64,000 nucleotides of DNA from Neoarius graeffei (taxonomy: Eukaryota > Chordata > Actinopteri > Siluriformes > Ariidae): contig NC_083571.1 in the NCBI RefSeq assembly GCF_027579695.1, positions 31,844,943 through 31,908,942 of the forward strand. The letters are read 5' to 3'. The notes below the pieces were generated by a model. That model searched no databases, was not told where the DNA came from, and worked only from the letters and a program-made list of their open reading frames with translations. This document shows positions 1-64,000 of this stretch, piece by piece. Position numbers and translations under genes: made by a program. How positions within the stretch are numbered: position 1 is the stretch's first letter; the number at the start of each line of letters is the position of its first letter.

Positions 1-51
1 AGGACTGTATATAAAATACATGAAAATCAGGTGGCTGGTCTGTTACTTATA

Positions 52-1655
52 CAACCCCAATTCCAAAAAAGTTGGGACAAAGTACAAATTGTAAATAAAA
101 ATGGAATGCAATCATGTGGAAGTTTCAAAATTCCATATTTTATTCAGAATAGAACATAGATGACATATCAAATGTTTAAACTGAGAAAATGTATCATTTA
201 AAGAGAAAAATTAGGTGATTTTAAATTTCATGACAACAACACATCTCAAAAAAGTTGGGACAAGGCCATGTTTACCACTGTGAGACATCCCCTTTTCTCT
301 TTACAACAGTCTGTAAACGTCTGGGGACTGAGGAGACAAGTTGCTCAAGTTTAGGGATAGGAATGTTAACCCATTCTTGTCTAATGTAGGATTCTAGTTG
401 CTCAACTGTCTTAGGTCTTTTTTGTCGTATCTTCCGTTTTATGATGCGCCAAATGTTTTCTATGGGTGAAAGATCTGGACTGCAGGCTGGCCAGTTCAGT
501 ACCCGGACCCTTCTTCTACGCAGCCATGATGCTGTAATTGATGCAGTATGTGGTTTGGCATTGTCATGTTGGAAAATGCAAGGTCTTTCCTGAAAGAGAC
601 GTCATCTGGATGGGAGCATATGTTCCTCTAGAACCTGGATATACCTTTCAGCATTGATGGTGTCTTTCCAGATGTGTAAGCTGCCCATGCCACACGCACT
701 AATGCAACCCCATACCATCAGAGATGCAGGCTTCTGAACTGAGCGCTGATAACAACTTGGGTCATCCTTCTCCTCTTTAGTCCGAATGACACAGCATCCC
801 TGATTTCCATAAAGAACTTCAAATTTTGATTCGTCTAACCACAGAACAGTTTTCCACTTTGCCACAGTCCATTTTAAATGAGCCTTGGCCCAGAGAAGAC
901 GTCTGCGCTTCTGGATCATGTTTAGATACGGCTTCTTCTTTGAACTATAGAGTTTTAGCTGGCAACTGCAGATGGCACGGTGAATTGTGTTCACAGATAA
1001 TGTTCTCTGGAAATATTCCTGAGCCCATTTTGTGATTTCCAATACAGAAGCATGCCTGTATGTGATGCAGTGCTGTCTAAGGGCCCGAAGATCACGGGCA
1101 CCCAGTATGGTTTTCCAGCCTTGACCCTTACGCACAGAGATTCTTCCAGATTCTCTGAATCTTTTGATGATATTATGCACTGTAGATGATGATATGTTCA
1201 AACTCTTTGCAATTTTACACTGTCGAACTCCGTTCTGATATTGCTCCACTATTTGTCGGCGCAGAATTAGGGGGATTGGTGATCCTCTTCCTATCTTTAC
1301 TTCTGAGAGCCGCTGCCACTCCAAGATGCTCTTTTTATACCCAGTCATGTTAATGACCTATTGCCAATTGACCTAATGAGTTGCAATTTGGTCCTCCTGC
1401 TGTTCCTTTTTTGTACCTTTAACTTTTCCAGCCTCTTATTGCCCCGTCCCAACTTTTTTGAGATGTGTTGCTGTCATAAAATTTCAAATGAGCCAATATT
1501 TGGCATGAAATTTCAAAATGTCTCACTTTCGACATTTGATATGTTGTCTATGTTCTATTGTGAATACAATATCAGTTTTTGAGATTTGTAAATTATTGCA
1601 TTCCGTTTTTATTTACAATTTATACTTTGTCCCAACTTTTTGGGAATCGGGGTTG
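52..1655 (-). mobile_element. Tc1/mariner transposon, family A, copy A1
   Basis: A 1.6-kb DNA transposon bounded by inverted ends (CAACCCCAATTCCAAAAAAG at the left, its inverse near 1620-1655) and flanked by TA at 50-51 and 1656-1657, the Tc1/mariner target duplication. The terminal repeats are about 200 bp. The single gene lies on the minus strand. Three more copies of this family occur in the window (10693, 38320 and 47251). It is full length, but its transposase has one stop codon. Confidence 0.95.
272..1348 (-). pseudogene. Tc1 transposase, family A, one nonsense codon (copy A1)
   Basis: Cut-and-paste transposase of about 358 codons, acting in the nucleus on the element's own inverted ends. 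It begins [14 protein letters not shown] at 1348; a helix-turn-helix region (residues about 20-70, with [18 protein letters not shown]) is followed by the DDE domain. The first catalytic Asp is in WLDESKF; the second Asp and the Glu lie beyond a premature TGA at 602-604, where copies A2 and A4 keep an Arg CGA codon. The change is a CpG-type C-to-T. The frame length (1077 bp) equals that of A2, so there is no net frameshift. WLDES replaces the usual WSDES. Not functional as it stands. Confidence 0.9.
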
Positions 1656-1657
1656 TA

Positions 1658-1988
1658 TTATTCGTAAGTGTGTGTATGTTAAAAGTCGTATAAATACGTT
1701 TTGTTAAAGTAAATAAGTCAGTAACTCAATAACATCAGTGATGTGATGTATCAAACGTACGTTCAGCAAACTGTGATCTAATAAGATATGTTTTGATATG
1801 GTATAGCAGAATATATGCTCTTTTTGTCAATTTGTTTTTTTTTAATCCAATGTTTATTTACTGTTACACTGAACATGCAAAGAAGTCATTCTTTTTGAAA
1901 ATGACCGTGTCGCCAAAATACCCAGTTATAAATCGCAGCTCTGGGTTCTCATACTGAACATTGTTTAGGTCCTGAAATGGCTGAAACA
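1658..1988. other. AT-rich spacer
   Basis: About 330 bp between Tc1 copies A1 and B1. I see no coding potential, inverted ends or tandem repeat here. Confidence 0.6.
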
Positions 1989-1990
1989 TA

Positions 1991-3628
1991 CAGTTAGGTC
2001 CATATATATTTGGACACTGACACAAATTTTGTTTTTTTACCTGTTTACTGAAACATATTCAAGTTGTAGTTATATAATGGACATGGACATAAAGTCCAGA
2101 CTTTCAGCTTTCATTTGAGGGTATCCACATTAAAATTGGATGAAGGGTTTAGGAGTTTCAGCTCCTTAACATGTGCCACCCTGTTTTTAAAGGGACCAAA
2201 AGTAATTGGACAATTGACTCAAAGGTTATTTCATGGGCGGGTGTGGGCAATTCCTTTGTTATGTCATTCTCAATTAAGCAGATAAAAGGCCTGGAGTTGA
2301 TTTGAGGTGTGGTGCTTGCATTTGGAAGATTTTGCTGTGAAGAAAACATGCGGTCAAAGGAGCTCTCCATGCAGGTGAAACAAGCCATCCTTAAGCTGCG
2401 AAAACAGAAAAAACCCATCCGAGAAATTGCTACAATATTAGGAGTGGCAAAATCTACAGTTTGGTACATCCTGAGAAAGAAAGAAAGCACTGGTGAACTC
2501 ATCAATGCAAAAAGACCTGGACGCCCACAGAAGACAACAGTGGTGGATGATCGCAGAATAATTTCCATGGTGAAGAGAAACCCCTTCACAACAGCCAACC
2601 AAGTGAACAACACTCTCCAGGAGGTAGGCGTATCAATATCCAAGTCTACCATAAAGAGAAGACTGCATGAAAGTAAATACAGAGGGTTCACTGCACAGTG
2701 CAAGCCACTCATAAGCCTCAAGAATAAAAAGGCTAGATTGGACTTTGCTATAAAACATCTAAAAAAGCCAGCACAGTTCTGGAAGAACATTCTTTGGACA
2801 GATGAAACCAAGATCAACCTCTACCAGAATGATGGAAAGAAAAAAGTATGGCAAAGGCGTGGTACAGCTCATGATCCAAAGCATACCACATCATCTGTAA
2901 AACACGACAGAGGCAGTGTGATGGCTTGGGCATGCATGGCTGCCAGTGGCACTGGGTCACTAGTGTTTATTGATGATGTGACACAGGACAGAAGCAGCCG
3001 GATGAATTCTGAGGTATTCAGAGACATACTGTGTGCTCAAATCCAGCCAAACTGATTGGTCGGCGTTTCATAATACAGATGGACAATGACCCAAAACATA
3101 AAGCCAAAGCAACCCAGGAGTTTATTAAAGCAAAGAAGTGGAATATTCTTGAATGGCCAAGTCAGTCCCCTGATCTCAACCCAATTGAGCATGCATTTCA
3201 CTTGTTAAAGACTAAACTTCAGACAGAAAGGCCCACAAACAGACAGCAACTGAAAACCGCTGCAGTAAAGGCCTGGCAGAGCATTAAAAAGGAGGAAACA
3301 CAGCGTCTGGTGATGTCCATGAGTTCAAGACTTCAGGCAGTCATTGCCAACAAAGGGTTTTCAACCAAGTATTAGAAATGAACATTTTATTTACAATTAT
3401 TTAATTTGTCCAATTACTTTTGAGCCCCTGAAATGAAGGGATTGTGTTTAAAAAATGCTTTAGTTCCTCACGTTTTTATGCAATCATTTTGTTCAACCCA
3501 CTGAATTAAAGCTGAAAGTCTGAACTTCAACTGCATCCCAATTGTTTTGTTCAAAATTCATTGTGGTAATGTACAGAACCAAAACTAGAAAAATGTTGTC
3601 TCTGTCCAAATATTTATGGACCTAAATG
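1991..3628 (+). mobile_element. Tc1/mariner transposon, family B, copy B1
   Basis: A 1.64-kb element with termini CAGTTAGGTCCATATATATT (left) and the inverse ending GGACCTAAATG (right), flanked by TA at 1989-1990 and 3629-3630. An inner inverted repeat (CAGACTTTCAGCTTTCA near 2096 and its inverse near 3510) gives the IR/DR-like arrangement of many fish Tc1 elements. It is a sister of the better preserved copy at 29086-30735. Confidence 0.95.
2348..3375 (+). pseudogene. Tc1 transposase, family B, frameshifted (copy B1)
   Basis: DD34E transposase related to the intact copy at 29445. The start MRSKELSMQVKQ at 2348 matches that copy. Reading stays open through the helix-turn-helix region, the GRPQKT hinge and the first catalytic Asp (WTDETKI), then breaks near 3045-3055. 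There a 10-bp piece present in B2 is missing and the frame shifts into a short stop. The second half (3031-3375) is open in another frame and holds QMDNDPKH and SPDLNPIE. Inactive through this single small deletion. Confidence 0.92.
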
Positions 3629-3630
3629 TA

Positions 3631-4120
3631 GCTAGTAAATACAGTAGCAAGCTACATTTTCCACATGTTGCTAGCTAGCTAGTTTTTAAACTCGATTGCC
3701 TGGAGCAGTTTTTTAATTTTCTGCAGTGATTGCAAGCTGGAGTTGCTACCATTTAGTTTCTCTGACTTTTTACGCTTCCGCTTTCATATTAAAAAAAAAA
3801 AAGTGTCATTAATAAGGTCTGGTATGTTCATCTGGTGAAGTTTCAGTTTACTCTTCAGGGAGTCTCTGTGACTCCTCTGAAATTAGTAACCAATAGTAAC
3901 CATGCAAAAATCCTATTTACATATTGTTTCCTCCTCCTACTTTGTATTGGACTAACTTACAAACCACGCCCACTTTTAGCATGCATCATCCTATTACGCA
4001 CATAAATTTAGTGCCAATTACTTGGTGTCTTTGTAAATCAGGACCTTATTGTCTAAAACTTCATCAGCTTTCTCAGCAGACATTTCTGCCTCAGGAATAA
4101 ATTCGGAAAGTTATTCATTG
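3631..4120. other. Spacer without recognisable features
   Basis: AT-rich sequence between Tc1 B1 and the TTAA element. No ORF or inverted-repeat structure that I can support. Confidence 0.5.
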
Positions 4121-5458
4121 TTAAAGGGGAACTGAAGTCATTTTTAAACTTGCTTTATTTCTTAATTAACATGTTATTCAATTACATTTTCGGTTTTATT
4201 AACCTTATATCATGACTCGTATTGGCGTATTATATTACACTTATCGGTTTTTAGCCATGTTGAATGTAGTTCGTACCGTATGGTCCACGGCAGGCGTCGC
4301 TTATCCGCGCGATCTTCACGAGACTTGTGCGAGACTTCAAACGTGAAGTGTCAGCGCTGCCATTTTGAAAACCGTTTATACAGCGGCCAGATCGCCATGT
4401 CATTCCAATTTTAGATTCATTTCGAGATTTGCCAGCTTCATCAGTGATGGAGATTATTCCATACGACTTCCAACCAACGTGGAGTAGAGAAGAGTTGGAA
4501 AGAAGGCAGGATAAGGACGAGTCCGTCGCGCTGGTATTTACGTCATTACTGTCGCACAATTAAAACGTGCCAGGTCAGGCAGCTGGTGGGTTTTCAAAAT
4601 AAACACATGCATGTATTTTTGTGATAAATAAATACATATTATACTGAGCGCATTTCCCACATAATCCTCACTAAGGTTTCGGACAGCGCTACAAAATGGC
4701 GTCTCCACTATATAGTGCCCTAAATAGAGAGTAGGGAGAGATTTCGGACACAGGGAAAACTTCCAGCTTGATTACATCAGCATTCGAAAGAGGGCGCGCG
4801 CGTCTTTTGACAACGTTGGCAGATGTCGGTCGCTTTGATTTCCGCTGTACGTTTTACTTCTGTCCTACCATGTCTCGCACAGGTCTCAGTAAATCTCGTT
4901 TATGGCCGTCGCTTTGACATATGGACTGATATGTTACAGAGCGTATTTCAAACACTCATAATGTGCTCTAGCAGCGACAAAATAGCTGCCAGAAATGCAT
5001 TCCTATAGTTAATCAAATGAGAAATAGAATTTTCTCATCTCATCTCATTATCTCTAGCCGCTTTATCCTGTTCTACAGGGTCGCAGGCAAGCTGGAGCCT
5101 ATCCCAGCTGACTACGGGCAAAAGGCGGGTACACCCTGGACAAGTCGCCAGGTCATCACAGGGCTGACACATAGACACAGACAACCATTCACACTCACAT
5201 TCACACCTACGGTCAATTTAGAGTCACCAGTTAACCTAACCTGCATGTCTTTGGACTGTGGGGGAAACCGGAGCACCCGGAGGAAACCCACGCGGACACG
5301 GGGAGAACATGCAAACTCCACACAGAAAGGCCCTCGCCAGCCACGGGGCTCGAACCCAGACCTTCTTGCTGTGAGGTGACAGCGCTAACCACTACACCAC
5401 CGTGCCACCAGAAATAGAATTTTGATAATAAAAAAATTTGCCTTCAGTTCTCCTTTAA
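4121..5458. mobile_element. TTAA-flanked non-autonomous DNA element, copy 1
   Basis: Both ends read TTAA followed by an inverted terminus: TTAAAGGGGAACTGAAG at the left, and the inverse of TTAAAGGAGAACTGAAG at the right. TTAA duplication is the hallmark of piggyBac-type (and Kolobok) transposons. A related, shorter copy lies at 27696-28382. No recognisable transposase is present; an antisense ORF at 4251-4559 matches no family I know. A SINE is inserted at 5034-5410. The superfamily assignment is an inference from TTAA alone. Confidence 0.75.
5034..5410 (-). repeat. tRNA-derived SINE (DANA/V-SINE type), copy a, full length
   Basis: Read on the minus strand, the repeat starts GGTGGCACGGTGGTGTAGTG, with A-box-like (TAGTGGTTAGCGC) and B-box-like (GGGTTCGAGCC) pol III signals. 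Next comes a conserved central block (GTTTGCATGTTCTCCCCGTG to CAGTCCAAAGACATGCAGG) that I recognise from the zebrafish DANA/V-SINE group. A LINE-like 3' part follows, with an ATGAG microsatellite tail. A 13-bp duplication GAAATAGAATTTT flanks it (5021-5033 and 5411-5423). The empty site survives in the TTAA copy at 28340. Antisense ORFs over it are not genes. Confidence 0.9.
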
Positions 5459-5614
5459 GTGAGTAATCTGGAGAGATTGTTTAATTAGTCAGCCAGCAAG
5501 TTTAAAACTTTCAGGTTGTAAAGGCCAGTTGGTGTTTTAGATAGAGAGATAGATTACTGAATAGATAGGTAGATGGATGTATTTTATTGGGTTTGGGTGC
5601 TACATTATATCAAG

Positions 5615-5615
<1 letters not shown>

Positions 5616-5662
<47 letters not shown>
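5616..5662. repeat. (TA)n microsatellite
   Basis: About 23 uninterrupted TA dinucleotides followed by a short ACAC run. Confidence 0.97.
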
Positions 5663-5667
<5 letters not shown>

Positions 5668-7984
5668 GTATTAACAAATCACACACAGTGCCAAAGACAT
5701 CAGCAATGATTTTAAGGTGTAAAAAATATAACAAGGAGAAAAATAAAGGCAACAACCCAGATGATGAGTATAGGATCAATGTATATGAATTAATTGAATT
5801 GAATTCCCACTCGTTCATTCATTCTGCGAAGCTGGAGGCACGTCCTGTTGGGAGGAGGCATCGTGGAGCCTGATGGCAGCTGGCAAAAGAGACTCCCTGA
5901 TTTATGGATGGCTGGCAGAGCTTCTACACAACCATGATTGCCCACTCAGTGAGGCTTGTTACAAAATATGCTCAATAATGTGGTACCAGGAAGCATTTCG
6001 GTACCTGACCAGTGCTAATGGTGCCTATAGTCGCCTGTACAGGAGCAGAAAGCAATGTCTATAACTACAGTTCTGAGTGAGATGTCAGCAGACTTTAAAG
6101 GAGATATGCAGAACCTTTATTTTTAAATACATTTCTGAGTGGATAGTATCTCCATCCTTGACTCTTGTATGCTGCATAAATGGGAATTTAAAAATATACA
6201 TTTTTGAGAGTTAAAATCGACCGCAAAGTTGGCGTTCGAGCTGCCCCGCTGAGCCAGCCAGCCCTGAGTGCGTGACGTCACAGCGGTAACCGGTTTTAAG
6301 GCCGAGGCCTTTTACAGTGTAGGTACAGTCCCTTTAGAAACTACATTTCCCATCAGCCCACTTCCGCGTTGACCTGCGTCACGCCGGGGCGGGATCACCA
6401 CCACATCCTCGCTAAAAGCATAAGACAAAGGGAAATGCTCCGCCCTTCCTCTTTCCGTCTCTGGACCGGTGGTCTTCAGACACAAAGCGACTGCTCGCTT
6501 CGCGGGCAAATCCGAAAACACCTCTTTCTTGCAAGATCCATCATTCAGCGCGATTTCTTTCTTACCCTTGGCCAAGGTAAACTCCAGAGTCGCACGATCT
6601 TTAAACTCAACCTGAGTTACAACCGGTTCATTCGTATTAGAAGTGACATCATGACTGCCGCCCAAACGCAGTTTTAATTTGTAATTAGGAGCGACCAGAA
6701 TTCCTCCTGATTGAAGCGCTGTGCACATTAATTTTAATCAGAGACTTTCCTTTCATCACGAACGACGCATCAGATCAAGAGAAGTTCTCTGTCCACGGAA
6801 TCGACTCACGGAATCGACTCACGTGCTCCACAACGGCGAGACTCAGAAGTTTTAGAACATCTCCCTAATCTTGCATATAAGCGAGATACTGGAAGTAAGA
6901 CTGTCAACATTTTGGGCATAAATAAAGATCAGTCTTAGGAATTTAGCTTTTATTGAAACAGTGTGAATTTAAACTCAGGAAAGTTCTGTTTACACTATTA
7001 GACACGCAGCGTGTCGAATTGAATTGTTCTGTTTTTAATCTCTCAATTAGATAGGCAGTGCATGCTTCTTTTTACTAATCTCCTTAACACACATTTTGAC
7101 CTTATCAAGATTTCAGGGGATTTGATAATGTTATAAGTAGGTAGAATTCCTTTGTCTCAAGGCAAACCACAAGGATTCACCTTCCCCCAACACCTCAGAT
7201 AACATTCCAAACTTTATAGCCCCCTCACCACACACACACCCTTGCTCTCCCTCTCACAGATAACATTCCAAACTTTATAGCCCCTCTCACACACACGCTC
7301 TTACACATCTACATACTCAAGTATATGACCATATTATCATATTTGTATACATCTGCTGACATTCTTTTTTTTATTTTATCTTTGTTATAATAAATTCATT
7401 TATTAAACAAACTGTGTTCTATTTGTGTGAACAATATCTGAAGTCCCCAATCTCTCAAAGAATTCAAAAAGGTGCAGATAAGTTATGTAATATGGTAAGT
7501 GATCAATAATAATTTGGAATATACCATAATTTAGCTGTTTGGTAATTTACTATTAAGCACCAGGGTTAATGGTATGATTTACTTTGAATGATTCACTGAT
7601 TCACTTTGAATGATTCACTGATTCGATTCACTTCAAACGATTCAAATGAGACTGATTCATTTTAACTATTAACCTTCAAATTTAATGAGACTGATTTAAT
7701 GAGATCACTTAATAATTACCAAATGCACCTACAACAGCTATAGACCAAAGTCATATAAATAAACATTTATGGTGAAAGTAAGAAATCCCGTTACCGACTT
7801 GCTCAACTAAGACTGATTTGACTTCATGGATTGTGGGTTGACTCTCATTAAAACAGGATAGGTGTTATAACTTATGCAACATACATGTACATGCATGCAT
7901 TTTCACTGATAAAACGTAAAAGGCGAATTAAATAATCAGATGAACTGAAACAATCACATTCTGAAGCAAATTAAATAATCTTAT
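5663..7984. other. Spacer; local 61-bp duplication and GATTCACT repeats
   Basis: No gene that I can support. A 61-bp tandem duplication starts at 7196 and 7257 (shared CAGATAACATTCCAAAC). Imperfect GATTCACTTTGAAT repeats lie at 7570-7650. A TTAAAGGAGATATGC start at about 6095 resembles the left end of a TTAA element, but I find no matching right end. ORFs at 6312-6728 (minus) and 6369-6677 (plus) overlap each other and resemble nothing known. Confidence 0.5.
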
Positions 7985-7991
7985 ACCAGTA

Positions 7992-9065
7992 AAGGCCCGG
8001 TCCCACTGGCCGATGGACACAAAACGTATGCAAAAAGGACACAGCGGACGAGCAAAATTTCGGGGGTGGCTCTATCCGTTTTCATCCGCTCCAGAAATGG
8101 ACAAAATTGGCGAAAATTTGCGAAAACTGAACGGAAAAGAACGGACGTGGGTAGTATATAGCGGGGATGTTAAACGCATGTTCATAGGAAGCCTAGCGGA
8201 TGAAAGCGGATGGAAGTGGATGACAGCTCCGAAGGGGTTACCGGTGATAACTGAGAAGCGGACGCATAGCAGAAAGAGCGGATGCATAGCGGATGAAGGG
8301 GATGCATCACGTACGCCTAACGGAAACAAAGGGAATGTTGCGCGGATGTATATCGGATGCAGACCGTTCACTGCGCATGCGGGGGGTATGAATTGCGTCT
8401 GCTCCGCGGATATAAAGGGATGCAGCATGCACGCCGTCAGCATAAAGCGGAAAGACGTGCTGGCGGCTACATCGATACATCTCTACTACTAGATGATTTT
8501 CTCCCCCTTTTTATACAAAATATCGATTGTCCGCTAGGTGTCCTTCTACATACTCTAGACATACTCCAGACATCCTAAATATACGAGATACATCCCAGAT
8601 ATAAACGCTTTGTCCGTTTTGAATACTTTATATACGAGATGCATACGCTTACATCCTTTCTATTTCCGTGCTACTAACGATGAATAGACGTTTCATGTAC
8701 CTTATCTTTCCTCCCTCTTTCCGTTTTCAGCTGCAGCGGATGTGAGTTGCGAGGATGCCCAGAGGATGCAGAGAGGATACAGCAGACGTTTAATGGATGA
8801 TAACGGACATAGAACGTTTGTTGCTCGTATATGTCGTGGATTTACATCGTACACGGCGGAAAGTTCATCCGTTCTAAAAGTTTTGTGCAGCTCAAAACTT
8901 TTTGCGCGGATGAAATCACAGTGGACGGATGCTCGATGGATAGAGCGTATGAAGCATGTATGCAATGAGTACACAACGGATGCATAGCGTTTTCCAACGG
9001 ATGGCAAAGATTTTTTTACGTTTTACATCCTCTTTGCATCCGTAAGTGCAGTGGGACCGGGCCTT
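7992..9065. mobile_element. Non-autonomous inverted-repeat element rich in CGGATG motifs
   Basis: Ends are perfect inverted repeats: AAGGCCCGGTCCCACTG at 7992 and CAGTGGGACCGGGCCTT ending at 9065. The interior carries dozens of CGGATG/CATCCG hexamers on both strands, densest in 8150-8400 and 8740-9050, so both halves look like long imperfect inverted repeats. The open frame at 8013-8492 follows from these repeats (recurring DG/DE/AD residues) and is not a gene. The target duplication is not clear, so I do not assign a superfamily. Confidence 0.8.
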
Positions 9066-9580
9066 AACTTAAACACACAATACAAGTTACATGTATTAAT
9101 CTAACTGCAGGTAAACAACATGTTGTTTTTGTTGTTTTGTATCCAAATGAGAGTCGGCGCTTACCCGTCTGTGTTCTCGCTTCTTGAAGGCCGATCTTGT
9201 GGCCGATTGTTTTGAAACAATCTGACTTTCAGTTGTTTGTTCAGTTCTCCGTTCATTCACTTCTTCCACGTACCGTGAGGGCGAGATGGCAGCAATATCC
9301 AGTTTAGAAATCAGACAGCTGCTCCACTCTTTCTCTCCATACCGTGTACTCCGCCATTACTGCTCGGCTCAGGCAATTACTAAAACCCAGGACGGAACGG
9401 GACGTCAACGGTTTTAGCAACAACCGTGGGGAGGTCACTGCCTGATCGATATGTCCCGTCCTGTTCCGTGTTTTACCAACAATCCTCGGCTCACTCCAGG
9501 AGGACTGGTGCAACTGAACTTACTTTCCTTTAAAATAAATGAATAAATAAATAAAACAAATACTTTCATTTTCTTGTAGT
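9066..9580. other. Spacer beside THAP fragment
   Basis: GC-moderate sequence with inverted similarity around ACGGGACGTCAACGG (9395) and CGATATGTCCCGTCC (9447). No supported gene; the ORF at 9304-9513 is unrecognised. Confidence 0.4.
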
Positions 9581-9829
9581 TTATTTAATTGTTGATACTG
9601 CACCCTCTTTCAGTACGGGCTTATAGCCAACGCTCCTCAACAGATCAGAGGTCTCGTACGAGTCTTCAGTAAAATGTGCAGAGCAGAGGAGAGACCACTT
9701 CATAGGCGCCCAATGTGCCCGTGAACTTCTCGCAAAATGCATCCAAATCTTTGCAGTTTGAACATTCTTGGGCCGTGAATGCAACATAAATCCACCTTCT
9801 GTCGTGTTGCTGGCACATCTACGTGGCAT
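9581..9829 (-). pseudogene. THAP-type zinc finger fragment
   Basis: An 82-residue frame starting MPRRCASN. THAP domains are C2CH DNA-binding modules found in host regulators and in P-element-like transposases. Visible hallmarks are the MPxxC start (Cys5), HSRPKN (residues 17-22), the Trp positions 29 and 40, the CSAHF block (Cys49, His52) and a C-terminal VLKEGAVSTI in place of AVPTI. The second zinc Cys expected near residues 8-10 is absent (Thr-Thr-Glu), and Pro of AVPTI is Ser, so zinc binding is doubtful. A stop follows at once and I see no partner exon. It may be a decayed first exon of a THAP gene or transposon. Confidence 0.6.
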
Positions 9830-10411
9830 GACAATAAATTAGCTCAAAATGGAGGCTCAGAGCTGCAGTCAGCTCTGTGTTTTAGTATAGCGGAAATGGC
9901 GATGAGACCGATAGACTTCCTGCTGTGACGTTACGGACATCAAGGTCATTCACTCAGACCGCTACCTATATGAATCACTTTAATCATAAAAATTACTATA
10001 TTAGATTTACTGTTAACGCTTGAAAATATTCCTGTGCCATTCTTGAGGTCTCAAGGCATTTATAAACAAAAGTGAGGCCATGGCTCTGCGTATCTGCTTT
10101 AAGGTCAGTACTCCATGGGTAATAACAAAGCATAACTAGGGAAGTGGAGGGAACTGGTGGGATTGGGAGCACATGGGGGGTAAATGGTTGTGTATCTGCA
10201 GTCAATCCTACACTGCTGCATGACGACAAAATGACAGATTGTAAGCAATGTTTGGATTTGGCGTAGCTTGAAGTCGATTTTGTTTTGTGTTTGATTTGTA
10301 TGTCGGCTTTTTTGTTGCAGTGCTGTCAGCATTCGTGTTTGTCACGAGCAGACAGGAATAGTGTGTATTCTTTAATTATTAAGCAAGTGAAGTGCACTAG
10401 GAAGGTATAAG
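9830..10411. other. Spacer without recognisable features
   Basis: Between the THAP fragment and CT-rich microsatellites. Overlapping antisense ORFs at 9996-10332 show no family resemblance. Confidence 0.5.
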
Positions 10412-10657
10412 TCTCTCTCTCTCTCTCTCTCTCTCTGACTAACTATTTGAATCCCCAGTAGGAGAAATATTGTTTTTTTCCAGCTGGTCAGCAGCTTTTG
10501 TGCTTCACATGAATTTAGAAAGGTTGAGCATGGAAAAAGGAAACTCATCTCTCTCTCTCTCTCTCTCTCTCTCCCCTTCACTCTCTCACAGTCCAGATTA
10601 TGATCCAGACCAGAAAAAGCAAGTGATAATGGTTTTGATAGAGAGAGAGAGAGAGAG
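10412..10657. repeat. Cluster of CT/GA microsatellites
   Basis: Three runs: (CT)n at 10412-10436, (CT)n at 10548-10573 and (GA)n at 10640-10657. They create the Glu-Arg and Ser-Leu rich ORFs seen on both strands. Confidence 0.95.
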
Positions 10658-10692
10658 TAAGGATGGTGTTATCAGATTAATAATCATACATA

Positions 10693-12289
10693 CAACCCCG
10701 ATTCCAAAAAAGTTGGGACAAAGTACAAATTGTAAATAAAAACGGAATGCAATGATGTGGAAGTTTCAAAATTCCATATTTTATTCAGAATAGAACATAG
10801 ATGACATATCAAATGTTTAAACTGAGAAAATGTATCATTTAAAGAGAAAAATTAGGTGATTTTAAATTTCATGACATGTCAAAAAAGTTGGGACAAGGCC
10901 ATGTTTACCACTGTGAGACATCCCCTTTTCTCTTTACAACAGTCTGTAAACGTCTGGGGACTGAGGAGACAAGTTGCTCAAGTTTAGGGATAGGAATGTT
11001 AACCCATTCTTGTCTAATGTAGGATTCTAGTTGCTCAACTGTCTTATGTCTTTTTTGTCGTATCTTCCGTTTTATGATGCGCCAAATGTTTTCTATGGGT
11101 GAAAGATCTGGACTGCAGGCTGGCCAGTTCAGTACCCGGACCCTTCTTCTACGCCACCATGATGCTGTAATTGATGCAGTATGTGGTTTGGCATTGTCAT
11201 GTTGGAAAATGCAAGGTCTTCCCTGAAAGAGGCGTCGTCTGGATGGGAGCATATGTTCCTCTAGAACCTGGATATACCTTTCAGCATTGATGGTGTCTTT
11301 CCAGATGTGTAAGCTGCCCATGCCACACGCACTAATGCAACCCCATACCATCAGAGATGCAGGCTTCTGAACTGAGCGCTGATGATAACTCGGGTCGTCC
11401 TTCTCCTCTTTAGTCCGAATGACACGGCGTCCCTGATTTCCATAAAGAACTTCAAATTTTGATTCGTCTGACCACAGAACAGTTTTCCACTTTGCCACAG
11501 TCCATTTTAAATGAGCCTTGGCCCAGAGAAGACGTCTGCGCTTCTGGATCATGTTTAGATACGGCTTCTTCTTTGAACTACAGAGTTCTGGCTGGCAACG
11601 GCGGATGGCACGGTGAATTGTCTTCACAGGTAATGTTCTCTGGAAATATTCCTGAGCCCATTTTGTGATTTCCAATACAGAAGCATGCCTGTATGTGATG
11701 CAGTGCCGTCTATGGGCCCGAAGATCACGGGCACCCAGGATGGTTTTCCGGCCTTGACCCTTACGCACAGAGATTCTTCCAGATTCTCTGAATCTTTTGA
11801 TGATATTATGCACTGTAGATGATGATATTTTCAAACTCTTTGCAATTTTACACTGTCAAACTCCTTTCTGATATTGCTCCACTATTTGTCGGTGCAGAAT
11901 TAGGGGGATTGACGATCCTCTTCCCATCTTTACTTCTGAGAGCCGCTGCCACTCCAAGATGCTCTTTTTATACCCAGTCATGTTAATGACCTATTGCCAA
12001 TTGACCTAATGAGTTGCAATTTGGTCCTCCAGCTGTTCCTTTTTTGTACCTTTAACTTTTCCAGCCTCTTATTGCCCCTGTCCCAACTTTTTTGAGATGT
12101 GTTGCTGTCATGAAATTTCAAATGAGCCAATATTTGGCATGGAATTTCAAAATGTCTCACTTTCGACATTTGATATGTTATCTATGTTCTATTGTGAATA
12201 CAATATCAGTTTTTGAGATTTGTAAATTATTGCATTCCATTTTTATTCACAATTTGTACTTTGTCCCAACTTTTTTGGAATTGGGGTTG
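10693..12289 (-). mobile_element. Tc1/mariner transposon, family A, copy A2
   Basis: A full-length element with ends CAACCCCGATTCC and the inverse, flanked by TA at 10691-10692 and 12290-12291. It is the copy of family A with the longest open transposase frame in this window. Confidence 0.96.
10905..11981 (-). pseudogene. Tc1 transposase, family A, a single stop (copy A2)
   Basis: The frame runs from MTGYKK at 11981 to GDVSQW at 10905 (358 codons). The only visible break is TGA at 11856-11858, where a GTTCGACAG site in sister copies reads GTTTGACAG (CpG decay). The rest holds the DDE triad: WSDESKF, FQHDNAKPH and SPDLSPIENIW, with 34 residues between the second Asp and the Glu (DD34E). The downstream 309 codons start at an internal Met inside the helix-turn-helix. 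Without the N-terminal DNA-binding part it is unlikely to be active. Confidence 0.92.
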
Positions 12290-12291
12290 TA

Positions 12292-13005
12292 GAAAAAAAA
12301 TCAGATAGTAGACTCCATGAAAGTCAAACTGCACAGCCAAGTACCGAAAGGCCCAAATTTTGTCACGACAAGCACAGAGGTGGATGAATGGTAAATTAAT
12401 TAGCTAGTGGAAGCTCCAAAGTGCCATGTTTTTGGTTGCCTGGAAACCCAATTATCTCGGCCAAAATATTCTGGTGTAGTGACCAAGTATGGCAAGTTGG
12501 CAAGCTTATTAAGTGCATTCATTAATAGAGACACAAACGAGTATAATGACTGCTCATAATATAGCACACTATCTTTGGGACCCTGACAAAAAGTCAACAA
12601 GTCAAAGTTGGTGAACGTTTTGGATATGACGTAGTAATGTGTTGAACTGCATGATGATGTGCTGTGCTAGCAGGAGAACAGCTTTTCACTTTAATTTCAC
12701 TTGCTTTCGTCAGTTACTGTACACGTGAGTGTTCCCGATTCCACACATGATAATTAATGGATTTAGTAAAAAGCCTAGTGTATGTGTGTGATACAGCAGT
12801 GTGTAGTGCTGAGAGTGGGAAATGCGTGCTACAGTAACAGCATCCAGGTGCATCACACAACCATGAATTGCGTTACTTTTAAACACACGTACCGTACAAA
12901 AGGAAAACTTGTTTTGCAACTTGTTCCTTGTCTGTTGGGCAACTACGAATAAAAATTAAAATCCCAGAAACAAAGTCTTCTTGCCTTCTTGCTGTGTGTG
13001 TTACA
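12292..13005. other. Spacer without recognisable features
   Basis: About 700 bp of AT-rich DNA. Short ORFs here show no family resemblance. Confidence 0.5.
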
Positions 13006-13007
13006 TA

Positions 13008-13551
13008 CAGTACTATGCAAAAGTCTTCAGCACATGTAAAGAAATGCTGGAGACGAAAAATGGCTTTAAAAAAAATGAAAATGTTTCAACATTTTAAAAA
13101 AATACTATAAACAGTAAGCAGTAAGCCATAATTAATGAAACAAAGTCAATATTTGGTGTAAGACGACCCTTTACTTTAAAAAAAAAAAATTGTAGTCTCA
13201 GGTACAACGAGTGCAGTTTTATGCGGAAATGAGCTGTAGGTTTTACTGAGCGTCTTACAGAACCGGCCGCAGTTCTTCTGGACACTTTGACTCTCACACT
13301 CGCTTCTTCATTTTGCACCAAAACCCAGCAGCCTTCATTATGTTTTCTTTTTTAATCTGAAAAGTGCGCTCTTATGTAATATGCTGCTCAGATACAAACT
13401 TTTTTTTCTCTGTAACATTTAATTTTGTGCTGGAAAACAGGACTCTAAAATGTTTTTGTACCGACTCGATAGTGTAGAAGTCATCAAAAAGAAATCTATA
13501 ATAAAGTTTGTATGAAAAAAATAGGGTGCCTAAGACTTTTGCACAGTACTG
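13008..13551. mobile_element. Tc1/mariner-type MITE (544 bp)
   Basis: Inverted termini CAGTACTATGCAAAAGTCTT (left) and the inverse AAGACTTTTGCACAGTACTG (right), flanked by TA on both sides (13006-13007 and 13552-13553). There is no transposase. The TA duplication and CAGT start fit a non-autonomous Tc1/mariner derivative. Confidence 0.88.
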
Positions 13552-13738
13552 TATATTTTGCTTTTCCTTAAACATTATTCTTCGAAAACTATATACTGTT
13601 ATGGCAACTATATTAGTTATACAGTGTCTTACAAAAGTATTCATCCCCCTTGGTGTTTGTCCTGTTTTGTCACATTACAAGCTGGAATTAAAATGGATTT
13701 TTTGGGGGTTAGCACCATTTGATTTACACAATGAAAGG

Positions 13739-14059
<321 letters not shown>

Positions 14060-14115
14060 TAAACAGAAAATCATTCATATACAGTATTCGTAAATACTAC
14101 TTATAAATATTACTT

Positions 14116-14479
14116 CTCATCTCATCTCATTATCTCTAGCCGCTTTATCCTTCTACAGGGTCGCAGGCAAGCTGGAGCCTATCCCAGCTGACTACGGGCG
14201 AAAGGCAGGGTACACCCTGGACAAGTCGCCAGGTCATCACAGGGCTGACACATAGACACAGACAACCATTCACACCTACGGTCAATTTAGAGTCACCAGT
14301 TAACCTAACCTGCATGACTTTGGACTGTGGGGGAAACCGGAGCACCCGGAGGAAACCCACGCGGACACGGGGAGAACATGCAAACTCCGCACAGAAAGGC
14401 CCTCGCCGACCACGGGGCTCGAACCCAGACCTTCTTGCTGTGAGGCGACAGCGCTAACCACTACACCACCATGCCGCCC
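14116..14479 (-). repeat. SINE copy b
   Basis: A full-length minus-strand copy with tail CTCATCTCATCTCAT at 14116 and head at 14479. The flanking duplication TAAATATTACTT is at 14104-14115 and just after 14479. Only one CACTCACATT unit remains in the variable TCACAC region. Confidence 0.9.
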
Positions 14480-14950
14480 TTAAATATTACTTATTATGAC
14501 TATTAGTTTATTAACTGACTAATTCTGTCCTTCGATAATTACTATAGATTAAACGCCAATCTGTAAAATTGTCATTCAGCATAAGTCACAGTAAAAGTAC
14601 AAATTAAAGCTCAGGTAGGTAATTTTTTTAAAAATATTTCTTGTTATATTTCTTGAAACTCTTTACAGTGGTGTTTGAAAGTTTGTTCATGTCCCCCTTC
14701 ACACACATTTCTGATCAATAATACACATTTCATATCAAAATAAGCAGAATGTTCTGATGATATGATAGCAATGTTCAGACAGAATGGAATTTTTAAACAA
14801 AGATACTGTGTCTAGCTGACCAGAAGGTCATTTTAACTGAACAGAATAAATCCTTACAATTTTGTCACAAAATAAATTACTGCCTTCTTGGTCAAGAATA
14901 AATACTTACAATTTTTTATCCTTACAAAGGAATAAAACCTTACACACAAC
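14480..14950. other. Spacer inside the interrupted family-C element
   Basis: AT-rich DNA containing the short family-D end at about 14666. Nothing else recognised. Confidence 0.4.
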
Positions 14951-15048
14951 AAGCCCAATTGTTTTATTTTTTTATTGTGACAAAAACAATAATTAAGATA
15001 AAAAAAACAGAATTCTGGAGTGTGCATAGGTATTCACCCCGCACCAAG

Positions 15049-16037
15049 TCAGTACTTTGTAGAGCCTCCTTTTGCTGCAATTACAGCTGCAAGTCTCTTG
15101 GGGTATGTCTCTAATAGCTTAGCACATCTAGCCACTGGAATTTTTGCCCGTTCCTCAAGGCAAAACTGCTCCAACTCCTTCAAGTTTGATGGGTTGCGTA
15201 GGTGTTCAGCAATCTTCAAGTTATGCCACAGATTCTCAATTGGATTGAGGTCTGGACTTTGATTAGGCCATTCCAAGACATTTAAATGTTTCCCTTTAAA
15301 CCACTCCAGTGTAGCTTTAGCAGTATGTTTAGGGTCATTGTCCTGCTGGAACGTGAACCTTCGTCCCAGTCTGAAACCTCTGGCTGACTCAAACAGGTTT
15401 TCCTCCAGAATTGCCCTGTATTTAGTGCCATCCATCTTTCCTTCAGTCCTGACCAGCTTTCCTGTCCCTGCAGATGAAAAGCATCCTCACAGCATGATGC
15501 TGCCACCACCATGCTTCACTGTAGGAATGGTGTCCTCAGGGTGTTGGGTTCCCACCACACATGGCGTTTCCCATGATGGCCAAAAAGATCTATTTTAGTC
15601 TCATTTGACCAGAGAATCTTCTTCCATGTGTTTGGGGAGTCTGCCACATGCTGTTGGGCAAACTCCAAACGTGTTTTCTTAAGCAATGGCTTTTTTTTCT
15701 GGCCACTCTTCCATAAAGCCCCGCTCTGTGGAGTGTACGGCTTAAAGTGGTCCTATGGACAGATACTCCCATCTCCGCTGTGGATCTTTGCAGCTCCTTC
15801 AGTGTTCTCTTTGGTGTCTTTGTTGCATCTCTGATTAATGCCCTCCTTGCCTGGTCTGTGAGTTTTGGTGGGCGGCCTTCTCTTGTCAGGTTTGTAGTAG
15901 TGCCATATTCTTTCCATTTTGCTATAATGGTGCTCAGTGGGATATTCAAAGTTTGGGATATTTTTTATAACCCAACCCTGATCTATACTTCTCCACAACT
16001 TTGTCTCTGACCTGTTTGGAGGCTCCTTGGTTTTCAT
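15049..16037 (-). pseudogene. Tc1 transposase, family C, with frameshifts
   Basis: The N-terminus is MKTKE near 16037. NIPLSTIIAKWKEYGTTTN (helix-turn-helix) and GRPPKLTDQ follow in a second frame (15590-15949). The catalytic part is in a third (15049-15435) with QQDNDPKH and [11 protein letters not shown], giving DD34E spacing. At least two frame changes and loss of the region around the first Asp break it. Length and motif order fit a Tc1 transposase of about 340 residues. Confidence 0.88.
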
Positions 16038-16424
16038 GTTGCTTGCTTAGTAGTGTTGCAGAGTCAGGGTCCTTCCAGAACAGGTTGATTTATACAAACA
16101 TCATGTGACAGATCATGTGACACTTTGATTGCACACAGGTGGATCTTAATCAACTAATTATGTGACTTATGAAGTGAATTGGTTGGAGCAGCTCTTATTT
16201 AGGGGTTTCATACGAAGGGGGGTGAATACTTATGCACACTCCAGATTTCTGTTTTTTCATCTTAATTATTGTTTGTGTCCCAATAAAACAACAATTTTTG
16301 TCTTTAAAGTGGGCGGCATGTTGTGTAAATCAAATGGTGCTAACCCTCCAACAATCCATTTTAATTCCAGCTTGTAATGCAACAAAACAGGACAAACACC
16401 AAGGGGGATGAATACTTTTGGAAT

Positions 16425-17337
16425 TAATGGTTTGCTATTAGGCTAAGTGATGAAGTGATACCACGATGGTTTGTTACTTAAATTTATGTTAAAGAATACA
16501 TTTTAAATATATAAACCTCTCTTGGACGAGCACTTGGCTTTCTGTTGTGTTGTTTTGTATCAAAGCAAGTTGAGCAACACTAATGAAATAAAAAAGTAAA
16601 TGGATTAAAAGTAGATGGTAAATTCGAGAAGATGGAAAGGATGAGAGAAATAAAAGAAAGGTTGGTGTGAAAGACAGGAATAACAATGAATATTTGAACA
16701 TTTCAAGCAGAGGATGAAGGAAAAACAAGCAAAATATTTTTGAATTGTCATGCTAATTGCTAATGTTGAAAATGAACCTGTCACCTCACCTCACCTCAGT
16801 TACCTCAGTGGAGCATACTTACTGCAAGCCTGAAGAAAAAACAGAAAAAGTCTCAACAGCCAGTTTGTTGCCATCATTCCATCAAGCTCCTCTTGTTTTT
16901 TCTTCTCTTTCTCCTTTTTTCTCTTCCTTTTTTCGTTCTCACATCAGAGAAGCACTTCACTGAGAACTGAAGCGACCGTTAAGGGGCTTGACTTGAACGG
17001 AGAAAGCCGCGCGCGCTCTGTGTTCTGTGAGCCCGCGAAAACAAGAGACAAAAAAAAATCATGGGAAATACCTTGTGCGCGCTCTGCTCTCACTCCTTTC
17101 TACATTTCCCCCTCTATCACATTAACAATAGAAAAATAAGAAAGTATAGAAGATGGGAAAAAAACTTCACACCATCTATTCCACTCAACCAAGAAAACAC
17201 AGTGCTGTTTTTTTCTTTTTCATGAAATGAACTTGGCTGAACTCTGTTAATGTCCTCACGCCAAAAGTCCCTGACACTGACAGGAGAAGTCACGTGTCTC
17301 TTATAACATTATTAAATAATTTTGTGGAGTCTGAAAT
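16425..17337. other. Spacer without recognisable features
   Basis: Contains a CG-rich patch (GCCGCGCGCGCTC near 17005) between pyrimidine-rich stretches. I see no exon or inverted-repeat element. Confidence 0.45.
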
Positions 17338-17707
17338 GGGCGGCACGGTGGTGTAGTGGTTAGCGCTGTCGCCTCACAGCAAGAAGGTCCGGCTTCGAGC
17401 CCCGTGGCCGGCGAGGGCCTTTCTGTGTGGAGTTTGCATGTTCTCCCCGTGTCCGCGTGGGTTTCCTCCGGGTGCTCCGGTTTCCCCCACAGTCCAAAGA
17501 CATGCAGGTTAGGTTAACTGGTGACTCTAAATTGACCGTAGGTGTGAATGTGAATGGTTGTCTGTGTCTATGTGTCAGCCCTGTGATGACCTGGCGACTT
17601 GTCCAGGGTGTACCCCGCCTTTTGCCCGTAGTCAGCTGGGATAGGCTCCAGCTTGTCTGCAACCCTGTAGAACAGGATAAAGCGGCTAGAGATAATGAGA
17701 TGAGATG
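17338..17707 (+). repeat. SINE copy c
   Basis: A full-length plus-strand copy from GGGCGGCACGGTGGTGTAG to the ATGAGATGAG tail. The duplication GAGTCTGAAATG is on both sides (about 17327 and 17706). Confidence 0.92.
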
Positions 17708-17779
17708 AGTCTGAAATGTGTAAGGATGAAGAAAAAAAAGCTCGAACCTGAAAACTTTTCCTGGCTCCACAAATCCAAA

Positions 17780-18149
17780 ATCCATCCATCCATTATCTCT
17801 AGCCGCTTTATCCTGTTCTACAGGGTCGCAGGTGAGCTGGAGCCTATCCCAGCTGACTATGGGCGAGAGGTGGGGTACACCCTGGACAAGTTGCCAGGTT
17901 ATCGCAGGGCTGACACAGAGGTAAACAACCATTCACATTCACACCAACGGTCAATTTAGAGCCACCAATTAGCCTAACCTGCATGTCTTTGGACTGTGGG
18001 GGAAACCGGAGCACCTGGAGGAAACCCACGCAGACACAGGGAGAACATGCAAACTCCACACAGAAAGGCCCTCGCCGGCCCCTGGGCTCGAACCCAGGAC
18101 CTTCTTGCTGTAAGGCAACAGTGCTAACCACTACACCACCGTGCCACCC
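17780..18149 (-). repeat. SINE copy d (older subfamily)
   Basis: A minus-strand copy with a CATCCATCC tail instead of CTCATCTCAT and more substitutions (GGTGAGCTGG, GCCACCAATTAGCC). Its tail starts 70 bp after copy c ends, so the two lie head to head. Confidence 0.88.
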
Positions 18150-18426
18150 GGCGCCCTCTCTATTCCTTACTATGTAGGCTAGGTTATTTCAGCTTGACAC
18201 TTGGGTTGCATTCTGATAGCAAGGGTCCCTAAGCTGTACCCCCTGCTCCCTATGCACTGCACAGGATATAGTATCCAAGGGATTTTCACAGGGAACCTGA
18301 TCATTAAAACAGTTTCATTTGTTGACATTATCAACAGCAGACAGCATCAGGGTCACGCCTTGATTACATTTGTTGTGTTCTACAAGACAGTACTCGGATG
18401 TATTTAGCATGCTAATGCAAACAACA

Positions 18427-19131
18427 CTCCATCCATCTATTATCTGTAGCCGCTTATCATGTGCAGGGTCACGGGCAAGCTGGAGCCAATCCCAGCTGAC
18501 TATGGCAAAGAGTTGGGGTACATCCTGGATAAGTCGCCAGGTCATCACAGGGTGTTATTTAAATGTTTCCCTTTTAAACCACTCCAGTGTAGCTTTAGCA
18601 GTATGTTTGGGGTCACTGTCCTGCTGGAATGTGAACCTTCATCCCAGTCTCAAACCTCCAGCCAACTCAAACAGGTTTTCCTCCAGAATTGCCCTGTATT
18701 TAGTGCCATCTATCTTTCCTTCAGTCCTGACCAGCTTTCCTGTCCCTGCAGATGAAAAACATCCCCACAGCATGATGCTGCCACCACCATGCTTCACTGT
18801 AGGAATGGTGTTCTCAGGGTGTTGGGTTTGTGCCACACATGGCGTTTTCCATGATGGCCAAAAAGATCAATTTCAGTCTCATTTGACCAGAGAATCTTCT
18901 TCCATAGAGACAAACAATCATTCATACCCACAGTCAATTTTGAGCCACCAATTAGCCTAACCTGCATGTCTTTGGACTGTGGGGGAAACTGCAGCACCCA
19001 GAGGAAACCCATGCAGAAACGGGGAGAACATGCAAACTCCACACAGAAAGGCCCCCATCGGCCACTGGGCTCAAACCCAGAACCTTCTTGCTGTGAGGCG
19101 ACAGTGCTGACCACTACACCACCGTGTCGGC
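18427..19131 (-). repeat. SINE copy e (older subfamily), split
   Basis: The 3' part at 18427-18553 and the 5' part at 18905-19131 belong to one SINE with flanking CAAACAACA on both sides (about 18419 and 19133). The intervening 350 bp is a Tc1 family-C fragment. The SINE bases between CATCACAGGG and TAGAGACAAACAA are largely replaced at the junction. Confidence 0.85.
18554..18904 (-). mobile_element. Tc1 family-C internal fragment inside SINE e
   Basis: Closely matches 15280-15629 of the family-C element (for example ATGTTTCCCTTTTAAACCAC and AGAATCTTCTTCCAT). It covers only transposase-coding sequence and has neither terminal repeat. It therefore cannot have arrived by ordinary cut-and-paste insertion. 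The partial frame [20 protein letters not shown] is a transposase fragment. Confidence 0.88.
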
Positions 19132-19179
19132 ACAAACAACATTGTTCAAAGTAATTCCACAGGCTGTAGACACTTATGA

Positions 19180-19270
19180 AACTAGAAGGGCATTCGGTTA
19201 AGTGCATACCTCCGCCAAGCCACATATTTCGATTTGCATCAAAATCCAATCAATTGTTTCTTTTCACACC
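19180..19270. repeat. Interspersed repeat fragment (AGAAGGGCATTCGG type)
   Basis: Matches the start of the longer repeat at 26246 (ACTAGAAGGGCA, GCCAAGCCACATAT, GCATCAAAATC). Class unknown. Confidence 0.65.
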
Positions 19271-19461
19271 AACTATATGACAACTGTAGCAGTTACTCTG
19301 ACAGATGTAAGTTTGTTAGCAAAAGCTCCCAAACTTGATAGGTTGGAGCTTCCCAGAGAATGTTAAGTCACATGACAGAAGAAACACCATCAGGCAAAGT
19401 TATGTTCCCTAGCTCCTTTGGAACTGAACACAGTGGTTCCCCACTGAACGGAATTTCACTT

Positions 19462-19642
19462 AACATTACATTACACGCATTTAGCAGACACTCTTATCCA
19501 GAGTGATGTACAACATACCCAGAGCAGGGGGATTATGTGCCTTGCTCAAGGGCACTTCAGCCATTCTTGCTGGTCCAGAGACTCGAACCACCAACCTTTT
19601 GATCCCAAAGCTGCTTCTCTAACTTTTAGGCCATGGCCTCCC
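19462..19642 (-). repeat. Second tRNA-derived SINE type (short)
   Basis: On the minus strand it reads GGGAGGCCATGGCC with a B-box-like GGTGGTTCGAGTC. It ends TGGATAAGAGTGTCTGCTAA and AATGTAATG, a tail typical of SINEs mobilised by an L2-type LINE. A second, more diverged copy lies at 36407-36586. Confidence 0.75.
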
Positions 19643-20081
19643 GTAGTGATATACTGTCCAGAGTCTTCTTTCCAATTCACTAACAGTTGATTGGAACATA
19701 CCCTTGGAGTTTCTCAGTGTCAAGCAAGGATCCTTAATGGCTGCATTTCAAAGATGCCACATCACTGAATCCCGTCGAAGGACTGTTCCAATGTCTACGA
19801 TCCTTCAAATTCTACCAAGGACCGAGACCTTCTTTCAGAGAATTTTCAAGGATGCACATGTGGATCCTCAGCATTCTTAAAGCACCCACAATCCTATCCA
19901 CACAGACAAGGTGGGGCCTTTTCAATAACACACACCTGCCTAGCCCCTTAAGGACACAACTTGGAAGGACTTGTCCTACCAAGGACGCATCCTTGACATT
20001 CAGAAACACCCACTGATTATCACAATGTATTGTGGGACCTTATGAATGCACCGCCATATTCCCAAGTATAGTTTTAAGCAT
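19643..20081. other. Spacer with scattered AAGGA/TCCTT motifs
   Basis: Repeated AAGGATCC, CCAAGGAC and AAGGACTTG words on both strands suggest an old interspersed repeat. I cannot define its ends. Confidence 0.35.
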
Positions 20082-20450
20082 GGGCGGCACGGTGGCATAG
20101 TGGTTAGTGCTGTCGCCTCACAACAAGAAGGTCCGGGTTAGAGCCCCGTGGCCGGCGAGGGCCCTTCTGTGCGGAGTTTGCGTGTTCTCCCCGTGTCCGC
20201 GTGGGTTTCCTCCGGGTGCTCCGGTTTCCCCCACAGTCCAAAGACATGCAGGTTAGGTTAACTGGTGACTCTAAATTGACCGTAGGTGTGAGTGTGAATG
20301 GTTGTCTGTGTCTATGTGTCAGCCCTGTGATGACCTGGGGACTTGTCCAGGGTGTACCCCGCCTTTCGCCCGTAGTCAGCTGGGATAGGCTCCAGCTTGC
20401 CTGCGACCCTGTAGAAGGATAAAGCAGCTAGAGATAATGAGATGAGATGA
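20082..20450 (+). repeat. SINE copy f
   Basis: A full-length plus-strand copy with duplication GTTTTAAGCAT at 20071-20081 and 20451-20461. The B-box has decayed (GGGTTAGAGCC). Confidence 0.92.
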
Positions 20451-20973
20451 GTTTTAAGCATTCCTATTGGGAGGTGGGAAGAAACTGGAGAACCCAGAGA
20501 AAACCTACATGGACAGGATTGAACCCTGGAGCTGTGACGCAGCACCTTGAAAATAGTTCAGTATATAGAGAATAGGGTATGCTTTCGGATATTTGGTAGT
20601 TAGGTATATGCGCTAAGTACTAAGCAGTTCCTGGAGTTAGTGCATACTGGTGCATTAGGAGTTTATCTGAGCTGAGAATAAAAACCCTCTCACAGGTAAA
20701 TAGGTGGAGTTGAATAAAATAAGCCTGCCAACATTCCTGCCCATGGTGGATTAACGAGATTTAGCATGCTAGCTGGAGTTACCATTAGAAAGGACTGTCA
20801 TGATAGCACTTTCACTCAGGTGAAGAGGCATTGGGGGAGTGTCTATAAAATGACTAACAAGAGGCCAATCCAAATAAGCATTCAGGACTGGAAGGCAGAT
20901 TTCTGAACTGGCATTTTTGGGGTGGTTTTTTTTCCATCTTTATAATACATTTGTTCTGAGACAATGGCTTAAA
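20451..20973. other. Spacer without recognisable features
   Basis: About 520 bp. No gene or repeat structure that I can support. Confidence 0.45.
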
Positions 20974-21329
20974 CCCATCCATTATCTGTAACTGCTTATC
21001 CTGTTCAGGGTTGTGTGCAAGCTGGAGCCTATCCCAGCTGACTATGGGCGAGAGGCAGAGTACATCCTGGACAAGTCGCCAGATCATCGCAGGGCTGACA
21101 CACATAGAGACAAACAACCATTCAAACTCACACCTACAGTCAATTTAGAGCAACCAATTAACCTAACCTGCATGTCTTTGGGGGAAACCTGAGCACCCAG
21201 AGGAAACAAGCAGACATGGGGAGAACATGCAAACTCCACACAGAAAGGCCCCTGTCAGCCACTGGGCTCAAACCCAGAACCTTCTTGCTGTGAGGCGACC
21301 GTGCTAACCACTACACCACCATGCCACCC
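20974..21329 (-). repeat. SINE copy g (older subfamily)
   Basis: A minus-strand copy with a CCATCC tail. It has lost GGACTGTG of the central block (CATGTCTTTGGGGGAAAC). Confidence 0.85.
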
Positions 21330-21582
21330 ATGATGTAAACCATTTTTTATCATTTCTACATAAATCCACATTATTTGTACAAGTAATAAATGAAAGTGTC
21401 TTCTAAAACATTAGCTTGTGTAATGCTAGATATTTAATAAGTACTTTACAGAGCTTTTTATCTTAATACCACAGCAGTCTTGATTTCTCTATTCTGATTA
21501 ATCAGAAGGTATTGATTCATTTTCTATAACCGCAGCTCTGACAGTAGAGCCAGTTTCAATTCACAAGTTCATATTAATGTGC

Positions 21583-21955
21583 GGGCGGCACGGTGGTGTA
21601 GTGGTTAGCGCTGTCGCCTCACAGCAAGAAGGTCCAGATTCGAGCCCCGTGGCTGGCGAGGGCCTTTCTGTGCGGAGTTTGCATGTTCTCCCCATGTCCT
21701 CGTGGGTTTCTTCCGGGTGCTCCGGTTTCCCCCACAGTCCAAAGATGTGCAGGTTAGGTTAACTGGTGACTCTGAATTGACCGTAGGTGTGAATGTGAGT
21801 GTGAATGGTTGTCTGTGTCTATGTGTCCGCCCTGTGATGACCTGGCGACTTGTCCAGGGTGTACCCCGCCTTTCGCCCGTAGTCAGCTGGGATAGGCTCC
21901 AGCTTGCTTGTGACCCTGTAGAACAGGATAAAGCAACTAGAGATAATGAGATGAG
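21583..21955 (+). repeat. SINE copy h
   Basis: A full-length plus-strand copy. The duplication ATATTAATG lies at about 21571 and 21955. Confidence 0.92.
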
Positions 21956-22721
21956 ATATTAATGAGCTCATTTGAAAACATTGTCATCTCTCTAGTAGGC
22001 TACAGCAGTGTTTCTCAACCACTGGGCCGTGGCCCACTAATGGGCCGTGAAGCGCCATCTAGTGGGCTGTGAATTTTTTTTCAAGCTGAAGCTAATTTTT
22101 TCTCGTAGTAAGGTACACTTGCTGGGTTGCATCCGACGTCACATCCACCTCATTAAGCTACAGTCGTACTACAGCTCGTGATGCTTTGTGATGGGTTATC
22201 GATAAAAATAAGCCATTTTGTTGGTGATATACACGTGACCTAAAAGTTGTAGTCACACAGTAGGTGAACACTTGACTGTGGCGCCTTTGAGCACTTGAGT
22301 CTGGTGCAGCTTGAGTGGCCACACACACACACTTACGGCGCGCATTGTGCATGCGCTTGGGACCCATTCGTTATGGGAAACACTTGATACTGATTTGAGC
22401 GCAACCAGCATGGACAGATATGGACACTTTTCACAGAGACTTTGTGAAGCATTATCATTATCACTGTCATGTTTGTTTCTAGCCATGTTTATAATGCTGT
22501 TTAAATACTCTGCTTTCTGTTTTGCTTTTGTAAAAAAAAAAACACTTGGAAGATGGCTCTGGACACTTACAGTAATACAGGGCTTTTCAAAGTGTGGGGC
22601 GCGCCTCCCCTGGGGGGCGCCAGAGTTCTTCAGGGGAGGCGCAACGTGAGGAAAAATAAACCAGAATAAGTTACTATTGCGGACATTTAGCAAACTTCAG
22701 CTAGCCTTTACCAGAGACAAA

Positions 22722-23945
22722 ATGGACCAATTTTTAGTACCTAAAGCTACAGTGAGTGAGGAGACAGAGTCTGGGCCAAGCAAAAAAACAGACCCTCCAG
22801 GATGTTGCGATTTGCAACTTCAATGCAAATTCAACCAATCCCCGCGAATTCAGGGAAGTGTTGCAATTATATCCAATCACCGCAACTTTCCCGCAAATTT
22901 GACCAATCGTTGGCGTCGTCTCGAGGTGATGTCGACAAACTACCTTCCGCCTTACTTCCGTGTATACGTTCAAGAGAAGCAGCATGTGCGCAGTGTTGCC
23001 AGATTGGGCGGTTTCAAGTGCATTTTGGCGGGTTTTGAACATATTTTGGACTGGAAAACGTCAGCAGTATCTGGCAACATTGCATGATGTGCGAGTCAGT
23101 GTTTCTGTAGGCTTAAATTCTGTTACTGAAAGTGTGTTATGTTTACAGTGAAGGGCTGTGTGCACTTTACATTTTTTTTTTTACTTAATACAAGAAATTA
23201 ATGGATGCCAACATTTTTGCCAAAATGGTATTTTATTTTCCATTGTTTAGGCAGCTTCAGCATCATACTGTGAGATTCTGTTCAAATTGTTTTTTTCTTC
23301 TATGAAGCCTGAGCCATTTATTTTATTAGTTTATAATTATTGTTTAATTTAGTCTTCAGGAGAGACTGCCTGCACACAGTACTAGTATTAGTAGTTTTTT
23401 TTTTTCTTACATGAAAGCTGAGGCATTTATATTATATTTTAAGGTAACTTCATGTTGTGCTGTGAGGTTCTATGCACTTTAACTTTTGAACCAACAGGTG
23501 CATTTGGATAAGTAAAGCCTATTTTTCTGCAGTTTTGTAGTCCTGGTAATCTTTTATATTGGTAAAGTTGTTTATAGGACCATTTCTCAGTGTCTTTGTT
23601 TTTTTAATCAATAGTTTTTCAGTAATAACTTAATATTTAACATATCACTCAATTTTAATCACAAAAAGAGAAAATCGCAACAATTCCTCGCAACTTTCAC
23701 TTCCTCCCGCAATGTAATCGCAACAAAAACCTAAAAAACACCGCAACTTTCATCGCAATTTTTTGGAAACCCCCGCAACATCAGACATTTTAGCCCGCAA
23801 CAATCACAAAAAAGGCCCGTGGAATCCTGGGGGGACTGAAAAAAGAAGTTAGTATGACCATGATTATTTAAAGTTTGGATTTTCATGGACTGGATCTGGA
23901 GATGCTCCACTGCCACAGTGTGTTGTCTGCCAAGAGGTGCTAGCT
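22722..23945 (+). pseudogene. hAT transposase N-terminal remnant, interrupted
   Basis: MDQFLVPKATVSEE starts at 22722 and is open to about 22798. After the inserted block the same kind of protein resumes at about 23833 with DYLKFGFSWTGSGDA and PQCVVCQEVLA, typical of the N-terminal region of ZBED5-like hAT transposases (a Cys-Cys pair of the zinc-binding BED-type part). The DDE catalytic domain and dimerisation region are absent; the frame ends near 23990 in A-rich sequence. Confidence 0.7.
22799..23831. mobile_element. Block inserted in the hAT transposase (CCAGGAT ends)
   Basis: Begins CCAGGATGTTGCG and ends CGTGGAATCCTGG, so the outer seven bases are inverted (CCAGGAT/ATCCTGG). The interior has many CGCAAC/GTTGCG words near both ends. 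The target duplication is unclear. Probably another non-autonomous DNA transposon. Confidence 0.55.
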
Positions 23946-24366
23946 ATCGATGCTATGAGATGTTTAAAATGTGTAAAACAAGATGTTTTAAAAAGTACAG
24001 ATGTTTAAAATGTGAAAAAAAAAATGTGTACAACAACCATTTTTTAAAAATACAAATGGAACATTAAGTATAGCAACAACAAAAATTGTAAGGGGGGGGG
24101 TGCTGTTGTTTATTTGCTCTCTGAGGGGGGGCTGACTCTCCCACACTTTGAAAACCCCTGCAGTAATACATTTATGGCTGAGGACTACAGTTGACTTGCT
24201 AACTTTAGGACTGCAGTTGTCATGAACAGTTTTGCACTCAAGTTTCCATCTTCAACAAAACAGACTTCGTGTTAAAACCATAATGATTTTCCTGGTTACA
24301 CAGTTACACTTTGTGACTCTATAGGACACAGTTATGTAGAAGCAAGTTATTTATAATCATGCTATC

Positions 24367-24607
24367 TGTTATCACCCAAATGAGGATGGGTTCCCTTTTG
24401 AGTCTGGTTCCTCTCAAGATTTCTTCCTCATGTCATCTGAGGGAGTTTTTCCTTGCCACCATTGCCACAGGCTTGCTCATTGGGGTAAATTAGGGATAAA
24501 TTAAGGATAAAATTAGCTCATGTTTAAAGTCTTGAGTTCTCTTTAAAGCTGCTTTGCGACAATGGCTGTTGTTAAAAGCGCTATAAAAATAAATTTGGCT
24601 TGACTTA
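24367..24607 (+). repeat. Interspersed repeat with TTGACTT tail
   Basis: CCAAATGAGGATGGGTTCCC through GCTGCTTTGCGACAATGG and AAAGCGCTATAAAAATAAAT, ending GGCTTGACTT. I recognise this as a very common fish interspersed repeat whose simple-repeat tail suggests a retroposed 3' end. Class not assigned with certainty. Confidence 0.6.
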
Positions 24608-25561
24608 AACATCATGCCTGCTAATAAACACTCTTCCTGCACTTAGATCCATCTACTGCTGTCCATCTTGTAGCATCCTGATCCCCAGATCTTTAACCCA
24701 GCCATGTATAAAAAGTTGTTCACCTCCATGCTCTTCCAGGTTTTCATCTGTGTGTCTGTGTAGAACGATGTCTGCAGCACCAGGTAATCTGAGATGTTGG
24801 GGAACTCAATGGTTTTCCAACTCCGAGGAAAAATCCTTCTTTGTTAGCGTGTAAGGATCTAATCCCACTGAGCGGTTTCTATATCCACTTCTTTTGAGTG
24901 TAATTCTTGGTTTTAATAACCTGCTTGTTTGCTGAACACAAACATGGCAATAAGTTCTTGTGTTAATGGACCAGACTCCACTTTTGGATCATTAATCTCT
25001 TTTGACTGAGAATGCCCTGCATGCATGGTTTGGCTTCTGGCACATCCGTACAGTTTTAAATACAATACCTACAATTAAAAACAGCTTGTTTTTATTGCAT
25101 TTATTTAATTCCTGGGCTCCCATCTGTGAGAGGAAGTGATGTTGCATCCCATTAATACACTTTATTAGATTATAAATATTAGATTATTAGATTCTAATAG
25201 AATAGATGAGCCACAATAATTGGGAATCTTTTTTAATGGGCCCTGACTTGTTATGAGTATGAATAGGTGGGCCTCAAAGCAGAAAAGGCCGAGAACCCCT
25301 GGGCTACAATATGCTTACACAGGGACACACATGGTAGATGCTCCACATTTAAAAGCCATATGTAATTGTTGATCTAGTGGATTTAGAATTTATGGAAGGA
25401 GTCTCCAGTGTCAGTGCTTTGGAAGAGTTACAGCTAAGGTGAAGTTGTTTCTTGACATTTTCAAGACAGGGCTTTGCTTTTCTCATTAACATGACAAGCC
25501 TGTTAGCTGCTAACAGGAACTAGCATGTTTTGTAGATGTTCCACAAGGTCAAAATAACTTG

Positions 25562-25939
25562 CTCATCTCATCTCATTATTTCTAGCCGCTTTATCCTGTT
25601 CTACAGGGTCGCAGGCAAGCTGTAGCCTATCCCAGCTGACTACGGGCGAAAGGCAGGGTACACCCTGGACAAGTCGCCAGGTCATCACAGGGCTGACACA
25701 TAGACACAGACAACCATTCACACTCACATTCACACGCACGGTCAATTTAGAGTCACCAGTTAACCTAACCTGCATGTCTTTGGACTGTGGGGGAAACCAG
25801 AGCACCCGGAGGAAACCCACGCGGCCACGGGGAGAACATGCAAACTCTGCACAGAAAGGCCCTCGCCGGCCACAGGGCTCGAACCCGGACCTGCTTGCTG
25901 TGAGGCGACAGCACTAACCACTACACCACCGTGCCGCCC
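25562..25939 (-). repeat. SINE copy i
   Basis: A full-length minus-strand copy with short duplication TAACTTG on both sides (about 25555 and 25940). Confidence 0.9.
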
Positions 25940-26245
25940 TAACTTGAAGCTATCACCGAAAAACATTGCAAACATTGGAGAAGTGTACATATACAGTGCA
26001 TACACAGATCTTAAGTTCGTCCATCCACAATCACTCTCTCTGTCACACACATTTACTGACCCTTACAAAGTACTGACCCTATTAGTCTCCTTCCATAAAT
26101 GTGAAATAGACCTTGCCATGCCAATGATTACATGTTTTTCTTTGTTAAATAACCACACATTTTTATTATTAGATTTATATTAGCCTGTGTGAACGAGTTG
26201 CTACTATAGAAATTATTTCAACATATTAAAATGAGGACATTAATA

Positions 26246-26620
26246 ACTAGAAGGGCACTCGGTAGAGTCCATAGCTCAGCCAAGCCACATATTAATCAAC
26301 ATCAAAATCAAACCACTTGAACGTAGGATAATAATAAAGCTGTACACCAAATTTGATCCAAATCCATTCACTACTTTTTGAGTTACGTTGGGAACAATAA
26401 AAAAAAAATCTTGAATCCACATACATATCTCAAATCCTGGATCCACATACATATCTGCATTTGCATCAAAATTTAATCAACTGTTCCTTGGCCCACGGCT
26501 CACCTTTCCACCAAATTTCATTAAAATCCGTTCACTACATTTTGAGTTACGCTGGGAACAGATAAACAAACAAACGGAGTCAAAAACATAACCTCCTCCA
26601 ATGCAGTTGATGGAGGTAAT
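26246..26620. repeat. Interspersed repeat (AGAAGGGCACTCGG type)
   Basis: Contains two similar segments with ATTCACTACTTTTTGAGTTA and TTCACTACATTTTGAGTTA, and ends GATGGAGGTAATAAACC. The same family is at 19180-19270. Abundant in fish genomes as far as I recall; class unknown. Confidence 0.6.
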
Positions 26621-26762
26621 AAACCTAATCATTTGAATTGTCAAAACAACTTTTGACCAATCAGAATGGAGGATTTAGTAGCACTATGGTATAATAGGAA
26701 ATACCATAATACAGTTTTCTCCTTCTTTCTACACAATTCAAAATACCATGACACTGGAATCA

Positions 26763-27578
26763 CCATCCATTATCCATAACCACTTATCCTGTGCAGGGTC
26801 ACAGGCAAGCTGGAGCCTATCCCAGCTGACTATGGGCAAAAGGCAGGGTACACCCTGGACAAGTCACCAGATCATTGCAGGGCTGACACATATGCCCCTT
26901 TTCCACCAAAGCAGTTCCAGGGCTGGTTCGGGGCCAGTGCTTAGTTTGGAACCGGGTTTTCTGTTTCCACTGACAAAGAACTGGCTCTGGGGCCAGAAAA
27001 ACCGGCTCCAGGCTAGCACCAACTCCCTGCTGGGCCAGAGGAAAGAACCGCTTACATCAGCGGGGGGGCGGAGTTGTTAAGACCAACAACAATCGCAAGA
27101 CCTCGAAAGGTCGCCATTTTTAAGCGCCAAGAAGCAGCAGCTGTACAAATGCGAAGTCATCCATTATTGTTGTTGTTCCTTCTTCTTTTTCTCCGTGTTG
27201 TTGTTGCTTTGATATTCGCGCCAAGGTTTATGCAAACGCAGCGACGTAACTGACGTATACAGCGATGTAACTGACGTATACAGCGACGTAATGACGTGGC
27301 TCCGCTTAGCACCACGAGCTATGGAAAAGCAAACTGGTTCTCAGCTGGCTCACAAGTTGAACGAGTTGTGAACCAGCACCAAGACTGGCCCCGAACCAGC
27401 CCTGGAACTGATTTGGTGGAAAAGGGGTAATAGAGACAAACAACCATTCACACTCATCTATGGTCAATTTAGAGCTACTAGTTAGCCTAACCTGCATGTC
27501 TTTGAAAGGCCCTTGGCTCAAACCCAGAACCTTCTTGCTGTGAGGCAACAGCATTAACCATTACACCACCATGCCACC
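26763..27578 (-). repeat. SINE copy j (older subfamily), split by a MITE
   Basis: The 3' part is 26763-26892 and the 5' part is 27430-27578. GGCTGACACAT before the insertion and TAGAGACAAACAACC after it join into normal SINE sequence. Flanks GGAATCACC and AGAATCACC are on both sides. The head region also lacks about 50 bp (CATGTCTTTGAAAGGCCC). Confidence 0.88.
26893..27429. mobile_element. MITE inserted in SINE j (CCCCTTTTCCACC ends)
   Basis: A 537-bp element with inverted ends TGCCCCTTTTCCACCAAA and TTTGGTGGAAAAGGGGTA, extending inward through CAGTTCCAGGGCTGGTTC and its inverse. The flank ATA (or TA) is duplicated at 26890-26892 and 27430-27432, checkable against intact SINE sequence. The interior has triplicated words around CAGCGACGTAACTGACG (27239-27290). 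No coding sequence. Confidence 0.85.
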
Positions 27579-27695
27579 CTACTAGAATCACCTAACTATC
27601 AAATAAAGCTGCAGTATGACTATTATTAGCCACGTTCCTTTGCCAACAAAGATGACACCAACACCATATAGTTTTAATAAGATGACACTGTACAT

Positions 27696-28382
27696 TTAAA
27701 GGACAACTGAAGTCATTTTTAAACTTGCTTTATTTCTTAATTAACGTGTTATTCAGTTACGTTTTCGGTTTTAGTAACCTTATATTGTGACTCGTATTGG
27801 CAACAAATTGCAATTAAATATTATACTTATCAGCCTATTCGTTTTTTAGCCATGTTGAATTTAGTTCATTTGGTCCACGGCAGGCGTCGCTTATCCGCGC
27901 GATCTTCACGAGACTTGTGCGAGACTTCGAAATGTGAAGTGTCAGCCAGGTATCAGTGCCACCATTTTGAAAACTGTTTTCCAAACTAAATATTGCACAA
28001 AAATGAATTTAAATAACGATTACTGCCTACTCTTTTCAAACTTTCCTGATTGCTCTCAAAACAAACAAAACTTCCAGCTTGATTACATCAGCATTCGAAA
28101 GAGGGCGCGCGCGTCTTTTGGCAACGTTGGCAGATGTTGGTCACTTTGATTTCCGCTGCACGTTTTACTTCCGTCCTACAATGTCACGCACAGGTCTCAA
28201 CGAATCTCGTTTACGGCCGTCGCTTTGACAGATGAACTGATATATATTACAGAGCATATTTCAAACACTCATAACTTGCTATAGCAGCGACAAAATAGCT
28301 ATCAGAAATGCATTCTGATATTTAATAAAATGAGATAAATAGAATTTTGATAATGAAGAATTTGCCTTCAGTTCCCTTTTAA
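27696..28382. mobile_element. TTAA-flanked non-autonomous element, copy 2
   Basis: TTAAAGGACAACTGAAG at the left and the inverse of TTAAAAGGGAACTGAAG at the right. It is homologous to 4121-5458 over both ends but lacks about 400 bp of the middle, and the SINE is absent. The uninterrupted GATAAATAGAATTTTGATAA near 28335 is the pre-insertion state of SINE a. Confidence 0.78.
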
Positions 28383-29050
28383 TGATTCTCATCTTTGCCT
28401 GTTTCTGTCTCTGTCCATATCTGTCAGCTCATCATTTTGCATGACAAAGAATCCTCTCCTAATAGATCAGAGATGCAAGCAACAGCCATCTCTCTATTTT
28501 CCTAACAAGAAAAGGTTTCAAGCCCATGCAAGAGCAATGGATTTTTGCAAAGCAGGAAAGCATTTGTCTCCGCTCAAACACAGCCAGTCAGGATAAGGTG
28601 ATGGAGATTATTACAGACGGATTGGATAACAATTCCCAGGCGTGCTGTCAGAGAAGATCGCATCAGTATTGTGGATGACACCAATATGTAGAGATGTAAT
28701 CAGGTTCTTATATTACCCATGAGAGCCACATCTTCAAGATATGCTTTTATTTCATCATTTATCTAAAGATAGTGCAAATTTGAGTTGTTTTTGCCGTTTG
28801 AAACCTTGAAATTAAAATCTATCCAAACATCCTGTCTATACATTTTTGAATTGCTGTGTCACCATTAAGACCTTTTCATTGAGAGCTACAGTATTTCTAG
28901 ACATATTTACTAAATTAATCATCTTCTATTAGTGTCAAAACAATTTCTACTCGTAGTCAAGTTCAGCAGGTGACACCGAATCAAAATGGTGGCTCACAGC
29001 ATGAACAGTATGAACAGTACGCAGTACAGTAGCAGTGCTTTCATTTTAAA
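28383..29050. other. Spacer without recognisable features
   Basis: About 670 bp. No exon or repeat structure that I can support. Confidence 0.45.
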
Positions 29051-29085
29051 TACACTCACCGGCCACTTTATTAAGTACACACGTA

Positions 29086-30735
29086 CAGTTAGGTCCATAT
29101 ATATTTGGACACTGACAAAAATTGTTTTTTTTTTTACCTGTTTACTGAAACATATTCAAGTTATAGTTATATAATGGACATGGACATAAAGTCCAGACTT
29201 TCAGCTTTCATTTGAGGGTATCCACATTAAAATTGGATGAAGGGTTTAGGAGTTTCAGCTCCTTAACATGTGCCACCCTGTTTTTAAAGGGACCAAAAGT
29301 AACTGGACAGTTGACTCAAAGGCTATTTCATGGGCAGGTGTGGGCAATTCCTTCGTTATGTCATTCTCAATTAAGCAGATAAAAGGCCTGGAGTTGATTT
29401 GAGGTGTGGTGCTTGCATTTGGAAGATTTTGCTGTGAAGAAAACATGCGGTCAAAGGAGCTCTCCATGCAGGTGAAACAAGCCATCCTTAAGCTGCGAAA
29501 ACAGAAAAAACCCATCCGAGAAATTGCTACAATATTAGGAGTGGCAAAATCTACAGTTTGGTACATCCTGAGAAAGAAAGAAAGCACTGGTGAACTCATC
29601 AATGCAAAAAGACCTGGGCGCCCACAGAAGACAACAGTGGTGGATGATCGCAGAATAATTTCCATGGTGAAGAGAAACCCCTTCACAACAGCCAACCAAG
29701 TGAACAACACTCTCCAGGAGGTAGGCGTATCAATATCCAAATCTACCATAAAAAGAAGACTGCATGAAAGTAAATACAGAGGGTTCACTGCACGGTGCAA
29801 GCCACTCATAAGCCTCAAGAATAAAAAGGCTAGATTGGACTTTGCTATAAAACATCTAAAAAAGCCAGCACAGTTCTGGAAGAACATTCTTTGGACAGAT
29901 GAAACCAAGATCAACCTCTACCAGAATGATGGAAAGAAAAAAGTATGGCAAAGGCGTGGTACAGCTCATGATCCAAAGCATACCACATCATCTGTAAAAC
30001 ACGGCAGAGGCAGTGTGATGGCTTGGGCATGCATGGCTGCCAGTGGCACTGGGTCACTAGTGTTTATTGATGATGTGACACAGGACAGAAGCAGCCAGAT
30101 GAATTCTGAAGTATTCAGAGACATACTGTGTGCTCAAATCCAGCCAAATGCAGCCAAACTGATTGGTCAGCGTTTCATAATACAGATGGACAATGACCCA
30201 AAACATAAAGCCAAAGCAACCCAGGAGTTTATTAAAGCAAAGAAGTGGAATATTCTTGAATGGCCAAGTCAGTCACCTGATCTCAACCCAATTGAGTATG
30301 TGTTTCACTTGTTAAAGACTAAACTTCAGACAGAAAGGCCCACAAACAAACAGCAACTGAAAACCGCTGCAGTAAAGGCCTGGCAGAGCATTAAAAAGGA
30401 GGAAACACAGCGTCTGGTGATGTCCATGAGTTCAAGACTTCAGGCAGTCATTGCCAACAAAGGGTTTTCAACCAAGTATTAGAAATGAACATTTTATTTA
30501 CAATTATTTAATTTGTCCAATTACTTTTGAGCCCCTGAAATGAAGGGATTGTGTTTAAAAAATGCTTTAGTTCCTCACGTTTTTATGCAATCATTTTGTT
30601 CAACCCACTGAATTAAAGCTGAAAGTCTGAACTTCAGCTGCATCTGAATTGTTTTGTTCAAAATTCATTGTGGTAATGTACAGAACCAAAACTAGAAAAA
30701 TGTTGTCTCTGTCCAAATATTTATGGACCTAACTG
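29086..30735 (+). mobile_element. Tc1/mariner transposon, family B, copy B2, structurally intact
   Basis: A 1650-bp element with both termini (CAGTTAGGTCCATATATATT, and the inverse ending TGGACCTAACTG), TA on both sides (29084-29085 and 30736-30737), inner repeats near 29191 and 30617, and an uninterrupted transposase. It is inserted 33 bp inside the left end of the MITE at 29053, which dates it as younger than that element. Best preserved DNA transposon of the window. Confidence 0.96.
29445..30482 (+). CDS. Tc1 transposase, family B, uninterrupted
   Basis: A 345-residue DDE transposase expected to bind the inner and outer terminal repeats and catalyse cut-and-paste transposition. I start at MRSKELSM (29445) because the frame upstream lies in element leader; an in-frame ATG at 29406 would add 13 residues. 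Residues about 10-60 form the first helix-turn-helix (KSTVWYILRKK). GRPQKT is the hinge, and residues 75-120 form the second DNA-binding domain. Catalytic residues are D in WTDETKI, D in QMDNDPKH and E in LNPIEYVF, with exactly 34 residues between the last two. No stop or frameshift. Length matches active Tc1 transposases. Activity itself is unproven. Confidence 0.93.
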   Translation: MRSKELSMQVKQAILKLRKQKKPIREIATILGVAKSTVWYILRKKESTGELINAKRPGRPQKTTVVDDRRIISMVKRNPFTTANQVNNTLQEVGVSISKSTIKRRLHESKYRGFTARCKPLISLKNKKARLDFAIKHLKKPAQFWKNILWTDETKINLYQNDGKKKVWQRRGTAHDPKHTTSSVKHGRGSVMAWACMAASGTGSLVFIDDVTQDRSSQMNSEVFRDILCAQIQPNAAKLIGQRFIIQMDNDPKHKAKATQEFIKAKKWNILEWPSQSPDLNPIEYVFHLLKTKLQTERPTNKQQLKTAAVKAWQSIKKEETQRLVMSMSSRLQAVIANKGFSTKY

Positions 30736-31485
30736 TACAGCCACCTGCTGTTTTATGCCGTTCTCTAATCAGCCAATCCCTCAACAGCAGCACACTGCAT
30801 AAAATCATGCAGATACAAATCAAGAGCTTCAGTTAATGTTCACTTCAAACATCAGAATAGGAAAAATTGTGATCTCAAATTGTGACTTTCACTGTGGCAT
30901 GGCTGTTGGTTTGAGCCAGATGGACTGGTTTGAGTATTTCAGAAACTGCTGATCTCCTGGGGTTTTCACACACAACAGTCCCAAGAGTTCACATAGAATG
31001 GTACCAAAAACAAAAAAAACACCAAGTGAGTGACAGTCCTGTGGGTGGAAATAAACACCTTGTTGATAAGAGAGGTCAGAGGAAAATGGCCAGATTGGTT
31101 TGAGGTTTTTATGCCAGGAAAGCTATAGTAACTCATATAATCACTCTTTACAACCGTGGTGAGCAGAAAAGCATCTCAGCATGCAACAGCAAGAGAACAC
31201 ACTGGGTTCCACTCCTGCATCCAAGAACAGGAATCTTAGAATCAAGAACAAGTTCCTATTAAAGTGGCCAGTGAGTGTATGTTATGTACTCTATGTTGTA
31301 TATACTTTGTATTTGCTTTTGATCAATCAACATACAGATATATTCATTTGTTAAATCTGATTCTACAGTTCACTGTTTTGAGGAGGTAAACCGGCTAGAC
31401 ATCACTCATCACAGTTAGCTGACGAGCTTGCTGCAAAGAAAAGATGAATATGGAGGCGTCCGTGTCATTTTTTTTTCACAAAAGC

Positions 31486-31648
31486 GTATTGTTGCCAGGC
31501 CAGAAAAAGAAAACTGGATCAGTATCATATAATAACAAGAAACATTTCACGTCCTAACAAGATAAATAGTACATTGTTATAACAAGAAAGGTTTCTTGTT
31601 ATAACATGATACTGATCCGTTTTTCTTTTTCTGGCATGGCAGCAATAC
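31486..31648. repeat. Short foldback (palindromic) repeat
   Basis: GTATTGTTGCCAGGCCAGAA through GGATCAGTATCAT and AACAAGAAAC is repeated as its inverse at the other end. The arms are about 59 bp with few mismatches and a loop of about 45 bp. A small MITE is the likeliest identity. Confidence 0.8.
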
Positions 31649-31694
31649 CCTTCCGTACAATGGATTAAACAACCTAACAAAATTATTTATATAC

Positions 31695-32064
31695 GGGGCG
31701 GCACGGTGGTGTAGTGGTTAGCGCTGTCGCCTCACAGCAAGAAGGTCCGGGTTCGAGCCCCGTGGCCGACGAGGGCCTTTCTGTGTGGAGTTTGCATGTT
31801 CTCCCCGTGTCCGCGTGGGTTTCCTCCGGGTGCTCCGGTTTCCCCCACAGTCCAAAGACATGCAGGTTAGGTTAACTGGTGACTCTAAATTGACCGTAGG
31901 TGTGAATGTGAGTGTGAATGGTTGTCTGTGTCTATGTGTCAGCCCTGTGATGACCTGGTGACTTGTCCAGGGTGTACCCCGCCTTTCACCCGTAGTCAGC
32001 TGGGATAGGCTCCAGCTTGCCTGCGACCCTGTAGAACAGGATAAAGCAGCTAGAGATAATGAGA

Positions 32065-32066
<2 letters not shown>
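31695..32066 (+). repeat. SINE copy k
   Basis: A full-length plus-strand copy. Its tail runs directly into a TG/TA microsatellite, and TTATATA-like flanks make the duplication hard to define. Confidence 0.9.
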
Positions 32067-32125
<59 letters not shown>

Positions 32126-32126
32126 C
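32067..32126. repeat. (TG)n(TA)n then poly-T
   Basis: Short TG run, about 22 TA units and 17 T residues following SINE k. Confidence 0.95.
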
Positions 32127-32589
32127 CTTATAACTGATGCATTGTAAGTAGTTCATGTAATGGACTGAGACATTTGGATTGTAGATACTCACTTTCAGTA
32201 AATGGTTTGTCCTGGTCAGGATGCCAGTGAACCTGAACACTATCCCAGAAAACTCTGGCAAGTTGAGTGAAAACAGAATACTTTTTTCCCCATTTCCTCC
32301 AGAAATGACATACAGATGAACCTACAGTACAAACATACACATGAACTTCTCAACACTTTTTCTTTAAGGCTAGACCAGCGATATACGCTCACTGTGTTCA
32401 ATTATTAACCTGCCATAGTGGTGACAAGGGAATTATCTTAGCTGATCTACACCAAGGTGAATAAAGGGATGACTATTGATTAAATGAAGGTCTGGATGGA
32501 TGCGAGGTGAAAAAAGGACGAGTGGACGACATATGAATTGTTTCTGAGTAGCATGGGATTAGGAAAGGAGCTGTCAGTGTCAGACAAAG
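32127..32589. other. Spacer without recognisable features
   Basis: Short ORFs only; nothing I recognise. Confidence 0.45.
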
Positions 32590-32599
32590 AGTTTTATAG

Positions 32600-33800
32600 A
32601 GCCTGTAATATGAGCGAGAGGGGGGCGGAAGGGGGAGAGAAGGGGAGAAAAGAGAGATTTATGCAGGAAGAATTAAAGAGAGAGATGGGAGTGAGAGATC
32701 CAAGGAGAGCGAGATTTGGGAAGAGAGAAAGAGAAATACAGGAAGAAATACAGAGAGATAAAAAACATGAGAGATACTGAGAGATATACAGGAAGAGAGA
32801 AAAAGAGGGAGGCAGGGAGAGAGATACAGTGAGGAGAGAGAGATAGTTACGGGTACAGAAAAAGTGACAGAGATGCACATGGAAGAGAAAGAGAGAGACA
32901 GAGCTAGAGAGAGGGTGCCACAGCGAGAGATAGAGGGAAAGAGAGATACAGATGGGAGAGAAAGAGAGAGATAAAGGGAGAGAGAGATACAGATAGAGAG
33001 AGGGACAGATGGGAAAGAGAGAGATACAGATAGAGAGAGAGACAGATGGGAAAGAGAGAGATACAGGGAGAGAGAGATGCAGATAGACAGAGACAGATGG
33101 GAGACAAAGAGAGTGATAAAGGGAGAGAGAGATACAGATAGAGGGACAGATGGGAAAGAGAGAGATACACATACAGAGAGAGAGACAGATGGGAAAGAGA
33201 GAGATACAGGGAGAGAGAAATACAGATAGACAGAGACAGATGGGAGACAAATAGAGTGATAAAGGGAGAGAGAGATACAGATAGAGAGAGGGACAGATGG
33301 GAAGAGATACAGATAGAGAGAGGGCCAGATGGGAAAGAGAGAGATACACATACAGAGAGAGACAGATGGGAAAGAAAGAGAGAGATACAGGGAGAGAGAT
33401 ACAGATAGAGAGAGACAGATGGAAGAGAGAGACACAGATAGAGAGACAGATGGGAGAGAAAGAGAGAGATACAGGGAGAGAGAGATACAGATAGAGAGAG
33501 AGACAGATGGGAGAGAAAGAGAGAGATACAGATAGAGACAGATGAGAGAGAGATATACAGGGAGAGAGAGATACAGATAGAGGGACAGATGGGAGAGAGA
33601 TACAGGGAGAGTGTGATACAGGGAGAGAGAGGGACAGATGGGAGAGAAAGAGAGAGATACAGAGAGAGAGCATGACAGGGAGATACAGATGGGACAGATA
33701 CAGGGAGAGAGAGAGAGAGAGAGAGAGATACAGTTGGAAGAGAAAGTGAGAGATATAGGGAGAGAGCAAGACAGGGACAAAGATACAAGGAGATCAAGTG
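32600..33800 (+). repeat. Long purine-rich minisatellite (GAGAGATACAGATGGGA type)
   Basis: About 1.2 kb of almost only A and G on the plus strand, broken by regular ATAC or ATAGAC steps. Units such as GACAGATGGGAAAGAGAGAG and ATACAGGGAGAGAGAGATAC alternate with lengths of about 35-75 bp. Three long minus-strand frames of Leu-Ser-Ile-Cys repeats arise because all frames of CT repeats lack stops; I do not accept them as genes. Confidence 0.93.
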
Positions 33801-33830
33801 AGACCAGGAGTGATCTTATAATTAAAAATG

Positions 33831-35213
33831 CCGTTTTTAGGATTAAAAACAGCATTTTTAATTATATTCCTCTTTCTCTTTCCTCTTCAATGCTCTCATT
33901 TTTCTCTCTTTCCCATATTCCCCCTCCTTTTGGCTCAGCCCTGCTCCTGTCTTCAGCCACTTTGACTTGAACCCGTCACAGGCTCGACTTCACTTGAACT
34001 GATAAAGTAACAGAACTCTACCCTGAACTCTTAATACTAACCGAGGGGAAACGATGAAGGGAAGTCGGCATGGTCCGGCGTCTCACTGGCTCACCCCCAG
34101 GTCATATGCTAATTTGCTGTCTCTTGGCCAATGGGAAGAGCTGGGAATGGGGGAAATTGAAATTCAGTGTTCAGTCAGTGTGAATGCCCTGCCACATGCA
34201 TTAAGGTCGCACTCTGTTTACAGCATGTTGTGTTTATTCAAGAATAAGTTATAAGATTATACAGCGAAAAGACGCTCGGAGGACTTCTCTTCACCCAGCG
34301 TTAATGTCAGAGAGGCAACCGAAAAGAACTGGAAACTGTGGAATCGTGCTGAAGCATCAACAACCCGTCTGATTGCGTGAACTTTTCTTCACACAAAGAG
34401 TTCAGTTCTGTTCTTGGGAAAGTTCAGAAACATATGATGAGGTGGCTGGAAGAAAAGGAAATAATTTTTTTGCCGTAACTAGAAGAAGAATTTGATAAAC
34501 ACAGATTCTCATGTATGTTTTATGCTAAAGTGTGTATTGAGCACTAGGAGTTGCATTGTTTAGTCAGTTTACCTTCTACAATGAGGTATCTGTTCAGGGA
34601 CATAAGCTTCCATGCTGTGCGCTCAGTTTCAGAATCAATTATTTCAGCTGAGCTTGTTCACATGACTGCATTTTAAGAATTGGTACATCCTTAAAGAGGG
34701 AAATACGATAAACAGATGTATTATTTTGTGCATGTATAGCACAGTGTTAGCTTTTAAAAGCATTGAGGCTCGAAATGTAAATATGGCTGTTAACGGATAT
34801 GCGTTTTGACACGTTATTTGCTTTTTTTGTTGAAGCACCTCTTAACCTCTTGAGCAAAATGCTAACACATCAACGCTTTGTATCATGGTAAGGAGTCTAA
34901 TCTCTTAAACCAAAAGGCCAATTAAGACTTTAAAGCTCTAAATGAAGCTTCTTAGCCTAATGAGTTTATTATTATTCATGACAGCTCTGTTTGATGAAAA
35001 ACTCAAAAGTAGTTCACATCTGAACCCATCATGAACTCAAGAGCGTTGATAAAAAGGAGCAATCTGCATAAACAGCTGGTGTGTTTGGAGGGAAAACAGA
35101 GGGGAAAAGGAAAGAAAAAGAGTTGCAGTAGAGCCTGAACTTTATTAAGGTTTAATATTAGAGCAGCATCTCTGAGATTTGTTTGGGGTTTTTTCATTCC
35201 TTATTTATTTATG
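33831..35213. other. Unannotated DNA with possible regulatory patch
   Basis: Between the purine tract and SINE l. Apart from the octamer/CCAAT patch listed separately, I see no exon that I can support. Confidence 0.4.
34104..34135 (+). promoter_or_regulatory. Octamer-like plus CCAAT-box patch
   Basis: ATGCTAAT (34106-34113, one base from the POU octamer ATGCAAAT) lies 14 bp before GGCCAATGGG (CCAAT at 34128-34132). The surrounding 34050-34260 has higher complexity than its neighbours. Both are short motifs that can occur by chance, and there is no adjacent coding exon. Confidence 0.2.
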
Positions 35214-35578
35214 TGGCGGCACAGTGGTGTAGTGGTTAGCGCTGTCGCCTCACAGCAAGAAGGTCCGGGTTCAAGCCCCGGGGCCGGCGAGGGCCTTTCT
35301 GTGTGGAGTTTGCATGTTCTCCCCGTGGGTTTCCTCCGGGTGCTCCGGTTTCCCCCACAGTCCAAAGACATGCAGGTTAGGATAACTGGTGACTCTAAAT
35401 TGACCGTAGGTGTGAATGTGAGTGTGAATGGTTGTCTGTGTCTATGTGTCAGCCCTGTGATGACCTGGCGACTTGTCCAGGGTGTATCCCGCCTTTCGCC
35501 CGTAGTCAGCTGGGATAGGCTCCAGCTCACCTGCAACCCTGTAGAACAGGATAAAGCGGCTACAGATAATGAGATGAG
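35214..35578 (+). repeat. SINE copy l
   Basis: A plus-strand copy with duplication ATTTATTTATG (about 35203 and 35579). It lacks 12 bp in the central block (TTCTCCCCGTGGGTTTCC). Confidence 0.9.
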
Positions 35579-36180
35579 ATTTATTTATGCAGCTAGCATG
35601 TGTGTCTGAGCGAAAGAATCATCGCATTATACAACATCTACCCAAAGATACTGGATGTGTTGGGATATGATGGAATAGATATGTAGCAGGTGAAATGTGT
35701 GTGTTTATGATGCTGTGTTTTCTCTGACCAATAATTTTCTTTTATTCAACTTTGGATGTGTGGTCTAGAACCCAAAATACCCAAATGTGTGTGCGTGTGC
35801 GTGGATGCCAGGGCATTAAAAAAAGATGAGACGTGATTGGGTCAGAAAGGTGTGTTCTCAACATCACAAATCACTTTCAGAGAGTGCTGCATTTCACTGA
35901 ATCTCTCTCACACATTTCATTTCAATTTGAGACAACGGGGAGATTTTTCTTCTACTGTGGTCCTTTTGGTTCAGGATAAAAAAAATTAAGAGCATCGACT
36001 CAGATATATTTAATAATTTACAGCCCTTGTACATTAAGATTGTGCTGCCATTCTCAGAAATTAAACTTGTCTTTTTTTTTGCATTGAAACAAAGAAAATA
36101 TGCATTTAAACTTTCAGGAAATGTGTTACACATCTCGAGAAACAAAAAGTTTCCTTCTAGTGTGAAACTTGTATAATAGT
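35579..36180. other. Spacer without recognisable features
   Basis: The minus-strand ORF at 35894-36259 is unrecognised and runs into the minisatellite. Confidence 0.4.
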
Positions 36181-36406
36181 CATTTGGTTGGGCGCCAGTG
36201 TTGGGTAACTGAATTTTACCCACCTTTTTAAATCCACCATGACAATGTTCGGCCAACATCAGCTATATGGTCGGGTTAAGGTTAGGTGCCAACATTGGGC
36301 CAGAAGTACTGATGGAATTTCAGCCACCTTTATATCCAACCTGCTAACATTGGGCCAACATCAGCCATTTAACTGGGCCAAAGTTGAACCATTATATCCA
36401 ATATAA

Positions 36407-36586
36407 ACAGGGCAGCCTTGGGCCCAAAGGGTTGCCAGTTCGATTGCCTGGACCAGCAGGAAAATCCATGGCTGAAGTGCCCTTGAGCAAGGCCCCCAAA
36501 CCCCAACTGCTCCCTGGGTGCTGGGTGTGTGCGTGTGCTCGTTGTACATTGCTCTGGATAAGAGCATCTGCTAAATGCCTGTAATA
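36407..36586 (+). repeat. Second tRNA-derived SINE type, diverged copy
   Basis: Shares GGTTGCCAGTTCGATTGCC (B-box-like), GAAGTGCCCTTGAGCAAGGC and TGGATAAGAGCATCTGCTAA with the copy at 19462-19642. The head is decayed. Confidence 0.7.
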
Positions 36587-36849
36587 TTTTTGTTAGTTGG
36601 GCTGACCAACTTTTAATCCAACTTACCAAAGTTGAGCCAACATTTATACCTACTTTGCCAATTTTGGGTCAGCATCAGCCGGTCTACTGGACCAAAGTTG
36701 TGCCAATATTATTTGGTCTGTTGGATCAGAGTTGGGCCACAGAGTGGAGAGATTTCAGCCATCTTTAAATCCATCTTGCCAACTTTGGGCCAATGTAATT
36801 TTGTCCATTTGGTTAGTGTTGTGCCATTCAGCTACATTAAAATCCATCC

Positions 36850-37189
36850 ATCCATCCATCCATCCATTATCTGTAGCCGCTTATCCTGTACAGGGTCACA
36901 GGCAAGCTGGAGCCTATCCCAGCTGACTATGGGCGAGAGGCGGGGTACACCCTGGACAAGTCACCAGGTCATCACAGAGCTGACACATAGAGACACACAA
37001 CCATTCACACCTACGGTCAATTTAGAGCCACCAGTTAACCTAACCTGCATGTCTTTGGACTGTGCGGGAAACCCACGGGGAGAACATGCAAACTCCACAC
37101 AGAAAGGCCCCCGTCAGCCGCTGGGCTTGAACCCAGAACCTTCTTGCTGTGAGGCGACAGTGCTAACCACTACATCACCGTGCCGCCCC
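36850..37189 (-). repeat. SINE copy m (older subfamily)
   Basis: A minus-strand copy with a CATCC tail of five units. The 15-bp duplication ACATTAAAATCCATC is on both sides (36834-36848 and 37190-37204). It lacks CGGAGCACCCGGAGG of the central block. Confidence 0.93.
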
Positions 37190-37204
37190 ACATTAAAATC
37201 CATC

Positions 37205-38317
37205 TTGCCAATATTTTTTCCAAGGCTTCATTACTGATAAAGACCAGACAGCTTTTTCATGAATCACAGTGTTAAATTTTTTTAGCATTGAATTGTTAAC
37301 ATTAAGGACATTCTAATCATTTAATTTTCTATAAGTTGAGTTGGATTGTTTCCCTTTCCAAGTGACTTCATCAGTCAATATCACAACATCTCTGAAAACA
37401 AAGACAAAGAATGAGAGAATGTGCACCACCATTTCTTTCCATGATCTCCAGGAAAGTTGGATTTTCCCAAATGTAGGATGTTCCCCATAATTCCCAGAGG
37501 TGAAATGGTAACAGGGCTGAGTGAGGTATTTTAATGGTTAGACTTTAATGTAGTGGGCTTGGACAGACCAAATGCTCATAACCATATACTTAAAATGTCA
37601 CTTTTCCACGCATACAGCATTTGTATATCACTGGGACACCAATCGAGAAAACACCCTTCATTATTTCTTACTGTTGAATATCTTGTAATTGCTTTGGGAA
37701 AATTGCATGGTAAGTAGATTTATTGTAGCAAAGCCCATTAAACTGAAACTGACCGAGACAGTGTGTGTGTAGGTTTCACTGGGTTTAAACTGGTAAAAAG
37801 CCAAGTCTTGTAGTCATAGATTGGAATCGGGTGTCCTTATATAATCTGAGATCGTCTCTCTGTCTCAGTGACACATAAGCTCAGTACAATAGCCTTGAGT
37901 GGAGTTATATTTAATTAGCATCTCTCTCTGTGTAACTACAATACGTAAGCTATTTAAACTTGATTTCATCTTATAAAAATGCAGTAATTCATCACAAATT
38001 ATATGATTTGAAATCAATCACGTGAAAGATTACATGAGCTCATCTTATGCATAAATTTACACACACTCAGAAGGAGTAGAAGAACACACAGTTTTGCAAA
38101 CTGACAGGATTTTCACAAAAGACCAAAATTCTTGTGTAAAAGCTCCTACGAGCAATTTACAGATAAATCCATTCGTATCCAGCCTGATAAATGAGGCCTA
38201 ACGTGAGTAGAGAACAAATAGCTAACATAGCCAAGATGCTAGACAATGACTCGATGATGTTTTGTCGAAGACGCAAACAAGATGTGCGACACCCTATGCA
38301 GAAACTGATATACTTGT
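37205..38317. other. Spacer without recognisable features
   Basis: Apart from the last few minisatellite bases, about 1.1 kb of AT-rich DNA with no supported exon. Confidence 0.45.
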
Positions 38318-39239
38318 TACAACCCCGATTCCAAAAAAGTTGGGACAAAGTACAAATTTTAAATAAAAACGGAATGCAATAATTTACAAATCTCAAAAAC
38401 TGATATTGTATTCACAATAGAACATAGACAACATATCAAATGTCGAAAGTGAGACATTTTGAAATTTCATGCCAAATATTGGCTCATTTGAAATTTCATG
38501 GCAGCAATACGTCTCAAAAAAGTTGGAACGAGAGCAATAAGAGGCTGAAAAAGTTAAAGATACAAAAAAGGAACAGCTGGAGGACCAAATTGCAACTCAT
38601 TAGGTCAATTGGCAATAGGTCATTAACATGACTGGGTATAAAAAGAACATCTTGGAGTGGCAGCGGCTCTCAGAAGTAAAGATGGGAAGAGGATCACCAA
38701 TCCCCCTAATTCTGCGCCGACAAATAGTGGAGCAATATCAGAAAGGAGTTCGACAGTGTAAAATTGCAAAGAGTTTGAACATATCATCTACATTGTATAT
38801 CATTATTCCAGATTCTCTGAATCTTTTGATGATCTCTGTGCGTAAGGGTCAAGGCCGGAAAACCATACTGGGTGCCCGTGATCTTCGGGCCCTTAGACGG
38901 CTCTCAGAAGTAAAGATGGGAAGAGGATCACCAATCCCCCTAATTCTGCGCCGACAAATAGTGGAGCAATATCAGAAAGGAGTTTGACAGTGTAAAATTG
39001 CAAAGAGTTTGAACATATCATCATCTACAGTGCATATCATCATCAAAAGATTCAGAGAATCTGGAATAATATCTGTGCGTAAGGGTCAAGGCCGGAAAAC
39101 CATACTGGGTGCCCGTGATCTTCGGGCCCTTAGACAGCACTGCGTCACATACAGGCATGCTTCTGTATTGGAAATCACAAAATGGGTTCAGGAATATTTC
39201 CAGAGAACATTATCTGTGAGCACAATTCACCGTGCCATC

Positions 39240-39387
39240 TGTTTCAAGAACGAGGACACGATGGTGCGGGTGTACTTGACTATTCGTGTTGTTGCAAGAG
39301 GCCGCAAGTTACAGTGGGTAATCACATAGAACAACCACAGGTGCAGTAACACAAACAACAGCAGGTGGCAGCACACATCCTGTAACA
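39240..39387 (-). repeat. 3' LTR
   Basis: 148 bp, identical by eye to the LTR at 44793-44940. In element orientation it begins TGTTACAGGATGTG and ends GTTCTTGAAACA. Confidence 0.95.
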
Positions 39388-40313
39388 TCTCATCTCATTA
39401 TCTCTAGCCGCTTTATCCTTCTACAGGGTCGCAGGCAAGCTGGAGCCTATCCCAGCTGACTACGGGCGAAAGGCGGGGTACACCCTAGACAAGTCGCCAG
39501 GTCATCACAGGGCTGACACATAGACACAGACAACCATTCACACTCACATTCACACCTACGGTCAATTTAGAGTCACAAGTTAACCTAACCTGCATGTCTT
39601 TGGACTGTGGGGGAAACCGGAGCACCCGGAGGAAACCCACGCGGACACAGGGAGAACATGCAAACTCCACACAGAAACCTGTAACATCTCATCTCATCTC
39701 ATCTCATTATCTCTAGCCGCTTTATCCTTCTACAGGGTCGCAGGCAAGCTGGAGCCTATCCCAGCTGACTACGGGCGAAAGGCGGGGTACACCCTGGACA
39801 AGTCGCCAGGTCATCACAGGGCTGACACATAGACACAGACAACCATTCACACTCACATTCACACCTACGGTCAATTTAGAGTCACCAGTTAACCTAACCT
39901 GCATGTCTTTGGACTGTGGGGGAAACCGGAGCACCCGGAGGAAACCCACGCGGACACAGGGAGAACATGCAAACTCCACACAGAAACCTGTAACATCTCA
40001 TCTCATCTCATCTCATCTCATTATCTCTAGCCGCTTTATCCTTCTACAGGGTCGCAGGCAAGCTGGAGCCTATCCCAGCTGACTACGGGCGAAAGGCGGG
40101 GTACACCCTGGACAAGTCGCCAGGTCATCACAGGGCTGACACATAGACACAGACAACCATTCACACTCACATTCACACCTACGGTCAATTTAGAGTCACC
40201 AGTTAACCTAACCTGCATGTCTTTGGACTGTGGGGGAAACCGGAGCACCCGGAGGAAACCCACGCGGACACAGGGAGAACATGCAAACTCCACACAGAAA
40301 CCTGTAACATCTC
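39379..40313 (-). repeat. Tandem triplet of 5'-truncated SINEs at the LTR junction
   Basis: Three SINE copies in the same orientation, each truncated at TTTCTGTGTGGAG (no tRNA head, no pol III boxes). The 13-mer CCTGTAACATCTC occurs four times, at 39379, 39678, 39987 and 40301, bracketing every copy. Periods are 299, 309 and 314 bp; the increments are multiples of the 5-bp ATCTC tail unit. The 13-mer is the host sequence spanning the LTR end and the polypurine tract, so it is the target duplication of the founding insertion. Copy 1 has private changes (CCCTAGACAAG, GTCACAAGTT). Confidence 0.93.
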
Positions 40314-40322
40314 CCTTTTCTT
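40310..40322 (-). other. Polypurine tract of the LTR retrotransposon
   Basis: On the minus strand AAGAAAAGGGAGA, the expected primer for plus-strand DNA synthesis. In an uninterrupted element it would abut the 3' LTR start TGTTACAGG; here the SINE triplet separates the two by over 900 bp. Confidence 0.8.
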
Positions 40323-40529
40323 AATTAAAGCAAGGGTTACCAGTGGAACTGAGACCTGGAACCAAGGCCTATTTAATACTCAAAGAAATAACTTGTTTCA
40401 TCATACTGGCAACTATCATTGTTGTACATTATACTGGCAGCAACAACATAAACATTTGGCAACAAACAGAATACAACTGGTTTTTCCTTTTTTTTTTTTC
40501 TTTTTTTTTTGTGGGACAAAGCAGACTGT

Positions 40530-43403
40530 TCAAAGATCAAGTCTGTTTGGTGGCCTGGTCAGCCGACCATAGCGTGAGGTGACTGGAGGCCTTGTTGGTG
40601 TGGATGTTATGTCAACAGCTGGGCTGTCGACATGCTCAGGTGGGGTAGCGCACGCTGCATGGCTGGCCTGCTCCTTGGTAGCTACCTCTGGCTCGGTTCT
40701 ATGCACATGGCTGTCTGAAATCTGCGGTGTACTTGTAGTTGGTTCTGCCTCCCGAAGATCAACCCTGTTTCGGCGGTAGAGAGCTCCTTCTATGTCGACC
40801 AGGTAGGACCATGGGGCAAGCCTCTGCACGCAGGATCCCCGTCTCCAGATGCCTGTCCGGTCACCAGGCAATGGCTTCATTCGCACCGCTTGGCCTACCG
40901 TGAGCTCAGGTAGGTCCTTGGCTGAGCTGTCATAGGTTGCTTTGGCGACCTGCTTCCTATGATGCAGCTTCTCCAGCAGTCTGGACACCACACACGGTTC
41001 CAACAGCTTGCTGGCCACCGGAAGCGCTGTCTTAAGACGCCTTGACATCAGGCGCTGCGCTGGGCTGCTGTCCATTCCTTCAGTCGGTGTGTTGCGCCAC
41101 TGCAGGATTGCTTTCCAGGCATCCTCGCCCTCACGGTGGGCTTTCTTGCATAAGTTCTTTGCTATCTTGACTGCTGCTTCAGCTTTGCCGTTGGCCTTGG
41201 GATGATGTGGAGATGAGGTGATGTGTTCAAACTCCCACTGTGCTGCGAACTATTTAAACTGGAGAGATGCGAACTGAGGGCCATTGTCTGAGATTAGACG
41301 GCCAGGCTGCCCATGGCAAGCGAACTGTGCCTTGCAGCGTTTGATTGTTGTCTCGGCCGAGAGATCTGGGAGGAGGTCAATCTCCCAGAAATCTGAATAA
41401 TGATCGACCATCAGGAGAAAGTCTTTGCCATTTTGCTGGAAGAGATCAGTGCTGACAATCTGCCATGGGCGTGTTGGCAGTTCGTGAGACATCATTGACT
41501 CTTTCTGCTGATGGATAGCATACTCATTGCAGACTGTGCACTTGCCTACAAAGTCTAGGATGTCGGCTCGCATCCCTGGCCAATACAGCGTATCGCGTGC
41601 TTGCCTGTAGCAGGCCTCGCCCCCAATGTGGCTTGCATGTACTCTTACTAACATCTCATGACACAGTGCTTTAGGGATAACGACCCTGTCTCCCCTGAAC
41701 AGCACTCCATTCTGAACACTGAGCTCCTGCTTGTAAGCCCAGTATTCTCTCACCTCCATTTCGGCGTCTTCTTTGCGATCAGGCCAGCTCTTCAGTGTCA
41801 CTGTCTTCACCGCCTGGAGCTGCTCGTCTCTCTCTGTGTGCTGTCGAATTTGAATGAGTCTCTTGTCTGTGACATTAAGATAGTCAGCCTGGTTGATTTG
41901 TTCTACCTCCCTCTGTTCTGTTTCCAGACAGCAGACTGTGTGTGTGCCAATCCTGGAGCTTGTGCGTGTGTCTGCCACAGTGGCCCTGCTGAGCGTATCA
42001 CTCACATACATCTCTGGGCCAGGCTTGTATACGACTGCGAGATTGTAGCCCTGTAGAGACAGCAGCATGCTCTGTAGGTGCTTCGGGGCATTCAGCAGTG
42101 GCTTGCTGAAGATGGCAACGAGGGGCTTATGATCCGTCTCTGCAGTGACACTGTTGCGCCCGTACAGATACTGATGAAAGCGTTGGCATGCAAATACAAT
42201 GCTTAGGCATTCCTTTTCGATTTGGGCGTAATTCTGCTCTGTTGGCGTGAGAGCCCTCGAGGCAAATGCAACAGGTTGGCCTTCCTGCAACAGCACACAG
42301 CCCAGGCCATGCTGGCTAGCGTTGCTCTGGATTGTCACCGCCTTTGTCACATCATAGTAACGCAGCACTGGTGTTGTAGTCACCAGCTGCTTGACTTCCT
42401 TCACTGCTGCATCGTGTTTTGGAAGCCAGTGCCACACCGCATCTTTATCTGTGAGTCTCCTCAGTGGCTCACAGACCTCTGAAAGGCGTGGCAGGAACTT
42501 GGCCAGGTATGTCACGAAGCCAACGAACCACTGTACGGCCTTCACATCTGTCGGGAGGGGCATGTCCATCACTGCCTTCACTTTCTCTGGGTCAGCTTTC
42601 AGACCCTCTGCCGAAAGGATATGCCCATGAAAGCGAACCTCTGGCACTTTAAACTGGAGCTTCTGTATGCTGAGCCAAAGTTTGACTTGTCGGCATCTGT
42701 CCATGAGGGCAAGCAGCTTTGCATCGTGGTCACGCCCTGCTTCCTCATCTGAATCCCCGCAGCCCACGATGAGGATGTCATCTGCTATAGGGTACACCCC
42801 ATTGAGCCCCACCAGGAGCTCATGCTGTTTCCGTTGGTACACCTCTGGGGCCACAGAGATGCCGAACGGGAGTTTCAGCCAGCGCTTGCGCCCCCAGGGT
42901 GTCCAAAAGGTGGTCATGTAGCTGCTTGGTTCGTCCAGTCTGCACTGTAGAAAGGCGTCCCTCGCGTCCACCAAGGTGAAGGCCCTAGCTTTGGGGAGCT
43001 TGTAAAGTATGTCCTCCAGAGTGGGCATGATGTAGTGTGATCGCAGCAGAGCCTGGTTGAGGTGCTTTGGGTCAATGCATATTCGCAGTTTGTCTGGTTT
43101 CTTGATGATCACCATGTTGCTGATCCAGTCAGTCAGCTCTGTGACTGAGGTGATGTGGCCCTCCGCCTCGTATTTTTCCAGTGGAGCTTTCACTGCCGCC
43201 CTCATGGCGACTGGGACGTTGCAGGGGGCACTCTGGACTGGCTGAACTGCTGGATTTAGCTGAAAGTGCACCACCCCCGGGACGGATTCTACTGGCGTGG
43301 TGAAGACATCCTGATACCTCTCGAAGAGAGTCTCTCTTCTCAAAAACCCATCCTGGGTGCTACTGTCCACTGCATTCAGGCCTGCTGGGATAGTAAACTG
43401 CAT
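40530..43403 (-). pseudogene. Retrotransposon pol (RT, RNase H, integrase), one stop codon
   Basis: The frame begins near 43403, overlapping gag by 28 bp in the -1 frame. Reverse transcriptase: D146 in FTLVDARDAF, and IADD at about 206-209 (the YxDD box). RNase H: NASQHGLG at 361, where most relatives have DAS, then E of QIEKECL and D of AETDHKPL. Integrase: HHCC zinc finger (HASHIGG, then CTVC), then D of STDLF and D of SDNGPQF. An in-frame TAG at 41250-41252 stops it just after these. The same frame then stays open for 239 codons, with HHPKANGKAEA (third catalytic residue) and a C-terminal tail ending at 40530. Copies DNA from element RNA and integrates it in active relatives. Confidence 0.92.
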
Positions 43404-44602
43404 AAGTCCGAGGCACTCGCATGTGGACCCCGAAAGCAGTGGCTGCTGTTAACTATCTCAAATTCTAAGGTGTGTTTGCGGTCTCGCACAACACACTCTG
43501 TCACGAACAGACCCATGGAAGTCATCAACTGACCTGAGTAGAGCTTGAGCTTGGTGCTGCTTGGCATGAGTTTTTCTTGAGGTGCAATTCGCATCTTGTC
43601 TCTCAGGCTCATAACGTCACATGTGGCTCCCGAGTCTAGCTGGCACTTTTGCTTAGTGCCATTCAGTATGACAGCAGCGAACCACTTTTTTCCTTTAGGA
43701 CCAACAGCCCCAATGCATTTGGTTGTGAAGAGATCATCTCTGCTGTCTGTTTCCTGGGAAAGTATTGGATTGTCCATGGAGTGAACCTGAGCAGGTGCTT
43801 CGGATCCCTTGGTTTTCATGCAGACGCGAGCAAAGTGGTTGGGTGTACCGCAAGCTTTGCACACCTTTCCATAGGCAGAACATTGCTCTCGCCCTCTTCC
43901 ATGATGGACACCACAGTATCTGCATGCAGAGCCATTGTCTGTAGCCGTGGCTGTGGCTGGGGTGTATTTTTTCTTCTGCTTCCAGTTAGGACGGGGAGTT
44001 TTATTTGATGGCTGTCTGGACACTGCGTGGACGCTGTCTGTCTGTGGCTTGTCTTGTTCCATAGATCTTAGTGTTTTGTCTGTCAACTCTGCGGCTCTGC
44101 ATAATTCCAAGGCTTTGGCCAGCGTTAGAGCTTGTTCTCTCAACAGCCGTCTACGAGTGGCCTCATTGGCAATGCCAAGTACTAATTTGTCTCTGATTAA
44201 TTCGTCCCTTAGGGCCCCATAGTCACAGGTTGCTGCTTTTTCTCTCAAACGGGTAACAAAAGTGTCAATGGACTCACCATCCTCCTGTTTGCAAGAGCCG
44301 AAGACATAGCGCACATATATTACGTTTTTAGACTGGTGGAAGTACTCCGCTAATTTATCCAGAACTTTCTTCACGTTGTTGCGTTCTGCCTCCGTCAACT
44401 GCAGGTTGTGCTTGTAAACATGGTGACACTCTGGCCCCATTAGACTCCTCAACGTGGCAGCCTGAACCACTGATGATGCCTGTGTTAAATCCACTGCTAA
44501 ACTGTAATCTTCGAATTCAGCCCTGAAGATGTCCCAGTTCTTGCTCCAGTCTCCGCTGAGCTTCATTGGAGTGGGAGGTGGGATCGGGTAGTTGAATGCC
44601 AT
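43376..44602 (-). CDS. Retrotransposon gag-protease
   Basis: A 408-residue frame, MAFNYPIPPP. Gag packages element RNA in cytoplasmic particles. Residues 1-180 are capsid-like (FRAEFEDYSLA, then FGSCKQEDGESIDTFVTRLR). Two zinc knuckles lie at about 227-241 (CRYCGVHH, then C) and 248-261 (CKACGTPNHFARVC, CX2CX4HX4C). An aspartic protease starts near 320 with LDSGATCDV. It ends QQA at 43376, 28 bp past the pol start, so pol would need a -1 shift or reinitiation. I cannot point to a convincing slippery heptamer. No internal stop. Confidence 0.9.
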   Translation of the reverse strand: MAFNYPIPPPTPMKLSGDWSKNWDIFRAEFEDYSLAVDLTQASSVVQAATLRSLMGPECHHVYKHNLQLTEAERNNVKKVLDKLAEYFHQSKNVIYVRYVFGSCKQEDGESIDTFVTRLREKAATCDYGALRDELIRDKLVLGIANEATRRRLLREQALTLAKALELCRAAELTDKTLRSMEQDKPQTDSVHAVSRQPSNKTPRPNWKQKKKYTPATATATDNGSACRYCGVHHGRGREQCSAYGKVCKACGTPNHFARVCMKTKGSEAPAQVHSMDNPILSQETDSRDDLFTTKCIGAVGPKGKKWFAAVILNGTKQKCQLDSGATCDVMSLRDKMRIAPQEKLMPSSTKLKLYSGQLMTSMGLFVTECVVRDRKHTLEFEIVNSSHCFRGPHASASDLCSLLSQQA

Positions 44603-44774
44603 CTTGACCGCAATGTTATGTTACACAGAAGCTAATCTGCCCGGTAGTGCTAGCGATACTGTGCTAAACTAATAAAACAAAAAACGGCATATGCATAGCT
44701 GATGAACTCACTGCTTAATTGCACTGTCCATTAACTGTCAATTCGTCGTCAAGTCGTCGCATTTATTAACAGCT

Positions 44775-44792
44775 ATCCCACTTCTGACACCA
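44775..44792 (-). other. Primer-binding site complementary to tRNA-Leu 3' end
   Basis: Directly adjacent to the 5' LTR, the minus strand reads TGGTGTCAGAAGTGGGAT. This is complementary to the 3' end ATCCCACTTCTGACACCA of vertebrate tRNA-Leu (CAG/CAA family), from memory of that tRNA. Confidence 0.8.
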
Positions 44793-44940
44793 TGTTTCAA
44801 GAACGAGGACACGATGGTGCGGGTGTACTTGACTATTCGTGTTGTTGCAAGAGGCCGCAAGTTACAGTGGGTAATCACATAGAACAACCACAGGTGCAGT
44901 AACACAAACAACAGCAGGTGGCAGCACACATCCTGTAACA
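44793..44940 (-). repeat. 5' LTR
   Basis: The 148-bp upstream LTR in element orientation. Short for the class; no clear TATA box. Confidence 0.95.
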
Positions 44941-45865
44941 CCATCCGCCGTTGCCAGCTAAATTTCTATAGTTCAAAGAAGAAGCCGTATCTAAACATGA
45001 TCCAGAAGCGCAGACGTCTTCTCTGGGCCAAAGCTCATTTAAAATGGACTGTGGCAAAGTGGAAAACTGTTCTGTGGTCAGACGAATCAAAATTTGAAGT
45101 TCTTTATGGAAATCAGGGACGCCGTGTCATTCGGACTAAAGAGGAGAAGGACGACCCAAGTTGTTATCAGCGCTCAGTTCAGAAGCCTGCATCTCTGATG
45201 GTATGGGGTTGCATTAGTGCGTGTGGCATGGGCAGCTTACACATCTGGAAAGACACCATCAATGCTGAAAGGTATATCCAGGTTCTAGAGCAACATATGC
45301 TCCCATCCAGATGACGTCTCTTTCAGGGAAGACCTTGCATTTTCCAACATGACGATGCCAAACCACATACTGCATCAATTACAGCATCATGGCTGCGTAG
45401 AAGAAGGGTCCAGGTACTGAACTGGCCAGCCTGCAGTCCAGATCTTTCACCCATAGAAAACATTTGGCGCATCATAAAACGGAAGATACGACAAAAAAGA
45501 CCTAAGACAGTTGAGCAACTAGAATCCTACATTAGACAAGAATGGGTTAACATTCCTATCCCTAAACTTGAGCAACTTGTCTCCTCAGTCCCCAGACATT
45601 TACAGACTGTTGTAAAGAGAAAAGGGGATGTCTCACAGTGGTAAACATGGCCTTGTCCCAACTTTGAGATGTGTTGTTGTCATGAAATTTAAAAAATCAC
45701 CAAATTTTTCTCTTTAAATGATACATTTTCTCAGTTTAAACATTTGATATGTCATCTATGTTCTATTCTGAATAAAATATGGAATTTTGAAACTTCCACA
45801 TCACTGCATTCCATTTTTATTTACAATTTGTACTTTGTCCCAACTTTTTTGGAATCGGAGTTGTA

Positions 45866-47184
45866 CATTATACAGGTATTAGCTATAATTTCTACAGTAT
45901 TGACTCAGCATTTGCTGCTTTCAGGTTTGGGGATAGATGGCATAAGCTGGATATTTGTCTACCTAAATTGTGCACTACCATGTAATGCATGTACCGTAAT
46001 GTTTTGTCGCGCTCTAGAAGGTACAACAGATTTTCTCCAAACCGGACCTGACTGGAAAGTCTCAAAATATCCTGCAGCCGTTTTTAAAACTTGTATCTCA
46101 AGTGAAGTGGTTGTCTCTTGGACTGTGCAAATCATTCATGAATAAAATATGAATTGGAGGGGGAAATGGTTATGTAAAAAGAATCTCTGGGTTTGTGTAT
46201 CTGCAGTGAAAAAAATCTCTGCAGACTCGTCATATCCTGAGTGCGCTAAATAAAAAGGTATTCTTAGGTCAAAGAGGGCAGAGCTTATGGTAAATACCGT
46301 GGCGTGATTTGCCGAGGGAATTGAAAACTTGATCCCGATCAACACTAGTTAAACTTGTCTCATTACGTAAAGTCTGACAGCTGAACTAATGTTCTTTGGT
46401 TGACATAGCGAGCTCATTTATCAAACTCTCCTCGTATCTCGTTACCTGTAACATCAAAATGCAGCTCTCTTGCCCTCTCTCCTTTAGAATTTCATCCAAG
46501 GTTACTTCCTTCACGGTTCCTTCCAAATGCAAATAAGGCTTGAGTCTGGTGAGGTCCCAAGGTCCCTTCTGGAGTCAGTATGACCTAATTATGTCATGTG
46601 GCTCTAGTGTTGTTTTAAACATGGCTCAAACGAGCCTGAAGGACTTCTGTCTAAAACGACCTTAAGCTAATCAAAAAGAGCAAACCTAAATGAACTTGCC
46701 ATAGAGCTACATCATCATAAATTGATATCAAGGTTTATGGCCTGTGAGGACAGCTTCAAGTCATTCGATGAAGCACTGCTGTAAGATTATGATTCAAACA
46801 CTTAAACCACATTTTAATAATGTCTAAGGGCAGTTTATGAGTCAGTTTAACCTAATTACGCTACATCATGTGCCCTTTATGTGGATTTAAGCAGCTAATC
46901 AGATGGAACAGAAACGCAAGGTACGTGTTGAAGCCACTTTCTCCAAGAGACAAGCCTAGTACTAGTACTTAACAGTACTTAATAATTAATCTTTAAAAAG
47001 CTTCTCGGAATAGCAAAGAATAGTTGAGCAGTCCGAGTTTATAAAAACGTTCTCGGGTTTAAAGCTTAAAACGGCAGCAACGAGAAAAACAGTGAGGCTA
47101 AAGATGAAGCTCTGCCAAACGTCTTTTGGGTGCAATGAGATAATATTTGAAATTACTTGTAATGCAACACCAGTTTCATCAATT
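45866..47184. other. Spacer without recognisable features
   Basis: About 1.3 kb. The plus-strand ORF at 45744-46145 starts in Tc1 terminal repeat and is not a gene. Confidence 0.45.
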
Positions 47185-47420
47185 CAAGCAGCTCCGTTGG
47201 CCCGAGTGAGGCCTGTGGTGAAGCTGCGTTGTTGGACCCATTGAGAACTACAACCCCGATTCCAAAAAAGTTGGGACAAAGTACAAATTGTAAATAAAAA
47301 CGGAATGCAATGATGTGGAAGTTTCAAAATTCCATATTTTATTCAGAATAGAACATAGATGACATATCAAATGTTTAAACTGAGAAAATGTATCATTTAA
47401 AGAGAAAAATTAGGTGATTT

Positions 47421-47916
47421 TCACTACGTTCAGACTGCAACCTGAAACGACCCATATCCAATTTTTTTGCCCATATGCGACCTGTATCCGATTTGTTATT
47501 GACCATCTGAACGACACAGATCCGATTTTTTTCACATGCGACCCAGGCCGCTTGGATATGTGGTCCTAATTCCGATGCATATCCGTTATTTTCACATGCG
47601 ACTGCAGTCTGACCGGACAGGTCGCATTCATGCGACCTACACGTCATCAACAAGAGACAAACGTCACTATTCTGCGTTGGCTAATCCCGCCTCTTTGGTG
47701 GAAACTTGAAGAGTGCGCTTTTTTTTTTACGTATTACGTAGATGTGCTTATTACGTGTCAATTTGCGCATGCGGGACACTTTTGGGTCGTTTTCCGTTCA
47801 TATTGGAGATCGCATACAAGTCTCATATAATTGGTAATGTGAACGGCCTAACAAAAAAATCAGATTTCACAACAAATCGGATATGGGTCGTTTCAGGTTG
47901 CAGTCTGAACGTAGTG
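47421..47916. mobile_element. MITE nested in Tc1 A4 (CACTACGTTCAGACTGCAAC ends)
   Basis: Perfect inverted ends of over 30 bp: CACTACGTTCAGACTGCAAC and GTTGCAGTCTGAACGTAGTG. The interior repeats GATATGGGTCGTTTC and CATATCCGA-type words. The intact Tc1 sequence is AGGTGATTTTAAATTTCATG, here split after GATTTT, so at most one base is duplicated. Superfamily unassigned. Confidence 0.88.
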
Positions 47917-47966
47917 TAAATTTCATGACAACAACACATCTCAAAAAAGTTGGGACAAGGCCATGT

Positions 47967-49047
47967 TTACCACTGTGAGACATCCCCTTTTCTCTTTACA
48001 ACAGTCTGTAAACGTCTGGGGACTGAGGAGACAAGTTGCTCAAGTTTAGGGATAGGAATGTTAACCCATTCTTGTCTAATGTAGGATTCTAGTTGCTCAA
48101 CTGTCTTAGGTCTTTTTTGTCATATCTTCCGTTTTATGATGCGCTAAATGTTTTCTATGGGTGAAAGATCTGGACTGCAGGCTGGCCAGTTCAGTACCCG
48201 GACCCTTCTTCTACACAGCCATGATGCTGTAATTGATGCAGTATGTGTTTGTCATGTTGGCATTGTCATGTTGGAAAATGCAAGGTCTTCCCTGAAAGAG
48301 ACGTCGTCTGGATGGGAGCATATGCTGCTCTAGAACCTGGATATACCTTTCAGCATTGATGGTGTCTTTCCAGATATGTAAGCTGCCCATACCACACGCA
48401 CTAATGCAACCCCATACCATCAGAGATGCAGGCTTCTGAACTGAGCGCTGATAACAACTTAGGTCGTGCTTCTCTTTAGTCCGAATGACACGGCGTCCCT
48501 GGTTTCCATAAAGAACTTCAAATTTTGATTCGTCTGACCACAGAACAGTTTTCCACTTTGCCATAGTCCATTTTAAATGAGCCTTGGCCCAGAGAAGACG
48601 TCTGCGCTTCTGGATCGTGTTTAGATACAGCTTCTTCTTTGAACTATAGAGTTTTAGCTGGCAACAGCGGATGGCACGGTGTATTGTGTTCACAGATAAT
48701 GTTCTCTGGAAATATTCCTGAGCCCATTTTGTGATTTACAATACAGAAGCATGCCTGTATGTGATGCAGTGCCGTCTAAGGGCCCGAAGATCACGGGCAC
48801 CCAGTATGGTTTTCCGGCCTTGACCTTTACGCACAGAGATTCTTCCAGATTCTCTGAATCTTTTGATGATATTATGCACTGTAGATGATGATATGTTCAA
48901 ACTCTTTGCAATTTTACACTGTCGAACTCCTTTCTGATATTGCTCCACTATTTGTTGGCGCAGAATTAGGGGGATTGGTGATCCTCTTCCCATCTTTACT
49001 TCTGAGAGCCGCTGCCACGCCAAGATGCTCTTTTTATACCCAGTCAT
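47967..49047 (-). pseudogene. Tc1 transposase, family A, frameshifted (copy A4)
   Basis: Starts [14 protein letters not shown] at 49047. It is open to a TAA at 48736-48738 (Glu to stop in VLEITKW), resumes at 48693-48211 with WSDESKF and FQHDNA, then shifts frame at a 14-bp-scale rearrangement (TGTCATGTTGGCATTGTCATG) before the Glu. The Arg codons mutated in A1 and A3 are intact here. Confidence 0.9.
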
Positions 49048-50124
49048 GTTAATGACCTATTGCCAATTGACCTAATGAGTTGCAATTTGGTCCTCCAGCT
49101 GTTCCTTTTTTGTACCTTTAACTTTTCCAGCCTCTTATTGCCCCTGTCCCAACTTTTTTGAGATGTATTGCTGTCATGAAATTTCAAATGAGCCAATATT
49201 TGGCATGAAATTTCAAAATCTCACTTTCGACATTTGATATGTTGTCTATGTTCTATTGTGAATACAATATCAGTTTTTGAGATTTGTAAATTATTGCATT
49301 CCATTTTTATTTACAATTTGTACTTTGTCCCAACTTTTTTGGAATCGGGGTTGTAGGATGGAACTGCTCTACTGGGCCCAAGGAGACCTGTGATAGTTCT
49401 GCTGTTCTGGGGAAAACAAGGCTTGTAATGGATCCCCAGTCAATTTCATGCAGTCGTATCTGTGGTGCAGCGGGCCCTAATAAAATCTGCTGCTCAATGG
49501 TGTAGTTGGGCTTTTAGCTGAGCCCGTGATCGAGTTGTGCCATGACACTCAATGAGGCCTATGGTTGCCCAATCAGACCTGCTATGGAGCTGCACCCTGG
49601 GACTCCGTGAGACCTGTGCAGGAGCTGTTCCATTGGGACCAGTAAGGCCTGTAATGGAGCTGTACCACGGCATCCAATGAGGCCTGTGATGGAGCAGCAC
49701 CATGGAGCTGTGGACCAGCAAGAGCTCTGGTCTCCACAACACGACCGGCCCCATTAGAGGAATTCAGAAAACACTCTAATGGGTTCAGTGAGGCCTGTGG
49801 TGGAGCTGCACTATGGGACTCAAGACCTGTGGTAGAACTGTTCATTCGTACCATTAAGGCCTATGAACTTAACCTGTGCTTGCGTGTCCTCGTTACTCAC
49901 AGGAATGATTTTCCTTTTCACTAACTATAGAAGCTTCCACTTGTTCTTCAGACTTACGGTAAGGTTACTCTGGCTATCCTCAATCATAAGCATGATCACA
50001 GTGAAGCCGATTAGAACAGCCATGCTGTAGACATGAAGCCAAAGTCTTTCCCGCACCATTTATGGCGCGTTTGGCAGTGCCGATCTCCATTTCATAGCCC
50101 TCGGCCTCTTGCCTATATTACATA

Positions 50125-50297
50125 GCTAGGGTTACAGTGGGGGGCTAGTCCTCTGGTAACCGCGAGGGTTTGAGCGTGCCTTGCCAGATGGCAGTACGCA
50201 GCATTTTTATGATGGTCTTTAGTATGACCCGACCGTGAGCAGAACTCGCGATCTCCCGATCGAGAGGCAGACACGCTAACCACTAGGCCACTCGCCG
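50125..50297 (-). repeat. Third tRNA-derived SINE type
   Basis: On the minus strand CGGCGAGTGGCCTAGTGG leads into an A-box-like TGGTTAGCGTG. A decayed B-box region (CGCGAGTTCTGC) follows, then CGGGTCATACTAAAGACC. The head resembles a tRNA, but the fold and CCA end are not those of a functional tRNA gene. Confidence 0.65.
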
Positions 50298-50949
50298 GTA
50301 TGATATGAGGACATGAAGCAAACGTTAATCTAAACAACTCCCAGAGTGAAGCTAAAACAATATAGTTGGGGGAGGGGGGGATGTCAGTTGTGTGTGGTAA
50401 ACACTCTACAATTCTCTTCAGTAGACTGAATATTTTCAGGCATTTATCCATCATTTATTTACAAAGTTTATCCCAAGGCTTTCAAGACAATTTACACTTC
50501 AGAACCGTGAGGTCGTGTGAACCTGGTAATGTTGTTCTTCCCAACATTCAGCAGAACTAATGAAGCCTTTCCACTGAACTCCAAGTCGCCCAGCTGCGTG
50601 GACCTGCTGTTTGTCCTTTTCAAATTATTTGCATGGAGAGTACAGTGTGAAGGTCATCTTACTGAGACAGAAGCTTTAACGGTGTACCATGTCGCCCTCT
50701 AGAGGTCACAATTGAAATCACAGGGATATTATAAAAAAGTGTTTGCATTTAAAGAAGTGCAATCATTTCTACAGAATACTGGGTTTCAGGATTTCAGCTC
50801 CATTAGATTAATATTTTTCATACCTGTCCTGGAGAAAATTACAGCAAATCTTTTGATGCATTGTATTGATGTATTTCCTGTTGCACAGCAGTTGTATGCC
50901 CTTGACTCATTATGATGGAAAATGAATGTCAGAAGAAATAAAACCTCAA
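50298..50949. other. Spacer with a plus-strand AATAAA
   Basis: AATAAA at 50936-50941 on the plus strand faces the putative rnf38 poly(A) signal. No plus-strand exon recognised upstream. Confidence 0.4.
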
Positions 50950-51669
50950 GTTGTGGAAGAGAACATTATACATTTATTACTGAACCACCCTTTCAAATCC
51001 AAAAAGACTGGGAATTGGGGTCAGAGAGGAACCAAAAAAAAAAAAAAAAAACCAAACAAAAATCATTGCACTACTTAGTAAAGCGTTACTAGTAATAACT
51101 CTCATAGAAAATGTACAAATGTTTGTTAAAAATTTTTATATCAAGCCTTCAAATGATTTTGGTTACAGATATTATACATAAGAAACTACATGTTAAACGA
51201 TACAATTGTACTTTTAATGGAAAACAAATTAAAACCCATTTAAAAAAAAAAAAAGAGGATCAGAAGCTGTCTCATTCGTTTAGCAAAAAAATAAAACAAA
51301 GGAAAAAAGATAACACCATAAATAGTAAAAATGAGGTAACTGCTATTGTACCAAGCAGGAGGGAAAATACATACATTATAAAGTAAAACGTCGGGTTTAG
51401 TAAAGCGATCCAAGACAAATAAGAGGAATATTGTGACGTTGCGATCACTGCATCAGCGATATGATGCATGACGTTGATGCTGGAGAACGGCTGAAAGGCA
51501 TCTGCAGTTAAGACACTACGGGTTTGCGAGCTACGAGAGCTTAATGATGTAACCGTTTATTACTCACACCTTCACTGGCACACACATACCCAAGTCGAGG
51601 CAGGGACGGTCGTGGTTATGATAATCCTATGAAGCATCTATGGCAGGTTATTACACACACAGAGGATTG

Positions 51670-51700
<31 letters not shown>

Positions 51701-53912
51701 CTGAGAAAGGAAACCGTGTTTGTTGTGCGTTACTTTTAGAATAAAACATGAACTGGGAATAATGCAAATTCTACCAACGTGCCATTGTGTCTCACACACA
51801 CACACACACACACACGTGCTACCTGATCATACATTTATAAAGTCAGAAAGTTGAACTGCAGGTTTGTCGTAAATATTGCCAAGTGCTGAATGATGTAGTG
51901 CTGAGCATGAAATCAAAATGGAAGTGTACATCAGTGTGTCTCTCCCAAATTTCTCCATCTTATACAAGTGGTTTTGCAAATCAACAATCGAATTTTCACC
52001 AAATATGCTCAAAATCAGCTGAGATTTTTCCCTCTGAAACTTTAGTTGTGCACTTCAGCCACAAGATTTAGCTTGCTGGGGGGAGAAAAAAAAAAAAAGA
52101 AAGAAAGCGCCTTTCCTCAAACAACTTGTTTTTTCAAAAAACGTCACTGCTTAGCTACATGGTCGAAGATCACGAGATTGAACGAAGGTGCCATAGACAT
52201 CCACACACCAGGGGTCCGAGAGAGCAAAACCGGCGAGGACATGCACTCTCTCTCTCTCCTGTGTCAACCACAGAAACACTAGCCAATAATGGGCATCTGT
52301 GAGCTTGTGTATGCAGAAGAGGGCGGATAGCGCTTTTCTCAAAGTGTGCTGTTACATCGCCCAGTTCGAAAACAAACAGCAGCTTCATGTGTCTCAGAGG
52401 AAGCAATGTTCTGTCATTTTTTCCAATTCCTCTTTGCACATTCTGAATGCGCCAGTACAAAACTAAAGAAGGGGATAGAACAGAAAACTAGCTGATTGAT
52501 AGGCAAACCTCTGGGCTATAAGCAACCTTAGACAAACCTAGCAAGTCGGAATGAACCCAGGAAACTGGACCGATCTTGACGGCGGGGTCGTTTGATCATG
52601 AACAAAACAAACTGTGCAAGGAATTTAACATTTACTGTTAAAAATGAGAAGAAACACAAGAAAAAAAAAATGAACGAGGCTACACTACTAATGCTTATAA
52701 AGGTGTTTTTAACAATCAAGATGGGATTGCCATCGACAACAAGGTCTTCCTGTTGCGAACGGATGATGAACGACTTCATCCTCAAGCTCGCTCTTCTCAA
52801 AATGCTTTGTGGAAATGCGTGTCAATAACCTGCCAAGATTTTTTCTTTAAAAAAAATAATAATAATAAAACAATAAATAATAATAATAAAGATTGCTATG
52901 GAAGGAAGACTACATCCTTCTTTTCCAGGATAACGGCGGGATGTTGGAAAAGAAAGAAAAACAGACTCGAGCCAGGAGAGCCAATAAAAATAAGGCGCCT
53001 CCTGACCAATCACACGCGAGCGCTGCAGCCAATGAGAGACGAGAGCGGGAAGCCAGTGTTCTGTACCACACATACAGGATAAATAATACACGAGTAACCA
53101 AATGATACACCGACACACACACGTGTGCCAACACTCACACACACTCACAGTATTCCAATTCTATATGACTGCCCCACCCATCTTAATAATATAGATACAT
53201 TTTTTTCCTCGTTTTTAGAAGAAAAGAACAATTTCTTTTTTTTGTGTTATTCTGTCCCTCTATATTGATACATCCATTAATATGCAATATTTTTTATTTG
53301 TAAAAGAAAAAGGCTGGAGGGGTGGGGGAAAGGACATGTGCGCGCGCACACAAAAAAAACAAACAAACAAAAAAAAACATTCACTTCCTCACATAAGATA
53401 AATTCACACGCTCGGGAATGTTAGTGTATGCACGCACACACACGCACACCAAATGCAAAATGAGGACCTCAGCCACCCTGTACCCACCTGAAGATAATAA
53501 AATATACAAATAAAGAAATGAAGATGAAGGAAATGGCAGTGATGGAGTGACCTAAATTAAACCGAGAACCATCTTTGGATTCTTGGGGTTAGTAGAACAG
53601 AGTGTGTGTGTGTTTGTTCAGACGTCTGTGCTTGCTTTTTAGAAGAACGACAATGTGATGCAAACAGGAGCTATTCACAGAACTTTTACTGTTAAGGGCA
53701 GGGGAAGAAGAAGAAGGAGGAGAGAGGGGGAGTGTGTGTGTGTGTGTGTGTGTGTATTGTATATATATACTTTTCTCAAAGGAAGTCCAGTGTGTTGTGA
53801 CGTTATGGAAAAGGTCCAGAGGAAACTGCGGAATGGGATGTGTACACGAGTGTGTGTATGAGGCGAGTATGAGTGTGTGTGATGGGGCAGGAGTGAAACG
53901 GGTTGGGACCAG
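50950..53912 (-). other. rnf38: Probable 3' UTR of rnf38
   Basis: Continuous AT-rich DNA directly downstream of the rnf38 stop, free of the transposon copies that crowd the rest of the window, with CA, GA and GT microsatellites (51675, 51793, 53731). Human RNF38 has a long 3' UTR, as I recall. The far end is placed at the AATAAA near 50973. Splicing or earlier poly(A) sites cannot be excluded. Confidence 0.5.
50973..50978 (-). terminator. rnf38: Candidate poly(A) signal of rnf38
   Basis: AATAAA on the minus strand (TTTATT on the plus). Other minus-strand AATAAA-like hexamers exist upstream, for example near 51556. Confidence 0.35.
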
Positions 53913-58334
<4,422 letters not shown>

Positions 58335-60424
58335 CTGTGAGAGTGAGACAGATTGGAGCATGTAAGACTGTAGAGTCTTTCCCTATCAAACTTTCAGAGC
58401 GTTCAAGCTCTCAATACTGAAACATTATTTACTTTTCACAGGCGATTGAATAGATACAAGTTTATTCTATCCGCATTCACTGGATATGAGCAATCGCGAG
58501 CTCTGATTGGCTACTCTACTACTACGATATTAGCTCATATATCGTGAGTAGGGAAAAACAAACAGGCGGATCACGTTGCTGAACTGACTGACGACGAAAT
58601 AAAAAGTCTACTCAAAAGCAAAACCACAAAAAAAAAAAAATACAAAAGCAACACAATATGAAGTAAAAGCATTTGATGGTAAGAATGCATTTTTTTTTCC
58701 CCCTTCAAGAATTATTATAGCCCTTTTCACAAATTGCCAGCCCTTCTGCCGGTTTCTTTACATTCTAAGTGGAAATGATTGTCAAACGCTTTGTAGAAAA
58801 GTTTTTATTTATCGAACTTGCAAAAAATAAAAATGCTCCGTTTCTCAAAATCCAGTGAATGTGGATAGAATAAAAGAGTTATAATCTCGTCATGTGTGGC
58901 TTATAGCCGACTCGGTGCTACGCGCCTCATCGGCCATCAGCTCATGTACGACTCAATTTCATGGAATAACTATTAAGTTTGTCTGCTGAGGTATTAACGG
59001 AGACATAAAAATAATAAATTGCACCGTTCCAGTCCCATTGATCTGCTTACTCACTCACTCGCCTATCTATTAATCGATTTCTCATTTATCATCTATAAAC
59101 CCAGCCATTTACTGTGTACATGAAGAAGCAGATTCATTGCATGGTCACGTCCCAAATGTCATTTCCTTTCAGTGTATTTTAAGCCCTGAAACCTTTGCAA
59201 AAGAAAACAGGATACAAGCTTGTTAATAAACCGAACTTGATTTAAACAATTATGGCACTACGGTACACAGCAAACCCGATATTAAAATCAAATATTAATA
59301 TAGAACACTTGTCAATTAATCAATGGGATAAACAGCAGCTAAGCAATGCAGAAGAAGAAGAAGAAGAGTGTATCTGCTCAGTAGCACACACAGCTAATTA
59401 CGCCCATCCAAACTAAAGCCATTTCCTGCCTGCAACATCACCACCTTCTGTTGCCTTGGGACAGAGTGAGGTCACTTCCTGCAAGAGTGAGGAAATGCTG
59501 GGTGTGGGGAGGGGCTTTTGCGCAACAGATGCGCATGCACACACACACACACGGGCACACATGCAGGACGAGCTTCAGTGTGACGCTGAAATGACACATT
59601 CGTTGTGTTGCAAGCGTTAGTCGACTTGCTCTACAGCACAGTGCGTCGCTTTACAGGAACTCACTGAGTCACTGGGAGCTTTCACAACCACTCATACAGG
59701 ACACGCACACACCCACCCACAAACACACAGAGAGAGATACAGACAGACAGGGAGGTAGACAGAGACCAAGAAAGAGATAAAGACAGAGACTGAGACAAAG
59801 AGAGAAACAAAAAACACATTTTACACCATTAACAAATGGAGAAAAAAAACACACACACAAAAAAAAAAAAGCCAAAATGAGGCACGACTTGGAACATTTT
59901 ACACCCGCACACATCTAAAACCCCTGGGGACACAAGTTGTGGGTGGTAAATTTCACACAGTTCGACAGTCAGGGCGCAGCCATCATCACCACTGAGTGTG
60001 TGAGCACATGTGTCCGTGTTTAATCACTAACAGGAAATCACTGAGGGACGAGATCCAACAAGCACACACAGCTTTTTTTTTTTTTTTTTTACACACACAC
60101 ACAAAAAAAAAAACACGTGCGCCTAATCAGGCTCAGTGTCACGTTTCACACTTGCCTCTGTCTCAGCCTTCACATCAGCACCCAGTCTCTCCACACTTCA
60201 CCCTCTCTTACCCAGAAGCCTCTTCGTTCCCATCAGGAAGCGCAGAAACACAGTGCACATTCAAATCCCAAAGCAAACAATGTCCTTGGCCCGAGTGTGT
60301 GTGTGCACGCGTGTCTGCGTTCACACTGGCAGTAAATTGTGGTCAAAAGAACGAAGACCAGCCTCGACTTTAAGGGTTCAAAAGTGGGCAAAGTTCTCAC
60401 AATCATGACTTGGGGTGATACAAA
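58335..60424. other. rnf38 upstream intron or flank
   Basis: No further rnf38 exon recognised. Contains the MITE at 58461, AGAAGA repeats near 59350, and CA/GA-rich runs at 59540-59860 and 60070-60110. Confidence 0.45.
58461..58874. mobile_element. MITE (TTTATTCTATCC ends) upstream of the rnf38 exons
   Basis: TTTATTCTATCCGCATTCAC followed by TGGAT at the left, and the inverse ATCCAGTGAATGTGGATAGA followed by ATAAA at the right. 414 bp with no coding. The duplication is not resolved. Confidence 0.65.
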
Positions 60425-60448
60425 TTCACCGGCCACTTTATCGGGTTC
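60425..60448. repeat. Solo MITE end
   Basis: TTCACCGGCCACTTTATC matches the terminus of the element at 29053. No partner end nearby. Confidence 0.55.
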
Positions 60449-60568
60449 CGCTCCTGTCGGCGGTGAATGAGAACCTGAGCCTAGAAATGACTCAAACTAG
60501 ACAGTTGAAGGTTTGGAAAAAAAAAACAAAAACACCACCTGGTCTAACAAACCAATTTCCACCATGTA

Positions 60569-62166
60569 CAGTGGTGCTTGAAAGTTTGTGAACCCTTTAG
60601 AATTTTCTATATTTCTGCATAAATATGACCTAAAACATCATCAGATTTTCACACAAGTCCTAAAAGTAGATAAAGAGAACCCAGTTAAACAAATGAGACA
60701 AAAATATTATACTTGGTCATTTATTTATTGAGGAAAATGATCCAATATTACATATCTGTGAGTGGCAAAAGTATGTGAACCTTTACTTTCAGTATCTGGT
60801 GTGACCCCCTTGTGCAGCAATAACTGTAACTAAACGTTTGCGGTAACTGTTGATCAGTCCTGCACACCGGCTTGGAGGAATTTTAGCCCGTTCCTCCATA
60901 CAGAACAGCTTCAACTCTGGGATGTTGGTGGGTTTCCTCACATGAACTGCTCGCTTCAGGTCCTTCCACAACATTTCCATTGGATTAAGGTCAGGACTCT
61001 GACTTGGCCATTCCAAAACATTAACTTTATTCTTCTTTAACCATTCTTTGGTAGAACGACTTGTGTGCTTAGGGTCGTTGTCTTGCTGCATGACCCACCT
61101 TCTCTTGAGATTCAGTTCATGGACAGATGTCCTGACATTTTCCTTTAGAATTCGCTGGTATAATTCAGAATTCATTGTTCCATCAATGATGGCAAGCCGT
61201 CCTGGCCCAGATGCAGCAAAACAGGCCCAAACCGTGATACTACCACCACGTTTCACAGATGGGATAAGGTTCTTATTCTGGAATGCAGGGTTTTCCTTTC
61301 TCCAAACATAACACTTCTCATTTAAACCAAAGAATTATATTTTGGTCTCATCCATCCACAAAACATTTTCCCAATAGCCTTCTGGCTTGTCCACGTGATC
61401 TTTAGCAAACCGCAGACGAGCAGCAATGTTCTTTTTGGAGAGCAGTGGCTTTCTCCTTGCAACCCTGCCATGCACACCATTGTTGTTCAGTGTTCTCCTG
61501 ATGGTGGACTCATGAACATTAGCCAAATGTGAGAGAGGCCTTCAGTTGCTTAGAAGTTCCCCTGGGGTCCTTTGTGACCTCTCCGAATGTTACACGCCTT
61601 GCTCTTGGAGTGATCTTTGTTGGTTGACCACTCCTGGGGAGGGTAACACTGGTCTTGAATTTCCTCCATTTGTACACAATCTGTCTGACTGTGGATTGGT
61701 GGAGTCCAAACTCTTTAGAGATGGTTTTATAACCTTTTCCAGCCTGATGAGCATCAACAACGCTTTTTCTGAGGTCCTCAGAAATCTCCTTTGTTCGTGC
61801 CATGATACACTTCCACAAACATGTGTTGTGAAGATCAGACTTTGATAGATCCCTGTTCTTTAAATAAAACAGGGTGCCCACTCACACCTGATCGTCATCC
61901 CATTGATTGAAAACACCTGACTCTAATTTCACCTTCAAATTAACTGCTAATCCTAGAGGTTCACATACTTTTGCCACTTACAGATATGTAATATTGGATC
62001 TTTTTCCTCAATAAATAAATGACCAAATATAATATTTTTGTCTCATTTGTTTAACTGGGTTCTCTTTATCTACTTTTAGGACTTGTGTGAAAATCTGACG
62101 TTTTAGGTCATATTTATGCAGAAATACAAAACTTCTAAAGGGTTCACAAACTTTCAAGCACCACTG
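60569..62166 (-). mobile_element. Tc1/mariner transposon, family D
   Basis: Ends CAGTGGTGCTTGAAAGTTTG and the inverse CAAACTTTCAAGCACCACTG, with TA at 60567-60568 on the left; on the right TA has changed to TC. Terminal repeats are about 210 bp. Fragments of the same family lie at 13739 and 14666. Confidence 0.93.
60789..61803 (-). pseudogene. Tc1 transposase, family D, frameshifted
   Basis: Starts MARTKEISEDLRKSVV (61803); QSTVRQIVYKWRKF is the helix-turn-helix and SGQPTKITPRA the hinge. The frame changes near 61522 and stops after WMDETKI at 61335. The last part (60789-61256) has QQDNDPKH and LNPMEMLW, DD34E spacing. One frameshift and at least one stop. Confidence 0.9.
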
Positions 62167-63124
62167 TCGCTTTACTCTCACTGGTTCCTGACTTTTCCGA
62201 CGCCCTGTAGTTCAGGCTCTGGTGGTGGTGGTGTGATGGTGTGGGGAATGCTTTCTCGGCACACGTCAGATCAATCACGTCCCGTCTGAACGCTTATCTA
62301 TCGGAGTGTAGCTCCTTGGTCACGTGCATCCTATTATGGCCACAATTTGCTCATCATAAAGCAAACCTCATGACTGTAGCTTCAAGACAGGCGTGACAGA
62401 TGACTCCAGCCTCAAAGCGTTAACACTACGTGTGCACGGGATGACAGGATGATGAGAGGATACAAGGGAAGGTGGAACAATATGAAAGCTGGAGAGACGG
62501 ACAGAGAGGACGCGACGCAGTCTCCGGGGAACGGGGTGGGGGGGAGACGGGATTATTAAAGCTGCTGAGGATGAGGAGCTATGAACAGAGACTCTGACGC
62601 TCTCGCCATCCACCCAGCCTCAGGGCATTTACGCACAACTAGGCCACACAAACATACACAGCTTTAGGGCATTACACAAAGCAGCCAGGATTTACACACA
62701 CAGTTTTACAGGAAGACATATTTAAATTTACACTAACTGAAAAACAAGATGCTGCTTTCACAAAACAAAAACCAGCCTCGCTCTCTGCCTACGCACTCGT
62801 GTACTGATATTGTGGTATTGAATATCGTGATGTATCATACACCTGCTCATCAGCACGACACACCCACACAACAACTGGACCTGAACTTACCCCCACACAC
62901 AAGGACGATTATACACTCGGGGCATTTACATACACACACACACACACACACACACAGCCTTGAGGCATTTGCACACAACCGGCCCCTCCATCCACACCCA
63001 CACCCAGCACAGCCTTGGGGCATTTAAACACAACAAGTCCTAGATTTAGCCAGACAAATTCACTGCTCTGAAGTGACTATTGCAACCCTGAACGTTCATC
63101 ATCCCCCCCCCCCCCCCCCCCAAA
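62167..63124. other. Spacer with CA and poly-C runs
   Basis: (CA)n at 62932-62956 and a run of about 17 C at 63104-63120. No gene recognised. Confidence 0.5.
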
Positions 63125-63690
63125 GTGATTTATTCCCCTTATGGAGCACTTGCATGTGACGTCACAGCCGATCCAGATTGTGACAGACGCCATCTTGTCA
63201 GTCAAACGCCATATTCCGCCTTCTACTTCTGCTTTTACTTCTACCTTTTCTTCTGGAAAACCCTACTATATACAATTCTACTACAACGGCTGCAGCTACA
63301 AGCTCTCCCTACCTGTGCACGTTTTTTATGTGTATTTTTGCGTGTTGTTCGTCTGTACCGGACTTCAATATCCACTACAACCGTATGGACTCACTGGACA
63401 TGGGTTTCCAGCAGAAAATGACAGTTTGTAGCGATTTCCATCGCATGCACAACATTCCGGACAAGATAGCGAGACCAGCGGGGTCTCCGTGGATTGTTAT
63501 CGGAAGCAAAGCGAAGGAGGCGGCGCCGGGAGCAGAAGCAAAAGCGAGGCTGCAGAGCGGCCTGTTGACTAAGCTCAGAAAACAGCCACTCAAACCTCCA
63601 CTGCTAAGCCTCTACCTCTCCAACGCCAGATCCATGTAAACAAGATGGACGATTTGGAATTACAGCTGGAATTACCTTATTCTATTCTAT
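63125..63690 (+). mobile_element. Non-LTR retrotransposon (LINE) 5' fragment
   Basis: SGLLTKLRKQPLKPP then LLSLYLSNARSM (63500-63637) and, in another frame, NKMDDLEL resemble the start of the endonuclease domain of fish LINEs (L2/CR1-like; the usual pattern is LxxLRxRxxRPPLPxLxLxNxRSLxNKMDEL). An Arg/Lys-rich stretch precedes it in the next frame. Two frame changes are needed, the piece ends near 63690, and no reverse transcriptase follows. Confidence 0.65.
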
Positions 63691-63732
63691 AATCGGCTGG
63701 TCAGTGCTATACTCAATACTTAAGTGACTTAC

Positions 63733-63950
63733 CCATCCAATGAGGATTCTTGTTTACAAGATGCCACATCTGAGTCGCTGACAAATCCTGAATTTCTGTA
63801 AAGATAACTGTCCAGAGATTTATAGGCACGCAGTGCTTCACCACTGAACAGCGAGGGAAAGTTAATGAGGTAATTATACACGTCCGGGTATTCCGCTGGC
63901 AGTTCAAAATCCGGTCGTGAAAACTCCGTCCGGTAAGCCATAAGGGTCAC
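63733..63950 (-). CDS. First exon of a fish repeat-associated gene (SWIM/YqaJ-type family), partial
   Basis: MTLMAYRTEFSRPDF, then ELPAEYPDVYNYLINFP, SLFSGEALRAYKSLDSYLYR and NSGFVSD. I recognise this as the N-terminus of a multi-copy fish protein family that carries a SWIM zinc finger and a YqaJ-like viral recombinase domain further on; neither is in view. The exon ends at GGATGG with donor GTAAGT (63727-63732). The next Met (63941) is an alternative start. Downstream exons, expected at lower coordinates, are not found between here and rnf38, so it may be an isolated fragment. Confidence 0.55.
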
Positions 63951-64000
63951 TAATCTGTAGATCGTTTATTTTAGACATATATCTAGTTATCTGTTCATTA

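Follow-up and report, generated by a model that had tools for sequence, protein, structure and literature searches.

A tandem triplet of truncated SINEs bracketed by four copies of one target duplication at an LTR boundary in Neoarius graeffei

Nested elements and anatomy of the array

The window, which is the whole 64-kb stretch (64,000 nucleotides) of the Neoarius graeffei contig NC_083571.1 that was analysed, at G000:C3:31844943-31908942 in the genome searched, contains a Tc1-like element interrupted by an LTR retrotransposon. One LTR of the latter is joined to three antisense SINE units in tandem. The features are listed below by window position.

38318..39239, no strand: left portion of the Tc1-like host, containing a tandem duplication
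39235..39239, no strand: left copy of CCATC, the 5-bp target duplication of the LTR element
39240..39387, minus strand: 3' LTR of the probable Ty3/gypsy-like element, 148 bp, TG...CA, identical to 44793-44940
39379..39391, plus strand: SINE target-duplication copy 1 (9 bp of LTR and TCTC; sequence match)
39392..39677, minus strand: SINE unit 1 (U1), with 2 pentamers and two private substitutions
39678..39690, plus strand: target-duplication copy 2 (sequence match)
39691..39986, minus strand: SINE unit 2 (U2), with 4 pentamers
39987..39999, plus strand: target-duplication copy 3 (sequence match)
40000..40300, minus strand: SINE unit 3 (U3), with 5 pentamers and the same body as unit 2
40301..40313, plus strand: target-duplication copy 4, next to the purine tract and overlapping it (sequence match)
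40310..40322, minus strand: presumed polypurine tract, in element sense AAGAAAAGGGAGA then TGTTACAGG, read from the sequence
40530..44620, minus strand: open frames of the LTR element, one in gag position and pol (RT, RNase H and integrase zinc-binding domains; Pfam)
44793..44940, minus strand: 5' LTR, without a SINE, followed from 44941 by CCATC and then by Tc1-like flank
44941..44945, no strand: right copy of CCATC
44941..45865, no strand: right part of the Tc1-like host

The two identical 148-bp LTRs, running from TG to CA and with CCATC on both sides, are those of an LTR retrotransposon, and a single CCATC was found at the corresponding site in the three other Tc1-like copies compared. In minus-strand frames between the LTRs, PF00078, PF17919, PF17917 and PF17921 exceeded the Pfam cut-offs. 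The match to the integrase core, rve (PF00665), did not reach its cut-off, and Pfam gave no match for the gag-position frame or for the last frame of the element. Judging by their coordinates, the frames at 41250-43448 and 40530-41249 are one pol frame with a stop in the integrase region. By domain order alone (RT, RNase H, integrase), the element is probably Ty3/gypsy-like. In element sense, TGTTACAGG, with which the LTR begins, directly follows AAGAAAAGGGAGA, and we take 40310..40322 to be the polypurine tract.

The Tc1-like host has an internal tandem duplication of about 241 bp (window 38664-39141), with a 7-bp overlap at 38898-38904. A 32-bp stretch (38802-38833) is inverted in one of the duplicates relative to the other duplicate and to other Tc1-like copies. 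Elsewhere in the window, an imperfect, GA-rich tandem repeat of about 1 kb occupies 32719-33733.

The preliminary description had placed four copies of a 13-mer, CCTGTAACATCTC, at 39379, 39678, 39987 and 40301. String search of the 64-kb window recovered exact plus-strand copies at these positions and no further copy on either strand. Chance repetition was ruled out, as about 0.001 copies of a given 13-mer are expected per strand in 64 kb with equal base frequencies, and as the copies belong to a tandem repeat, reported by Tandem Repeats Finder as 3.0 copies of period 314 with 98% matches (39386-40313). The 13-mer consists of the last 9 LTR bases (39379-39387) and four bases of the purine tract, which puts the array at the junction of LTR and polypurine tract, as described before. 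It is present at both outer ends of the array and between the units, in the manner of a target duplication made by target-primed reverse transcription (TPRT). On the plus strand, (ATCTC)2, (ATCTC)4 and (ATCTC)5 adjoin CCTGTAAC, so that a 3' repeat tail lies beside the duplication, again as in TPRT. A target-sized junction, the 13-mer, between the copies is also what characterises tandem elements formed by double insertion.

The three SINE units between successive 13-mers recur with periods of 299, 309 and 314 bp. All of them start 5' at the same SINE nucleotide, position 83 of the mapping reference, and lack the head of about 82 nt that full-length window copies have, as truncated copies do; their identical truncation was thus correctly recognised earlier. 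The bodies are 281 bp each and agree at 279 to 281 of the 281 sites: U2 and U3 are the same, and U1 departs at two private sites. Between CCTGTAAC and the body, there are two ATCTC pentamers in U1, four in U2 and five in U3, counting the pentamer inside the 13-mer, and one pentamer is the sole difference between U2 and U3. The tails therefore increase by 10 bp and then by 5 bp; the periods given in the preliminary description were correct, but the regular 5-bp steps were not.

The SINE family and its copies elsewhere

The units are 94 to 98% identical to full-length SINEs in the window and are copies of a dispersed family of about 370 bp. The full-length window copies carry a conserved head, which is presumably tRNA-like. 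ARAGORN found no tRNA gene, and no Rfam family reached its gathering score. We call the family a SINE on account of its dispersion, its tail, its target duplications and the presumably tRNA-like head. It is presumably similar to the fish SINE called Mermaid/Merman. Among 60 copies scored for target duplications, which include the triplet and the tandem loci L017 and L036 (below), 38 had a match at least 7 bases long, and in 28 of these 38 its length was 11-15 bp.

For comparison with other copies, the window and 20 arbitrary 10-kb stretches from four contigs (L029-L048) were combined into a sample of 264 kb, 7,888 bases of which are N. It yielded 51 SINE matches, a count that takes in fragments as well as the triplet units. 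None of the 29 copies outside the triplet that reach the 3' end started at position 83. The 24 body-spanning copies outside the triplet were 1 to 57 sites from U2 (median 11); none was identical to it, and just one lay within two sites. All three units have 111T, a minority base: in the same sample, 6 of 35 non-triplet copies carry it. The two private alleles of U1 were found in none of the other scored copies (0/66 and 0/67), U2 and U3 being counted among these.

A second set consisted of 39 loci outside the triplet, selected for their resemblance to the body. In three of these loci the best copy started at position 83, in two at 76-77 and in the other 34 at 1-13. Independent SINEs starting at position 83 were found in L007, L019 and L053, so we downgraded the identical truncation as strong proof of duplication: with position 83 a recurrent end point, the shared 5' end carries less weight than it seems to. 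At two of these loci, L019 and L053, the bases preceding the SINE start repeat the first bases of the SINE itself. The near-identity of the units was likewise weakened as strong evidence, by copies that differ from U2 at a single site within positions 83-359. L005, L009 and L036 each hold such a copy, and in a genome search with the body, those in L005 and L009 had a rounded identity of 100% over the aligned part, outside the triplet. Taken together, these facts favour one founder insertion, and the near-identity of the triplet units would argue against their independent insertion.

Two of the searched regions have arrangements of their own. In L005 (1013-1795), a single pair of target copies apparently encloses a 5' fragment of the SINE, about 300 bp of other DNA and a complete SINE. 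L055 and L056 (G000:C14:4495800-4496600 and G000:C14:3983350-3984150) share their flanks on either side over the length displayed, and the pair is apparently a segmental duplication.

Tandem SINEs were also found at two other loci, which weakens the general statement of the preliminary description that SINEs insert singly, as both have a repeated linker or target in the same genome. L017 (G000:C9:69049300-69051000; 481-1265) reads ACAGAATCCATCAT, unit A, ACAGAATCCATCAT, unit B and then AGAATCCATCAT. The base shared by most of 38 young copies served as a yardstick over positions 7-346. Where B and the young copies disagree, unit A sided with B at 14 of 14 sites within 9-117 and with the young copies at 13 of 13 sites within 133-340, two of which are gaps in B; one more site, 36, was private to A. 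The tail of A is a young (GAGAT)n and that of B is (GGAT)n. Unit A is thus a one-switch chimera, its 3' part coming from a new insertion and its 5' part from the resident B, with the join made either during cDNA completion or by later gene conversion. This chimeric dimer is less ordinary than the triplet, and it points to a route that had not been listed before, in which a new insertion is joined in register to a resident copy.

L036 (G000:C2:50000001-50010000; 4578-7894) holds three clearly diverged tandem SINEs in the arrangement S1-AATAATA-S2-AATAATA-S3, S2 being interrupted by 2,222 bp with CTATG at both sides. S1 is preceded by (AAT)n and the 3' flank lacks AATAATA, so AATAATA is a candidate target only. 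L017 and L036 show copies from independent insertions elsewhere in the genome. The 264-kb sample contains six pairs of neighbours less than 60 nt apart. The triplet and L036 account for two pairs each; of the remaining two, in L047 and at window 27430-27579, each seems to be a single copy with an internal deletion. On a rounded count of about 45 copies, chance alone would give about 0.08 same-strand neighbours within 20 nt in this sample. Among the 39 loci picked by similarity, four pairs less than 80 nt apart were detected. One of them is L017; L006 has two, one on the same strand with a spacing of 23 nt and one on opposite strands, and L026 has a further opposite-strand pair. The window was picked for its array and hence provides no evidence on the rate of tandem SINEs.

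Origin of the array

Identical in sequence to its partner, the LTR at 44793-44940 adjoins CCATC and is free of SINEs. The simplest order of events that we infer from this SINE-free LTR is a Tc1-like element, then the LTR element within it, then one truncated SINE and finally local multiplication. The earlier proposal that one headless SINE landed at the LTR/polypurine-tract junction, and that the unit of duplication and SINE was then multiplied, is supported by the shared 5' end, by 111T and by the identity at 279 to 281 of 281 sites.

The same proposal had named amplification during reverse transcription of the LTR element as an attractive alternative, by template switching or by plus-strand priming at the junction. 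The array does lie exactly at the plus-strand primer site. However, the purine tract is upstream of the array in element sense, so an array present in the element RNA would be expected in both LTRs, and the other LTR, identical over its 148 bp, has none. Priming at the (GAGAT)n tail would be needed instead. We dropped this as a leading idea on account of the SINE-free LTR and consider it very unlikely.

Duplication at the DNA level after one founder insertion is the origin that we favour for the triplet, with confidence a little better than even, since it yields identical units without further assumptions. The LTR element would first have integrated into the Tc1-like element. The SINE RNA would then have been reverse-transcribed at a nick directly after CCTGTAACATCTC on the window plus strand. 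There, the primer end ATCTC of the 13-mer could pair with the (GAGAT)n tail of the RNA, for which it is the primer to be expected. Synthesis would have stopped at the recurrent end point, position 83, leaving a headless SINE between two 13-mers. A first duplication of the 13-mer and SINE unit may have followed by slippage or exchange through 13 bp (plus pentamer) of homology. The next step would have been easier, as unequal exchange could draw on about 300 bp of homology, and would have produced units 2 and 3. The array would be a by-product of retrotransposition and recombination, and we propose no cellular function for it.

DNA-level duplication fits the four exact 13-mers and the single 5' end of the three units, the identity of U2 and U3 over 281 bp, the privacy of both U1 alleles and the presence of 111T throughout. 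It also fits the distance of the non-triplet copies in the 264 kb, which have a median of 11 sites from U2 and no start at 83 among 29, and the absence of a SINE from the LTR at 44793-44940. Its weak point is the initial step, for which 13 bp of homology only is available; the mirror reaction, precise loss of Alu by recombination between target duplications, is called extremely rare in a passage of PMC5402677. Three tail lengths despite the identity of U2 and U3 also count against it, as fresh reverse transcription would give these without extra slippage, as do the recurrence of position 83 as a 5' end and the gain of a unit by new insertion in L017, in the same genome.

The differing tails and the case of L017 make homology-completed TPRT the most serious rival. 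In this scheme, each insertion recreates the nick site, and a later cDNA pairs in register with the resident SINE and copies its 5' end and target duplication, so that two rounds result in three units. The chimeric unit A of L017, with its 5' sites from B, its young 3' sites and its different tail, is such an outcome, and the equal 5' ends, exact 13-mers and different tails of the triplet would be explained. Against this, the triplet has no chimeric signature: U2 equals U3, so donor and resident would have had to match in both rounds. L017 itself may alternatively result from serial insertion followed by gene conversion. We therefore hold two rounds of homology-completed insertion to be a possible but rather unlikely origin of the triplet, and are equally tentative about the broader view that the SINE arrays of this genome grow in this way, with L017 as the chimeric case and the triplet as two rounds.

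Three independent insertions at one regenerated target, without recombination, have a parallel in the three mutually diverged SINEs and AATAATA linkers of L036. Equal duplication lengths are not very unlikely given their clustering at 11-15 bp, position 83 recurs as a 5' end in L007, L019 and L053, and L005, L009 and L036 hold copies one site from U2 (83-359). Yet the end at position 83, the same second cut and 111T would each be needed three times, together with near-zero divergence against a median of 11, and we give this explanation hardly any credence. An assembly artefact, either an expanded repeat or merged haplotypes, is improbable. U2 and U3 are one pentamer apart and we considered the assembly sequence alone, but U1 has two private substitutions and all tail lengths differ. 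In addition, the contig that holds the window is 120.8 Mb long and one of 38 in a genome of 2,341,909,251 bases, which suggests long-read data. A mixed history, intermediate between DNA-level duplication and homology-completed insertion, with insertion first and unequal exchange second, is compatible with all of the observations.

Comparison with known systems

Titles and abstract starts among the matches listed in a literature search described no SINE array bracketed by one target duplication, which does not amount to absence from print, and pattern scans of viral contigs gave 0 stretches. Several known systems share part of the anatomy. The HAmo SINE of carps, as portrayed in a passage of PMC2653535, has an L2-type LINE as partner, and slippage of the tail repeat at initiation was proposed for it. 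Like the window SINE, whose head is presumably tRNA-like, it combines a tRNA-like head, a short 3' tandem repeat and target duplications, but it measures 150 bp and has TAAATG repeats, whereas the window SINE measures about 370 bp and has (GAGAT)n. A passage of PMC3811975 names the Mermaid/Merman SINEs of catfish. Penelope-like elements form tandem pseudo-LTRs, according to a passage of PMC8969392, and resemble the triplet in their tandem second copy and 5' truncation. Their tandem arrangement is a property of the element's own insertions, and that passage mentions no target copy between the units.

The triplet is real and instructive, not exotic. It is a nested and ordered example of a dispersed SINE becoming a tandem repeat, a step towards satellite DNA. 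With L017 and L036, it raises the question whether tandem SINEs come from DNA duplication or from insertion templated on a resident copy; identical units would mark the former and one-switch chimeric units the latter. Double insertion of transposable elements is a substrate for satellite DNA in McGurk and Barbash 2018, as cited in passages of PMC9659126 and PMC12368964. The tandems of those passages resemble the triplet in lying head-to-tail at one site, in their target-sized junctions and in that later unequal exchange can expand them. Unlike it, they concern Drosophila, the P element and class II elements, whereas the triplet consists of near-identical, truncated units of a target-primed SINE. 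Tandem elements arising by double insertion and later expansion are thus already known, and the triplet belongs to that kind.
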